57,068 bases of DNA from an uncultured bacterium. GTDB lineage: Bacteria; Nitrospirota; Thermodesulfovibrionia; Thermodesulfovibrionales; CALJEL01. Position numbers and translations under genes: made by a program. The notes beneath the pieces were generated by a model that saw only the letters and a list, made by a program, of their open reading frames with translations, searched no databases and was not told the origin of the DNA. The stretch lies in the NCBI GenBank assembly GCA_938074335.1, contig CALJEL010000008.1, positions 1 through 57,068 of the forward strand, given 5' to 3'. This document shows positions 1 through 57,068 of this stretch, piece by piece; the stretch's first letter is position 1; each line of letters begins with the position of its first letter.

Positions 1-64
1 ATCTTTATACTTTCTCTACCCTCTGATATAATAAAGAGTAAAACAGTTATGTTTTTGAGGTCCT

Positions 65-2059
65 GTGAATAGACTTATTAATGAAAAATCAGCCTATCTG
101 AGGCACTCTGCCCATCAATTAATAGACTGGTATCCCTGGTCAGAGGAGGCCTTTGAAAGGGCAAAGAAAGAAGATAAGCCTGTATTTTTAAGCTCCGGTG
201 CCATATGGTGCCACTGGTGCCATGTAATGGCAGAAGAAACATTCAATAACACTGAGATAATAGAATTTCTGAATAACAATTTTATCTGCATAAAGATTGA
301 CAGGGATGAAAGACCAGATATAGATAGAAGAATGCAGATGGCAGTCCAGACAATCTCAGGTACAGGTGGATGGCCTTTAAGTGTATTTCTCACTCCTGAT
401 GGATACCCCTTTTTTGGTGGAACCTATTTCCCACCTGAAGATGCCCATGGAAGAGCGGGATTTAAAAGAGTTTTAAGGACTGTGATTGATTTCTATAAAA
501 AGAATAAGGAGCAACTCCTTGAACAGTCATCAAGACTAATGAATCTTCTGTCTGAAAATAAAGATGTTAGAGGAGATATCAGATCGGCTCTTATTGAGAT
601 AGCAAAATCATCGCTGATCTCCAGCTTTGATCCTGTACATGGAGGCTTTGGACAGGCTCCAAAATTTCCCATGCCAGGTGTCATAGAATTTGTTATAAAC
701 AGGTTGTTTTTTGAGGAAAGAGAAAACTTCTTATACAAAGTTCTGAACTCCACTCTTACTGCCATGGCTGAAGGAGGAATCCATGATCAGCTCGGTGGAG
801 GCTTTCACAGATATGCCACTGATGAGGCTTGGATAATCCCGCATTTTGAAAAGATGGCTGATGATAATGCCTGGTTGCTGAGAAATTATATTGATGCCTG
901 CAGGCTCACAGGTTCCTCTTATTTTAAGGAAGTGGCAGAGGGAATAATAAACTTTGTCAGGACAACCCTCTCTGATCCTGATGGAGGATTTTATGCATCT
1001 CAGGATGCTGATGTAACACCTGAGGATGAAGGCGGAGCCTTTACATGGAGCTATGATGAGCTCAAGAATGTGCTGGATGAACAGGAGTTCACGGTGCTAA
1101 CACTCCATCTCTTACATGAAAGAGGCTCCATGCCTCATGACCCGAGCAGGAAGGTCCTGTTTGTGGTGAAGACTCCTGAGGAGATAGGTTCTCTGACTGG
1201 TATGAATGAAAAACATGTTAATGAGATTATAAAAAGAGCAAAAGAAAAACTCCTGAGATATCGCAAAACAAGAAAACAACCCTTTGTTGATAAAAACCTC
1301 TATACATCCCTTAACGGGATGATGATAACCTCTTTTTTGAAGGCTGGAAGATATTTAAATAAAAAAAGTTGCGTGGATTATGCCTTAAAAACAGTCAGGA
1401 GGATACTCTCTTTAAGATACAAAGATGGCCAGTTGTATCACTCCGAAGATGTAAAGGGCATGCTTGAGGATTATGTCTATTTAATAGAAGCCCTTCTCTT
1501 ATCCTATGAAGTTACAGCAGACAGGGATTATCTCGGTAAGGCTATAGAATTAATGGACAGCACTACCAGGCTATTTTATGATACTGCTTCAGGAGGTTTT
1601 TTTGATACAGAAGAACCTGTTCTTGGCATAAGGTTGAAGACCATAGAGGACATACCTCATCCCTCAGCAAACAGCCTCGCCATTATTATGTTACTTAAAC
1701 TTTTTCATCTTACTGACAGGAATGAGTATTTGAAGTTTGCTGAAGACTCTCTCAGGACCTTTTCAGTGAGGGCAAAGGGAAACGGTATATTTTCTGCCTA
1801 TTATTTTGTAGCACTTGACATGTATTTTAACATGTTAAGGCTTTCAATCCATGCTTCAAAAGACAGTGAACTCTCAAGAACTGCCCTCACCTTCTTCAGG
1901 CCCTATGTTACACTCAGATATGAAGAGCAGGATGCTCTTTCATTTTATGAAGAGAAAGACTTCATCCTACCCTGCCTCAGAGAAAGATGCCTTGAACCCA
2001 TCTTTGATAGTAAAGAGCTGGTAGATTTTTTAAAAGCTAAGATTAAAACAGAAAATTAA
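65..2059 (+). CDS. YyaL/DUF255 thioredoxin-like domain protein
   Basis: Full-length member of the COG1331 family (bacterial YyaL, animal SPATA20). The N-terminus is a thioredoxin-like domain with a WCHWCHVM motif around residue 50. It is followed by a long helical region of the (alpha/alpha)6-barrel type resembling N-acylglucosamine epimerases and cellobiose epimerases, with motifs such as [10 protein letters not shown] and IPHFEKM. Length (664 aa) is normal for the family. The start is GTG, supported by a GAGG Shine-Dalgarno a few bases upstream. There is no signal peptide, so it is probably cytoplasmic. The biochemical role is unsettled in the family; a redox or sugar-related function is only suggested by fold. 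It is convergent with the minus-strand operon to its right. Confidence 0.93.
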
Positions 2060-2112
2060 AGTCCTGCTATTTTAGCAGCATCTGGTCTGAAATCTTTTGA
2101 TGGATTCTCTCA

Positions 2113-2140
2113 ATGCTACAGGAATTCTATCCTGTAGCAT
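2113..2140. terminator. Perfect 11-bp hairpin between convergent genes
   Basis: ATGCTACAGGA pairs perfectly with TCCTGTAGCAT around a 6-nt loop. It sits between the stop of the YyaL gene and the stop of the MBL gene, so it could act as a bidirectional terminator. No U-tract follows on either strand, so Rho-independent function is uncertain. Confidence 0.45.
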
Positions 2141-2173
2141 GAATCCTGATGCCTTGAGTCAAACTGTTAAAAA

Positions 2174-2893
2174 CTACTCAGGTTTTTTAATGATAACCTC
2201 TATCTTTCCTTTGAGGAGTTCTGCAAATCTCTTTGCATCTGACTCTGTACCAACTATGGAGGCATAGTGCATTGGTATGGCTATCTTTGGCTTTATATCA
2301 AGGGCTGCCTGAGCCGCATCATCTGCTGTCATCACATAGGTACCAGAGACAGGAAGAAGTGCTATATCCACATCCTTGAAGGTCTTCATCTCAGGGATAT
2401 AATCAGTGTCTCCTGCTATATATATCCTCTGATTGTTTACCTTGAAGATGTATCCCACCCATCCATTAGCCTTTGGATGAAACTTCTTATTTGTATTATA
2501 GGCAGGCACTGCCTCCACCTCTATACCCATGACAGTTAACCTGTCGCCTGGTTTTACTATCTTGATATTTCCTGAGAGTTTATCCGCGCAGTCCTTTGTC
2601 GCCACTATTACTGTATCAGGACCCTGAATCATCTTTATATCTTCAGGAGAGCAGTGGTCATAATGTTCATGGGTTATAAGTATAATGTCAGCCTTATCCT
2701 TTTTCCTGAGTTTAAAGGGATCGGTGAAGATTATTTTTTCTCCAGCTATCTTGAAGGTATCATGCCCGAGCCAGTGAATATTCTCTACCATATTTAATAC
2801 CTCCTTTTTCGATACCTCAGATGACCCTGCTACTGCAGGTTTCCCGGAAAGGAAAAGAAAGAGGATTATAAAACTTATAAAAATCTTAATCAT
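2174..2893 (-). CDS. Exported metallo-beta-lactamase-fold hydrolase (UlaG/UPF0173-like)
   Basis: Metal-dependent hydrolase of the small MBL group. THEHYDHC supplies the HxHxDH metal motif; AGDTDY and a late PMHY motif supply further ligands. I place the start at the internal ATG at 2893 (MIKIFISFI), not the upstream ATG of the ORF track, because AAGGAGGG lies directly before it and the protein then begins with a clean hydrophobic signal peptide (FIILFLFLSGKPAVAG). It is therefore probably periplasmic. The substrate is unknown; UlaG-like lactonases and UPF0173 proteins share this architecture. It is the last gene of the minus-strand run beginning at 12.7 kb. Confidence 0.88.
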   Translation of the reverse strand: MIKIFISFIILFLFLSGKPAVAGSSEVSKKEVLNMVENIHWLGHDTFKIAGEKIIFTDPFKLRKKDKADIILITHEHYDHCSPEDIKMIQGPDTVIVATKDCADKLSGNIKIVKPGDRLTVMGIEVEAVPAYNTNKKFHPKANGWVGYIFKVNNQRIYIAGDTDYIPEMKTFKDVDIALLPVSGTYVMTADDAAQAALDIKPKIAIPMHYASIVGTESDAKRFAELLKGKIEVIIKKPE

Positions 2894-2904
2894 GGTATCC
2901 CTCC

Positions 2905-3534
2905 TTAATATTTCCACAGTTTTCTTAAAAGCTCCTCTTCCTCTTTATTGATCTCCTCAATGCGGGTATTCAGCTCGTTAACCCTCTTTTCAAGCTCTTC
3001 CCTTTTATTCTCGAGTTCTCTCTTCTTTCTGATTGCGAGGACACGACCTTCTCTTCTTATATCCTGATTAAGTTTTTCAATCTCCTCTGTTACAGTCTCA
3101 GCCTCTTTTTTCAGGACTTCTTTTTCTTTTTGAATTTCTTCAAGCCGTGACCTTATATCTTCCTCGCTCTCACCAGTTGATACCGTTACTTCTCCAGCAG
3201 TAACAGCCGCCTCATCGGTCTTTTGTTGCTCTCTAACTGATACTTCACCAGCAGAGGTTGTGCTTATCTCTTTTATCTCTGCTACATCATTACTGTCTAT
3301 CTCCATAACCCCGCCTGATTTGAAAAATTGTATTCTGTGATCAATTTTTTTATAACTATCCACAATGATGGATGAACCATTCTTGAGGACTATCCTGTAG
3401 GCAGAAAGAACCTGAGAGGGAAAGGTTAAAAGAGTTAAAGCAAAAACACCCATGCAGCCCCATACCACCTCCTGCACCAGAAAATCTGCAATCCTCTGGA
3501 GGCCCTTTCTGCTGTTCCTTGCGGGGTCAGTCAT
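2905..3534 (-). CDS. Exported coiled-coil protein of unknown function
   Basis: I do not recognise a named family. The protein has a hydrophobic N-terminal segment (MGVFALTLLTFPSQVLSA, residues 28-45), then a short beta-like region (YRIVLKNGSSIIVDSY) followed by a strongly charged Glu/Lys coiled coil from about residue 120 to the end. The segment after the signal resembles the small SH3-like start seen in some delta-proteobacterial and Nitrospirota envelope proteins. The ATG at 3534 follows GGATAAG and almost abuts the DsbC-like stop. An alternative start nearer the signal peptide (GTG or ATG around residues 23-28, with AGGAG upstream) would give a cleaner exported protein. Likely anchored or periplasmic. 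Confidence 0.7.
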   Translation of the reverse strand: MTDPARNSRKGLQRIADFLVQEVVWGCMGVFALTLLTFPSQVLSAYRIVLKNGSSIIVDSYKKIDHRIQFFKSGGVMEIDSNDVAEIKEISTTSAGEVSVREQQKTDEAAVTAGEVTVSTGESEEDIRSRLEEIQKEKEVLKKEAETVTEEIEKLNQDIRREGRVLAIRKKRELENKREELEKRVNELNTRIEEINKEEEELLRKLWKY

Positions 3535-3537
3535 ATC

Positions 3538-4368
3538 TTATCCCTGAGAAGTTATCAGTTCTATAATCTTATCTGCAGGTATTGCCCCTGGGATAACCCT
3601 TCCATCAGGAAGGATAATGCTTGGTGTTGAGTTTATGCCCAACTCTCTTCCCAGCGAGATATTTTTATCAATCTGATCTGTCTCACAGTCTGGCTGGGGT
3701 GGCACATTGCCTTCAAAGTTTTTCTCAAGTAGCTCAAGAGACCTTTTACATTGAATGGACTTTGCCTTCCAGTAGGCATCTTTATGATTGGGCAGGGGAA
3801 AAAGTTTTATATAAAAGGCTATGTCCTTTCTTTTTTCTATTACCTGTTTTAACTCCCTGTGAAGTTTTGCACAGAAAGGACAATCAGGGTCTGTGAATAC
3901 TATTACCCTGTATTTCGCCTTTTTATCACCCATAACAATTGCATCATTAAGTGAAATCCTTGAAACATCTACCTTGTTAAGCTCAATGAATCTTTCCTGG
4001 GTTATGTTCTTTGAGGTCCTGAGTTCAACTATCTGACCGATCATTAAAAACCTCTTTGAAAAATCCAGATAGATAAGGCCTCTTTTGCCGTCTTTCTGAA
4101 TGGATATCTCCCAGAGTCCTCTTGCAGGTGCCTGTGAAACAGAATTAACCTTAACGGTCTTGAGTTCTGGTATCCCGCCTTCTTTGAGGAGATTTTCTGC
4201 CTCCTTGGGCTTCAGGGTATGGCAGTCCTTACACTCTCCGCCGCAACCTCCGAAGCTCATGACCTGAGAGGCTGAAATACTTAAGGTTATAAACACTGCA
4301 GAGGCTATACAGAACAATAAAGTAGCAGCCCTGGAGAAATAGCTTATCTTATTGCTATCTTTTAACAT
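3538..4368 (-). CDS. DsbC/DsbG-like thiol:disulfide interchange protein
   Basis: The C-terminal half is a thioredoxin fold with the catalytic FTDPDCPFCAKLH motif (CPFC) near residue 160 and a cis-proline region NSTPSIILPDG, as in DsbC-type disulfide isomerases. The N-terminus carries a membrane or signal segment (about residues 12-38) and then a Cys-rich CGGECKDCHTLKPKEA segment containing CxxCH, the heme-c attachment signature, before a DsbC_N-like dimerisation region. Length (276 aa) is close to DsbC plus the extra segment. The start ATG lies within the 3' end of relA (14-nt overlap) with GGAGG upstream, implying translational coupling. Predicted to act in the periplasm. Confidence 0.88.
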   Translation of the reverse strand: MLKDSNKISYFSRAATLLFCIASAVFITLSISASQVMSFGGCGGECKDCHTLKPKEAENLLKEGGIPELKTVKVNSVSQAPARGLWEISIQKDGKRGLIYLDFSKRFLMIGQIVELRTSKNITQERFIELNKVDVSRISLNDAIVMGDKKAKYRVIVFTDPDCPFCAKLHRELKQVIEKRKDIAFYIKLFPLPNHKDAYWKAKSIQCKRSLELLEKNFEGNVPPQPDCETDQIDKNISLGRELGINSTPSIILPDGRVIPGAIPADKIIELITSQG

Positions 4369-6472
4369 TTAATATGCCCTCCATCTGTAGTATCTTCTGG
4401 ATAATTCCAGAAAGCTGAAGTTTATCCTTCACCTGAAGTATAAGCTCCAGATGAGCCCTTTTATCAGGTGTTGAAAAGGCCTTCACACCAGATATATTAA
4501 CATTGAAAGAAGATATAAGGCTACTGATACTTGCAAGTATCCCTGGTTTATCAAGTGCCTCTATGAAAAGTTTTGCAGGTGCAAGGGAATCATCAGCCTT
4601 CCAGGTAACCTCTATTATCCTTGCATCATCAACTGCGAGTTTTTCAAAATTAGGGCATCCCCTTCTGTGAATGGTCACTCCCCTTCCCCTTGTTACATAT
4701 CCCACAAGGTCATCACCCGGAACAGGGTAACAGCATCTTGATGTGTGATAGAGTATCTCATCCATTCCCTTAATACTTATTCCCTTAACAACCTTTTGCT
4801 TCTGAGGTTCCTGTTTCTGGAGAGGTCTGGTCTTTTCAGGGATAAGTTTATGGATTATCTGCTGGGCAGAGACCTTTCCATAACCTACAGATACAATAAG
4901 CTCTTCATAGGTCTTCATATTAAAGGCCCTTGCAAGCTCTTCCTGTTTGAGCTTCAGTGTATTAAAGGGGATCTCATGCTTTCTGAGCTCATCCTCTACA
5001 AGCCTTGTACCGAGTTCAAGTGCCTGTTTGCGTTCAGCAGTTTTTATCCATTGCTTTATCCTGCTGCGGGCCTTCTGCGTTACCACAAAGCTGAGCCAGT
5101 CCTTTGATGGAACATGATTGGGTGCAGTAATTATCTCAACTGTATCTCCACTTTTGAGTTTATACCTCAGGGGAACAAGCCTTCCATTTACCTTTGCACC
5201 AACACATTTATTGCCAACCTCTGTGTGAACAGCATAGGCAAAATCTACAGGTGTAGCGCCATAGGGAAGCTCCTTTATCTCTCCCTTTGGTGTGAAGACA
5301 TAAACAACATCTGAGACGACCTCGCCCTTTACCGCCTCAAGGAATTCCCTTGGATCCCTGTGTTCCTTAAGGGAATTTACCAGTTCCCTTAACCAGGCAA
5401 TGTATTTTGCATCCCTTTCATCAAGATGACCCTTTTCCTTATATTTCCAGTGGGCAGCGATACCCTGTTCTGCTATCCTGTGCATCTCCTCTGTCCTTAT
5501 CTGAAATTCAACCCTCTCTCCCTGAGGTCCTACCACGGTAGTATGAAGTGACTGATACATATTTGCCTTTGGCATGCTTATGTAATCCTTGAATCTTCCA
5601 GGAACAGTTGCCCATAAAGAATGGATAACGCCAAGTATATGATAGCAATTTGCCACTGTATCCGTAATTATCCTTATACCAAGGACATCATAGACCTCTT
5701 CAAAGGGTATCTTCTGCCTGAGCATCTTCTGATATATACCATAATAATGTTTTACCCTGCCTGTTATTGAGGCAGGAATATTTTCTGCCTTCAGTCTTTC
5801 TTCAAGTGTATTTATTATGGCCTGAATATATCCTTCTTGCTCTACCTTCCTCTTTGCAACCTTACTGACAAGGTCCTGATAAAGTTCAGGCATGAGGACC
5901 TTAAAGGAAAGGTCTTCAAATTCAGACTTCAGCCACCCAATTCCGAGCCTGTTTGCAAGGGGTGCATAAATCTCAAGGGTCTCCTCTGCTATTGCCCTCT
6001 GCTTTTGCTCTGGAAGATACTGAATCGTTCTCATGTTATGAAGTCTGTCAGCAAATTTTATCATTATCACCCTTATGTCTTCTGCAACAGCAAGGAGCAT
6101 CTTCCGGAAGTTTTCTGCCTGTGCCTCCTGCTTTGTCCTGAACTGGAGCCTTGAGAGCTTTGTGAGACTATCAACAAGAAAGGCTATCTCCTTTCCAAAC
6201 ATATCCTCAAGGTCTTCCCTTGTGGTACCTGTATCCTCAATGGTGTCATGAAGAAGACCTGCTCCAATGGTAAGTACATCCATCTTCATATCTGCCAGTA
6301 TATCTGCAACAGCGAGGGGATGACTTATGTATGGTGTGCCCTCAACCCTTTTCTGACTGCAGTGCGCCTCGCGGGAAAAGATATAAGCCCTCTTTATAAG
6401 TTCTACATCTGCCTGCGGATTGTAGGAAAGTATCTTTTTAATGAGAGATGCAATAGATATTACCTCACCCAT
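4355..6472 (-). CDS. rsh: Bifunctional (p)ppGpp synthetase/hydrolase RelA/SpoT
   Basis: Complete 705-aa Rel protein controlling the stringent response. Domain order: HD hydrolase (HPLAVADILADMK, LLHDTIEDT, residues ~45-155), synthetase (YDVLGIRIIT, PKANMYQSLHTTV, HWKYKE, ~240-370), TGS domain (VFTPKGEIKELPYGATPVDFA) and a C-terminal zinc-finger/ACT region (~640-705). The HD motif appears intact, so both hydrolysis and synthesis are expected. The Shine-Dalgarno before the ATG is weak. It sits between recJ and the DsbC-like gene on the same strand, a neighbourhood also common with secDF in Nitrospirota and delta-proteobacteria. Confidence 0.97.
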   Translation of the reverse strand: MGEVISIASLIKKILSYNPQADVELIKRAYIFSREAHCSQKRVEGTPYISHPLAVADILADMKMDVLTIGAGLLHDTIEDTGTTREDLEDMFGKEIAFLVDSLTKLSRLQFRTKQEAQAENFRKMLLAVAEDIRVIMIKFADRLHNMRTIQYLPEQKQRAIAEETLEIYAPLANRLGIGWLKSEFEDLSFKVLMPELYQDLVSKVAKRKVEQEGYIQAIINTLEERLKAENIPASITGRVKHYYGIYQKMLRQKIPFEEVYDVLGIRIITDTVANCYHILGVIHSLWATVPGRFKDYISMPKANMYQSLHTTVVGPQGERVEFQIRTEEMHRIAEQGIAAHWKYKEKGHLDERDAKYIAWLRELVNSLKEHRDPREFLEAVKGEVVSDVVYVFTPKGEIKELPYGATPVDFAYAVHTEVGNKCVGAKVNGRLVPLRYKLKSGDTVEIITAPNHVPSKDWLSFVVTQKARSRIKQWIKTAERKQALELGTRLVEDELRKHEIPFNTLKLKQEELARAFNMKTYEELIVSVGYGKVSAQQIIHKLIPEKTRPLQKQEPQKQKVVKGISIKGMDEILYHTSRCCYPVPGDDLVGYVTRGRGVTIHRRGCPNFEKLAVDDARIIEVTWKADDSLAPAKLFIEALDKPGILASISSLISSFNVNISGVKAFSTPDKRAHLELILQVKDKLQLSGIIQKILQMEGILNVKR

Positions 6473-6611
6473 AATTTATTATAACATTCATAGAGCAGTA
6501 GAGAAGCAAACAAAATAGAACAGGTAAGAGGTGAAGGGGAACTAATCAATTAGCCCACTGCTATAGGAATATCTTAGCTTAAATATAAAGCCTTATTTGA
6601 GGAGCTACCAC

Positions 6612-8306
6612 CTATTGAAGGGATCTTCTTATTGCCCTTATCTTGAGCTGGATGGATCGCCTGCCATTGAAATCATTTATCTGAGGCAAGAAGGCAATAT
6701 CAACTGACTCTGATGCGATATCTATTAGCTCAGCCATACCGAATCCTATAACATCAAACTCCCTGTCTCCCTGTCTGAGCCTGAGTTTAAGATGGCCGTT
6801 TCCCACAATCCTTGACTCAACAGGAAGTATGTTCTTTGTTCCAAGAAGTGGCTCTTCATTTCCATAGCCAAAGGGCTCAAGGGTTTTTAATTCTCTCAGG
6901 AGGGAATAATTTATTTCCTCAAAGGAGGCCTCTGCATCAATCCTGAGTACTGGCACAGGTCTTTCTCCCATAAGATAGTCCATCAATCTTTTCTGAAGGG
7001 CAGCCTCAAACTCCTCCATGTCTTTAAGATAAAGACTCAAACCCGCTGCCTGACTGTGACCTCCATATTTAATTAAAAATCCCCCCAGTGAATCCAGTAT
7101 CTTCATAATATCTATCTCAGGAATACTCCTTACAGAACCTGTTGCTATACCATCTTTTACAGTAAAAATAAAGGCTGGCCTGTAAAACTCTTCCTGAAAT
7201 CTTGAGGCAATTATCCCTATGACCCCGGCATGCCAGCCCTCTTTACAAAGGACTATCCCTTGAGGTATATCTTCATATTTGATCTTAAATAGTTCCTGTG
7301 CCTCTTCATATATATCCTCTTCAATGGACTGCCTCTGTTTGTTGAGCCCGTCGAGCCATCTTGCAATCCTTTCTGCCTCGTCTGGCTCCCTTGTAAGAAA
7401 AAGGTTCACAACCTGAGATGCCTCTTCAAGCCTTCCCGCTGCATTGAGCCTCGGGATAAGGGTAAAGGAAAGGTTTGACGGTGTAAGCTCTTTATCCCTC
7501 ATACCTGAAAATTCAAGCAATGCCTGTAGTCCAGGCCTTTCGGTTTTCATCAAAAAACTAAGACCCTCTGAAAGGATATTTCTGTTTTCGCCAGTAAGAG
7601 GCACGATATCTCCCACCGTGGCAATTGTGAGGAGGTCAAGAAATTCCATAACATCATCAATATTTCCATAAAGGGCCTGCATCACCTTGAAGGCCACAGC
7701 AGCTCCTGAAATGTGCATGAGGTTATCTGAAGGGTTGACCTTCGGGTTTACAACAGCCACCGCCTCAGGTAAAAGTGGCGAACGGTCATCACCTGAAGAG
7801 CGGAGAGGGAGATGATGGTCTGTTATTATAATATCAATGCCACTTCTTCTTGCCATGGATACCGTGCTAAAGGACTTGATGCCACAATCCACTGTGATAA
7901 TGAGAGAGGCTCCTGTATCCTTTGCCCTCTGAAGTCCTGGTTCATTGAAGCCGTATCCGTGTGAATGTCTTGATGGTATGAAAAAATGGACATCCGCCCC
8001 GCTTCTCTTCAAGCCCTCAACCATTATGGCTGTGGCTGTAAGACCATCCACATCATAGTCACCATGTATAAGGATACGTTCATTATTTTTAATCGCCTCT
8101 CTTATCCTCATCACAGCCCTCTCCATATCATGAAGACTGTAGGGATCGTTCAGGAGGGAAAGAGAGGGATTAAGAAAATCTCTAATTTGTGATGGAGTCT
8201 TTATACCTCTGTTGATCAATATTTGAGAAAGGGCCTTTGATATACCTGTCTTTTTTGAAAGATAGTTGAGATACTCCTCATTTGTCTTTGTGAGGACCCA
8301 TCTCAT
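6612..8306 (-). CDS. recJ: Single-stranded-DNA-specific exonuclease RecJ
   Basis: DHH-family 5'-3' ssDNA exonuclease used in recombinational and mismatch repair. DHH motifs are in order: HGDYDVDGLTA (~80-90), ITVDCGIKS, ITDHHLP (the DHH motif), and a DHHA1 motif GGHSQAAGLSL (~430). The C-terminal OB-like domain follows (residues ~460-564). At 564 aa it is typical. The start ATG at 8306 has a poor Shine-Dalgarno. It is separated from secF by about 40 bp. Confidence 0.96.
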   Translation of the reverse strand: MRWVLTKTNEEYLNYLSKKTGISKALSQILINRGIKTPSQIRDFLNPSLSLLNDPYSLHDMERAVMRIREAIKNNERILIHGDYDVDGLTATAIMVEGLKRSGADVHFFIPSRHSHGYGFNEPGLQRAKDTGASLIITVDCGIKSFSTVSMARRSGIDIIITDHHLPLRSSGDDRSPLLPEAVAVVNPKVNPSDNLMHISGAAVAFKVMQALYGNIDDVMEFLDLLTIATVGDIVPLTGENRNILSEGLSFLMKTERPGLQALLEFSGMRDKELTPSNLSFTLIPRLNAAGRLEEASQVVNLFLTREPDEAERIARWLDGLNKQRQSIEEDIYEEAQELFKIKYEDIPQGIVLCKEGWHAGVIGIIASRFQEEFYRPAFIFTVKDGIATGSVRSIPEIDIMKILDSLGGFLIKYGGHSQAAGLSLYLKDMEEFEAALQKRLMDYLMGERPVPVLRIDAEASFEEINYSLLRELKTLEPFGYGNEEPLLGTKNILPVESRIVGNGHLKLRLRQGDREFDVIGFGMAELIDIASESVDIAFLPQINDFNGRRSIQLKIRAIRRSLQ

Positions 8307-8349
8307 TCTTGCTGGACCCCACCTTGCATAATTTTAAAGCCCTTAATTT

Positions 8350-9255
8350 CTACTTTTGAATCTTCATACCACCAAAAAGAAGTACCACAGGACTTGCCAC
8401 AAATATGGAGGAATAGGTTCCAATTATCACACCTATCAGGATTGCCAGAGAAAAGTCATGGATTGCAGCACCACCAAAAAGATAAAGTGCAAGGGCAGCA
8501 AAAAGGGTGGTAAGGGATGTTATTATTGTCCTTGAGAGGACCTCATTTATTGACCTGTTTATAAGTTTATCAGTGGCCTCATTTATATTCTTCCTCATAT
8601 TTTCCCTTATTCTATCAAAGACAACCACTGTGTCGGTAAGGGAATAGCCTGCCACGGTGAGAAGGGCGCTGAGAACAACGAGATTGAATTCCTTCCCGAG
8701 GAGATAGAATATCCCAACGAGTGCAAGGACATCATGGAAGGTGGCTATGGTTGCGCCAAGGCTGAATCTGAACTTAAACCTGAGGGTAATGTAAATAAGT
8801 ATTCCAAGGGTTGCCATTGCTATAGCCCAGAGGGCATCATCTCTCAGGCGTTTTCCAACCTTTGGTCCTATCTCCGTAGTGGATTCAACGGTAAAGTTGC
8901 TCAGGGACATGTTTGTCCTGAGGGCATTGATAATTGACTCTGTGAGTCTGGTTATCTCCTCTTCCTTTCTCTTTATCTTTACAATCAATTTTTTCTCCTC
9001 AGGTATATCCTGCAGCTCCACATCTTTAAGCCCTGCCCTGTTAAAGGCATCTCTTATCTCTGCCAGAGAAAAGGCCTGGTCAAATTTTATCTCAATAGCT
9101 ACACCACCGGCAAAGTCTATCCCGAGGTTTGCCTTACCTCTTGATATCTGGACTATGCCTGTTATGCCGAGTATAATTAATACCCCTGAAAGGATAAAGG
9201 CAAGATATCTTTTGCCCATGAAATCTATCCTGGCATTCCTTATGAGTTCAATCAT
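8350..9255 (-). CDS. secF: Protein translocase subunit SecF
   Basis: 301-aa inner membrane SecF. The N-terminal TM helix is followed by the signature [15 protein letters not shown], a periplasmic P1-like domain, then five TM helices including [16 protein letters not shown], the conserved SecF motif. It works with SecD and YajC to use the proton or sodium gradient to complete Sec protein export. It overlaps secD by 4 nt (9252-9255), so translation is coupled. Confidence 0.98.
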
Positions 9256-10877
9256 ATGCTGAGCCTCCTTAGTTCTGTCTTTCTTGAGATTATCATGTCA
9301 AAAGCAGTCTTTGTACCAATAAGGGCTGTAAAGAGGTTTATGGCAATCCCGAGGCTGAGGGTTACTGCAAAACCCTTTATAGGACCTGTTCCAAACTGAA
9401 AAAGCACAGCTGCTGTTATAAGGGTTGTTACATGGGAATCAAAGATGGTCCAGAAGGCCTTTTTATATCCTGAATCAATGGCTGCACGAGGGGTCTTACC
9501 ATGCCTGAGCTCTTCACGGATCCTCTCAAACATAAGGACATTTGAATCCACTGCCATCCCAACTGCAAGGATGATCCCTGCGATACCAGGCAGGGTAAGG
9601 GTTGCATTGAGCATCGCCATTGCACCAATAAGAAGAATGAGATTAAGTATTAAAGCAATGTCTGCAATAGCTCCTGAAAGCCTGTAATAAAAGACCATGA
9701 ACAGGACCACCATTATGAAGGCTGCAACACCTGCCACCTTTCCTGCTTCTATGGAGTCCCTTCCAAGGGAAGGGCCTACAGTCACATTCTGTAGAAGCTT
9801 AAGTGGTGCTGGAAGGGCACCAGCCCTCAGGACTATCGCAAGGTCCTTTGCCTCATCCATTGTAAAGCTTCCGGTGATCTGGGCATTACCACCGGATATC
9901 CTTTCCTGTATCACCGGTGCAGAATAGACATTGCCATCAAGTACAATGGCAAGCCTCTTTTTAACATTCTTACCCGTCACATCCTCAAAGATCTTTGCAC
10001 CCAGTGAATTGAAGGTAAGGGATACATAGGGTTCATTGAATCTTGAATCTATCTGAACCCTTGCATCCGTAAGAAGTTCACCTGTAAGAAGAACCTCCTT
10101 TTTCAGGATATAGGGTCTCTTATAGACTTCTCCGGTCTGTTTATCCACTATCCTCTGAAATAATATCTCATCACCTTCAGGCAATCTGGAGTTAAATCTC
10201 TTTAAAAACTCCTCTTCTTCAGCGGGTTTCACCGATACCGGAAGCTCATTCCATAGAGGAGATTCCTCATCAAGGAGCTTGAATTCAAGCTGGGCTGTCT
10301 TTCCTATAAGCTCTATAGCCCTCTTTGGATCCTTTATCCCAGGAAGCTGGATAACTATCTCATCCTTTCCCTGTCTCTGGATGGTGGGCTCTGCAACACC
10401 AAACTGGTCTATCCTGTTACGGATAGTCTCAAGGGCCTGGTCCCTGGCGTTATCAAAGGCCCTTGTAAGCTCTGCCTCTGAATATCTCACCATAAGGGCT
10501 TTTTGGTTTCTTGTTATATTAAGTTCTGGATAGTTTTCCTTTATAAGCACTTCAATATCAGCCTGAGATGGGCTGATCTCTACATGGTCAGCCCTTGAAA
10601 GGACCTCTGCCTTTATATTCTTTTTCTCAAGAAGTGCCTTCAATGACTGGCTGAGCCTGTCATTCATAACCTCCATAACCTTTTTTGAGTCAACCTCAAA
10701 GACAAGATGGGTTCCTCCCTGAAGGTCAAGGCCGAGGACTATGCCTCTGCCTGGCATGTTATCCTTCCACCACTGGGGCATGTAATTCCATAAAGGTGTA
10801 TTTGGTAAAAAGAAGACAATAGAAAGAACAATGGTGCAGAATATGAGAGCTAATCTCCAGCGAACTGTCTTTTTCAT
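9252..10877 (-). CDS. secD: Protein translocase subunit SecD
   Basis: 541-aa SecD. N-terminal TM, then [19 protein letters not shown], a large periplasmic P1 domain (residues ~60-360), and a C-terminal block of TM helices with [29 protein letters not shown] lies just upstream of the ATG. Partner of the downstream SecF and the upstream YajC; an HD-domain protein gene is inserted between yajC and secD. Confidence 0.98.
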
Positions 10878-10886
10878 CTCGCCTCC

Positions 10887-11579
10887 TCAGGCCATTCTGG
10901 TATTGTTGATATATAGATGGAAATTACAATTAAGTATCCTTGCAGCCTTTCTTGATGCATTCATCCTTGAAAGAAATATCTCAAAATAATCTATAACCTG
11001 AGAAATCCTCGTATCAATGGTTACCATGAGCTGAATCGTTCCAGCTATATTACTGCCATTTCCTTTTTTTATAACAAGCTCTGAATTCGTTGCCGCAAAA
11101 TTAACCCTGTCGTGTATATCCTCTGACACACTTAAAGGATTTCTTACCCTGCTACGGTGCACATCTGACTTGTCTGCAATGAGAAGCGCAGCGCCTACGG
11201 GATCAGGCACAATCACACCCTCATCCTCCTCATGTCCAATGATAGCCATCATTACCCTTGTTACATCAGAAAGACTAAGTTCAAGCTCCTCAAGTATATC
11301 TTTTGCAAGAAGGGCACCTATCCTGTTATGGTGCATCCTTCCAAGCATATTACCTATGTCGTGAAGATAACCCGCTATCTGAGCAAGGAGTGCCTCTTCT
11401 TCAGGATACCCGAGCTCCTTGAGAATCCTGTAGGCTGTGGTTGATACTATCTCGGCATGTCTGAAGCCATGCTCAGTATAACCAATTGCCTCAAGATATT
11501 TATCCGCATTGGTTATATACTGTTTTGCCCTCTCACTCTGTCTCAGTCTGTCAATGAATCCCGCTGTAAGGATACTCAA
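10887..11579 (-). CDS. HD-domain (HDIG-type) phosphohydrolase-like protein
   Basis: 230-aa soluble HD-superfamily protein. The metal motif is visible as HAEIV (H...), GYLHDIGN (HD) and IIGHEEDEG plus ADKSDVHR. It probably hydrolyses a phosphate ester or nucleotide; the substrate is unknown. The TTG at 11579 is the track start, 12 nt after the yajC stop, with no good Shine-Dalgarno, so the exact start is uncertain. Its position inside the yajC-secD operon is noteworthy and suggests co-expression with the Sec accessory complex rather than a direct role in it. Confidence 0.85.
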   Translation of the reverse strand: MSILTAGFIDRLRQSERAKQYITNADKYLEAIGYTEHGFRHAEIVSTTAYRILKELGYPEEEALLAQIAGYLHDIGNMLGRMHHNRIGALLAKDILEELELSLSDVTRVMMAIIGHEEDEGVIVPDPVGAALLIADKSDVHRSRVRNPLSVSEDIHDRVNFAATNSELVIKKGNGSNIAGTIQLMVTIDTRISQVIDYFEIFLSRMNASRKAARILNCNFHLYINNTRMA

Positions 11580-11593
11580 TTCTCAACCCTGGT

Positions 11594-11926
11594 TTAATCC
11601 TCTTCTGTATTGGGTCTTTTGGCGGCAATATACCCCTTGCCGAATTTGACCTTCACATTCTCAGCAATTTTCAGGGTCACGGTATTTGTTCCAACAGCCT
11701 CCACAACTCCATAAATACCACCTGCAGTAATAACCTTGTCGCCTCTTTTAAGGGACTCAAGCATCCTCTGATGCTCCTTTGCCCTCTTTTGCTGCGGTCT
11801 TATGAGCAGAAAATAAAAGATCACAAAGATCAGCACAAAGGGAATCAATGTACTAATTAGCGCTCCAAGACCTCCTGGTTGTCCTCCCTCGGGTTGAGGA
11901 CCCATTGCCCATGCTAAATCTAACAT
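11594..11926 (-). CDS. yajC: Preprotein translocase subunit YajC
   Basis: 110-aa YajC: a short N-terminus, one TM helix (FVLIFVIFYFLLIRPQQKR) and the conserved soluble domain LKRGDKVITAGGIYGVVEAV. Works with SecDF in the inner membrane. Preceded by a GGAGGCAA Shine-Dalgarno and located 27 bp after the outer membrane protein gene. Confidence 0.97.
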   Translation of the reverse strand: MLDLAWAMGPQPEGGQPGGLGALISTLIPFVLIFVIFYFLLIRPQQKRAKEHQRMLESLKRGDKVITAGGIYGVVEAVGTNTVTLKIAENVKVKFGKGYIAAKRPNTEED

Positions 11927-11953
11927 ATTGCCTCCTTGGGTATTTTAATTCTA

Positions 11954-12712
11954 TTAAAACTCTATCCCTGCCTCAAGAAAGGGACCCTTGAGTTTAAGCT
12001 CTGACTCTATATCTGAATAATCCATCTTTATATCCTCATACCTGTAACCACCTGCAATAAAGAGGGGTCCAAAAGGAGCTACCTTAAGCCTTCCGATAAT
12101 ATCATAGTAGTGGTTTGAACTATAGGCTATGCCCCTCACTTCAGCCTCTATCTTTAATAGATCAACAGGCTTTATCTGTACACCAGCATAGACCATTGGA
12201 ACAGGGATAGTGGCACTCTTTGATGCAGTAATTCCTGTTGTTGGCTGGTCTACCTTTGCATAAAAATCAATTATCCTTGCATTAAGACCGAGCTCTACAT
12301 TTAAGATCCCCAGTGTAAGGGTCTTGAGCCCTGGTATTCCATAATAAAGGGCAATATCATAATGGTCAAGCTGAACCTCTGAATCAAAGGGATCACTGGT
12401 AAAACTCTTTCCACCAAAATTGAAGCTTGCCTTCTGTCCTCTTCCATCAAACCTGCTTGGTGTTGCCATGAAATAGATATTTGGGATTACAAGGGGCATA
12501 TCAATCTTTAACCTTCCAAATACCTTTGTCTCTTTGTCATAATTGAGATTCTGATCAATGTCAAGCCTGTCTGAGCTTGTTAAGGGCTTATAGCTCACAT
12601 ATCCTTCTGGATCCTGATACCAGGCTCCTATAGATGCCTCAATACCTATTGCAGAGGCAATTGCAGGGACAAATAAGGTCAAGAGGCTGATGATATAAAT
12701 TAGTCTTTTCAT
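11954..12712 (-). CDS. Outer membrane beta-barrel protein (TIGR04219-like)
   Basis: About 252 aa with a signal peptide (MKRLIYIISLLTLFVPAIASA) followed by alternating beta-strand sequence ending in an aromatic C-terminus (LEAGIEF), typical of outer membrane barrels. The N-terminal mature motif GAWYQDPEGYVSYK resembles TIGR04219 outer membrane proteins. I place the start at the ATG at 12712, with AAGGGGGAAC upstream, rather than the track start 42 nt earlier, because this gives an exact signal peptide. First gene of the sec-recJ-relA run and immediately downstream of a recognisable promoter. Confidence 0.85.
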   Translation of the reverse strand: MKRLIYIISLLTLFVPAIASAIGIEASIGAWYQDPEGYVSYKPLTSSDRLDIDQNLNYDKETKVFGRLKIDMPLVIPNIYFMATPSRFDGRGQKASFNFGGKSFTSDPFDSEVQLDHYDIALYYGIPGLKTLTLGILNVELGLNARIIDFYAKVDQPTTGITASKSATIPVPMVYAGVQIKPVDLLKIEAEVRGIAYSSNHYYDIIGRLKVAPFGPLFIAGGYRYEDIKMDYSDIESELKLKGPFLEAGIEF

Positions 12713-12765
12713 AAGTTCCCCCTTTTTAGGGACATATTTGCGGCCCATGGCCATTCTGTCTCAAT

Positions 12766-12795
12766 ATTATGCAATTTAGTCAGGATATTTTTCAA
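12766..12795 (-). promoter_or_regulatory. Sigma-70 promoter for the OMP-sec operon
   Basis: On the minus strand, TTGAAA and CATAAT are separated by 18 bp, about 55 bp before the outer membrane protein start. The -35 box ends exactly where the 35-bp tandem repeat begins. Confidence 0.55.
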
Positions 12796-12865
12796 TCTCC
12801 TTTCCCCACACCTGCGAGGTGAGGAACCCATCTCCTTTCCCCACACCTGCGAGGTGAGGAACCCA
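12796..12865. repeat. 35-bp perfect tandem duplication in divergent promoter region
   Basis: Two identical, adjacent 35-bp units (12796-12830 and 12831-12865). Each contains the small palindrome CACCTGCGAGGTG. The array fills the space between the -35 of the minus-strand OMP promoter and the -10 of the aconitase promoter. A related palindrome (CACCTACGAGGTG) occurs in the repeat at about 33.05 kb. Confidence 0.9.
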
Positions 12866-12876
12866 TGGATTTATGG

Positions 12877-12882
12877 TATAAT
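12877..12882 (+). promoter_or_regulatory. Extended -10 promoter for aconitase
   Basis: TATGGTATAAT is an extended -10 box about 40 bp before the aconitase ATG. No good -35 is visible because that position falls inside the 35-bp repeat. Confidence 0.5.
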
Positions 12883-12923
12883 TTTATTTCTTTAACAAGT
12901 TATTTCTCAGGAAGAGGTGAGCA

Positions 12924-14885
12924 ATGGGAAAGAATGTTGTAGAAAAGATTATAGAGGCTCATCTTGTGTCAGGTGAGCCTGTGCCTGGCAGGCTGATCAG
13001 TCTAAAGGTAGATCAGGTTTATACTCAGGATGCAACAGGAACCATGGCATGGCTTGAGTTTGAGGCAATCGGCATAGACAGGGTAAAGGTTCCTCTTGCA
13101 GTATCCTATGTGGACCATAATACTCTCCAGACAGACTTTATGAATCCCGATGACCATGTCTTTTTACAGACCATAGCAGCAAGATATGGTGCATGGTTTT
13201 CAAAACCAGGAAATGGTATATCCCATCAGGTTCATCTTGAGAGATTTGCTGCTCCAGGCAAGATAGCCCTTGGCACTGACAGTCACACACCCACGGGTGG
13301 TGGCATAGGGATGCTTGCCATAGGTGTTGGTGGACTGGAGGCAGCCTCTGTAATGGCTGGAGAACCCTTTGAGATAACCATGCCCAGAGTTGTGAATGTG
13401 AGGCTTACAGGAAGACTTCAAAGACCCTATGTTACAGCCATGGATGTGATATTGGAGCTTTTAAGAAGGCTTACAGTAAAGGGTGGTGTTGGAAAGATTT
13501 TTGAATACAGCGGACCAGGGGTTTCTGATCTTTCAGTCCCTGAAAGGGCCACCATAACAAACATGGGTGCAGAGCTGGGTGCCACAACCTCAGTCTTTCC
13601 TTCTGATGAAATAACAAAGAAGTTTCTCAAGGCACAGGGCAGATTAAAGGACTGGGTTGAACTCAGGGCTGACCCTGATGCAAACTATTCAGAAACAATA
13701 GAACTGAATCTTTCAGATATTGAACCCCTTGTTGCAAGGCCTCATAGTCCTGACAATGTGGTCCCTGTCCGTGAACTCAAAGGGACAAAGGTTAATCAGG
13801 TCTGCATAGGAAGCTGCACAAATTCTTCCTATTCAATCATGAGGCAGGTAGCATCAATACTGAGAGGGAGGGCCATTGCAAAAAATGTGAGCCTGCTTAT
13901 AAACCCTGGCTCAAAACAGGTTTATGAGATGCTCGCAAGGGATGGCTCTATAGCAGACATGATTGGAGCTGGTGCAAGAATCTTAGAGTCAGCCTGCGGT
14001 CCCTGTATCGGAATGGGTGGTGCACCAGGAACAGGTCATATATCCCTTCGTTCTTATAACAGGAATTTTAAAGGTCGCTCTGGCACAAAGGATGCTTTTG
14101 TTTATCTTGCAAGTCCTATTGTCTGTGCAATAGCGGCCCTTAAGGGTGAATTGGTTGATCCACGGGATGCCCAGATAGAGATAGAAATCCCTGATGAAGT
14201 GGAAGAGTTTTTAATTAATGACAACCTGTTAATCCCACCTCAGGAAGATAGAGACTTAAAGGTTATAAAAGGGCCTAACATAAAAGAGGTTCCTGTCATG
14301 GAGGCCCTTTCAGACCAGGTTGAGGCAACTGTTTTATTGAAGCTCGGAGACAACATAACCACTGATGATATAATGCCAGCTGGTTCAAAGATATTGCCTC
14401 TGAGGTCGAACATACCTGCTATATCAGAATATGTCTTTCATAACATAGAGCCTGGTTTTTCAAAAAGGGCACTGGAGCTTAAGGAAAAGGGCGGGGTGAT
14501 AATCATTGGAGGAGAAAACTATGGACAGGGTTCATCAAGAGAGCACGCTGCCCTTGCACCCATGTATCTTGGTTTAAAGGCAGTAATAGCAAAATCCTTT
14601 GCAAGGATCCACAGGGCAAATCTGATAAACTTCGGGATTATCCCGCTTGTATTCAGTGATCCAGAAGATTATAAAAAGATTAAAGAGGGTGAGAAACTCA
14701 GGATAAAGGATATAAAGAAAGTAATAACTGAAGGCAAAGAGGAAGCTATGGTGGAGAATATCTCAGAAGGTTATTCCTTTAAAGTAAAGGTTGAACTTAA
14801 TAAGAGAGAAAGGAGCCTCTTATCAGCTGGCGGGCTTTTACCCTATATAAGGTCGAAGTCTACTCCTCAACAATCTCTGTCCTGA
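12924..14885 (+). CDS. acn: Aconitate hydratase
   Basis: 653-aa monomeric aconitase converting citrate and isocitrate through cis-aconitate in the (possibly reductive) TCA cycle. The 4Fe-4S ligands are visible as CIGSCTNSS (Cys ~294/298 region) and SACGPCIGMGG (Cys ~358/361); substrate motifs include GTDSHTPTGGGIG and the swivel-domain NYGQGSSREHAA. Length fits the short bacterial/mitochondrial-type aconitase (compare Aquifex), not the ~900-aa AcnA/B. AGGAAGAGGTGAG gives a strong ribosome site. Its last 26 nt overlap the convergent GroES-like gene. Confidence 0.96.
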   Translation: MGKNVVEKIIEAHLVSGEPVPGRLISLKVDQVYTQDATGTMAWLEFEAIGIDRVKVPLAVSYVDHNTLQTDFMNPDDHVFLQTIAARYGAWFSKPGNGISHQVHLERFAAPGKIALGTDSHTPTGGGIGMLAIGVGGLEAASVMAGEPFEITMPRVVNVRLTGRLQRPYVTAMDVILELLRRLTVKGGVGKIFEYSGPGVSDLSVPERATITNMGAELGATTSVFPSDEITKKFLKAQGRLKDWVELRADPDANYSETIELNLSDIEPLVARPHSPDNVVPVRELKGTKVNQVCIGSCTNSSYSIMRQVASILRGRAIAKNVSLLINPGSKQVYEMLARDGSIADMIGAGARILESACGPCIGMGGAPGTGHISLRSYNRNFKGRSGTKDAFVYLASPIVCAIAALKGELVDPRDAQIEIEIPDEVEEFLINDNLLIPPQEDRDLKVIKGPNIKEVPVMEALSDQVEATVLLKLGDNITTDDIMPAGSKILPLRSNIPAISEYVFHNIEPGFSKRALELKEKGGVIIIGGENYGQGSSREHAALAPMYLGLKAVIAKSFARIHRANLINFGIIPLVFSDPEDYKKIKEGEKLRIKDIKKVITEGKEEAMVENISEGYSFKVKVELNKRERSLLSAGGLLPYIRSKSTPQQSLS

Positions 14886-15225
14886 TTAAGGCAAGGATCG
14901 CTGAATGAGGGACGATCAGGTATTTTTTGCCTTCAAATTCTATCTCTGTAGCAGGGTCCTTTAAAAATATCGCATAATCTCCTTCCATTGCCTGCAGGGG
15001 GATATATTTGGGCTTTTTCCTGTGCCTCCAGGGGTCATCACTGGAGGAATTTACATCATGAACAAGGTAACCTGGGCCTGTCTTTATAACATATCCACCA
15101 TGAACCTTCTCCTTTTCTTTTACAGTTGGTGGCAGATATAGACCGGCAGTGGTGAGGCCTTCTCTTTCATCAGGCTCAATCAATACCCTGTCACCAACAA
15201 CGATAAGATTCTTTTTTGCCTTCAT
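14860..15225 (-). CDS. Divergent GroES/Cpn10-like co-chaperonin
   Basis: 121-aa Cpn10-fold protein: VVGDRVLIEPDEREGLTTAGLYLPP at the N-terminus matches the GroES start, and a C-terminal region with YAIFLKDPATEIEFEGKKYLIVPHSAILALI matches the GroES end. The middle is lengthened by a charged insert (DDPWRHRKKPKYIPLQ) compared with ~96-aa GroES. No groEL is nearby, so it is probably an accessory or specialised paralogue. It is the last gene of a three-gene minus-strand set (ferritin-like, HExxH protein, this gene), with a 9-bp gap to the previous one. It overlaps the aconitase 3' end. Confidence 0.82.
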   Translation of the reverse strand: MKAKKNLIVVGDRVLIEPDEREGLTTAGLYLPPTVKEKEKVHGGYVIKTGPGYLVHDVNSSSDDPWRHRKKPKYIPLQAMEGDYAIFLKDPATEIEFEGKKYLIVPHSAILALIRTEIVEE

Positions 15226-15234
15226 AAATTGATT

Positions 15235-15732
15235 TTAACATTTTTGTAAAAGCTGATGAAGGATAGAGGATTCCCTCTTATAAAAACCCTCTGTATGGAA
15301 GGATTCAGGTAGATTGAAGAGCTCATAATCCAGGTGATGGCAGAATTCATGAATAAAAGTCCTGAGAAATGTTTTAAAGGTAACAATCTTTGCCTTCTTT
15401 GCTGTCCTTATCCAGAGGATTATCATTGCCTGAAGGGTTCCCCTTCCCGGATAATAAAGACCATGGAGCTCGCCCCAGGCATTTGATGGTCTTACAGAAA
15501 GTATCTTTATCCTCACAGGGGGCACACGAAGCATCTCGGATAGAGAGTTAGCAAGTAACTGACAGACCCTTCTGACAGATTCTAAATCTTCTCTCTTAAG
15601 ACATTCTTCGATAGACTTTACCACGGTAAAAAGCCTCTCAGCACCATTGAGGGGGATGGAATTGATACTGTCACTTCTTCTGTATATTTCTTTTTCCTTT
15701 AAGCTAAGCCTCTGATAATAACTGAAGGGCAT
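15235..15732 (-). CDS. Putative zinc metallopeptidase-like protein (HExxH)
   Basis: 165-aa protein with a zincin motif FIHEFCHHLDYELFNLPESFH around residue 128 (HExxH plus downstream His/Glu). No signal peptide or TM segment is visible, so it is probably cytoplasmic. The rest has no recognisable domain; it loosely resembles SprT/WLM-type or 'putative metallopeptidase' families. The start ATG follows the ferritin-like gene by one base, so it is translationally linked to it. Function is unknown; activity on a protein substrate is an inference from the motif. Confidence 0.72.
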   Translation of the reverse strand: MPFSYYQRLSLKEKEIYRRSDSINSIPLNGAERLFTVVKSIEECLKREDLESVRRVCQLLANSLSEMLRVPPVRIKILSVRPSNAWGELHGLYYPGRGTLQAMIILWIRTAKKAKIVTFKTFLRTFIHEFCHHLDYELFNLPESFHTEGFYKRESSILHQLLQKC

Positions 15733-15733
15733 T

Positions 15734-16012
15734 TTAATTCAATTCCTCCACCTCTCTCCTACCCTCCTCTATCTCCTCTGCCTGTTCTCTATCAATGCTC
15801 AGTAAAAGTGTCTGGAATTCTCCCACATGGGTCTTTTCTTCTCTTGCTATGTTAAGGAAGACCTTTCTAATCTTTTCATTCTTTGATAGTGAAGCAAGCT
15901 GTTCGTAGAGATTGATAGCATCAAGCTCTGCAATGATGCCTGTTCTTAATATTTCCATTTCAATCTCATCATCTGAGAGCCTTGATAGATCAAAGGGTAT
16001 CTTTGAAAGCAT
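15734..16012 (-). CDS. Encapsulin-associated ferritin-like protein
   Basis: 92-aa two-helix ferritin-like protein. Iron ligands are visible: IIAELDAINLYEQ (Glu, Tyr helix 1) and AREEKTHVGEF (ExxH helix 2), the EncFtn pattern. From memory, the sequence closely resembles the N-terminal ferritin domain of the Pyrococcus furiosus encapsulin fusion, but here the reading frame ends (VEELN stop) where the shell domain would begin and no shell gene is next to it. GAGGAGGTCCCT precedes the ATG. Expected to oxidise and store iron in a decameric assembly, normally as encapsulin cargo. First gene of a tight three-gene set. Confidence 0.88.
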   Translation of the reverse strand: MLSKIPFDLSRLSDDEIEMEILRTGIIAELDAINLYEQLASLSKNEKIRKVFLNIAREEKTHVGEFQTLLLSIDREQAEEIEEGRREVEELN

Positions 16013-16037
16013 AGGGACCTCCTCAATTAATTTAAAA

Positions 16038-16043
16038 ATTATA
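16038..16043 (-). promoter_or_regulatory. Extended -10 promoter of the ferritin-like gene set
   Basis: On the minus strand TGTGGTATAAT forms an extended -10 about 25 bp before the ferritin-like ATG. No clear -35 is seen. Confidence 0.5.
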
Positions 16044-16080
16044 CCACAGAGGCATGTTATATTATAAATAGTGTGCAGGC

Positions 16081-16388
16081 CAGCGATTATAGAAATTTAT
16101 AATAAGCCTTCAATAAAATTGGCAGGAACTCTACCTCACAAAATCTCAGATGCACTCCGTGATTTTTTGGGGACCCCTCTGCCGAAAAAGGCTTTACCTG
16201 CGACACCTTAGTGTAATACTATTAATAAGCTTACTATACATAACTAACTTCACCTTTTGGGTGAAGACCTTTTGCTACATAATAAATAAAATTTGTCGCA
16301 TTGTAAAGACTTTGAGCCAGAAGGGGTCCCCAGAAAGTCAGAGACTTTCTGGAGTAATGCTACTGCTAATTTTCTAATGACAAAATGG
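16081..16388 (-). repeat. Mosaic palindromic intergenic repeat, copy R1 (inverted)
   Basis: Inverted copy of the family seen at 30.5 and 56.6 kb. It begins with the complement of the family right end (ATAAGCCTTCAATAAAATT) and finishes with the complement of the left end (ATTTTCTAATGACAAAATGG). About 120 bp (16190-16315) are nearly identical to R5, with only a few differences. A CCCCAGAAAGTC hairpin module is inserted within the terminal motif. The short ORFs predicted here are repeat artefacts. This element fills most of the 427-bp gap between the ferritin and DUF763 genes. Confidence 0.85.
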
Positions 16389-16439
16389 AGTGCAGGTAGT
16401 AACCCCTGCACCTGAAAGGTAATTCTGTAAATTTTTATT

Positions 16440-17519
16440 ATGCCCAAAACAGGTATAGCCACTCTTCCACTTCATCACGGTAAGGCTCCTAGATGGCTCT
16501 TTGAGAGGATGAAGAGTCTTGCAAGGGAGATTTCTTTTGCCATTATCTCAGAACTTGGAAGGGCTGAATTCTTAAGAAGGCTTTCTGACCCTTACTGGTT
16601 TCAAGCCTTTGGATGTGTCCTTGGTTTTGACTGGCATTCCAGCGGCCTTACCACAACCTCTACAGGTGCCATCAAGGAGGCACTGAAAGGATTTGAAAGG
16701 GACACAGGTGTATTCATAGCAGGTGGTAAGGGAGCCACATCCCGAAAAATGCCTGAGCAGATTCAATTCTATTCTGAAAGATACGGTATGAATCCCGAAC
16801 CCTTTATCTATGCAAGCAGGCTCTCTGCTAAGGTAGATAATTCTGCAGTACAGGATGGTTATCAGCTCTATCATCATATATTTGTCTTTACAACCGAAGG
16901 TCACTGGGCTGTTATTCAGCAGGGGATGAACCCGGCAGAAAAGACAGCAAGGAGATATCACTGGCTGAGTGAGACTGTTAAGGATTTTGTGAATGAGCCT
17001 CACAATGCCATATGTTCAGAGAAAAAACACAGGCATGTCCTTAATCTCGTTGCAGAGGAAAGCAAAGAGACAAGAGAGCTTTGCACAGAGCTCGCAGTAC
17101 AAAAACCAGAAAGGACATTAAAGGAGTTTGAAAGGATTTCTTATCTTGACCTTAGCTCAAGACATGATGTGACGGTTAATGATATTGACCCAGGAAGGCT
17201 GTACACAGTCTTACTCAAGACCTATGAGAAAAGGCCTGAGGATTTTGAAGGGCTGCTCGGTATTAACGGTGTTGGACCAAAGACCCTCAGGGCACTGAGC
17301 CTCATATCAGAACTTATATATGGAAAGCCTCCGAGTTTCAAGGACCCAGCAAGGTTTAGCTTTGCTCACGGAGGAAAGGACGGTACTCCCTACCCTGTGG
17401 ATAGAAGGACCTATGACAAAACAATAGAGATCATGAAAAAGGCAATTACTGCATCAAGGCTTGGTAACAGTGAAAAACTTAATGCTATTAAGAGGCTGGT
17501 AGAATTTTTTAATACCTGA
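16440..17519 (+). CDS. DUF763 domain protein
   Basis: 359-aa member of DUF763 (COG1415), recognised by the N-terminal block GIATLPLHHGKAPRWLFERM and the central GKGATSRKMPEQI region. C-terminal residues ~255-300 contain a helix-hairpin-helix-like GLLGINGVGPKTLRALSLI, suggesting nucleic-acid contact, as in thermophile and archaeal relatives. Function unknown; a DNA-repair-related role has been guessed for the family but is not shown by this sequence. It has no clear Shine-Dalgarno and is preceded by the R1 repeat. Confidence 0.88.
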   Translation: MPKTGIATLPLHHGKAPRWLFERMKSLAREISFAIISELGRAEFLRRLSDPYWFQAFGCVLGFDWHSSGLTTTSTGAIKEALKGFERDTGVFIAGGKGATSRKMPEQIQFYSERYGMNPEPFIYASRLSAKVDNSAVQDGYQLYHHIFVFTTEGHWAVIQQGMNPAEKTARRYHWLSETVKDFVNEPHNAICSEKKHRHVLNLVAEESKETRELCTELAVQKPERTLKEFERISYLDLSSRHDVTVNDIDPGRLYTVLLKTYEKRPEDFEGLLGINGVGPKTLRALSLISELIYGKPPSFKDPARFSFAHGGKDGTPYPVDRRTYDKTIEIMKKAITASRLGNSEKLNAIKRLVEFFNT

Positions 17520-17574
17520 AATCGCCTGTAACGCAGGCAATTAGATAATTAACCTCCCATGTCTTAATCTTCCT

Positions 17575-18837
17575 CTAAACCGTCTCACCTGTTGCCCTCT
17601 CAAGTCTTGAAGCCATCTCTTTGAGGATATCCTTGAATAATTCAGGCATCTCATGGCTCAGGGTCTCTATATTTTGATAATCAATTATAAGGAGCTCTGT
17701 ATTCTCTATAGCCCTGGCAGAGGCTGTCCTTGGTTTATTTAATAGAAAGGCCATCTCGCCCATATAACTGCCCTCATCAATTACAGCAACCTCTTTACCT
17801 TTCTTCTCAATTGCAACCTTGCCACGAAGGATATAATACATCCTGTCTGACTGTTCACCCTCATTGAAGATAATCTCACCTGAATTAAAGGTATCCACAT
17901 ATCTTGCCTTTATCTTTGATGGTAGAACCATGTTTTTCACCATTGCCCTTTTAAGCATAAGGGCCTCTTTTCTATTTAAGCAGGCCGAGACCTCAGCTCC
18001 AAATAGAAAGACTATCTGAGAATAATATATCCATATGATTATTATGAAGAGAGATTTAAAGGAACCGAAGGTAAATCCATAGCCGGGGTTATACTTGAGG
18101 ATAAGATTAAAGGCAGGTTTCAGGGCAAACCACAGTGCTGCTGTGACAATAGCCCCTGCTGCCAGATACCTTACTCTTACCCTGAAGCCACGGGTTATCT
18201 CCGGCAGGTCAAAGAGATTTCCTATGCTTGATAGAGTCAGCTTTGGCCTCCAGCCTTCAAAGGTAAAAGCAATGTAAAGTAAAAGAGTAAATAGAAAGAC
18301 AATCAGTCCAGGTAGCAGTGAGCTGATGGAAAAGGGAATCGTAAAAAGAGGGATCACGGAACTTATTATTGATAAAAAGATATCCTTCAATGCGATTACT
18401 GCAAGACTTATGATAAACAGCACTATTATTATGCTGTCAATAAGCTTTTCACTTAAAAGTGATTTTTTGCTCTCTATCCTGAAGATTGTGTGAAGTGTGG
18501 TTCTTATGGAAGAGGTAAGGGGAAGGATAGCAGAAAATAAAAGGAAAAGGTTAATAAGGCCAAGCCCCTTTTTAAAGGCTATTACATTTTTCAGCTCTCT
18601 GAGGATCAGCTCACTGTAACGGGGTATGAATTGTTTGAGCATTTCCTGAATCTTTCCCAATGCCTCTGAGGATGAACCAAGGAGCACCCCGGAAAAATAG
18701 GCTATTAAAAAAAGGACGGGTATAAGGGCAACAGATGTATAGAATGCAAGGGATGCTGCCATCTGAAGACAGTTGTCTCTTCTGAATGATAAGAAAGCTT
18801 CTTTTAAAATAAAAATTGGGAAGAAGGAAAGTCTCAT
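17575..18837 (-). CDS. YihY/BrkB-type membrane protein fused to a cyclic-nucleotide-binding domain
   Basis: 420 aa. Residues ~1-285 form a six-helix YihY/UPF0761 (BrkB) membrane domain, starting with the family motif NCLQMAASLAFYTSVALIPV. Residues ~305-410 are a cNMP-binding (CRP-like) beta-barrel: IFNEGEQSDRMYYILRGKVAIEKKG, GSYMGEMAFLLNKPRTASARA. The phosphate-binding cassette is degenerate but recognisable (GEMAFLLNKPRTASA). The fusion suggests a membrane protein gated or regulated by a nucleotide or similar ligand. Overlaps the DUF815 ATPase gene by 4 nt, so the two are co-translated. Confidence 0.9.
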   Translation of the reverse strand: MRLSFFPIFILKEAFLSFRRDNCLQMAASLAFYTSVALIPVLFLIAYFSGVLLGSSSEALGKIQEMLKQFIPRYSELILRELKNVIAFKKGLGLINLFLLFSAILPLTSSIRTTLHTIFRIESKKSLLSEKLIDSIIIVLFIISLAVIALKDIFLSIISSVIPLFTIPFSISSLLPGLIVFLFTLLLYIAFTFEGWRPKLTLSSIGNLFDLPEITRGFRVRVRYLAAGAIVTAALWFALKPAFNLILKYNPGYGFTFGSFKSLFIIIIWIYYSQIVFLFGAEVSACLNRKEALMLKRAMVKNMVLPSKIKARYVDTFNSGEIIFNEGEQSDRMYYILRGKVAIEKKGKEVAVIDEGSYMGEMAFLLNKPRTASARAIENTELLIIDYQNIETLSHEMPELFKDILKEMASRLERATGETV

Positions 18838-19703
18838 TTATTGAGTCCTGTTTTCAGTCTTCCCTCAAGGTCATCAATAAACTGCCTTGCTGTCCTTCCT
18901 GAATAGCTTCCATGGCTGAGTGCCCATTGAAGGGCCTGGGTTCTGACAATCTCTGGGTCTATCTGAATATTTCTTAAAAAAATATAGTTGGATATTATCT
19001 CAAGATAGGTATCCTGGTCAAAGTTGTAAAATCCGAGCCTCAGCCCGAACCTGTCACTGAGGGAAAGTTTCTCCTCGAGGGATTCCTGAGGATGGAGTTC
19101 TGCATTGGATATATCAGGAAGATTCTCTCTTACCCTCTCAGGTATAAGATGCCTCCTGTTGGAGGTGGCATATATGGCTATGTTCTCATGTCTCTTCTCA
19201 AGCCCGCCTTCAAGCACAGCCTTCAGTGTCCTGTAAGACCTCTCCTCTTCATCAAAGGAAAGGTCATCACAGAAGATTATAAACTTCTCCTTTCTCTTTT
19301 TAATTAGCTCTGATATCTCAGGGATATAAAAGAGAAGGTCTCTTGGTACCTCCAGCATCCTGAGACCCCTGGTATGATATTCATTGAGCAAGGCCTTTAC
19401 AGAGGAGGACTTCCCTGTGCCCCTCGGACCAAAAAGAAGGACATTGTTATAGGGAAGGCCATTAAGGAATTGCTCGGTATTCTGTATGAGTCTTTCAATA
19501 ATCCAGTCTATACCCTTTAGTTCTGAGAACCTTACCGGGTCCGGTCTTTCTATCCCGGTGATCACAGGGCTACCATGTCTCAAGGCCACCCTGAAGGCAA
19601 CATATCTATCAAGGATTGTTTCATCAATAGCAGGTGCAAATATATTAATGAGTCTATCGATGGATTCATTAAGTCTTCTGATCTCATTGATAAGTATATC
19701 CAT
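18834..19703 (-). CDS. DUF815-family AAA ATPase
   Basis: 289-aa P-loop ATPase of the DUF815 (COG2607) group. Walker A is LLFGPRGTGKSS (~90-101), Walker B is KFIIFCDDLSF (~140-150), with sensor-like IAYATSNRRHLIPER following. An N-terminal LNESIDRLINIF helix precedes it. Substrate is unknown for the family. It lies between rpoD and the YihY-cNMP fusion with overlaps or short gaps, so it belongs to the tail of the macromolecular-synthesis operon. Confidence 0.92.
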   Translation of the reverse strand: MDILINEIRRLNESIDRLINIFAPAIDETILDRYVAFRVALRHGSPVITGIERPDPVRFSELKGIDWIIERLIQNTEQFLNGLPYNNVLLFGPRGTGKSSSVKALLNEYHTRGLRMLEVPRDLLFYIPEISELIKKRKEKFIIFCDDLSFDEEERSYRTLKAVLEGGLEKRHENIAIYATSNRRHLIPERVRENLPDISNAELHPQESLEEKLSLSDRFGLRLGFYNFDQDTYLEIISNYIFLRNIQIDPEIVRTQALQWALSHGSYSGRTARQFIDDLEGRLKTGLNK

Positions 19704-19715
19704 ATCCCGGGGATA

Positions 19716-21284
19716 TTATCTTAATTCAATGAATTCACTGAGCCATTTTGTCCTGGATGGATGTTTCAGTTTTCTTATTGCCTTTGCTTCAATCTGTCTC
19801 ACCCTCTCCCTTGTAACCGAAAACTCTTCTCCCACCTCCTCAAGGGTCATGGGTGCATCCTCTCCGATGCCAAATCTCTTCCTTATGACAGCCTCTTCCT
19901 TATCATTCAGGGTTCCAAGCACCTTATCAATCTGTGCCTTGAGGTCCTGCCTTACAGCATGGTCAAAGGGAGAAGGGGTTGAGTTATCCTCAATAAAATC
20001 TATAAGCTGGGAATCTTCCTCCTCACCAATGGGTGTCTCAAGAGAGATTGGTTCCTTTGTGACCTTCAATATGTTTTTTACCTTCTCAGGTGGCATCTTC
20101 AGTTTCTCTGCCAGCTCATCCACAGAAGGCTCCCTGCCATTTGCCTGGACAAAATCCCTTGTTGCCCTTGTTATCCTGTTGATGGTCTCCACCATGTGAA
20201 CTGGTATCCTTATAGTCCTTGACTGGTCTGCCAGTGCCCTCGTGATTGCCTGTCTTATCCACCATGTAGCATAGGTGCTGAATTTATATCCCCTCTTATA
20301 TTCAAATTTATCAACTGCCTTCATAAGACCAATATTGCCCTCCTGTATAAGGTCAGCAAAGCTGAGCCCCCTTCCAATATATCTCTTTGCGATACTAATA
20401 ACAAGTCTGAGATTTGCCTCTATAAGGGCAGATTTTGACAGGATCACCATATCCTCTCCCTTAATAAGGGTTTCATAGGCCCTTTTCATGTCCTGAAGCC
20501 TTATACCAAGGATCGTTTCTCTTCTTTTAAGCTCTTTTTCAATCTCAAGATATTCATCAATGAGTTTCTGGATATCTTCTCTGCAGGACCTGGTTGTTCT
20601 TTTGGGGATACCACATTTAATTATCTTACTTAGATTATATCCTCTTGCACTCAGTGATTTTTTAATTGATGAGATCCTCTTTGAAAGGTCATATATGATC
20701 TGATAATTCCTTTTAAACTCATCAGCAAAGGTTAAAACAACTGAATCTCTAAGACCTAAATCCTTTATAATGGATATAATCTCCTCTCTGTTCTTATTCA
20801 GGGACTCAATTACAGAGCTGTTCTTCAGGGATGAATCATTTTTTAATCTGGCAAGAAGCTGTTTTCTTTTTTTAAGTAATTCCCCTATCTTCAGGGTTGC
20901 CTTATAGAATCTTTCTCTTTCCTCAAGCAGTTCTTCCTCTATCTCATCGTCACAATTACTGAGGATATCTTTAAGTGGTGCCTCTCCATTTCTTGCAAGC
21001 TCACCGAGCTCAACAATCTTCTTAAGTGCAAAGGGCATGGAGAATATTACCTTCATCACGAGTTCTTTGCCATCTTCTATCTTCTTTGCAATCTCCACCT
21101 CCCCTTCTCTTGTAAGAAGTGGAACGCTTCCCATTTCTTTGAGGTAAACCTTGAGAGGTTCATACTCTGCCTCTCTCTCTTCAATCTCTGGCTCAAGTAA
21201 TTTATCAAGAGACTCTTCATCTTCCTCCCCAAGGATGTCTATATCCTTTTCTTCAAAATCATCTAAGTAATCTATATAACCCAT
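19716..21284 (-). CDS. rpoD: RNA polymerase primary sigma factor RpoD
   Basis: 522-aa sigma-70. Region 1.2 ([20 protein letters not shown]), non-conserved region ~120-270, region 2 ([41 protein letters not shown]), region 3 ([11 protein letters not shown]) and region 4 HTH ([30 protein letters not shown]). All the signatures of a group 1 (housekeeping) factor are intact. Follows dnaG by 4 bp in the classic rpsU-dnaG-rpoD arrangement. Confidence 0.98.
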
Positions 21285-21288
21285 ATTA

Positions 21289-23079
21289 TTAAAATGGTGA
21301 AGGAGTGATGGTCCTCCTTAGTCCCTGAATCATTGTTTTTTCTTTTATCAGTTTATTCAATAAAATAAGGTCATTCCTCCTTCTTGCATCTGCAATTAAT
21401 CTATCCATTATCCTCAGCCTTATCTGTTTCAGACAATCTGATATTAATCTATCAATGCCTTCCTCATCAAGATAGGTATTGAATGTAAGTCTGGCAATCA
21501 GGTGTTGAAGCCCCTGTACTTTTTCCTCTGTCTCCTCCATATCCCTGTTAAGCTGATTTATCAGCTCCTGTAAGAGGATCTTCCCATCATCCTTTAAAAG
21601 GGAGGGATTTTGGGCACAAAGATCCACAATAAGACTGTAAAGTTTTCTTAAATCTTCCTCTTCAATATCCTCTGGTTTAAGACCTTTGAGGATCAGCTCT
21701 GCCCTTTCAGGAAATTGAAGGATTGCTGCCACAAGAAGTGTCTCTGGACTCAGTGCCTTCAACACACTGGTCTTTGCACCTGAACTTGCAACTGATGGTG
21801 AGGTAGCGGTTTTTGACCTGCCTGCCTGTGTTGCCCTTAATCTTCTTATTTCTTCAATTAAAAACTCCTCCTTAAGACCTGCTGCATGAGAAAGGTTTTT
21901 TATATATTCTGCCCTTATAAGGGGATCTTCAATACAGGCGATAAGACCTGTAAATTCTCGCAGCATCTCAACACTATCACCCTTTTCAGTTATCTTCATA
22001 TAAAAATCCACAAGCCCCAGAGGTGTTTCAAGGATTCCCTTAAGCTCTGATGCCCCTCTCTTTTTCAAGAAGCTATCAGGATCCTCTCCCTCAGGAAGGA
22101 GGGCAATCAATGGCCTTATGGAATGCTGAAGCAGGATGGGCAGGGATCGCTTAGCTGCAGAAATGCCAGCATTATCGCCATCATAAAGAAGTATTATCTT
22201 CTCGGTGAGTTTCTTAAGAAGCATTATCTGTTTTTCTGTGAGGGCTGTACCAAGAGGTGCAATGACATTTGTAAAGCCGTACTGATGACACATTATCACA
22301 TCAAGATAGCCCTCTGTTATAACAGCAAAACCGTATTTTTTTATACCATCCTTTGCCTGAAAGAGCCCAAAGAGATTCTCTCCCTTTTTAAAAAGAGGGG
22401 TTTCTGGAGAATTTATATATTTGGGAAGACCATCGTCCATTACCCGTCCGCCAAATCCTATGATATTACCCTGAAGATTATGAATGGGAAATATTATCCT
22501 TCCCCTGAAGAGGTCGTAACTTCCTTTCTCTGAATAACTTATAAGACCAGCCTCTTTTATATCTGCTTCCTTGAACCCCTTATTCTTGAGATACACGAAA
22601 AGAGAATCCCAGTCCCTGGGAGCAAAGCCAAGGGAAAAGATCTTTATGCTATCTGGAGAGAGCTGTCTCTTTAAAATGAGATAATCAAGGGCCTCCTGAT
22701 TTTTATTGAGATTCTCTTTATAGAATTCCTGAGCCTCTGAGAGTATGGAGCTTATAATGGACTGCTTATTATAATCGGACTTTATCTGTAAAGGGCTATA
22801 TTCAATGCCCGCTCTTCTGGCAAGCCTCTCAAGGGTCTCTGGGAAGCTTAGGTTTTCTATCTTCCTTATAAAGGTGATTATATCACCACCTTCTCCACAG
22901 CCAAAGCAGTAGTAGAATTGTTTTGAAGGGCTTACTGTAAAGGAAGGTGTTTTTTCCGAATGAAAGGGGCAGAGGCCTTTAAAGTTTGATCCTGCTCTTT
23001 TGAGATTCACATAATCAGAAATTACATCAACAATATCGAGACGCAACTTGATTTCATTAAGTATGTCTGTCTGTCTCAT
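21289..23079 (-). CDS. dnaG: DNA primase DnaG
   Basis: 596-aa replicative primase. Zinc finger [11 protein letters not shown]...CFGC (CHC2, residues ~37-62), RNA polymerase/TOPRIM core with TEGYLDVIM and LLYDGDNAG (~250-315), and a C-terminal DnaB-interaction-like helical region. AAGGAGACGC precedes the ATG. Sits between the Nif3-like gene and rpoD. Confidence 0.98.
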
Positions 23080-23088
23080 GCGTCTCCT

Positions 23089-24048
23089 TTATGTGTTCTT
23101 TCTCTTTATTCTTTTAAATCCTGAACACTCAAGGACCTCAATATCCCCATCCAGTATCTCGTCAAGGAGAAGATTCATCCCGAGATTATCACTGGCAATA
23201 TGCCCGGCAATCACAACATTAAGATGATGCTTTTCAGCCTCCTTTCTGTGTTCTTCGCTGAGATGCATGGCAACAATAGTATTTATCCCTGAATTTGTAA
23301 TATTCTGGAATATATCCTTTGAACCCTCTGTACCACCTGTCATATCAACAAATATCCTTCCAGCCTTCCTCTGCGGAGAACCAGTCAATATCTTTGGTCC
23401 AGCACCGTTTCTGGCACCCTCTTTATATTCAGGTATCTCCCTGAGAAGTTCAATAATCTCACCAATGGTATAGGGCCTTTTTTGCTCAAAGAGCCTCTGC
23501 AGATATGTAGCCACCATGTTGTCAGCAGGGGTATGAAGGCATGCAAAGGGTATATCAAGAAGTCGGGCTGTATCCACTGCCCTTGTATGATTATAGGGCA
23601 TGAGCTTCCTTTCAACCTCTTTTATCCTTGCATCCATAAGGTCTTCAGCCACATTTATAGGTACCCCGAATCTCTGCAGTATATCTGCCTGCATCCTCAT
23701 CACCTGATAGAGATTTGCATAAGCCCTTCCCTCAGGATGATGGGAAAGAACCAGATCCAGTGGTTTGCCCCTTTGTCTTAAGGTCTCAGCAAGGAGTATC
23801 TCACCTACTTCTATATCAATACCTACAAGTATTGTCCTGATACTCCTTTCAGTGTCACCCCACAGGAGCCTTGAGTCTGCATAAGGATTGTGAAGCAAGT
23901 CCCGGTCAAAATATTCCCTTTCATCTGGTTTAAGGGACTCATAGTCTTTTTTTCTTGCTTGAAGCTCTCTTTCTACCTGTTCGGCTCCTCGAGGGTCATT
24001 TTCTATTGCAATCTTAATTGCCTTTTCAATAAGCTCACCGATCTTCAT
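23089..24048 (-). CDS. Nif3/YbgI-like dinuclear metal-centre protein
   Basis: About 319 aa, the long form of the NIF3 (NGG1p-interacting factor) family. Metal-centre motifs are visible: LSHHPEGRAY, HTPADNM and VVIAGHIASDNLG near the C-terminus. The track start at 24084 is a TTG inside yqeY; I prefer the ATG at 24048 (MKIGELIEKAIKIAI), which begins at the natural family N-terminus, with GGGGAAAA upstream. Function is undefined; the family has been linked to GTP cyclohydrolase-like folds and metal binding. Its insertion between yqeY and dnaG is unusual but the gene is clearly in the operon. Confidence 0.88.
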   Translation of the reverse strand: MKIGELIEKAIKIAIENDPRGAEQVERELQARKKDYESLKPDEREYFDRDLLHNPYADSRLLWGDTERSIRTILVGIDIEVGEILLAETLRQRGKPLDLVLSHHPEGRAYANLYQVMRMQADILQRFGVPINVAEDLMDARIKEVERKLMPYNHTRAVDTARLLDIPFACLHTPADNMVATYLQRLFEQKRPYTIGEIIELLREIPEYKEGARNGAGPKILTGSPQRKAGRIFVDMTGGTEGSKDIFQNITNSGINTIVAMHLSEEHRKEAEKHHLNVVIAGHIASDNLGMNLLLDEILDGDIEVLECSGFKRIKRKNT

Positions 24049-24064
24049 GCTGTTTTCTTTTCCC

Positions 24065-24520
24065 CTACTCTTTAGAACCTTCAAGTATCTCCTTTACCCG
24101 CTGGTTTACAAACTTCCCATCAGCCATTCCTTTAAGCCTCGGCATAACCGCCTTCATAACCTTCCCCATATCCTGAAGACCCTTTGCTGATAACTCCTTT
24201 ATAGTGGCCCTTATAATATCATCTATCTCTTCAGGAGAAAGCTGTTCTGGTAGATAGGACATAAGGATCTCAAGCTCCTTTCTTTCCGCTTCTGCAAGGT
24301 CAAGCCTTCCTGCCTTCCCATACTGTTCTATAGAATCCTTCCTCTGCTTTATCTGGGATGAAATAACAGCAATACAATCATCGTCATTAAGTGGCCTCAT
24401 GAATTCTATCTCTTTATTTTTGAGGGCAGACTTCAGGAGTCTAAGGACAGAGATCCTGCTTTTATCCCCGGATTTTAAGGCAATTTTAAAGTCTTCTTCA
24501 ATCTTATTTAGAAGGGGCAT
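24065..24520 (-). CDS. yqeY: GatB/YqeY domain protein
   Basis: 151-aa YqeY: tRNA-binding helical domain shared with the C-terminus of GatB. Recognised by SVLRLLKSALKNKEIE and the conserved tail LQDMGKVMKAVMPRLKGMADGK. Its ATG overlaps the rpsU stop by one base, the usual rpsU-yqeY coupling. Confidence 0.95.
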   Translation of the reverse strand: MPLLNKIEEDFKIALKSGDKSRISVLRLLKSALKNKEIEFMRPLNDDDCIAVISSQIKQRKDSIEQYGKAGRLDLAEAERKELEILMSYLPEQLSPEEIDDIIRATIKELSAKGLQDMGKVMKAVMPRLKGMADGKFVNQRVKEILEGSKE

Positions 24521-24720
24521 TATTTTGCTGCAAGCTGCTTTAATTTCTTCAGGGCCTTTTTACGTGCAGCAAGGGCCTTCTTCTTTTTCTTTACAGAAGG
24601 CTTTTCGTAATGTTCCCTCTTTTTTATCTCAGAAAGAATGCCTTCCCTCTCGCACTGTTTCTTAAACTTCTTCAGTGCATTCTCAAAGGATTCGCTCTCT
24701 TTTACATTTACAGAGGGCAA
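24520..24720 (-). CDS. rpsU: 30S ribosomal protein S21
   Basis: 66-aa S21. The track extends upstream to 24798, but the family start motif [24 protein letters not shown] begins next to a TTG at 24720 that carries a strong AAGGAGGG Shine-Dalgarno 8-9 nt upstream. A promoter lies between this TTG and the track start, which makes the longer form untenable. The basic C-terminus ([23 protein letters not shown]) is normal. Leads the macromolecular-synthesis operon. Confidence 0.95.
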
Positions 24721-24756
24721 GTCTCTCTCCCTCCTTCCTTTTTTAAAATTTTTATA

Positions 24757-24785
24757 CTTTAACAGGTGGATATTCCCCTTGTCAA
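24757..24785 (-). promoter_or_regulatory. Promoter of the rpsU-yqeY-nif3-dnaG-rpoD operon
   Basis: Minus-strand TTGACA (24780-24785), 17-bp spacer, TTAAAG -10 (24757-24762; an alternative TAAAGT gives 18 bp). Transcription would start about 25-30 bp before the rpsU TTG, leaving room for its Shine-Dalgarno. Confidence 0.6.
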
Positions 24786-24818
24786 TAGAGTCTGACATCC
24801 CTCTCTTGCCGATACCCT

Positions 24819-25134
24819 ACTGGCAGGCTGCCTCAAAGTAGAGCCACAGTGCGATAGTGCTACAGTGCGACAGCACACCTGACGGTGAAGTGAGTTAGTG
24901 AGTTAGTGAGTTAGTGAATTAGTGAATTAGTGAATTAGAAAATACTAACTCACTTGCATACTAACTCACTACTTTAGCTCTGTCGCTCTATTAAGGTGTC
25001 GCAGGCGGGGTCCCCAGAAAATCGTTAGATTTTTTTGGTGTTAGTATTGCCTTTACAGCACGGACTGAAGGTCTTCACCCCGTGCTGTAGCCTGCCAGTT
25101 TTATTGAAAGGATTATTATAAATTGCTATCGGCA
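24819..25134 (+). repeat. Mosaic palindromic intergenic repeat, copy R2
   Basis: Left end ACTGGCAGGCTGCCTCAAAG and right end CTGCCAGTTTTATTG...TTGCTATCGGCA match the family. The interior holds six near-perfect 8-bp units GTGAGTTA/GTGAATTA (24890-24937), the conserved GGTGTCGCAGGCGGGG block, a decayed CCCCAGAAAATC hairpin and an inverted repeat around GCACGG...CCGTGC. It fills much of the ~580-bp rpsU-clpC intergenic gap; the clpC promoter lies downstream of it. The 79-aa ORF here is an artefact. Confidence 0.85.
24890..24937. repeat. Six-copy 8-bp tandem array inside R2
   Basis: Three GTGAGTTA units followed by three GTGAATTA units, in perfect register. Similar octamers recur, in either orientation, in R6 (~32.97 kb) and R7 (~41.18 kb). 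Variable-number behaviour is likely. Confidence 0.9.
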
Positions 25135-25216
25135 CTTTGAGGGACATTTTTTGCATTTTTATAAATCTCTTATTAAAAGTGGCAACAGTAGAAAGACTCA
25201 CGAGTAAAAGGGGTAA

Positions 25217-25246
25217 TTGACAGTTCTGGCATAAAAGAAGTATTAT
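25217..25246 (+). promoter_or_regulatory. Sigma-70 promoter of clpC
   Basis: TTGACA (25217-25222) and TATTAT (25241-25246) separated by 18 bp, about 60 bp before the clpC ATG. No CIRCE-type inverted repeat or CtsR-like heptad is visible nearby. Confidence 0.6.
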
Positions 25247-25305
25247 GAAAAAGGAGATGAACATGACAATTATAAACCTTAATAAAGGTAAAAATGGGGT
25301 GATGT

Positions 25306-27741
25306 ATGTTTGACCGGTTTACAGAGAGGGGTAGAAGGGTCATAATATTTGCGAGGGAAGAGGCGGAAAAGAGAAATAACGATTATCTCGGAACAGAACA
25401 TCTCTTGCTTGCACTCCTCAGAGAAGAAGACGGCCTGCCGGTTTTAATCCTGAAAAAGATGGGGCTTTCCATAGAGGAAATCAGGATGGAAGTGGAAAGG
25501 ACCCTGCCTGTTGGTACAAATGTCCTGACCTTTGGAGAGATACCCTTTACTCCGAGGGCAAAAAAGGTCCTTGAACTTGCTATAGAAGAGGCAAGATTAC
25601 TTGGGCATAACTATATTGGAAGCGAACATCTATTGCTCGGGATTCTTAGAGAAGAAGAAGGTATAGCAGGAAAGATATTAAGAAGTCTTGGCGCAAATCT
25701 TCTCGGAGCAAGACAGCTTGCTATAAATCTTTCCGTAAGGCCCAGCATGGTCACAAAGGACAGGAGGCATCATACACCTGTTCTTGATGAATTTGGCAGA
25801 GACCTGACCCAGATGGCAAGGGAGGGAAAGCTTGATCCTGTTATTGGAAGGGAAGAAGAGATAGAGAGGATATTGCAGATACTTGGAAGGAGAATCAAAA
25901 ATAACCCTGTTCTCATAGGAGAGCCAGGAGTAGGAAAGACAGCAATTGTGGAAGGTCTTGCTCAGAGAATAGTTGCAGGAGATGTCCCCGAGCATCTTAT
26001 AGGAAAGAGGATTGTTTCTCTTGATCTCGGTGCATTGATAGCAGGAACAAAGTACAGGGGTCAGTTTGAAGAAAGGATAAAGCTCGTGATGAAGGAGATC
26101 ATGCAGTCTGACAATATAATACTTTTTGTTGACGAGCTTCATACCTTGATAGGTGCTGGTGCTGCAGAGGGTTCTGTAGATGCATCCAGCATGCTCAAGC
26201 CTGCACTTGCACGAGGTGAGATTAAATGCATAGGAGCAACAACCCTTGATGAGTACAGAAAATATATAGAAAAAGATGGAGCCCTTGAAAGGAGATTTCA
26301 GCCTGTTTATGTCCAGCCACCAACTGCAGAGGAAACGGTGGAGATACTCAAGGGGCTCAAGAGTAAGTATGAGAGCCATCACAAGGTAAAGATCACCAGT
26401 GAAGCCATTCAGGCAGCTGTGGAACTATCCGAAAGATACATAACAGACCGTTACCTTCCTGACAAAGCTATAGATGTAATTGATGAAACAGGCTCAAGAC
26501 TGAAATTAAAAAAGAACACTCCACCAAAAGAATTAAAAGACCTTGAGCTTGACCTTATGAGAATCGCTAAAGAAAAGAATTTATATATGAAGCTTCACGA
26601 TTATGAAAAGGCCAGTGAACTCAAGATTGAAGAAGATAAGCTGAGACGTATATATGATACACTTTCCAAAAAGTGGCGCTCTCAGCTTTCAAATGAAATA
26701 CCAATTATGACAGAAGAGGATGTAGCTTATACAGTATCCATGATGACAGGTATACCATTGCTGAAGCTTGAGGAAAAGGAATCAGAAAAGCTTCTCAGGA
26801 TGGAAGAGGAACTGCATAAAAGGATAGTTGCTCAGGAAGAGGCTATAAAGGCTGTTTCAAGGGCGATAAGAAGGTCAAGGGCAGGCCTTAAGAGCAAGAA
26901 CAGACCTATTGGCTCCTTCTTCTTCCTTGGTCCTACAGGGGTGGGGAAGACCGAGCTTGCAAAGGCACTTGCAGAGTTTCTCTTCAATAATGAAAATGCC
27001 CTTATAAAGATTGATATGTCTGAATACATGGAGAGGTTTAATGTGTCAAGACTTACAGGAGCCCCTCCAGGATATGTGGGGTATGAAGAAGGTGGTCAGC
27101 TTACGGAGAAGATAAGGAAGAAGCCTTATTCCGTAGTCCTTTTTGATGAGATAGAAAAGGCACACCCTGATGTATTCAATATCCTGCTACAGATACTTGA
27201 CGAGGGTGTGCTCACAGATAGCTTTGGAAGAAAGGTTGATTTTAAAAATACCGTAATCATAATGACATCTAATGTTGGAGCAAAGATCATAGAGAAGGAA
27301 ACCCCGCTTGGTTTCCAGAAGTCTGATTCAGAGGATCGATACAGGAGGATAAAGGAACATGTCCTCAATGAATTAAAGCGTGTATTTAACCCTGAGTTTT
27401 TAAACAGGGTTGATGAGATAGTGGTCTTCCATCCTCTCGAGAAAGGGCATCTCCTTGAGATACTTGACATGCTTATAGGCCAGCTGAATGCTCAGCTTTC
27501 TCAGAGGGGTCTGTATCTTGAAGTCGATGATAAGGTCAAGGAGTGGATACTTGAACACTATTATCAGCCTATGTATGGAGCAAGACCGATGAGAAGGGCC
27601 ATCCAGAAGGTTATTGAAGAACCTCTTGCAGAGGAGTTTATAAAAGGAAGATTCACCGAACCTGAAAAGATCAAGGTAACTATAGAAAATGATAGTCCTG
27701 TATTCCAGGTTGAAGAAGAAAGTCTTGTTGAGACAGGGTAA
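25306..27741 (+). CDS. clpC: ATP-dependent Clp protease ATP-binding subunit ClpC
   Basis: 811-aa class I Clp/Hsp100 unfoldase. Two Clp-N repeats (residues ~1-145), AAA-1 with GEPGVGKTA and [12 protein letters not shown], a UVR-containing middle segment ([16 protein letters not shown], ~430), AAA-2 with [14 protein letters not shown] and [12 protein letters not shown], and a ClpB-D2-small C-terminus. The UVR/M domain marks ClpC rather than ClpB or ClpA. It feeds substrates to ClpP. The ATG lies in GGGGTGATGTATG; a tiny in-frame-independent ORF overlaps its start. No mcsA/mcsB/ctsR in the window. Confidence 0.97.
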
Positions 27742-27817
27742 AATTCACTGAACCTGTATTGCAGGTTAAAGAAAAAAGCCGAGTTTTACCGATAGGACTG
27801 GATAAGGAATAGCAGTG

Positions 27818-27910
27818 TATGCCTCAAAGCCTTTATAAGAACGGTTCAAACGGTTTAAACAGTTCAAACAGTTTTAATTATAGGTGTTACGATAAAGGCT
27901 TTTCGGCATA
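27818..27910. repeat. 93-bp MITE-like element with 19-bp imperfect terminal inverted repeats (R3)
   Basis: TATGCCTCAAAGCCTTTAT (27818-27836) matches the complement of ATAAAGGCTTTTCGGCATA (27892-27910) at 17 of 19 positions. The TGCCTCAAAG motif is the same as in the left end of the larger repeats. The interior repeats GGTTCAAACGG-type motifs. It lies in the 213-bp gap between clpC and the TlpA-like gene. Confidence 0.75.
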
Positions 27911-27954
27911 CCCCTGTCATTCCCTACGCGGCAATCCATGGAGGAAGTCTTTTA

Positions 27955-28512
27955 ATGGCCAGAAGTAATAGATTGATTAAACTATTTGGCATTTTTATTT
28001 ATTTACTGTGTATAGCTATACCTTTCTATTCCTGTCAGAAAAAAGAAACAGGTGAGTTCCTCAAAGAGGGCTCAAAGGTACCAGCCTTTACACTCAGGGC
28101 AGCGGATGGCACAAGCATATGGAGCCTTGAAGAGAATAATGGCTCACTGGTGATCATTAATTTCTGGGCCACCTGGTGTCCGTCCTGCAAAGAGGAGATG
28201 CCCTCCATGCAGAGATTTTATAAAAAATTTAACGGAAATGGATTAAAGCTTATTACCGTTCTTTACAGGGATGACCCCTTTTCAGCCCTGAGCTTCATGA
28301 AGGAAATGCACTATGACTTTCCAGTTTTTGTAGACCCTGAATACAAGGCAGCCAGGATCTTTGGCCTCACCGGTGTGCCTGAAACTTATATAATTGCAAA
28401 GAATGGTATGCTTTTAAACAGGATTATCGGGCCCTTTGACTGGGATTCTCCAGATTTTAAGGAATATATAAAGGGTCTTTTATCAGAAACAGGGTCACCG
28501 AAAAGTCTCTGA
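27955..28512 (+). CDS. TlpA/ResA-like thioredoxin-fold lipoprotein
   Basis: 185 aa. N-terminal signal with a lipobox ending IPFYSCQKK, so it is probably a membrane-anchored periplasmic lipoprotein. Thioredoxin fold with INFWATWCPSCKEEMPSM (WCPSC active site) around residue 76 and the cis-Pro region TGVPETYI. Likely reduces protein or cytochrome disulfides, as in TlpA/ResA. The ATG follows TGGAGGAAG. It is followed by a strong hairpin and the DUF4416 gene. Confidence 0.9.
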   Translation: MARSNRLIKLFGIFIYLLCIAIPFYSCQKKETGEFLKEGSKVPAFTLRAADGTSIWSLEENNGSLVIINFWATWCPSCKEEMPSMQRFYKKFNGNGLKLITVLYRDDPFSALSFMKEMHYDFPVFVDPEYKAARIFGLTGVPETYIIAKNGMLLNRIIGPFDWDSPDFKEYIKGLLSETGSPKSL

Positions 28513-28517
28513 AGGGT

Positions 28518-28544
28518 CCCCGGAAAATCTTTGATTTTCCGGGG
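28518..28544 (+). repeat. CCCCGGAAAATC perfect 12-bp hairpin at the TlpA-DUF4416 junction (R4)
   Basis: CCCCGGAAAATC, a TTT loop and GATTTTCCGGGG form a perfect stem. The same hairpin type (CCCCAGAAAATC/GATTTTCTGGGG) is found within R1, R2 and R8. It may double as a terminator for the TlpA-like gene, although it is not followed by a T-run; it directly precedes the likely TTG start of the next gene. Confidence 0.8.
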
Positions 28545-28551
28545 TATTAGT

Positions 28552-29079
28552 TTGGGTAAGGTCAGACCGCCGGAAAAGGCAGTTCTATTTATGGCGATAC
28601 TTATTAAAGAGCAGGAACTCTTTGAGGAGATGAATCCCCTTTTACAGAAAGAATTTGGAGAGATACTCTTTAAAACCCCTCTTCAGGACTGGAACTGGAC
28701 AGATTATTATAAAGACGAGATGGGAGAGGGAATTAAAAGGGCCTTTATTTTTTTTAAACATGTTATAGACTCTTCAGAACTTTCTGAAATAAAATTAAAG
28801 ACAAATAAGTTAGAGGAAAGATTTTCTGTAAATAATAAGAGAAGGGTAAATCTTGATCCAGGCTATATCACTCCCTCAAAGGTTGTACTTGCATCAACAA
28901 AAAACTACTGCCACAGGATATACATTGGCAAGGGTATATATGCAGAAATAACCCTTTACTATAAGGATAACTCCTTTAAGCCCCACATTTTTACCTACAG
29001 GGATTATGCTTCTCCTGAGACTATCTCCACCTTTAATACAGTACGAGAGATAATAAAGGACCTTTTTAAGGCACCATGA
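28552..29079 (+). CDS. DUF4416 family protein
   Basis: About 175 aa, a small soluble protein of the DUF4416 family (unknown function). The normal family start is represented by GKVRPPEKAVLFMAILIKEQELFEE, so I take the TTG at 28552 rather than the TTG at 28531 in the track (inside the hairpin) or the ATG at 28591 (which would remove conserved residues). The family motif GYITPSKVVLASTKNYCHRIYI is intact. The Shine-Dalgarno is weak. The next gene overlaps its last 4 nt, so it is probably co-transcribed with the HD-GYP regulator. Confidence 0.78.
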   Translation: MGKVRPPEKAVLFMAILIKEQELFEEMNPLLQKEFGEILFKTPLQDWNWTDYYKDEMGEGIKRAFIFFKHVIDSSELSEIKLKTNKLEERFSVNNKRRVNLDPGYITPSKVVLASTKNYCHRIYIGKGIYAEITLYYKDNSFKPHIFTYRDYASPETISTFNTVREIIKDLFKAP

Positions 29080-30485
29080 AGAGGATACTTGTCGTTGATG
29101 ATGACCCTTTGATAAGACAGCTCTGCAGGGACATCCTCAAAGGTCTCGGATTGGAGATCGCTGATACCGGGAATCCCCTCGAGGCTATTAATCTGTGGAG
29201 CTCCTCTCCCTTTGACCTTATGATAACAGATATAAAGATGCCTGTGATGAGCGGTCTGGAACTGATGGCAAAGATAAAAGAAAAGACACCTGATGCAGCC
29301 TTTGTTGTGATTACCGGTCATGGAGACTACAGCCTTGCAGTTGAGGCAATAAAACTTGGTGTCTATGATTTCATAAACAAACCCTTCAGGAGAGAAGACC
29401 TTGAGATGACCGTAAGAGATGTGATGTATAAACTGGAACTTCTTAACGAGATTAATAGATTGAAGATGTTTACAAGGCTTCACATGGCAAGTAATGAGAT
29501 AATGCACACCTTTGATATAAATACAGCAGTGCGGTTTGGTCTTGAAAACGCACTAAAGGAGACAAGGGCCTCGGAAGGGATTGTCTATCTTTACGATGGT
29601 GATTCAGGAAAATTTAATAAATTATATTCCATCCCTGAAGATCTGGAACTTCCTGATACGCTCTTAAAAAAGGCTATCGAGTCAGATGTCCCGATTATTG
29701 AGGATGGGAGTGTTACTGCCGCTATAGGCTCACTGAAAAGGACACTTGGTGTCCTTGGTGTCAGATATATTAATGAAAGATCTGGCTCTGCTGATCCTGA
29801 GGTTGTGGCTGTTATATCAAGAATACTTGGTATGACGATTGATAACATATTGCTTTTTAAAGACCTGAAAAGAAAGGTCCAGGAGGTAGAAGACCTTTTG
29901 CTGAACATAATAAAAGTCCTGAGCAACGCCCTGGATGCAAAATCTCCCTGGACAAAGGGACATTCAGAAAGGGTATGCAGTTATAGCCTTATGATCGCAG
30001 AGGAGATGGGTCTTGACAGAGAGGCAAAGAGGATTCTTGAGATGGCTGCACTCCTTCACGATATTGGTAAGATTGGCATGTATGATTATATCCTCAATAA
30101 GCCTGATAAATTATTGCCCCAGGAATTTGAGATTGTAAAATTGCATCCCCTAAAAGGAGCTGAAATCCTAAGACCCATAAGTCACCTTCAGGAGGTAATA
30201 AAAGTAATATCCCATCATCATGAACACTATGATGGAAGCGGTTATCCTGATGGCCTCAGGGGAGAAAGCATACCACTTCTTTCAAGGATACTTCAGGTGG
30301 CTGATGCCTTTGATGCCATGACCTCTGAAAGACCCTATAGAAAGATCCCTGGTATTAATAGGGCTATAGAAGAACTAAAATCCTGTTCAGGAAGACAATT
30401 TGATCCCTCTACAGTAGAGGCCTTTATCAGGGCTCTAAACAGGAAAAGAAATTATATGGATATGCGGACCTTTCAGGCAGTATAA
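29076..30485 (+). CDS. Response regulator with GAF-like and HD-GYP domains
   Basis: 469 aa. Receiver domain (1-120, phospho-acceptor Asp in LMITDIKMPVMSG, Lys in FINKPFRR), an intermediate GAF-like region (~135-275) and an HD-GYP phosphodiesterase domain (~285-455) with LLHDIGKIGM, HPLKGAEIL and HHEHYDGSGYPDGLRGE. The HD and GYP motifs are intact, so c-di-GMP hydrolysis is expected when phosphorylated or ligand-bound. No partner histidine kinase is adjacent. Start overlaps the DUF4416 stop. Confidence 0.93.
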   Translation: MKRILVVDDDPLIRQLCRDILKGLGLEIADTGNPLEAINLWSSSPFDLMITDIKMPVMSGLELMAKIKEKTPDAAFVVITGHGDYSLAVEAIKLGVYDFINKPFRREDLEMTVRDVMYKLELLNEINRLKMFTRLHMASNEIMHTFDINTAVRFGLENALKETRASEGIVYLYDGDSGKFNKLYSIPEDLELPDTLLKKAIESDVPIIEDGSVTAAIGSLKRTLGVLGVRYINERSGSADPEVVAVISRILGMTIDNILLFKDLKRKVQEVEDLLLNIIKVLSNALDAKSPWTKGHSERVCSYSLMIAEEMGLDREAKRILEMAALLHDIGKIGMYDYILNKPDKLLPQEFEIVKLHPLKGAEILRPISHLQEVIKVISHHHEHYDGSGYPDGLRGESIPLLSRILQVADAFDAMTSERPYRKIPGINRAIEELKSCSGRQFDPSTVEAFIRALNRKRNYMDMRTFQAV

Positions 30486-30499
30486 AATCTTTTTAAACC

Positions 30500-30761
30500 C
30501 TATTTTGCCATTAGAGAACTGGCAGTCTGCCTCAAGGTCTTTACAATGCGACAAATTTTATTTATTATGTAGCAAAAAGTCTTCACCCAAAAGGTGAAGT
30601 TAGTTATGTATAGTAAGCTTATTAATAGTATTACACTAAGGTGTCGCAGGTAAAAGCCTTTAGAGCACGGGGTGAAGACAAGCTTCACCCCGTGAACCCC
30701 GAAATATGGGCAGACTGCCAGTTTTATTAAAGGCTTTTTATAAATTTCTAATGGCAGATTA
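30500..30761 (+). repeat. Mosaic palindromic intergenic repeat, copy R5 (most complete)
   Basis: Left end CTATTTTGCCATTAGAGAAC; right end CTGCCAGTTTTATTAAAGGC...CTAATGGCAGATTA. Interior: TGCGACA...TGTCGCA complementary arms, a CTTCACCCAAAAGGTGAAG hairpin, the ~120-bp block shared almost unchanged with R1, and a perfect CACGGGGTGAAG/CTTCACCCCGTG hairpin. The 62-aa ORF called here is an artefact. It occupies nearly all of the 310-bp gap between the HD-GYP gene and proB. Confidence 0.88.
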
Positions 30762-30795
30762 CGGTTTAAAATTCCCTCCAGACAAACCCACAGGA

Positions 30796-32893
<2,098 letters not shown>

Positions 32894-32895
32894 CT

Positions 32896-32901
32896 ATTAT
32901 A
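32896..32901 (-). promoter_or_regulatory. -10 box abutting the obgE start (leaderless candidate)
   Basis: TATAAT on the minus strand ends 5 nt before the obgE ATG, placing the expected transcription start at about the initiation codon. The -35 is poor. Confidence 0.5.
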
Positions 32902-32943
32902 TAGTAATGAATGCAGCAGTTACCTACCACCCTCTTTTACTGA

Positions 32944-33136
32944 TAGAAAACTGGCAGGCTGCCTCAGTGAGTTAGTGAATACTAATTCACTAATTCACTA
33001 CTTTAGCTCACTTGCATACAACTCACTACTTTAGTGTAAAATTTTTTCACCTACGAGGTGACGGTCGCTCTATCGCATGGTCGCACTGGTGTGAGGCATA
33101 CCGCACTATTTAAAATATATTTCTATAGGAAGATTA
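32944..33136 (+). repeat. Mosaic intergenic repeat, copy R6 (right end diverged)
   Basis: Left motif TAGAAAACTGGCAGGCTGCC matches the family. The interior is made of GTGAGTTA/CACTAATT octamer-like repeats in opposite orientations, then a CACCTACGAGGTG palindrome and CGCTCTATCGCATGG. The right end only weakly resembles the family end (GAGGCATACCGC...AGATTA). It fills the obgE/HEAT-gene divergent gap. Confidence 0.65.
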
Positions 33137-33154
33137 TGGTAAGACCCCGGGCAC

Positions 33155-33183
33155 TTGACAATAAAGGGGATAACTGATAGTTT
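33155..33183 (+). promoter_or_regulatory. Promoter of the exopolysaccharide-type operon
   Basis: TTGACA (33155-33160) with a 17-bp spacer to TAGTTT (33178-33183), ending 9 nt before the first ATG. No Shine-Dalgarno lies between them, so the first gene may be leaderless or nearly so. Confidence 0.5.
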
Positions 33184-33192
33184 ATCCTATTT

Positions 33193-34428
33193 ATGATACA
33201 GAAAGTCATTATACTAATCGTCAGTCTGATAGTATTTTTAATCCTTCTATTTTTTTTGATAGCTGTCTTTAGAAGGATAAGAGGTGCCAGAAGATACAGG
33301 GAGCTGGATAGAATAAGGGCCTATTATCTCCCCATCCTTCAAGAGAGTTTTAAAAAAGGAGACATCCTCTCAATAATAAATGACCTCATTTCAGAGCCTG
33401 GATCTATAAAATTTAAAGCTATAGAAGAACTTCTTTTTAAACTTAAAGAGAGGTTTCCTGAGCCTGCTAAAGAACTCCTCATAAGGCTTGGTTATGTTAG
33501 TTTCTATGAAAATATGCTTTCTGATAAAAACAGGATCAATAAAGCCACTGCCATTGATAGACTTGGCATAATTGGTCTTGAAACCTCTGCTGACAGACTC
33601 AGCCAGATGCTGAGGTCAGATGACAGGGAGATTATCTCTGTAACTGTAAGGGCTCTTTCCAATATAGGTACACTTGAAGCCCTTGCCTTAATCCTTGATC
33701 ACCTCCCTGGACTTTTTGAGAGATGGTTGATAACGAGGAAGGCTGTTGAGACCGCCCTTTTAAAATTTGGGGACAAGGGCACACCCCTCCTTATACAATA
33801 TGGTAAAACCATATCAAATCCAAAGATAATAGCCATAATACTCGATACACTGAGTCATTTAAATAACAATCAGGCTATAGGGCTTGCCATGGACAATATC
33901 AATCATCCTGATCCTGAGGTAAGGACAAAATCACTTAAGATCATAGAGAGGTTTTCAGACCTGTTAAATGGAAAGGATCTGGAAAAGATTCTATCACTTT
34001 CAAAGGATCCTGCCTGGTTTGTTAGACTTCATGTGGCAAAAATACTTGGAAAGGTCAACAGTAAAAAGGATGTTATAGATTACCTGGGGAAACTCATTAT
34101 GGATGAAAACTGGCAGGTAAGGAATGCAGCAGCATCTGCACTCTCAAAAAAGACTGAAGCCGGTCTTGATTTAATATTGAAGATATTAAAAGGAAAGGAC
34201 CACTATGCAATTGAGAGTTTATGCGAGGAGATTGAAAAGACTGAACTCTGTCGTGTTCTTATATATAATCTTTTAAGCCCTGATGGAGAAGTTTATAAAA
34301 AGTCGAGGGAGATCCTGAAGATCATGAATAATCTCGGGTTTTCAACACCTATTATGGAATATTTACAGACAGGAGATGAAGCTATAGCAATGGAGTTAAA
34401 ACTCCTTCTTTCAGAGAAGGCAGCATGA
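33193..34428 (+). CDS. Membrane-anchored HEAT-repeat protein
   Basis: 411 aa. One N-terminal TM helix (VIILIVSLIVFLILLFFLIAVF) and then a cytoplasmic alpha-solenoid of HEAT-like repeats, for example LVRLHVAKILGKVNSKKDVID-type helices and NWQVRNAAASALSKK. Such repeats usually scaffold protein-protein contacts. Its stop overlaps the start of the GT2 synthase by 4 nt, so it is the first gene of the polysaccharide cluster and probably a synthase partner or regulator. No enzyme motif is seen. Exact partner unknown. Confidence 0.85.
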   Translation: MIQKVIILIVSLIVFLILLFFLIAVFRRIRGARRYRELDRIRAYYLPILQESFKKGDILSIINDLISEPGSIKFKAIEELLFKLKERFPEPAKELLIRLGYVSFYENMLSDKNRINKATAIDRLGIIGLETSADRLSQMLRSDDREIISVTVRALSNIGTLEALALILDHLPGLFERWLITRKAVETALLKFGDKGTPLLIQYGKTISNPKIIAIILDTLSHLNNNQAIGLAMDNINHPDPEVRTKSLKIIERFSDLLNGKDLEKILSLSKDPAWFVRLHVAKILGKVNSKKDVIDYLGKLIMDENWQVRNAAASALSKKTEAGLDLILKILKGKDHYAIESLCEEIEKTELCRVLIYNLLSPDGEVYKKSREILKIMNNLGFSTPIMEYLQTGDEAIAMELKLLLSEKAA

Positions 34429-35822
34429 AGGTAACAACAGCACTTATCCTCGGATTTAATTACTTTGTCGGGATATATTACACCTTTTTTAATATCATAT
34501 ACTCACTCCTTCTCTGCATATCCCTTATAGTAATTATTAAATATACCAAGAGATTGAAATATGCACCGGTAAAGGAGATAAATTACTCGCCAGAGACACC
34601 ACCTGTATCCATATTGATTGCTGCCCGTAATGAAAGGGATGTTATATTAAGAACACTTGAATCTGTATTCTCAATAAATTATCCATTCTACGATGTGATT
34701 GTTATAAATGATGGTTCTGATGATGGCACCCTTGAGCTACTGATTGATAAATTCAAATTAAAAAAAATAGACATGGTTTACAGGAATATCCTTAAAACCG
34801 CTCCTGTAAAGGCCTTTTACTATAATCGTGAATTACCGAATCTCCTTGTTGTAGATAAGGTAAGAAGTGGTAAGGCAGATTCCCTTAACTGCGGGATAAA
34901 TATGAGCAAGGCACCCTATATATGCACCATTGATGCTGACTCAATTGTAGAGCCTGATGCACTCATCAGATTGATGATCCCTGTTATTGAAAGCCCTGTA
35001 CCTGTTGTTGCCTGCGGAGGTGTGGTAAGGGTTCTGAACGGCTCAAGGATAGAAAAAGGCATTGTAAAGGATATAGGTCTTCCGAGAGAAAGACTTCCCG
35101 TATTCCAGATCGTGGAGTACCTGAGGGCATTTCTTTTTGGAAGGGTTGGATGGGATGCCCTGCGTTCCATCCTTATTCTCTCCGGCACATTCTCTCTTTT
35201 TAACAAAAATGCCATTATCTCTGCAGGTGGATTTCACACAAGACATCTTGCAGAAGATATGGAAATTATAGTGAGGCTCCATGAGTATTATAGAAAAAAT
35301 AAAAAACCTTACAGTATTAAATTCATCTCCGATCCCATATGCTGGACAGAGGTACCATCCACACTCAGGGCACTGGCAAGGCAAAGAAGGAGATGGCACA
35401 TGGGCCTTATGCAGAGTATAATAGAATACAGAAAGATGATATTCAATCCATCCTATGGAAGAATCGGGCTTTTAATCTTCCCCTATTATCTATTCTTTGA
35501 GATGCTGGGTCCTCTGGTGGAATTCCTTGGTTACTTAATAGTACCAACCTCCTATTTTCTGGGTCTTTTAAACCTGAATTTTTTCTTACTCTTTCTCCTG
35601 CTTGCCATAATTTATGGGATATTCCTCTCCACAACAGGTATTTTCCTGGAGGAGCTTACCTACAGGAGATACCCTGGATGGGATCATCTTTCAAGGCTTC
35701 TTGTCTATGGGATTCTTGAAAATTTTGGCTACAGGCAGATAAACTCCTTTTTCAGATTCCAGGCAACATTATATTATCTCTGTGGTAAAAGAAAATGGGA
35801 ACATGTTAGGAAAAATGTCTAA
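34425..35822 (+). CDS. Processive family-2 glycosyltransferase (polysaccharide synthase)
   Basis: 465 aa. N-terminal TM region, GT2 domain (VSILIAARNERDVI at ~65; DxD in ICTIDADSIV; AEDMEIIVRL catalytic acid region; QRRRW as the QxxRW product-binding motif near 320), and C-terminal TM helices (~345-430). The combination of DxD, ED and QxxRW with TM segments marks a processive beta-glycan synthase of the PgaC/HasA/NodC type. The polymer is unknown; the adjacent deacetylase suggests a GlcNAc-containing chain. Overlaps the HEAT gene and the next gene. Confidence 0.93.
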   Translation: MKVTTALILGFNYFVGIYYTFFNIIYSLLLCISLIVIIKYTKRLKYAPVKEINYSPETPPVSILIAARNERDVILRTLESVFSINYPFYDVIVINDGSDDGTLELLIDKFKLKKIDMVYRNILKTAPVKAFYYNRELPNLLVVDKVRSGKADSLNCGINMSKAPYICTIDADSIVEPDALIRLMIPVIESPVPVVACGGVVRVLNGSRIEKGIVKDIGLPRERLPVFQIVEYLRAFLFGRVGWDALRSILILSGTFSLFNKNAIISAGGFHTRHLAEDMEIIVRLHEYYRKNKKPYSIKFISDPICWTEVPSTLRALARQRRRWHMGLMQSIIEYRKMIFNPSYGRIGLLIFPYYLFFEMLGPLVEFLGYLIVPTSYFLGLLNLNFFLLFLLLAIIYGIFLSTTGIFLEELTYRRYPGWDHLSRLLVYGILENFGYRQINSFFRFQATLYYLCGKRKWEHVRKNV

Positions 35823-38262
35823 TATAAGATGTTCAATCAAAACCATTTCAGGTAATAAATTTATGAACTATGAGGAACTCGGTTTTCTGGCAATAAATAA
35901 AGGAGATTATCTGGAAGCAATTAATATCTTCAAGAGAGGATTAGAAAAAAAGAAGGATGTCAGACTTTTTTTGGGACTTGGCATTGCTAATTATAAACTT
36001 GAGGATTATAAGACAGCTCGATGGGCCTTATATAAGGCCTTAGAACTAGAACCCAAAAATAAAGAGGCACTGAAGCTTTTATCGGATATTGAATCTCAAA
36101 AAAAACAAACTTGCATTGTACATAAAAAATCTATATTTAGAGTAAATAACAATTATCTTGAAATTCTGGATAGAGAATGGAAAAAGATTTTCTTCAAAGG
36201 TATAAACATCGGGCTTGGGTTACCAGGATACTTCCCAGGCGAATACCCCATAAAAAGGGGTACTTATCTTAAGTGGTTTAAACAAATATGCGACCTGGGA
36301 GCTAATTCTATTAGAATTTATACCATACATCCGCCTTCTTTTTATGAGGCCTTATATCAATTTAATAACGAATCAGAGAAAAAATTATATCTCTTTCAAG
36401 GTATATGGGTAGAGTTACCACAAGGTAATGATTTTTATAATGCACAATATATTGCTGATATTAAAGAAAGTATCAAAAATGCTGTAGAGGTAGTTTTTGG
36501 TAATGCCAACCTTCCTGAAAGGCCGGGATATCCTGAGGGTAAATATGAATTTGATGTATCTTTATACACTGTTGCCTTTATTTTCGGAAGGGAATGGGAA
36601 CCCTGTACTGTAAAAGTGTTTAATGAAACACTTGGAAGAAAATTGAGAGATTATATGGGCAACTTTCTGAGTATTAAAGCTGCAACTCCATTTGAAATAT
36701 GGATAACAGAAATGTGTGATTTTCTCCAAGGATATGAATATGAAAAATATGGGGTATCTCATCCCGTTTCTGTAACCAACTGGCCAACGCTTGATCCGCT
36801 TATTCATCCTTCAGAATCGAACCATGAAGATGAACTCCTACTACAGGGTATAGAAATAAGAAAAGATATATGTAACGAAAACGAAGATATGGAATCCCTG
36901 GACCTTAAACGTATCGAGTCTCATAAAGGAAACGGTTTTTTTATTACATATCATGTCTATCCCTATTACCCTGACTTCATGAATAATGATTATCTCGACA
37001 CACAAAATCCTTATCTTGCTTATCTCAAGACATTAAAGGATCACTATGGTAATATGCCAGTTCTGATTGGCGAGTTTGGTGTGCCAAGCAGTCGTGAAGT
37101 GGCACACTGGCATAGAGATGGATGGCACCATGGTGGTCATAATGAAACAAGACAGGGTGAAATTAACGGACTGCTCATGAAAGCTATATATGAATCAGGT
37201 ATGGCGGGAGGAATTCTTTTTAGCTGGTTTGATGAATGGTATAAGAGAAATTGGTTATTTTTGCCCTATGAGATTCCTGCTGAAAGAAACTGCTTATGGT
37301 TTAACATCCAAGATGCTGAGCAAAATTATGGATTGTTGGCTACCTATCCTAATTATCCAAAGAGAAAAGTAAATTTAGCCGGCTCCAAAGAAGACTGGAA
37401 CGAAGCTCATACCCTTTATGAAAGTAAAGGCCCTTTATTGTTTAGATTTAGCGATGGCTTTGATGAAGCAAGAATGTTAACAAGGTTGCTAGTTCAGCAT
37501 GATGAGGGATTTATTTATTTATTAATTGAAACAAAGGGGAAAATAGACTTTACGCAAGCCAATTATATAGTAGGTCTGGATACTTATTCTTCTGAGTCAG
37601 GAGAATTTTTATTTCCGTTAAAGACTAACCTGTTAAGTCCTATCGGTCTAAAGTTTATAATTCACCTTGCAGGTAAAGAGAAAAGCAGGATTCTAATATG
37701 TCATTCCTATGATAGATACTTAAATATGGAGAGTGGTAAAATCAAGCCTGAGATCTCTGACCAGGGGGCGTGGATAATGATGCAAAACAAAACAAATATG
37801 CGTAGGATAAGTAAAAATGGTAAAAGATTTTATCCATCGCATGTCTTCTCCATGAGCAATCTCAAATTTGGGACCCTTCATAGAAACAGTCCATTTTACA
37901 ACTCACTTGCTGATTTTTTTTACAAAGATAATATAATAGAACTCCGTATCCCGTGGAGTTTAATCAACTTCACAGACCCAAGCTCCAAAATGGTCTTATG
38001 GATGGATCAAAATACCAAAACAAAAAAAACGGAAGGTATAAAGATAATAGTCATCTCCTTCAAACCTGAAAAAGATCATCTATTTGCAAAGGATACAGGC
38101 GCGAAAGATAATATCACGCATTCTCTACCAGAGCCCCTCACAGCAGAAAATGTTAAGACCTATTCTTGGGAAGACTGGGATACTCCAATTTATCATACAT
38201 ATCTTAAAGAGAGTTATCATAAATTTAAAGAATACTTATCCAGGATTCCAGAGGTACTTTGA
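35815..38262 (+). CDS. TPR / GH-A-like TIM-barrel protein with C-terminal beta-sandwich
   Basis: About 815 aa. Start taken at ATG 35815 (overlapping the GT2 stop, with AGGA upstream); ATG 35863 (MNYEELGFLAINKGDYLEAI) is equally possible. Residues ~20-90 contain TPR-like repeats. Residues ~120-520 look like a clan GH-A (beta/alpha)8 hydrolase: GANSIRIYTIHPPSFYEAL, GREWEP as possible acid/base, YHVYPYYP, and VLIGEFGVPSS as possible nucleophile. Residues ~540-815 resemble a CBM9-type beta-sandwich (GFIYLLIETKG, LRIPWSLINF). No signal peptide is visible, odd for a glycosidase. It may trim, transfer or bind the nascent polymer. Confidence 0.75.
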   Translation: MSNIRCSIKTISGNKFMNYEELGFLAINKGDYLEAINIFKRGLEKKKDVRLFLGLGIANYKLEDYKTARWALYKALELEPKNKEALKLLSDIESQKKQTCIVHKKSIFRVNNNYLEILDREWKKIFFKGINIGLGLPGYFPGEYPIKRGTYLKWFKQICDLGANSIRIYTIHPPSFYEALYQFNNESEKKLYLFQGIWVELPQGNDFYNAQYIADIKESIKNAVEVVFGNANLPERPGYPEGKYEFDVSLYTVAFIFGREWEPCTVKVFNETLGRKLRDYMGNFLSIKAATPFEIWITEMCDFLQGYEYEKYGVSHPVSVTNWPTLDPLIHPSESNHEDELLLQGIEIRKDICNENEDMESLDLKRIESHKGNGFFITYHVYPYYPDFMNNDYLDTQNPYLAYLKTLKDHYGNMPVLIGEFGVPSSREVAHWHRDGWHHGGHNETRQGEINGLLMKAIYESGMAGGILFSWFDEWYKRNWLFLPYEIPAERNCLWFNIQDAEQNYGLLATYPNYPKRKVNLAGSKEDWNEAHTLYESKGPLLFRFSDGFDEARMLTRLLVQHDEGFIYLLIETKGKIDFTQANYIVGLDTYSSESGEFLFPLKTNLLSPIGLKFIIHLAGKEKSRILICHSYDRYLNMESGKIKPEISDQGAWIMMQNKTNMRRISKNGKRFYPSHVFSMSNLKFGTLHRNSPFYNSLADFFYKDNIIELRIPWSLINFTDPSSKMVLWMDQNTKTKKTEGIKIIVISFKPEKDHLFAKDTGAKDNITHSLPEPLTAENVKTYSWEDWDTPIYHTYLKESYHKFKEYLSRIPEVL

Positions 38263-38264
38263 CT

Positions 38265-39035
38265 ATGCATATAACCAGAAGAGATTTTTTAAAACTAAGT
38301 GGTGCAATCATTACATTACCCCTGTTGCCAAAGACTCTACTTGCAAACACATCTGTGATACCGGTGCTAATATACCATGATATTTCTATTCACTTCAAGG
38401 ATGAATATACTATCTCACCTGCATTGTTCGCAGCCCAGATGGAGTGGCTTTACTCTAATGGCTATACCACATTAACCTTCAAAGAAATAGAAAATTTTAT
38501 AAAAAAAGGTAAGACTAAGGCCATAATAATCACGTTCGATGATGGATATGCTTCTTTTATGGATTATGCATTTCCCTTATTGAGAGAATATAACTTTAAA
38601 GCAACAATAAATATAATAGGTAAGTATGTAGGTTCCTTTATATGGATGGGTGGCAACAGGCCAATGCTTAGCTGGGATGAATATAGATATATTATTAATA
38701 GCGGGCTCATAGAGCTAGGCTGTCATACTTTTAATCTTCATATAAAAGGAGGGGTAACCACCTTTTCAGATAAGGAATTAAGAAATGACCTCACCTTTTT
38801 TCAGGAGACTATAGAAAAAGAAATAGGAAAAAATACGGAGATATTAGCCTGGCCTTATGGAATATATAACGAGAGGAGTATAAAAATAGCTAAAGAAGCG
38901 GGATTTAAATATATACTAACTTCAAAGGAGGGTTACTTAGTGAAAGAAAGTAAGTTCCACGAAATACCAAGATTAAACATAAACAATAAAATTGATTTAA
39001 TCTCATTCCAGCAATATATAGATAATTACAATTAG
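38265..39035 (+). CDS. Polysaccharide deacetylase (NodB/CE4 family)
   Basis: About 256 aa. Starts at ATG 38265 (not the overlapping TTG in the track). N-terminal TRRDFLKLSGAIITLPLL resembles a twin-arginine signal. CE4 motifs: VLIYHDIS, ITFDDGYASFMDYAFPLL (the metal-binding DD), ELGCHTFNLH (HxxxH-like) and AWPYGIYNERSIKIAKEAGF. Expected to remove N-acetyl groups from an exported glycan, as PgaB does for PNAG. Begins 3 bp after the TPR-glycosidase stop. Confidence 0.9.
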   Translation: MHITRRDFLKLSGAIITLPLLPKTLLANTSVIPVLIYHDISIHFKDEYTISPALFAAQMEWLYSNGYTTLTFKEIENFIKKGKTKAIIITFDDGYASFMDYAFPLLREYNFKATINIIGKYVGSFIWMGGNRPMLSWDEYRYIINSGLIELGCHTFNLHIKGGVTTFSDKELRNDLTFFQETIEKEIGKNTEILAWPYGIYNERSIKIAKEAGFKYILTSKEGYLVKESKFHEIPRLNINNKIDLISFQQYIDNYN

Positions 39036-39142
39036 CAGTGTGCAACTATGCATACTTAATAAGGCTACAGGCTCTTCTTTGAATTTCCTGAACAGACATC
39101 TTTTGGGGATATTAATATAGAGTTTGAATAATGGAGGTACGA

Positions 39143-40675
39143 ATGAAAAAGATATTTATTATTTCAGTTATCCTTTTGTGGATTCTTCCAGCTTACGGTG
39201 TTGATATTGAGATTCTTAAAAAAACAGCAGAAGATACAGCTGAGCCAGCAAAAAGGGCAATGCTTTATAAAGAGATAGGAGATTACTATACTTCTATAGA
39301 CGATTTGAGAAGGGCCTCAGAATTTTATATAAAATCTCTTTCTGTTAAGAGAGAGGCCTTCAGCACAAAGGAGAGACTTCAGATGGCAACAAGGCTCTCC
39401 TGGGCAAGGAGATTCAAAGAATCATTGAAAGAGCTTGAATTGATCCTCGCAGAAGACAGTGAGGATTTAGAAGCAAGGATACATTATGCAAGGGTTCTGT
39501 CGTGGTCTGGGCGGCTTGATGATGCATTAAGAGAAATTGACACCGTGCTTAAAAAATCACCTGAAAACAGAGAGGCACTTCTTTCCAGGGCAAATACCCT
39601 CAGGTGGAAAGGCCATAATAAAGAGGCAATAGGGATATATAATGATCTCCTTAAAAAAGGAGATGACTTTGATACAAGGCTTGGCCTTGCCTATTCTCTT
39701 ATAGCGACAGGCGATATCAGTTCTGCAGAGGATAACATTAAGCTTCTTAAGCCATCTTATCCCTATCAGGAGAAAGAACTCGCGGAGCTTAAGGCCTACT
39801 TAAAAAGTGTTAAGCGCCCTCAGATTCATACAGACTATAGTTATTACAGAGATAGTGATGATAACATTGTAAACAGATATTCTGCCGGGATAAATATGAA
39901 TAATGGATTGTGGAGGTTTAATTTGAATTACAGATTAATCTCTGCAAAGGATAATATTTATGATAACAGGGCACATTCTATAACAGGAGGATTTTATAGA
40001 AGATTCGATCCAGGAGGAGCAGGTGCATCAATCGGAATAACCTCACTTGATAATGAAGACCCTTCAAACATATTTACAGGTAATATAAGGACAGACCTCA
40101 AGATTTTCAGAACATCATTCTCCATAAACCTTACAAGAGATGTAATGACCGACACTGCACTGCTTATAGAAAGAGGAATAAAATACACTGAGGCTGGCAT
40201 AAGCACCTCTGTGCCTGTGTCTGAGAGGACGTTTTTAGAAGGTTCTTATAGATTCAGGGACTATTCAGACAGCAACCATTCCCATGACCTTCAGGGAGGT
40301 TTGAGATTTACCTTACTTACAGGAAATCCATCAATAAGCACAGGTTACAGGCTCAGATATCTTGATTTTAAAAAACAGACTGCAAATGGCTATTTTGATC
40401 CTGATAATTTTTTCTCCCATCAGGTTTTTGTGTCTCTTTATTTTGAAAAGGAAAGATTATATCTTTTTATTGAACCCTATGGTGGCTATCAATCATTCAG
40501 GAGATATGGTAAAAAGACAGATGACTTTTTCACAGGCGGCTCGATGACTCTTGGTTACAGGATAAAAGATGGTCTCTCCATTGAATTAAATGCAGAAGGT
40601 GGTGATTATGCAGCAGGTGCTGCCACTGGATTCACGTACTGGATGGCTGGAGTGGCTATTAAAGGAGTTTTTTAA
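39143..40675 (+). CDS. TPR plus outer-membrane beta-barrel protein (YaiO/PgaA-like exporter)
   Basis: 510 aa. Starts at ATG 39143, with GGAGG immediately upstream, giving a signal peptide (KKIFIISVILLWILPAYG). Residues ~25-205 are TPR repeats (AMLYKEIGDYYTSIDDLRRASEFYIKSL...; ENREALLSRANTLRWKGHNKEAIGIYNDLL). From ~215 it becomes an amphipathic YaiO-like beta-barrel ending in a hydrophobic/aromatic VAIKGVF. The layout is like PgaA (TPR + porin) but smaller. Probable outer-membrane component for polymer export. Separated from the deacetylase by about 100 bp, otherwise co-directional. Confidence 0.85.
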   Translation: MKKIFIISVILLWILPAYGVDIEILKKTAEDTAEPAKRAMLYKEIGDYYTSIDDLRRASEFYIKSLSVKREAFSTKERLQMATRLSWARRFKESLKELELILAEDSEDLEARIHYARVLSWSGRLDDALREIDTVLKKSPENREALLSRANTLRWKGHNKEAIGIYNDLLKKGDDFDTRLGLAYSLIATGDISSAEDNIKLLKPSYPYQEKELAELKAYLKSVKRPQIHTDYSYYRDSDDNIVNRYSAGINMNNGLWRFNLNYRLISAKDNIYDNRAHSITGGFYRRFDPGGAGASIGITSLDNEDPSNIFTGNIRTDLKIFRTSFSINLTRDVMTDTALLIERGIKYTEAGISTSVPVSERTFLEGSYRFRDYSDSNHSHDLQGGLRFTLLTGNPSISTGYRLRYLDFKKQTANGYFDPDNFFSHQVFVSLYFEKERLYLFIEPYGGYQSFRRYGKKTDDFFTGGSMTLGYRIKDGLSIELNAEGGDYAAGAATGFTYWMAGVAIKGVF

Positions 40676-40687
40676 AGTTAAGAGGCC

Positions 40688-40852
40688 TCAGGACTTCTTT
40701 GATGTGACTGCAAAGAATCCTGAATAAACAGGTTTCACTTCCTTTGACTTGCACTTAGGACAGGTTATCTCAGCCTTTTCACGCTCTTTAATACTCATGG
40801 TGAGGGAAAAGTTTTCATTGCATTTTTCACACTTAAATTCATACACAGGCAT
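40688..40852 (-). CDS. FmdB-family zinc ribbon protein (54 aa)
   Basis: Too short for the ORF track. Reads MPVYEFKCEKCNENFSLTMS...CPKCKSKEVKPVYSGFF, a classic FmdB-type regulatory zinc ribbon with CxxC pairs (C8/C11 and C31/C34). AGGAGGTGTGTC gives a strong ribosome site. It lies just downstream of tRNA-Ser and may share its promoter. Role: putative regulator or zinc-binding protein; unknown in detail. Confidence 0.9.
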   Translation of the reverse strand: MPVYEFKCEKCNENFSLTMSIKEREKAEITCPKCKSKEVKPVYSGFFAVTSKKS

Positions 40853-40884
40853 GACACACCTCCTGTGATGACAGGAATTAATTA

Positions 40885-40974
40885 TGGCGGAGAGGGAGGG
40901 ATTCGAACCCCCGGTAGGTGTAACCCTACAGCGATTTTCAAGACCGCCGCCTTAAACCACTCGGCCACCTCTCC
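40885..40974 (-). tRNA. tRNA-Ser(UGA)
   Basis: A 90-nt serine-type (class II) tRNA with a long variable arm. Minus-strand sequence starts GGAGAGGTGGCCGAGTGG, has the anticodon loop CTTGAAA (UGA anticodon), a TTCGAATCC T-arm and an encoded CCA end. I checked it is not tRNA-Sec because the anticodon is UGA, not UCA, and the acceptor follows the serine pattern. Confidence 0.97.
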
Positions 40975-40981
40975 AGAAAAT

Positions 40982-40987
40982 ATTATA
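40982..40987 (-). promoter_or_regulatory. -10 box of the tRNA-Ser gene
   Basis: TATAAT lies 7 nt upstream of the tRNA 5' end on the minus strand, so transcription can begin at or very near the mature end. The region just upstream is repeat-derived (ACTAACTCACTACTTTAGC). Confidence 0.55.
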
Positions 40988-41019
40988 ACATAGCTAAAGT
41001 AGTGAGTTAGTATGCAACT

Positions 41020-41200
41020 CTATTTTGCCATTAGAAAACTGACAGTCTGCCTCAAAGCCTTCTTAGACCAGCAGAGCAGCAGTGCAGTAGAGCAGTAGTT
41101 TTTATTAAGGAATTTTTTTCTTATTATTTAACTGCTGCGCTGTTGCTCTGCTGCTCTACTGCTCTGTAATTCACTAATTCACTAATCCCTAACTCACTAA
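41020..41200 (+). repeat. Mosaic intergenic repeat, copy R7 (right end missing)
   Basis: Left end CTATTTTGCCATTAGAAAAC is shared with R8. It then has a block of GCAG/TAGAG motifs and, after a TTTTTATTAAGGAATTT spacer, the complementary CTGCTG/CTCTAC block, forming a long hairpin-capable inverted region. The conserved right end of the family is absent and is replaced by TTCACTAA octamers. About 120 bp of its left half are near-identical to R8. Confidence 0.8.
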
Positions 41201-41300
41201 TGTATATGATATAATTATTCACAGGTTCCTTAAAAGATGAGAAGGCGGCTTAGAAATACAGTTTGAACAGTTAATAATTCACTAACTCACTAATTTAAAG

Positions 41301-41717
41301 GTGAGACTTGAAGCGATTCTCATTGGAAATGCTGGTGCAGCATTAGAGGGGACTTCTGTCATGACACAGGATATCGACTTTTTGTAAGGGATACAGAGCT
41401 TAATAGAAAAAAGAGCAGGGACTTTGCAGAGGTCCTCGGCCTCTCCCTTTATAAAAGGGATGAGGCAACAATGGTTCGACAAGCTCACCATGACATGGTT
41501 CGACAAGCTCACCATGACATGGTTCGGCAAGCTCACCATGACATATGAAAGTATAAGAGCACGGGCAAAGAGGATAAAGATAGGTGATCATTTTTGTCTC
41601 GTAGCAGATCTCGAAGATATTATTAAATCAAAAAAGGCTACAGGTAGAGAAAAGGACATTGCCGTAAATAAATTACTTGAAGATACCTTAAAGGTAAAAA
41701 GAAATTTGAAGAGATAA
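41301..41717 (+). pseudogene. Degraded nucleotidyltransferase-like gene
   Basis: From GTG 41301 one frame reads VRLEAILIGNAGAALEGTS and MTQDIDF, matching small nucleotidyltransferases of the DUF6036/MNT type (LIGNAGAAL...DIDFF). The next part, VRDTELNRKK...AEVLGLSLYKRDEA, is in another frame, so there is a frameshift near 41380. The 3' end, LVADLEDIIKSKKATGREKD, is the conserved C-terminal motif, in a third arrangement after three 24-bp repeats inserted into the gene. Reported as broken, not functional. The 97-aa track ORF covers only the tail. Confidence 0.75.
41471..41542. repeat. Three tandem copies of a 24-bp repeat
   Basis: Three consecutive 24-bp units with core TTCGACAAGCTCACCATGAC; the third differs by one base (GGCAAGC). 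All are in the same orientation and in frame (VRQAHHDM-type peptides). The core resembles short dispersed repeats seen widely in bacterial genomes. They interrupt the nucleotidyltransferase remnant. Confidence 0.92.
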
Positions 41718-41730
41718 TCGGGGTTAACGA

Positions 41731-43602
41731 ATGCGAAACATAATCCTTGGCACAGCAGGACATATTGACCATGGCAAAAGCAGCCTTGTAAAGGCACTCA
41801 CAGGCATAGACCCTGACAGGCTCAAGGAGGAAAAAGAGCGTGGCATCACCATTGACCTTGGCTTTGCCTACCTCAATTACCCTGATGGCCTCACCATAGG
41901 AATAGTTGATGTACCTGGACATGAAAGGCTTGTGAGAAACATGCTTGCTGGTGCAGCAGGCATAGACATGGTGCTCTTTGTGATTGCTGCAGATGAAGGT
42001 ATAATGCCCCAGAGCAGGGAGCATCTTGCCATATGCAATCTTTTGAGGATCAAGACAGGTCTTATTGCCCTTAACAAGGCTGACCTTGTTGAGCCTGAAT
42101 GGCTTGAGCTTGTTAAAGAAGAAATAAAAGAGTTTGTGAAGGGCTCATTCCTTGAAGGTGCTGATATAATACCTGTTTCTGCAAAGACAGGTCTGAATAT
42201 TGAAATGCTGAAGGAAAAGATAAGGGAGATTGGCCTTAAGATTCCTCAAAAACCCTCTGGTGGAGCCTTCAGATTACCTGTTGATAGGGTCTTTACCCTG
42301 AAGGGATTTGGTACAGTGGTTACAGGAACAGCTATATCAGGTTCAGTGAAGGTGGATGACCATGTAGAGATACTTCCCTCAGGATTAAAGACAAGGATAA
42401 GAAACATCCAGAGCCATGGAAAACCCATTACAGAGGGCTTTGCCGGTCAGAGGCTTGCACTTAATCTTCAGGGGATTGAAAAGGAAGAGCTTGAAAGAGG
42501 AGATGTTGTGGCGAGGCCTGATACCTTCAAACCTACGAGATTGCTGAATGTAAAGATTGAGCTTCTTGAGAATGCCCCTCCTTTAAAAAACAGGAGCCTT
42601 GTTCATCTACATATATGGACCTCGGAGGCCATCGCAAGGCTTATCCTCTTTGACAGGGATGAGCTTAAACCAGGCACATATGCCTTTGCACAGCTGAGGC
42701 TTGACAGGGATATAATTAGCTCAGCAGAGGATAGATTTGTCTTAAGAAGGATATCACCACTTGATACCATAGGCGGTGGCATCATACTTGATCCCTATCC
42801 ATCAAGAAAGAGATATCCTGAATTAATGGATGACCAGTTCATCCTTGAAAAGGGTGATCTCAATGAAAGGATAGCACTGAAGATAAGGAGATCAAAGGGG
42901 TTTCCAAAAAAAGAACTCTACGGCTGGATAAATAGGGAGTTTAAGGAGATTGATAGTGCAGTAAGGGTTCTTAAGGAAAAAGGTGAGGTTATTGAAATAT
43001 ATGGAGCACTCTTCCATAAAGAAGGCGTTGAGAAGATAAAAAAAGACCTTATAGAAACCTTAAAGGAATTCCATAATAAAAATCCTCTTAAGCCTGGCAT
43101 CCAGAAAGAAGAACTCAGGTCTGCCTTTAGGATAGAGCAAGGGGTTTTTAATTATATTGTAGAAAGAACTCCTGAGATAATAAGGGAAGGAGAATATCTC
43201 AGACTGAGGGAATTCAGGACACAGGCAATTGATCCCTCCTTGAAAGAACGAATCCTCAAAGAGATAAAAAAAGGTGCCTTCCAGCCACCTTTTAAGGAAG
43301 AGCTCTCACAGATAGTTAATATTGATACCAAGAAACTTGATGATATCCTCAGGCTTCTTTATCAGGAAGGTCTTCTTGAGAGGATAAATGATTCCCTTTA
43401 TCTATCAAAGGAGACCCATATGGAACTCTTTAAAAGATTGAAGGAATTCTTTTCAAAGAAAAAAGAACTCACCGTTTCAGACTTCAGGGATATGCTGCAG
43501 ACTACAAGGAAATATGCGATCCCGCTTCTTGAATACTTAGATTCAAGAAAGATAACCATGCGTGTGGGAGACGTAAGAAAGTTGCTTAAGATGCCAACCT
43601 GA
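41731..43602 (+). CDS. selB: Selenocysteine-specific elongation factor SelB
   Basis: 623 aa. EF-Tu-like G domain: [37 protein letters not shown] (G1, G3, G4); domains 2 and 3 (~175-345) and C-terminal winged-helix repeats (~400-620) that read SECIS elements. Directs Sec-tRNA to UGA codons. selA and tRNA-Sec are not in this window. GGGG lies before the ATG. Follows the nucleotidyltransferase remnant; no operon partner downstream (the next genes run convergently). Confidence 0.97.
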
Positions 43603-43629
43603 AAGGTAAGTTTCAGGCTGTTAAGAAAG

Positions 43630-43658
43630 GCAGGGGCAACTCTTGTAGTTACCCCTGC
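43630..43658. terminator. Hairpin between selB and the efflux operon
   Basis: GCAGGGGCAACT pairs with AGTTACCCCTGC around a 5-nt loop, with one mismatch. It lies between convergent genes and is followed on the plus strand by TATTGTTATG. A CCTGAAA/TTTCAGG hairpin precedes it. Likely a bidirectional terminator. Confidence 0.5.
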
Positions 43659-43695
43659 TATTGTTATGCTGAAGACCTCAGCATCCCCAGGGATT

Positions 43696-43833
43696 TCAGC
43701 CACCACCTCCGTAGATACCTGAAAGTTGAAGGGCTGTAATATTCTTACCCTTACATAAAGGGCATACCTCTATCTCTGCGGAAGAGATCCTCCCACAATC
43801 ATGGCAGAAATAGACTATATCATTCATCTTCAT
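43696..43833 (-). CDS. Small zinc-ribbon protein (45 aa)
   Basis: The track ORF is over-extended; the ATG at 43833 with AAAGGAG upstream gives MKMNDIVYFCHDCGRISSA...VCPLCKG...SGIYGGGG. CxxC pairs (CHDC, CPLC) form a rubredoxin/zinc-ribbon fold. It is the last gene of the ArsR-TolC-RND operon, 7 bp after the DUF2892 gene. Function unknown; possible metal chaperone or regulator. Confidence 0.8.
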   Translation of the reverse strand: MKMNDIVYFCHDCGRISSAEIEVCPLCKGKNITALQLSGIYGGGG

Positions 43834-43840
43834 ACTCCTT

Positions 43841-44068
43841 TTATTCTTTCCGGAGTCTTGGCCTTGCACCAAGTGCATAGAGCAGGTTTGCCATCAGGCA
43901 GAAACCTGTAAAGGCAAAGACAATAAGGTTTATCCCCACAAGGGCTGTAAGGATCAGCCAGTAGGGGCTGTGAATGAGTGTAAGGATCACACTCAAAAGG
44001 ATGAATATCCCTGCTATGAGCCATATGATTCTTTCAAGATACCATGAGTCTGTCTTTGCAATATACAT
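43841..44068 (-). CDS. DUF2892 two-TM membrane protein
   Basis: 75 aa. Starts MYIAKTDSWYLERIIWLIAGIFILLSVILT and has a second TM helix (YWLILTALVGINLIVFAFTGFCLMANLL), the DUF2892 (YgaP inner-membrane-type) pattern, including the family's TGFC motif with a Cys in helix 2. AGGAGGTAAAC gives a strong ribosome site. Lies 20 bp after the RND gene in the same operon. Often found with rhodanese or metal-related genes; role here unknown. Confidence 0.88.
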   Translation of the reverse strand: MYIAKTDSWYLERIIWLIAGIFILLSVILTLIHSPYWLILTALVGINLIVFAFTGFCLMANLLYALGARPRLRKE

Positions 44069-44087
44069 GTTTACCTCCTACTTTATT

Positions 44088-47000
44088 TTAGATTTCTGTC
44101 ATTTCATCTGCTGGTTCTTCTGCCTCAATCTCCTCTGCCTTAATGGGGCAGATCCTTGTCTTGAAGTATTCATAATAAAGCAGAGGGACTGCTATCAGAG
44201 TCAGGGCAGTTGAGGCAACAGCACCAAACATCATTGCAATTGCAAGACCCTGAAATATGGGGTCAAAGATCATCACAAAGGAGCCAACCACAACCGCTGC
44301 TGCAGTCAATGCTATTGGTCTGAACCTTACAGCACCAGCCTTTATCAGGGCATCCTTGAGGCTTCCACAATCCCGCCACTCCATCTGGATAAAGTCTATA
44401 AGTAGAATGGAGTTTCTTACTATTATTCCAGCAAGGGCAATAAACCCTATCATGGATGTAGCTGTAAAGAAGGCACCGAAGAGCCAGTGACCTGGCATTA
44501 TTCCAACAAGTGTAAGTGGTATGGGTGCCATGATTATCAATGGTGTTACAAAATGCTTAAACCAGGCAACAACAAGTATGTATATGAGAACAAGTACAAC
44601 TCCAAAGGCTATGCCAAGATCTCTGAAGACCTCATAGGTTATGTGCCATTCACCATCCCATTTTATGGAATATCTTTCCTCAAGATAGGGCTGCCTTGCA
44701 TAATATTGTTTTATTGTATAACCCTCAGGGATCTTAAGCTCAGCTATAGCCTTTTTGAGTTTCAATATGGCATAAACAGGGCTTTCTTCCTTCCCTGCCA
44801 CATCTCCTGTTACATATACCACCCTCTGGAGATTTTTGTGATATATGGTCTTTTCCTCTATTGTCTTTTTAATCCTCACAAGCTCACTGAGGGGTATATT
44901 CCCCTTAGGTGTTGGCACGGTCATTGCCCTTAATGATTCTATCCTTGACCTCTCCTCAATAGGAAGTCTCATGAATATCTCAACAGGTTCCTTATCATCT
45001 ACCACATGGACAAGCCCAGCAGGCATACCTCCAAGGGCAATCCTCAGGCTTTGTGCAACTGCCTCTGTGCTGACACCGTGATAGGCAGCCTTTTCTTTGT
45101 CCACATCAAATATCACCTTTTCCTGATCATCCTCTACATACCAGTCTACATCAACAACACCCTCTGTCCTTTCGTAGATATCCATAATCTGCCTTGCTAT
45201 CTCTATCTGTCTTTTATGGTCAGGACCATAAACCTCTGTCACAAGGGTGCTTAAAACAGGTGGACCTGGCGGTATCTCTGCTATCTTTATCCTTGCACCA
45301 TATCTTTTTGCAATCTCTGTGAGAGGTCCTCTTATACTCTTTGCAATATCATGGCTCTGCCTTGACCTCTCTGCCTTTGAAACAAAGTTTACCTGGATGT
45401 CTGCCACATTGGGTCCTGTTCTCAGATAATAATGCCTTACCAGTCCATTGAAATTAAAGGGTGCTGATGTACCAGCGTATATCTGATAGTCTGTTACCTC
45501 AGGCACGGTCTTTATGTAATTTCCAAGCTCCATGGCAACCCTTGTGGTCTCCTCAAGGGTTGTTCCTTCTGGCATGTCAATAATCACCTGAAGCTCGCTC
45601 TTATTATCAAAGGGAAGCATCTTTACTGTAACCTTTTTAAGAGGCAATAACATGAGGGCCCCTATTAAAAGGGCAAGGACACCCCCGAGCGCCAGATATC
45701 TCTTTTTTGGAGCATCTATCAGCGGTCCCAAAATCCTCCCATATATGTTAAGGAGTCTTTTCCCCTCTTCTTTATGACCCTCAGGCCTCACATGTCTGAG
45801 CACAATATAGCTCATCCATGGGCTCACTATAAAGGCAACGAGAAGAGAAAATAGCATGGCTGCTGATGCACCAACAGGTATAGGCCTCATATAGGGACCC
45901 ATCAATCCTGATACAAAGGCCATCGGAAGGAGCGCTGCAATAACAGTGAATGTGGCAAGTATGGTTGGATTACCAACCTCATCAACTGCAAGCACTGCTG
46001 TCAATGGACTTATCCTGTGCAGTTTAAAATGTCTGTGGATATTCTCAACAACAACTATTGCATCATCCACAAGGATTCCTATGGAAAATATAAGTGCAAA
46101 GAGCGTAACCCTGTTTAGGGTGTAACCGTAGAGATAGTTTATTAATAATGTGAGTGCAAGGGTAACAGGTACAGCCACAGCAACTACTACCGCCTCTCTC
46201 CATCCAAGGGTGATGGCTATGAGAAGCACCACGGAGAATGTTGCTATAAGGATATGTTCAAGAAGCTCATCAGACTTCTCCTTTGCTGTTTCACCATAGT
46301 TCCTTGTCTCAAGGATATTGACATCAAGGGGGATAAGTTTACCCTTAAGGTCCTGAATCTTCTTTTCGATCCTCTTTGCAATCTGGGTGGCATTTGTGCC
46401 TTTCTTTTTTGCTATGGCAATGGTTACTGATTCATAAAGCCTGTGAGAGTCTTCAGGTTTCAATCCCAGACCTTCAGCCTTTTTATGAATCTGAGGTCCA
46501 AATCCTGTAAAGACATAACTGTCTGGTTCAGCAGGTCCATCCACTATCTCAGCAACATTTTTTAAATAAACAGGTCTTCCATTATATATAGCAACTACCA
46601 GTTCTCCTATCTCCCTGGCTGTTCTCAAAAAACCGCCTGTCTCAACAAGTATCTCCTTATTTTCGGTCTGCATTGACCCTGAAGGGATCACCACATTTGA
46701 ATCCTGAAGGAATTGCATTATCTGGAGTGCTGATAGATTATAAGCCCTCAGCCTTGAAGGATTCAGCACAAGCCTTATCTGTCTTTTCTGGCCACCTATC
46801 ACATGCGTTTCAGAGATCTCACCGTCCTTTTTTATCTCTGTACATAGCTCCTGTGCAATGCGTCTTAATTCATAGGAACTGTATCTCTGAGACCAGAGTG
46901 TATAGGAAAGTATAGGCACATCATCAATGGACCTTGGTTTTACAAGTGGCTGGGAGACCCCTGGTGGTATGAGGTCATAATGGGACATCAGTTTGTTGTA

Positions 47001-47342
47001 GACCTTTACTATTGCATCTTCCATATCATGACCCACATAGAACCTCACTATGGTGAGATTCATGCCTGGTCTTGCTATGGAATAGACATACTCAACTCCT
47101 TTTATCTCATAAAGAAACTTCTCCATTGGTCTTGTGACCCTTTCTTCAACCTCTTTTGCTCCAGCACCAGGATAGGTCACAAATATATCTATCATTGGAA
47201 CAACTATCTGTGGCTCCTCTTCCCTTGGTGTCGCTATGAGTGCAAAGACACCGGAAAGAAGGGCAGCAATCACCACAATAGGTGTGAGCTTGGATTTTAT
47301 AAATGCCTTTGCTATTGAACCTGATATCCCTATACCCTGCAT
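44088..47342 (-). CDS. RND-family efflux permease
   Basis: 1084 aa inner membrane transporter of the AcrB/CusA superfamily. The first TM helix is followed by a large periplasmic loop, then a TM block with [18 protein letters not shown] (proton relay region), a second periplasmic loop and a final TM block ([20 protein letters not shown]). Forms a tripartite pump with the adaptor (next gene upstream) and TolC. Substrate unclear: the ArsR-type regulator suggests a metal or metalloid, but the sequence does not show the CusA-type Met triad to me. Confidence 0.95.
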
Positions 47343-47360
47343 TCTGTTCCTCCTGCCACA

Positions 47361-48470
47361 CTATTTTTTATAAATGCCGCCCTCAACAACCCTCTCAATG
47401 CCATCTGTAACAATCCTCTCACCAGGATTAAGACCTGAAAGTATCTCTACCATTTCTTTTTCAGGATAGGAAGCACCAATCCTGACAATCCTGTAGGATA
47501 TTACCCCATTATTGTCAACCACATATACACCGGTAAGCTGCCCCCTTTTCACTATGGACCTTTCAGGAACAAGTATCCCTTTTTTTTTACCGGTTAAGAA
47601 TCTTGCCTTTCCATACAGGCCTGTCCTCAGCTCTTTTCTTGTATTAAGGTCTATCTTTACAAGGAAGCTCCTTGTAAAGGGATCTACAGAGGGCACTATC
47701 TCTGCTATCCTTCCTTCCAGCACCTCTGCCCCTGATTCCATATATACAGGAATCCTCATTCCCTTCTTTACCTTTCCTGAGAACCTCTCATCAAGATAGA
47801 CCTCAAGTCTATAATTCTCACTGTCTTCAACAGTAAATAGAGGTGTGCCTTGCATGACCATATTGCCTGTCTCTACCTTTTTTTCGGTCACGATGCCATT
47901 AAGCGGTGATACCACCCTCGTATATCCATGCATTAGCCTTGCCTCTTCAAGACCTGCCTTAGCCCTTCTCAGCATTGCCTCGATTCTTTCAAGTTCAAGG
48001 CCTGCCACCTCCTTCTGGGTCTCTATCTGGTCAAGCTCCTGCCGTGTAAGTGCCTTTTCATCATAAAGCCTTTTATATCTTTCATAGGTAATATCAGCAA
48101 GTTTTTTATTCTGTCTCGCACTTTCAAGGGCCTTGAGCGCCTCCTGATAGGCCTCCTCCGCCTGAGCAAGGCGTTCCCTGTAGTCCCTGTCATCAATGGT
48201 TAAAAGCAATTGCCCCTGCCTTACCCTGTCTCCTTCCATTACATAGATACCGGTAACCTCACCCATTATCCTTGAGGACAGCGTTGTTACTGTCCTTGCC
48301 CTGATAGTGCCAGAGACCTCATATACATCATCTATGGTAAGGGGCTGAACTTCTGTAAGTTTTATGTCTGGAATATGAGGTGCCTCTGTTAGGGTAGCCT
48401 TCTCCTCTTTTGAGCAGGATATCAGTGTAAAAATTGATAATGATAAAAGTATGATTAATGCCTTCTTCAT
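47361..48470 (-). CDS. RND efflux membrane-fusion (adaptor) lipoprotein
   Basis: 369 aa. Lipoprotein signal ending LISCSKEE. Barrel-sandwich motif pairs (VSGTIRARTVTTLSSRIMGEVTGIYVMEGDRVRQGQLLL and VVSPLNGIVTEKKVETGNMV) flank a long coiled-coil hairpin (residues ~95-180), followed by beta-barrel and membrane-proximal regions. Typical HlyD/AcrA-type adaptor between the RND pump and TolC. Ten bp after the tolC stop. Confidence 0.93.
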   Translation of the reverse strand: MKKALIILLSLSIFTLISCSKEEKATLTEAPHIPDIKLTEVQPLTIDDVYEVSGTIRARTVTTLSSRIMGEVTGIYVMEGDRVRQGQLLLTIDDRDYRERLAQAEEAYQEALKALESARQNKKLADITYERYKRLYDEKALTRQELDQIETQKEVAGLELERIEAMLRRAKAGLEEARLMHGYTRVVSPLNGIVTEKKVETGNMVMQGTPLFTVEDSENYRLEVYLDERFSGKVKKGMRIPVYMESGAEVLEGRIAEIVPSVDPFTRSFLVKIDLNTRKELRTGLYGKARFLTGKKKGILVPERSIVKRGQLTGVYVVDNNGVISYRIVRIGASYPEKEMVEILSGLNPGERIVTDGIERVVEGGIYKK

Positions 48471-48480
48471 TTTTTCCTCC

Positions 48481-49911
48481 TTATTTTTTTATAAATTCTT
48501 CCATCATATTACTTACAAACAAGAGTCTTGCCATTGCTTCATAAAAGGCACCTTCTTTTTGCACCACCTGTGCCCTTGCACTGTCAAGGGCGGTCTGGCT
48601 ATCAAGGAGATCAACGATCTTTGCAAGGTTATTTTCATACCTTATTTTTATAAGCCTTCTTCCTTCCTCAGCAGCCTGGAGCCCTGAGCGTGCAAGTTCA
48701 AGATGTGCCTTTGCCTCAAGCACAGAACTGTAGGCCTCATGAACCCTGAACCTCAGGGATTTTTTTGCTCCCTCAAGATATTCTGCAGCTTCTTTTAATC
48801 TATATTCAGCCCTTTTTGAACCTGCGAGGGTCTTTCCACCACTGAATAAATCCCATCTCAAAAATGCCATTACCTGCCAGCTCTTTCCTTCTGAACCAAA
48901 GGGGGTATTCGGGTCATCAAGCTCATACTGGGCACCAATACCAAGCTGTGGCAGATAATCAGACCTCTCAAGGCTCAGGAGATTCCTTGCATTCTCATAT
49001 CTTAATTCCAATGCCTTTATCTCTTTTCCCTGAAGAGCCCTCTCAATGTAATATGCCTCATCAAGGAGTTCAGGATCAAAACCTGTTTGATCTTTGATCT
49101 CCACCGGCTCATCAAGACCCATGAGCAATCCCAGTGCCCTTTTTGCTATTAAATGATTCTTTTCTGCAGAGACAAGCCTTGCCCTTGCCTCAGCAACTCC
49201 TACTTCTGCCCTCAGCACATCAGACTGTAGACCCAGTCCTGCCTCTGCTCTTTTCTTTGCTATCCTCAGGTGTTCCTCGGCATTTTCAAGACCGAGTTTT
49301 GCCACATTTATATATTCCTTTGCTGTCCTTATGCCAAGATATACCCTGATAACCTCAAAGGCGATCTCTTCCTTCTTTCTCTCAAATTCAATATTTACAG
49401 TCTCATACTGTTTTTTTGATATATCAAGACCAAGCCATGCCTTTCTTACATAAACTGGCATTTCAATACTTAAAATTGTCTGGAAATTGCTTACAGGAGA
49501 GGGATTGTTGAATGTCCCTGGTGCACCCATAAGGTCTTCAGCAGTAAACCTCTCCTGATTTATCTTTGTTGAAAAAACATAAGCAGGGTTGTCTGTCCTC
49601 ATAAACCTTTCCTCTATTCTTAACTGTGGCAAAAGATAACTCCTTGCAATAGAGATATCCTCTTTTGTTGCCCTGAGATTCATACTGCCTGCCCTGAGTT
49701 CTGGATTATCCTTAAGGGCTATCTCAATCGCCTCCTTAAGGCTATAGGCCTTTTCTTCTGCAAGCAGGGGTCTGGAGTAAAAAAATATTAAAAAGGCAAT
49801 CACGAAAAAAGTATTCACTATATACACTACCCGATAGCGGGACAGAGCGATAGCTCGTGGCATCGCCGCACTTTCTTTATCATGTATCCTGAATGGATTA
49901 TATCCTCTCAT
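48481..49911 (-). CDS. TolC-family outer membrane efflux protein
   Basis: About 476 aa. Start taken at ATG 49911 (GGAGGTGCACGG upstream, 4-nt overlap with the arsR stop). N-terminal extension contains a GC-rich segment encoding AAMPRAIALSRYRVV, followed by a hydrophobic signal (IVNTFFVIAFLIFF). Two OEP repeats: SLKEAIEIALKDNPELRAG at the start and a second ~residue 260. The coiled-coil alpha-barrel helices are visible. Outer component of the RND pump. Confidence 0.9.
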   Translation of the reverse strand: MRGYNPFRIHDKESAAMPRAIALSRYRVVYIVNTFFVIAFLIFFYSRPLLAEEKAYSLKEAIEIALKDNPELRAGSMNLRATKEDISIARSYLLPQLRIEERFMRTDNPAYVFSTKINQERFTAEDLMGAPGTFNNPSPVSNFQTILSIEMPVYVRKAWLGLDISKKQYETVNIEFERKKEEIAFEVIRVYLGIRTAKEYINVAKLGLENAEEHLRIAKKRAEAGLGLQSDVLRAEVGVAEARARLVSAEKNHLIAKRALGLLMGLDEPVEIKDQTGFDPELLDEAYYIERALQGKEIKALELRYENARNLLSLERSDYLPQLGIGAQYELDDPNTPFGSEGKSWQVMAFLRWDLFSGGKTLAGSKRAEYRLKEAAEYLEGAKKSLRFRVHEAYSSVLEAKAHLELARSGLQAAEEGRRLIKIRYENNLAKIVDLLDSQTALDSARAQVVQKEGAFYEAMARLLFVSNMMEEFIKK

Positions 49912-50297
49912 CCGTGCACCTCCTGCATAAATCTCTTTAATGCCTTCATATCGCATCTCCCTGTTTTTTTCTGGAATTCCTCGCATTCTACAATTCTATG
50001 TCTGTCTGCGGTTATCACTGGATCACCTTCAAGTAGCTCTATTAGGGTGTTTATAAATTTTCTCTGAATGGGTGTCAGTTCCTCCGAGAGACTGTAAAAG
50101 AGTAATTTTTTCTCCCGCCTTGTGGAAACAAGACCTGCGTTTCTTAAAAGCCCCAAGTTCCTTGATACCAGTGGCTGGGACGCACCTGTTATTGCCATTA
50201 TCTGACATACACAAAGCTCATTCTTGCAGATAAGCATAAAGACCCGTATCCTCAAAGGGTCTGAAAAGAGCTTCATGAGTCTTAATATCTCATTCAT
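49908..50297 (-). CDS. ArsR-family metal-responsive transcriptional repressor
   Basis: 129 aa winged-helix repressor. MNEILRLMKLFSDPLRIRVF, then ELCVCQIMAITGASQPLVSRNLGLLRNAGLV, where CVC at the start of the DNA-recognition region matches the As(III)/Sb(III) binding Cys pair of ArsR. Later Cys (VECEEFQKKTGRCDM) could add a ligand. I use ATG 50297 because the track TTG at 50333 is the promoter -35. First gene of the efflux operon, presumably repressing it and itself. Confidence 0.92.
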   Translation of the reverse strand: MNEILRLMKLFSDPLRIRVFMLICKNELCVCQIMAITGASQPLVSRNLGLLRNAGLVSTRREKKLLFYSLSEELTPIQRKFINTLIELLEGDPVITADRHRIVECEEFQKKTGRCDMKALKRFMQEVHG

Positions 50298-50333
50298 ATA
50301 AATATATTTACATATGTTTATATGAAATGTCAA
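50295..50333 (-). promoter_or_regulatory. arsR promoter with overlapping palindromic operator
   Basis: TTGACA (50328-50333), 17-bp spacer, TAAATA -10 (50305-50310), 7 nt before the ATG. A 30-bp imperfect palindrome (50295-50324; CATATAAA...TTTATATG, 12 of 14 arm positions matching) covers the -10 and the start codon, a good ArsR operator. The mRNA may be leaderless. Confidence 0.65.
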
Positions 50334-50384
50334 GCCTTAAAAATTCCTCACCCTCGTAGATAAGAAAAGGGGAACTCAAAAATC

Positions 50385-52220
50385 TTACGATCTTTGGGAA
50401 CCGATTCTGAAAATATTTGACAAAATAATCCCTGTAGAGAGTATAAAAGCAAGGCCATCTGTAATGGAATCAAATATGTTTTGTGAGGGAGGTAAACCGG
50501 AAATAAAGCTTAAAATATATATATTGAATGCAAAAGATAAAGGATTCCCTGATATAGCAAATATCATGTTCAGTAAAAAAATAGGAGGGGCAAAATAAGA
50601 GAAGTTATAACCATAACTATAAATATCAAGACCCACAAAATCATAAATACTCAGGAAAAGGATTATGGAGATAGAAAATGTCCAGAGAGAAAAAAGCATA
50701 ATACCCTTTGACTGAAAAAATCCCTTCTCTCTTTTTTGAAAGAGGAGATACAGCAAAAAGACAATACTTCCCGTTGAAAACCATGGATTCATTGAAAGAA
50801 TAAGGTCCTTCAGGGAAAGGGTACCGAAGGGAATGAATATCATAATTATTGAGCTGACAATTATAATGATAAAAGGGATTCTATCTTTTAACCCTGTTAT
50901 CCTTACAAGATATTTCATCAAAACTAATATTATTAAAAAACAACCTGACAGTGAAATCAGGGTCTGCATACCTGATATGAAACTGAGGTTCGATATACCT
51001 TTCCTCCGTTGCCCCTCTTCTGTCTCCTCTGTCCTGTTATCTGCCTTCTGACTTCTGTTTTCTACTGTTTTGCCCCCTGCCTTTTGTTTCCAGAGCCATA
51101 TCTCATTGAACATTACATGTTTTATTCTTTTTCTTTCATAGGTATAGGTGATGTGATAAAATCCGTTCAGGCTTTTTGTAATGGATGGGTAGGAATATTC
51201 TTTTCCCTGAGATGACTCAAGTACCTTGATAAGCCTCCAGGAGCTTCCATTGTCACTGGATAAAAAGATGGAGAGGTTTTCTCTGTTATTAAATGAATTA
51301 TTTATAACAGCAAGTATAGAATTATCTTCTGTCCTTATCATATCAAATCCTGAATCTGGATTGGGCAGTTCTGTATATCTAAGGGGAGACTCTCTGTGCT
51401 TAATTAAATCCATTTCCATAAATGGAATAAATCTTTCCCCTTTCTTTTTGCTATTTCTAAAAAAGATTAATAATTTATCCTCTCCAAGAGGTAAAAGCAC
51501 TGGCTGTATTATCTTTTCAGCTGCTGTTATCCTGTATATCCTGAATGTTTCATGCCCTGGGTCTACCTGTATAATGGAGGAGTTTTTGTTAAAGAGTTCG
51601 CTGTAGGCTGGTATGATAAAACTTCCATCATTTAAATTTATCCCATCATTTTTTACATTGTGGGTTAGATTAAAGAATGGGCTTAATAAAAGTTTTTTAC
51701 TCTCTGTCCAGGAAATAGCATCAGTGGTAGTTTTGTAATTTATTGAGCTTCCTGACCAGCCACCTGCAATAACTGTCGAATAAAAGAGCCATATCTTACC
51801 TGAGTTATCCCTCATAAGCATGGGGTTACCAATCTTCTTTACATATCTTTTCAGTTCCCTTGAGGCAGTCTCTCGATCTATAAGTTTAAGGGGGATAGTC
51901 CATGTGCCGTTTTTCTCGTTATAAATAGCCATGAAGATTGCCACATCCTTTGCTCCCTCTCTTGAACCAGAGTACCAGACACAGAGAAGTCTGTCTTTAT
52001 CAAGAGGTGCAATACTTGAAACATGGCTTATCATACCTGAAGATTCTTTGTTAACAAAGTCCTCTATATATATTTCCTGAAATACCGATTGGGGTTCAGA
52101 TACCTGAGATTGAATCTCTGTAGTCTTTATTCTGACTTCCAACCTCTGAGTTCTGATCTCCATTAGCAGGGCAATTAAGTATAGAAGCAAGGTGAGAGAA
52201 ACAAAAATAATTCTTTTAGT
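50385..52220 (-). CDS. Membrane protein with sialidase-fold domain
   Basis: About 611 aa (start at ATG 52220, overlapping the GT4 stop, with AAAGGA upstream). One N-terminal TM (IIFVSLTLLLYLIALLM), a six-bladed sialidase/BNR-like beta-propeller (~50-370; YSGSREGAKDVAIF, SDNGSSWRLIKVLES Asp-box-like), then a C-terminal region of several TM helices (~410-600). A low-complexity linker (VENRSQKADNRTEETEEGQ) separates propeller and TM part. Resembles 'exo-alpha-sialidase' family neighbours of glycan genes; catalytic residues are not clear. Possibly a glycan-binding or processing membrane protein, co-transcribed with the GT4. Confidence 0.72.
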   Translation of the reverse strand, partial: TKRIIFVSLTLLLYLIALLMEIRTQRLEVRIKTTEIQSQVSEPQSVFQEIYIEDFVNKESSGMISHVSSIAPLDKDRLLCVWYSGSREGAKDVAIFMAIYNEKNGTWTIPLKLIDRETASRELKRYVKKIGNPMLMRDNSGKIWLFYSTVIAGGWSGSSINYKTTTDAISWTESKKLLLSPFFNLTHNVKNDGINLNDGSFIIPAYSELFNKNSSIIQVDPGHETFRIYRITAAEKIIQPVLLPLGEDKLLIFFRNSKKKGERFIPFMEMDLIKHRESPLRYTELPNPDSGFDMIRTEDNSILAVINNSFNNRENLSIFLSSDNGSSWRLIKVLESSQGKEYSYPSITKSLNGFYHITYTYERKRIKHVMFNEIWLWKQKAGGKTVENRSQKADNRTEETEEGQRRKGISNLSFISGMQTLISLSGCFLIILVLMKYLVRITGLKDRIPFIIIIVSSIIMIFIPFGTLSLKDLILSMNPWFSTGSIVFLLYLLFQKREKGFFQSKGIMLFSLWTFSISIILFLSIYDFVGLDIYSYGYNFSYFAPPIFLLNMIFAISGNPLSFAFNIYILSFISGLPPSQNIFDSITDGLAFILSTGIILSNIFRIGSQRS

Positions 52221-53277
52221 CATTATTCCTTTCACCCTTAAAGGAATTAAAAACCCTGAGATAACTGTCAATCATCTTTTCACTGGAGTAAAAAATTTTC
52301 ACATCTCTGTAAGCCCTTTCTATAAGGTCTTCCCTCAGTTCGCTATCTTCAAGAAGTTTGTTTACAGAATGAGCAAGACAGGCTGGAGCCTTTACAGGGC
52401 AGAGAAGCCCTCTGCCTTCTACGGTCTCCTTCAACCCACCTGCATCTGTGGAGACAACAGGCACTCTATATAAAAAGGCATCAAGCACCACACTGCCAAG
52501 CCCCTCTTCCGATGAGCTAATAACGAATACATCTATAATAGAAAAAAAGTCTTCCACATCTTTATGAAATCCCATTAGAATGTACTTATCCTGAAGGTGG
52601 AGGTCTTTTATCCTCCTTTCTACCATCTCCCTGAGTTCTCCCTCTCCAAAATGAAGAAAGATAAAATCATCTCTGGTCTTAGAAAGCAGGTTTATTGCCT
52701 CTACCATTGTGAAGGGATCTTTATGGGGGACAAGGGCTGCCATGGTAGCCAGGATTTTTTTATCTTTTATATTAAAAGATTCCTTTAATTTCAAGGCTCT
52801 CTCTCTGTCAAGCTCCCTTTCCTGCACACAACTCGGTATTACCTCTATCTTTCCTGAAGGTTTCAGATCTTCAAGTATCTGTCTTATCTTTTCAGATATA
52901 GCGATTACCCTGTCGGTGAACCTATATTTAAGCCTTGTAAGGATTCCTGAGGGTCTGAAATCAACCCTTCTTGTATAGACTACTGGCCTTGAATGGAATG
53001 GTTTTGAGATTATAGCAAGTGTCTGTGCCTTAGCAGTCTGGCAGTGAAGGATATCAAAGTTTTTCCCATTTTTAATTAAAAATAATAGTGCCTGAAGATT
53101 GTTTTTGACACCGTGAACAGGTAGATGCTCCTTTAAAACCTTGATATGCAGTGGGGAGTTAATAAGGCAAAGAAGTTCTGCCTGCACGCCTTTGTCCTTT
53201 AAGCCACGGAGTGTATAAAGCGTCTGCCTCTCTCCGCCCCGCCATGTTTTTTCAGTATTAATCTGAAGAATCCTCAT
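52216..53277 (-). CDS. GT4-family glycosyltransferase
   Basis: 353 aa GT-B-fold transferase. N-terminal nucleotide-sugar-acceptor motif INTEKTWRGGERQT; C-terminal donor site FGEGELREMVERRIKDL...EEGLGSVVLDAFLYRVPVVSTDAGGLKETV (E-x7-E motif). Likely adds a sugar to a surface glycan or lipid. Its ATG follows the -10 box by 7 nt and has no Shine-Dalgarno (leaderless candidate). Divergent from the GT2 at 53350. Confidence 0.92.
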   Translation of the reverse strand: MRILQINTEKTWRGGERQTLYTLRGLKDKGVQAELLCLINSPLHIKVLKEHLPVHGVKNNLQALLFLIKNGKNFDILHCQTAKAQTLAIISKPFHSRPVVYTRRVDFRPSGILTRLKYRFTDRVIAISEKIRQILEDLKPSGKIEVIPSCVQERELDRERALKLKESFNIKDKKILATMAALVPHKDPFTMVEAINLLSKTRDDFIFLHFGEGELREMVERRIKDLHLQDKYILMGFHKDVEDFFSIIDVFVISSSEEGLGSVVLDAFLYRVPVVSTDAGGLKETVEGRGLLCPVKAPACLAHSVNKLLEDSELREDLIERAYRDVKIFYSSEKMIDSYLRVFNSFKGERNND

Positions 53278-53284
53278 TGTTATA

Positions 53285-53313
53285 ATTATACATTAATAGT
53301 TGCATCCTGTTAA
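53285..53313 (-). promoter_or_regulatory. Strong promoter for the GT4-sialidase operon
   Basis: Minus-strand TTAACA (53308-53313), exactly 17 bp, TATAAT (53285-53290), then 7 nt to the ATG. A textbook sigma-70 promoter with the start codon at the transcription start. Confidence 0.65.
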
Positions 53314-53336
53314 AAAATACTCCTTTCTGAATATGT

Positions 53337-53342
53337 TAGAAT
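53337..53342 (+). promoter_or_regulatory. -10 box for the GT2/ArnT gene set
   Basis: TAGAAT lies 7 nt before the ATG at 53350, with no clear -35. Same leaderless spacing as the divergent GT4 promoter. Confidence 0.4.
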
Positions 53343-53349
53343 AATTTTT

Positions 53350-54171
53350 ATGAAATCAGGGTCAGAGGGAATCACAGGCTTATCTATGAAGAAAAAGGAG
53401 ACAGGATATCAGCTCTCTGTTGCAATTGTCTCTTTCAATGAAGAAGAGGATATAGGTAAAACCCTTGAAAGCATCAGGGACATTGCCTCTGAGATAGTGG
53501 TGGTGGATTCCCATTCTACAGACAGGACAAGGGAGATTGCCTCCAGTTACGGTGCTCGAGTCTTTGAAGAGGACTGGAAGGGTTATGTGGGACAGAAAAA
53601 CTCAGCCCTTGAGAAGTGCACTCAGGACTGGATACTTTCACTTGATTGTGATGAAGTCCTGACACCGGAGCTGAAAAAATCCATTATTGATGCAATAAGT
53701 GATCCCAGGGCAGATGGTTATCTGATCAATAGAAAAACTGTATATCTTGGAAGACCTTTAAATTATGCCTGGCAGCCAGACTGGGAATTGAGGCTTGTAA
53801 AGAAAAGTGCCAAGCCGAGATGGAGGGGTTATTATGTACATGAGTCACTCCAAATTAATGGTAAGACAAAAAAACTCAAGGGTGACCTCCTTCATTATTC
53901 CTATAAAGATCTCCAGGACCATCTAACAAAGCTTGTAAGATATTCAAGACTTGCAGCCTGCTCCTATAAGGATATTGGGAAGAGATTCAGTTTTCCAAAA
54001 CTTATTTTCCATCCCCTTGCTGCCTTCATGAAGCAATTTATTATAAAAAGGGCCTTTCTTGATGGATTTCGGGGTCTTATAGTTGCCATGAGTTCATTCT
54101 TCTATGTATTTTTAAAATACCTGTTTTTATGGGAGATAGAAAGAGGTGTTAAAAGACCAGATAAGGGATAA
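53350..54171 (+). CDS. GT2-family glycosyltransferase (LPS/Kdo-glucosyltransferase type)
   Basis: 273 aa. GT2 N-terminal motif LSVAIVSFNEEEDIGKTLES, DSHSTDRT nucleotide-binding segment, SLDCDEVLTPEL (DxD-like), then a C-terminal basic/helical region (KQFIIKRAFLDGFRG) near the membrane. Resembles WaaE/KdtX heptose-modifying or related non-processive transferases. An alternative ATG at 53386 exists; the first ATG keeps the leaderless spacing. Overlaps the ArnT-like start by 26 bp. Confidence 0.9.
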   Translation: MKSGSEGITGLSMKKKETGYQLSVAIVSFNEEEDIGKTLESIRDIASEIVVVDSHSTDRTREIASSYGARVFEEDWKGYVGQKNSALEKCTQDWILSLDCDEVLTPELKKSIIDAISDPRADGYLINRKTVYLGRPLNYAWQPDWELRLVKKSAKPRWRGYYVHESLQINGKTKKLKGDLLHYSYKDLQDHLTKLVRYSRLAACSYKDIGKRFSFPKLIFHPLAAFMKQFIIKRAFLDGFRGLIVAMSSFFYVFLKYLFLWEIERGVKRPDKG

Positions 54172-55630
54172 ATATATATTAATCCTTTCACTCTGGATTC
54201 TCCTTATCTTCTGGCTAAGACCATGGAGCGGTGACCTGAGAAGTGACCCTTTAACCTATGCCTGCATATCAAAGGATATGGTGGAAAATAATAACTGGTT
54301 TTCTCCCCAGCTTGATGGGAAGCCTTATCTGAACAAACCTCCTCTTTATTTCTGGCTTGTTGGAGCATCTTTTAAAATATTTGGTACCTCTTTCTATGCC
54401 TCTAAAATACCAGCACTTTTACTGGCGACGATAAATGTATTTTTTTTATATTTTATAGTCAATAGATTATTCAATAATAAGGAGCTTGCCTTTTTTTCTT
54501 CTTTTATATTTTTAAGTACTCACTGGATATTTAAGAACTTTACCACCAACCGTCCCGAAAGTCTTCTTGTCTTTTCAGTACTTCTTGGTGTCTACGGATT
54601 TATTCTCTTAAAGGAAGGGCGCCAGTTCAGTGGTTTACTCCTTGGTTTGTCTTTTGCAATCGGGTTTATGACAAAAACCTTTTTTGCCTTTTTCCTCCCT
54701 CTGATTATAGTGGTTTATGGATTATTTACTAAAGAGCTTTTCGGATGGCTTAAAAAAGGTGATCTCTACACATGGATTTTTACTGGTCTGGTCCTGGTCG
54801 CTCCATGGTTTATTTATTACGAAATTAATCATCCGGGTTATCTTGAACATTTATTTTCAGGTCAGACATTAAACAGGTTCAAAGAAGGTGGTGATGTTAT
54901 AATTGATCCCTTGATGTATTTGAAGGACTTAATAATTTATTATCAACCCTGGCTTTTATTTTTTATTATCGGCATAGCGTTTATAATTTCTAAATTGAAG
55001 GCCAGGGAATTGAACGATAAAGAACTGTTTGTCTTATTAGGCTTTATTTTAATCTTTCTTACCCTCCAGTTATCTAAAGGAAAGTCTACAAGATACCTTA
55101 CAGTTGTTACACCTTTTATGTCTGTTATTGGAGGATTTGGGATTCTTTCTTTGAAAGAGGAATTTAAGAAAATTATCGAAAATATTATATACTATGGATG
55201 GATTCCACTATTTATTATCATCTGGATAATTCCTGTGAAAATAAATCCTGAAAAGCATTATGTTATTCATATTGCCAGGCAGATTGCATCTGGAAAACAG
55301 GGAGATTATAGAAAGCCCCTTGCCTTTCTTGATCTTAAAAAAGTAAAAAAACAGGATAGCAAACTTATTTTTCTGTCTCCCCCTGACCTTTCTGCAGGAT
55401 ATAGCTGTCTTTATTATTTTTATCTATCTGATCTGGCTAAAAGATGGGATTATGGAGACTTAGCAAACTGGTTTCACTCCCAAAAATCAACAGATCTTTT
55501 GGGGTCTCAGAATGGTATAATTATCCTGACACCTGTAAACTCTGTGGAATTATTAAACCCATTGAATTTAAAGTTTGTTGAAATAGTGAGGGATGAATAT
55601 TTTATCCTTTTAAGTATCTATAAGGATTAA
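54146..55630 (+). CDS. ArnT-like GT39/GT83-type membrane glycosyltransferase
   Basis: 494 aa polytopic protein with ~11-12 TM helices. The short loop after TM1 (LRPWSGDLRSDPLTYACISKDMVENNNWFSPQLDGKPYLNKPPLYFW) matches the ArnT/PMT catalytic loop with Asp/Glu. It transfers a sugar from polyprenyl-phosphate to lipid A or protein. Starts at GTG 54146, within the GT2 gene. Co-directional with the UXS gene, consistent with pentose (xylose or 4-amino-arabinose) transfer. Confidence 0.88.
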   Translation: MLKDQIRDKYILILSLWILLIFWLRPWSGDLRSDPLTYACISKDMVENNNWFSPQLDGKPYLNKPPLYFWLVGASFKIFGTSFYASKIPALLLATINVFFLYFIVNRLFNNKELAFFSSFIFLSTHWIFKNFTTNRPESLLVFSVLLGVYGFILLKEGRQFSGLLLGLSFAIGFMTKTFFAFFLPLIIVVYGLFTKELFGWLKKGDLYTWIFTGLVLVAPWFIYYEINHPGYLEHLFSGQTLNRFKEGGDVIIDPLMYLKDLIIYYQPWLLFFIIGIAFIISKLKARELNDKELFVLLGFILIFLTLQLSKGKSTRYLTVVTPFMSVIGGFGILSLKEEFKKIIENIIYYGWIPLFIIIWIIPVKINPEKHYVIHIARQIASGKQGDYRKPLAFLDLKKVKKQDSKLIFLSPPDLSAGYSCLYYFYLSDLAKRWDYGDLANWFHSQKSTDLLGSQNGIIILTPVNSVELLNPLNLKFVEIVRDEYFILLSIYKD

Positions 55631-55651
55631 AATAAATGAAAGGATATTGGT

Positions 55652-56596
55652 ATGGATAAAAAAAGGATACTCGTTACAGGTGGGGCAGGATTTCTCGGTT
55701 CTCATCTATGTGAAAGGCTCCTTAGTGAGGGTCATGAGGTGCTCTGCGTTGATAATTTTTATACAGGGAGAAAGGCAAATATTGCCCACCTGCTCAATAA
55801 TCCCTACTTTGAAATCATAAGGCACGATGTGACTTTTCCACTTTATGTGGAGGTTGATGAGATCTATCATCTCGCCTGTCCTGCCTCACCTGTACACTAT
55901 CAGTTTGATCCTGTCCAGACAACAAAGACCTCTGTCCATGGAAGCATAAATATGCTTGGTCTTGCAAAGAGATTGAAGATCAAGATTCTTCTCGCCTCAA
56001 CAAGTGAGGTTTATGGTGATCCAGCAATTCATCCCCAGCCTGAGACATACTGGGGAAATGTCAATCCCATCGGACCAAGGGCATGCTATGACGAGGGTAA
56101 AAGATGTGCTGAGACACTCTTTTTTAATTATCACAGACAGCATAAATTAAGGATAAAGGTTGCCAGGATATTCAATACCTATGGGCCAAGAATGCATCCC
56201 GGTGATGGAAGGGTTGTGAGCAATTTTATAGTCCAGGCATTGAAAGGAGAGGATATTACCGTATATGGAGACGGAAGCCAGACCAGGAGCTTCTGCTATG
56301 TAGATGACATGATAGATGGGCTCATAAGACTAATGAATAGTCCTGATGAGGTGACAGGCCCTATAAATCTTGGAAATCCACAGGAATTTTCCATCCTTGA
56401 GCTTGCAGAGACCGTAATAAGACTTAGTGGTTCTAAATCAAAGATAATCTATAAACCCCTTCCACCTGATGATCCAAAACAGAGGTGCCCTGATATCACC
56501 CTTGCCAGAAAAGTCCTTGGATGGCAGCCCTGCATACCCCTTGAGGAAGGACTTAAAAGAACCATTGAATATTTCAGAAGACTCTTTGGTTTATAA
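55652..56596 (+). CDS. uxs: UDP-glucuronate decarboxylase (UDP-xylose synthase)
   Basis: 314-aa SDR enzyme converting UDP-glucuronate to UDP-xylose. NAD-binding [11 protein letters not shown] at the N-terminus, STSEVYGDP (Ser), YDEGKRCAE (YxxxK catalytic) and the UXS-specific [12 protein letters not shown] and [21 protein letters not shown] blocks. Gives a UDP-pentose donor, likely for the neighbouring glycosyltransferases. AAAGGAT ribosome site. Followed at once by repeat R8. Confidence 0.96.
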
Positions 56597-56598
56597 CT

Positions 56599-56927
56599 CT
56601 ATTTTGCCATTAGAAAACTGGCAGTCTGCCTCAAAGTCTTCTTAGACCAGCAGAGCAGTAGAGCAGTAGTTTTTATTAAGGAATTTCTTCTTATTATTTA
56701 ATTGTTGCGCTGCTGCGCTGCTGCTCTGTTGCTCTACTGCTCTGTTATTGCCTGCTGCTCTATTAAGGTGTCGCAGGCGGGGTCCCCAGAAAATCGTCAG
56801 ATTTTCTGGGGTGCTGGTATTGCCTTTAGAGCACAGGGTGAAGACAAGCTTCACCCCGTGAACCCCGAAATATGGGCATACTGCCAGTTTTATTAAAGGC
56901 TTTTTATAAATTGCTAATGGCAGATTA
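56599..56927 (+). repeat. Mosaic palindromic intergenic repeat, copy R8
   Basis: Left end CTATTTTGCCATTAGAAAAC; right end CTGCCAGTTTTATTAAAGGC...CTAATGGCAGATTA. Interior: GCAG/CTGC-rich inverted blocks like R7, the GGTGTCGCAGGCGGGG block, a perfect CCCCAGAAAATC/GATTTTCTGGGG hairpin and a GGGTGAAGACAAGCTTCACCC hairpin as in R5. Fills most of the gap between uxs and the final response regulator. Predicted ORFs in it are artefacts. Confidence 0.88.
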
Positions 56928-56963
56928 CAGGTTTCTCAATGAGAAAATGCCCTTTTGCTCTGG

Positions 56964-56969
56964 TATAAT
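56964..56969 (+). promoter_or_regulatory. Extended -10 box before the terminal response regulator
   Basis: TGGTATAAT (extended -10) ends 6 nt before the ATG at 56976, giving a leaderless-type arrangement. Confidence 0.5.
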
Positions 56970-56975
56970 TATGAT

Positions 56976-57068
56976 ATGAAAAATGTCCTTATAGTTGACG
57001 ATGACAGTGAGATAAGAAAGGTTCTGAGAGAAGCCCTCATTATCCATGGCTATACGCCTGTGGAGGCC
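56976..57068 (+). CDS. Response regulator receiver protein (5' end only)
   Basis: Partial gene truncated by the window end. MKNVLIVDDDSEIRKVLREALIIHGYTPVEA is a canonical receiver-domain N-terminus with the DDD acidic pocket. Its output domain lies outside the window. Confidence 0.85.
   Translation, partial: MKNVLIVDDDSEIRKVLREALIIHGYTPVEA

Follow-up and report, generated by a model that had tools for sequence, protein, structure and literature searches.

A five-gene locus on the + strand of the window (the whole stretch of 57,068 nucleotides analysed) is best explained as the operon of a synthase-dependent exopolysaccharide system belonging to an undescribed class, in which a membrane GT2 enzyme would be paired with a HEAT-repeat protein and the role of PgaB would be split between two proteins exported by the Tat pathway. 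A probability of roughly 0.6 was assigned to this reading as a whole. It is built on the gene content, the conserved order, the motifs, the HEAT-GT2 linkage and the pattern of Tat-linked glycosidases lacking a signal versus those carrying their own. The recurrent order and the motifs of a processive GT2 support the view of an earlier note on this DNA that an exopolysaccharide synthesis and export system is encoded here.

Locus layout and conserved gene order

The five consecutive, co-directional and mostly overlapping genes of that note were all confirmed at their coordinates. The open reading frames for the HEAT protein, the GT2, the TPR-glycosidase and the CE4 deacetylase overlap or abut, and the only gap is one of 95 bp between the CE4 gene and the start of the barrel gene. 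A promoter scan gave 30 candidates where shuffled sequence led one to expect 27.5, and was given no weight.

The identical order was found in five other complete loci (L001, L002, L004, L023 and L025) from Nitrospirota and Thermodesulfobacteriota; L003, L005 and L024, all at contig ends, show part of it. Since the order is kept in two phyla, a chance adjacency of the five genes was ruled out, and the recurrence across genomes that the note had asked about is thereby established. In G017 the glycosidase-barrel pair and the HEAT-GT2 pair lie on different contigs.

The GT2 synthase and its HEAT partner

The GT2 gene (34425..35822, +) encodes a processive polysaccharide synthase matching Pfam Glyco_tranf_2_3 (1.1e-22). 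Among curated families PgaC/IcaA (TIGR03937; 1.5e-33) comes closest, at 116 bits under a cut-off of 422. Across 12 relatives the motifs D-D-x-D, ED and QRRRW are fully or almost fully conserved, with D96, D170, D172, D278 and Q320-R321-R323-W324 invariant, in line with the processive type claimed from DxD, ED and QxxRW. A grouping with non-processive transferases, also considered, was not indicated, given the QxxRW motif and PgaC/IcaA as the closest curated family.

The enzyme belongs to a distinct family that extends, at 33-42% identity, to Haloarcula, Paenibacillus, Bacteroides, Deinococcus and Mesorhizobium. Members scored at least 204 bits and the next matches at most 122. In the tree they form one side of a branch (74/92) versus the control GT2s, and the window's enzyme is set apart from E. 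coli PgaC, with which it shares 23% identity. In Nitrospirota the family occurs in 42 of 246 genomes, with one copy each; its spread outside that phylum was taken from plasmid records. A gene for a HEAT protein with a transmembrane (TM) helix was present within 6.1 kb of 36 of the 37 family GT2s, versus none of seven control GT2s. The window's GT2 has both features of the HEAT-GT2 group, namely identity in the 33-42% range and a TM-HEAT gene nearby.

The HEAT protein (33193..34428, +; HEAT_2, 5.8e-20) shows in the TM scan a single N-terminal helix (residues 5-23), with basic residues after it and the HEAT repeats next. Owing to this arrangement the HEAT domain probably faces the cytoplasm, and the protein is presumed to be a partner or regulator of the synthase. 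No match to PgaD was obtained by blastp of the five proteins, nor did the HEAT profile match E. coli PgaD; the reported absence of PgaD thus agrees with both searches. The HEAT partner does lack a Pga counterpart, as had been proposed, standing where PgaD would be expected, but it is no local oddity, being near-constant across phyla.

Gene neighbourhoods give hints about the substrate. In Halosolutus the order is receiver-HEAT-GT2-GlmU-like-GlmS, and the two enzymes encoded immediately downstream of the GT2 point to UDP-GlcNAc. Next to its HEAT-GT2, Legionella encodes epimerases and a nucleotide-sugar dehydrogenase, so the class may not be uniform in its substrates. No description of a HEAT-GT2 polysaccharide synthase was found in the open-licence literature, and neither of the terms HEAT and YaiO appears in an operon survey (PMC7112194). 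As part of the best explanation, the HEAT-GT2 core would be an undescribed synthase class of bacteria and archaea, wider than first noticed.

The deacetylase, the glycosidase and their proposed joint export

The CE4 polysaccharide deacetylase is encoded at 38265..39035 (+), where ATG 38265 is probably the true start and the listed frame begins at TTG 38259. It matched Pfam Polysacc_deac_1 over the cut-off (4.3e-25), and its closest curated family was PgaB/IcaB (TIGR03938; 8.5e-43), with 146 bits versus a cut-off of 322 and over the CE4 part only; PgaB itself unites CE4 and GH153 domains in a single polypeptide. The catalytic and metal-binding residues D92, D93, H154 and H159 were invariant in six sequences. 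A twin-arginine (RR) signal, for which S/T-R-R-x-F-L-K is the reference type, was present in every CE4 linked to a TPR-glycosidase that was seen; in the same eight genomes it occurred in six of six such CE4s versus none of 12 others. In the window's protein this signal, MHITRRDFLKLSG, scored just under the curated profile cut-offs (14.8 versus 16.7 and 17.4 versus 22.7 bits). TatC was found in all ten genomes tested. Domain, invariant residues and RR motif together corroborate the earlier assignment of a CE4 enzyme with a Tat-like signal.

The preceding gene (35863..38262, +) encodes TPR repeats, a putative clan GH-A glycosidase and a C-terminal domain. The frame is listed from GTG 35782; the true start is probably ATG 35863, which aligns with MNFEELG... 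in L001. The TPR was identified by Pfam at the very N-terminus. The glycosidase part had no match in Pfam, nor any at E ≤ 10 in a PDB profile search with its alignment, and it shows no similarity to E. coli PgaB, so that a PgaB-type glycosidase was ruled out. By these comparisons it forms a family of its own. An AF2 model of the full protein was unusable (pLDDT 43), and the domain-only model (mean pLDDT 45) was confident only for about residues 38-151. The best PDB matches of this low-confidence partial model, which covers the first half of the barrel, were GH157 and GH2 (TM-score 0.27), a hint because of the short confident segment. Clan GH-A is defined by a TIM barrel with an acid/base Glu after strand 4 and a nucleophile Glu after strand 7; candidate residues Glu 244 and Glu 404 were found in 12 and 13 of 14 aligned sequences, respectively. 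Of the TPR and GH-A-like barrel originally described, the TPR is real, and the barrel is tentatively supported only for its first half.

The window's TPR-glycosidase has no N-terminal hydrophobic stretch and hence no signal peptide. The same was true in eight of eight loci with a Tat-CE4, versus an own signal or anchor in six of six loci without CE4. Such a signal or anchor is carried by the relatives from Paenibacillus, Deinococcus, Planococcus, G126 and G017, which on this ground work outside the cytoplasm. All glycosidases lacking a signal fall into one clade (93/99), and the pattern therefore rests on one origin and one apparent exchange. The exchange concerns L026: its GT2 nests in the tree with the window's group, its glycosidase belongs to the signal-bearing group and its CE4 is gone, as if glycosidase and CE4 had been swapped as a unit.

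The best reading is that CE4 and TPR-glycosidase are exported together via Tat as a split PgaB. In PaoABC, an aldehyde oxidoreductase described as a Tat hitchhiker complex, a partner with an RR signal stands beside one or more without (PMC4273604). The signal split in the window is similar, and here the pair would be a deacetylase and a glycosidase. The glycosidase had been regarded as lacking a Pga counterpart; it is indeed dissimilar to PgaB, but together with the CE4 it probably stands for the two halves of that protein.

The outer-membrane barrel

The last gene (39131..40675, +) encodes a protein with a Sec signal peptide, periplasmic TPRs (TPR_19, 4.8e-14) and an outer-membrane beta-barrel of about 290 residues ending in Phe (terminal GVF), with a BCSC_C match of 0.008 over residues 381-460. 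The TPRs are PgaA/BcsC-like; PgaA (TIGR03939) reached 37 bits versus 367, over the TPR part only. Signal peptide, TPR and barrel agree with the first description, but its YaiO label was not confirmed: neither TIGR04390 nor PF19413 matched, and hhalign gave a probability of 13% over 38 columns. YaiO matches were obtained for the barrels from other HEAT-GT2 loci (L009, L067), and Gram-negatives usually supplement the HEAT-GT2 core with a TPR outer-membrane barrel. The window's barrel falls in no export family tested; no observation spoke against an export role, and it is presumed to be the polymer exporter.

Proposed mechanism and alternatives

From these observations we infer the activities, the polymer and the roles of HEAT protein, hitchhiker pair and barrel as follows. 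The membrane GT2 would build a hexosamine polymer, for which UDP-GlcNAc is the likeliest donor and GlcNAc the likeliest unit, and thread the chain across the inner membrane. The HEAT protein, held in the same membrane, would contact the GT2 from the cytoplasm and take the position of PgaD, either as an indispensable partner or as a regulator. CE4 and TPR-glycosidase, a split and analogous PgaB, would leave folded together, with the twin-arginine signal of CE4 directing both to Tat. In the periplasm the former would take off some acetyl groups and the latter trim or guide the chain, which the TPR-barrel would carry through the outer membrane. A more specific version is tentative: HEAT-GT2 as a separate synthase class in which the HEAT protein, often beside a stand-alone phospho-receiver, gates polymerisation, together with a folded deacetylase-glycosidase of Thermodesulfovibrio type hitchhiking via Tat, a split-PgaB arrangement not described before.

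The same exopolysaccharide system might instead keep its glycosidase in the cytoplasm, docked by its TPR, where it would clear or gauge misdirected polymer or a lipid-linked precursor, the CE4 Tat signal being incidental. The signal peptide missing in eight loci, the TPR at the very N-terminus and the position directly 3' of the GT2 gene fit this arrangement; it is nevertheless unlikely, as the relatives with their own signal or anchor and the confinement of the Tat signal to CE4s adjoining a TPR-glycosidase argue against it. Somewhat less likely again is a glucan or other non-amino-sugar polymer from which the CE4 removes another kind of acetyl groups. GH157, the best fold match, was solved with laminari-oligosaccharides and hints at beta-1,3-glucan, and the Legionella neighbours would fit substrates that differ within the class, but the GH157 match comes from a low-confidence model, the CE4 is of the PgaB/IcaB kind and Halosolutus has GlmU-like and GlmS enzymes. 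A plain PNAG operon was rejected because the curated Pga cut-offs were missed. A divergent one appears improbable: although GT2 and CE4 are closest to PgaC and PgaB and the barrel protein has PgaA-like TPRs, all three proteins score far under those cut-offs, a HEAT partner replaces PgaD, the glycosidase is a separate gene dissimilar to PgaB and the GT2 stands apart from PgaC in the tree.

Comparison with known systems

Judged by similarity, the window's system is related to the PNAG system (PgaABCD of E. coli, IcaADBC), whose polymer is partly deacetylated beta-1,6-GlcNAc, and lies outside it. Both have a processive GT2, a CE4, a TPR plus outer-membrane barrel and a glycosidase acting with the deacetylase; the window differs in its HEAT protein, in the separate deacetylase and glycosidase genes, in the Tat signal of the deacetylase and in its dissimilar glycosidase. 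NELoc-2 of necrotic-enteritis Clostridium perfringens (CP4_0463-0468; PMC2879425) reads VTC-tubulin/FtsZ-like-CotH-hypothetical (685 aa)-HEAT (377 aa)-GT2 (466 aa), the GT2 being interpreted there as a chitin synthase. Compared by its published gene table, this order matches VTC-DUF4956-CotH-glycosidase-HEAT-GT2 of Planococcus (L076); unlike the window, it is a Gram-positive form without barrel or CE4.

Cellulose synthase (BcsA/B/Z/C) likewise has a membrane GT2 with QxxRW, an accessory glycosidase and a TPR-barrel, but BcsA and the window's GT2 share just 24% identity over 92 residues, and neither BcsB nor a PilZ domain was found in the window's system. E. coli yaiO-yaiX-yaiP-yaiS has an adjoining GT2, outer-membrane barrel and putative deacetylase and lacks a HEAT gene; no match of the window's CE4 to YaiS or of its barrel to YaiO established membership. 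The Pel system (PelA/PelB/PelF) also serves one synthase with a deacetylase, a glycosidase and a TPR-barrel. Unlike the window's arrangement, PelF is a GT4-type enzyme and PelA a single polypeptide.

Significance

What is known of synthase-dependent exopolysaccharides comes mainly from cellulose, alginate, Pel and PNAG. If the reading is true, many loci whose annotation goes no further than 'glycosyltransferase' and 'HEAT repeat protein' could be explained alike, as members of a further, widespread class in which the HEAT partner is fixed; among them are NELoc-2 of poultry-disease clostridia, those of many Nitrospira-type genomes and those on plasmids of rhizobia and haloarchaea. The Tat pairing would offer a sharp test case for the delivery of a deacetylase and a glycosidase as one unit.

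Results

Gene layout and domain composition

The earlier note had proposed a system for exopolysaccharide synthesis and export at window 33193-40675 (+ strand), and its five open reading frames were present as described: a TM-HEAT protein, a processive GT2 synthase, a TPR-glycosidase, a CE4 polysaccharide deacetylase with a twin-arginine (RR, Tat) signal and a TPR-barrel protein. Neighbouring genes among the first four overlap or touch, and 95 bp separate gene 4 from gene 5. Translation of the TPR protein probably begins downstream of the GTG 35782 proposed there, at the conserved ATG 35863; this gives MNYEELG, which aligns with MNFEELG of locus L001. The CE4 start is probably ATG 38265. Within the operon, G+C was lowest for the glycosidase and CE4 genes (0.36/0.33; 0.36/0.34 in L023, from the same genus). 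The flanks are housekeeping genes, with Obg and a kinase judged ProB-like from its sequence before the operon and SelB after it; a tRNA-Ser lies 3' on the opposite strand. A response-regulator protein with an HD-GYP-like domain is encoded 2.7 kb upstream (29076-30485), the ProB-like and Obg genes (other strand) intervene, and nothing ties it to the system. Intergenic repeats of the AGTGAATT / TCACTAATTCACTAACTCACTAA type were seen at 24889-24938, 32960-33020 and 41160-41300, one of these stretches lying directly upstream of the operon; ATGGTTCGACAAGCTCACCATGAC occurs three times in tandem (41471-41544) inside an apparently decayed nucleotidyltransferase-like ORF upstream of SelB.

Pfam matches in the operon proteins were HEAT_2, GT2, TPR and CE4. 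The nearest NCBIfam models were PgaC/IcaA for the GT2 (116 bits, cut-off 422) and PgaB for the CE4 (146 bits, cut-off 322), membership being missed in both cases. Against E. coli K-12, the GT2 showed 23% identity to PgaC over 368 residues (9e-21) and the CE4 26% to PgaB over 253 residues (2e-24); the barrel protein matched BcsC in its TPR parts only. The GT2 residues D96, D170, D172, D278 and QRxRW were invariant across 12 relatives. The catalytic and metal residues of the CE4 were invariant as well. Gene 5 encodes a Sec signal, TPRs and a 290-residue C-terminal region ending in Phe, a size close to that of PgaA/BcsC-type barrels. It had been described as YaiO-like, and the models did not recognize it as a YaiO protein. 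True YaiO barrels occur in other HEAT-GT2 loci, which supports by position its role as presumed exporter.

TPR was the only Pfam match of the TPR-glycosidase, and outside the TPR its sequence matched nothing in the PDB. Its domain model was confident only for about residues 38-151 of the fragment, with a beta-alpha-beta-alpha layout. Foldseek on this partial model returned GH157 best (9.8e-06, TM 0.27), followed by GH2 enzymes, both clan GH-A members; the low TM-scores make this only a hint of a possible GH-A fold. Of 14 glycosidase sequences, 12 retain Glu 244 (FGREWE) and 13 retain Glu 404 (EFG); a second Paenibacillus sequence and the one from Planococcus look degenerate.

Recurrence of the operon and its HEAT-GT2 core

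The five-gene order put forward in that note was found again, co-directional and complete, in L001 (a MAG labelled Thermodesulfobacteriota), L002 (Thermodesulfovibrio), L004 (Thermodesulfobacterium), L023 and L025 (genome G080); in L003, L005 and L024 it was cut off by contig ends. Among 246 Nitrospirota genomes, 8 carried the TPR-glycosidase and 42 the GT2, single copy in every one, with no matches between E 1e-138 and the 1e-80 limit. When L004 was compared with L003 and L002, both trees placed the Thermodesulfobacterium operon within the Thermodesulfovibrio set, next to Thermodesulfovibrio N1 (100/100), which points to a probable move of the complete cassette from one phylum to another.

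Family GT2s in plasmid records showed 33-42% identity and at least 204 bits, and other GT2s among the matches listed at most 31% and 122 bits. In the tree a branch (74/92) had the family on one side and the eight controls on the other. A HEAT gene lay within 6.1 kb of 36/37 family GT2s versus 0/7 control GT2s; the HEAT profile was built using 9 of the 37 loci, so that the independent count is 27/28. HEAT directly adjoins the GT2 in most family loci, is rearranged in Nitrospira-type loci and is missing in L070. Carriers of the family include haloarchaea, Bacillota, Deinococcota, Bacteroidota and Pseudomonadota. The barrel gene was absent from the archaeal and Gram-positive HEAT-GT2 loci, as a function at the outer membrane would predict. 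The TPR-glycosidase family also stands beside HEAT-GT2 in Paenibacillus, Deinococcus and Planococcus. A stand-alone response-regulator gene was in the same run in 7/12 plasmid loci, which makes a receiver acting on HEAT a plausible, putative means of regulation.

In the Nitrospira-type loci (L062, L063, L065, L069, L071-L074) HEAT, GT2 and barrel are clustered in mixed orientation, with a 632-aa protein weakly matching CE4 (L063:2414-4312) and a 550-aa TIM-barrel-like protein without a Pfam match (L063:6216-7868); other families apparently fill the same set of roles. By eye, the latter (TTWLWDAAKI) belongs to a further family of small TIM-barrel-like proteins that recurs beside HEAT-GT2, with L007:299-1396 of Paenibacillus (FWVWTYREAI) and L076:3021-3947 of Planococcus (YGIFSWSSEE), for which the family libraries gave no matches. 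Membrane-anchored proteins with an HCYLGRHR motif, resembling that of dual-specificity phosphatases, were seen in or beside three HEAT-GT2 loci (L060:6877-7407, L067:4581-5063, L068:7845-8366).

Tat signal and proposed paired export

The glycosidase had no signal in 8/8 CE4-adjoining loci with a visible N-terminus (17-residue hydropathy maximum at most 0.72), and a signal was present in 6/6 glycosidases without an adjoining CE4 (at least 2.11). The RR signal was always on the CE4 adjoining the glycosidase. In eight genomes it was carried by 6/6 CE4s linked to the TPR-glycosidase versus 0/12 other CE4s, a chance of 1 in 18,564 (by hand) if independent. No further CE4 match was found in the window's genome, and in genome G126, where the glycosidase itself bears a signal, there was none at all. 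TatC was found in 10/10 genomes tested. The signal pattern calls for caution, the signal-less glycosidases forming one clade (93/99). At L026, in G126, the GT2 nests beside that of the window (98/94), and the glycosidase groups with the signal-bearing protein of genome G017 (96/99), which sits with a barrel on a contig other than that of HEAT-GT2. These placements suggest a second event, and since they differ, glycosidase and CE4 seem to have been exchanged together. Downstream of the operon in G126, a 375-aa protein (L026:2085-3212) resembles by eye the N-terminal region to which the second Paenibacillus glycosidase is joined (L007:3785-6886), as if one phylum encoded this accessory part as a fusion and another as a gene of its own.

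Read most simply, CE4 and glycosidase would pass through the membrane together and already folded, as a two-part counterpart of PgaB, which is a CE4 plus GH153 protein (PMC5933820). Other Tat substrates are known to be exported by hitchhiking (PMC4273604).

Discussion

The sequence evidence favours a GlcNAc polymer as the likely product, because of the PgaC-like GT2, the PgaB/IcaB-type CE4 and the Halosolutus locus, where the GT2 is followed by a nucleotidyltransferase nearest archaeal GlmU (259 bits, cut-off 292) and then by GlmS, together a route to UDP-GlcNAc. Other nucleotide-sugar enzymes are carried by the Legionella locus, so the HEAT-GT2 class may be diverse in substrate.

A published trace is NELoc-2 of necrotic-enteritis C. 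perfringens, with VTC, tubulin/FtsZ-like, CotH, hypothetical (685 aa), HEAT (377 aa) and GT2 (466 aa) genes, in which the GT2 was named chitin synthase and no polysaccharide system was assigned (PMC2879425). Judged from the published gene list alone, its order is the same as in Planococcus L076 and the sizes are similar.

As judged from sequence, the exopolysaccharide operon in the window is real and conserved, and represents a variant of the synthase-dependent type that has not been described. Its HEAT-GT2 core and the deacetylase-glycosidase pair linked to Tat are the parts worth following.
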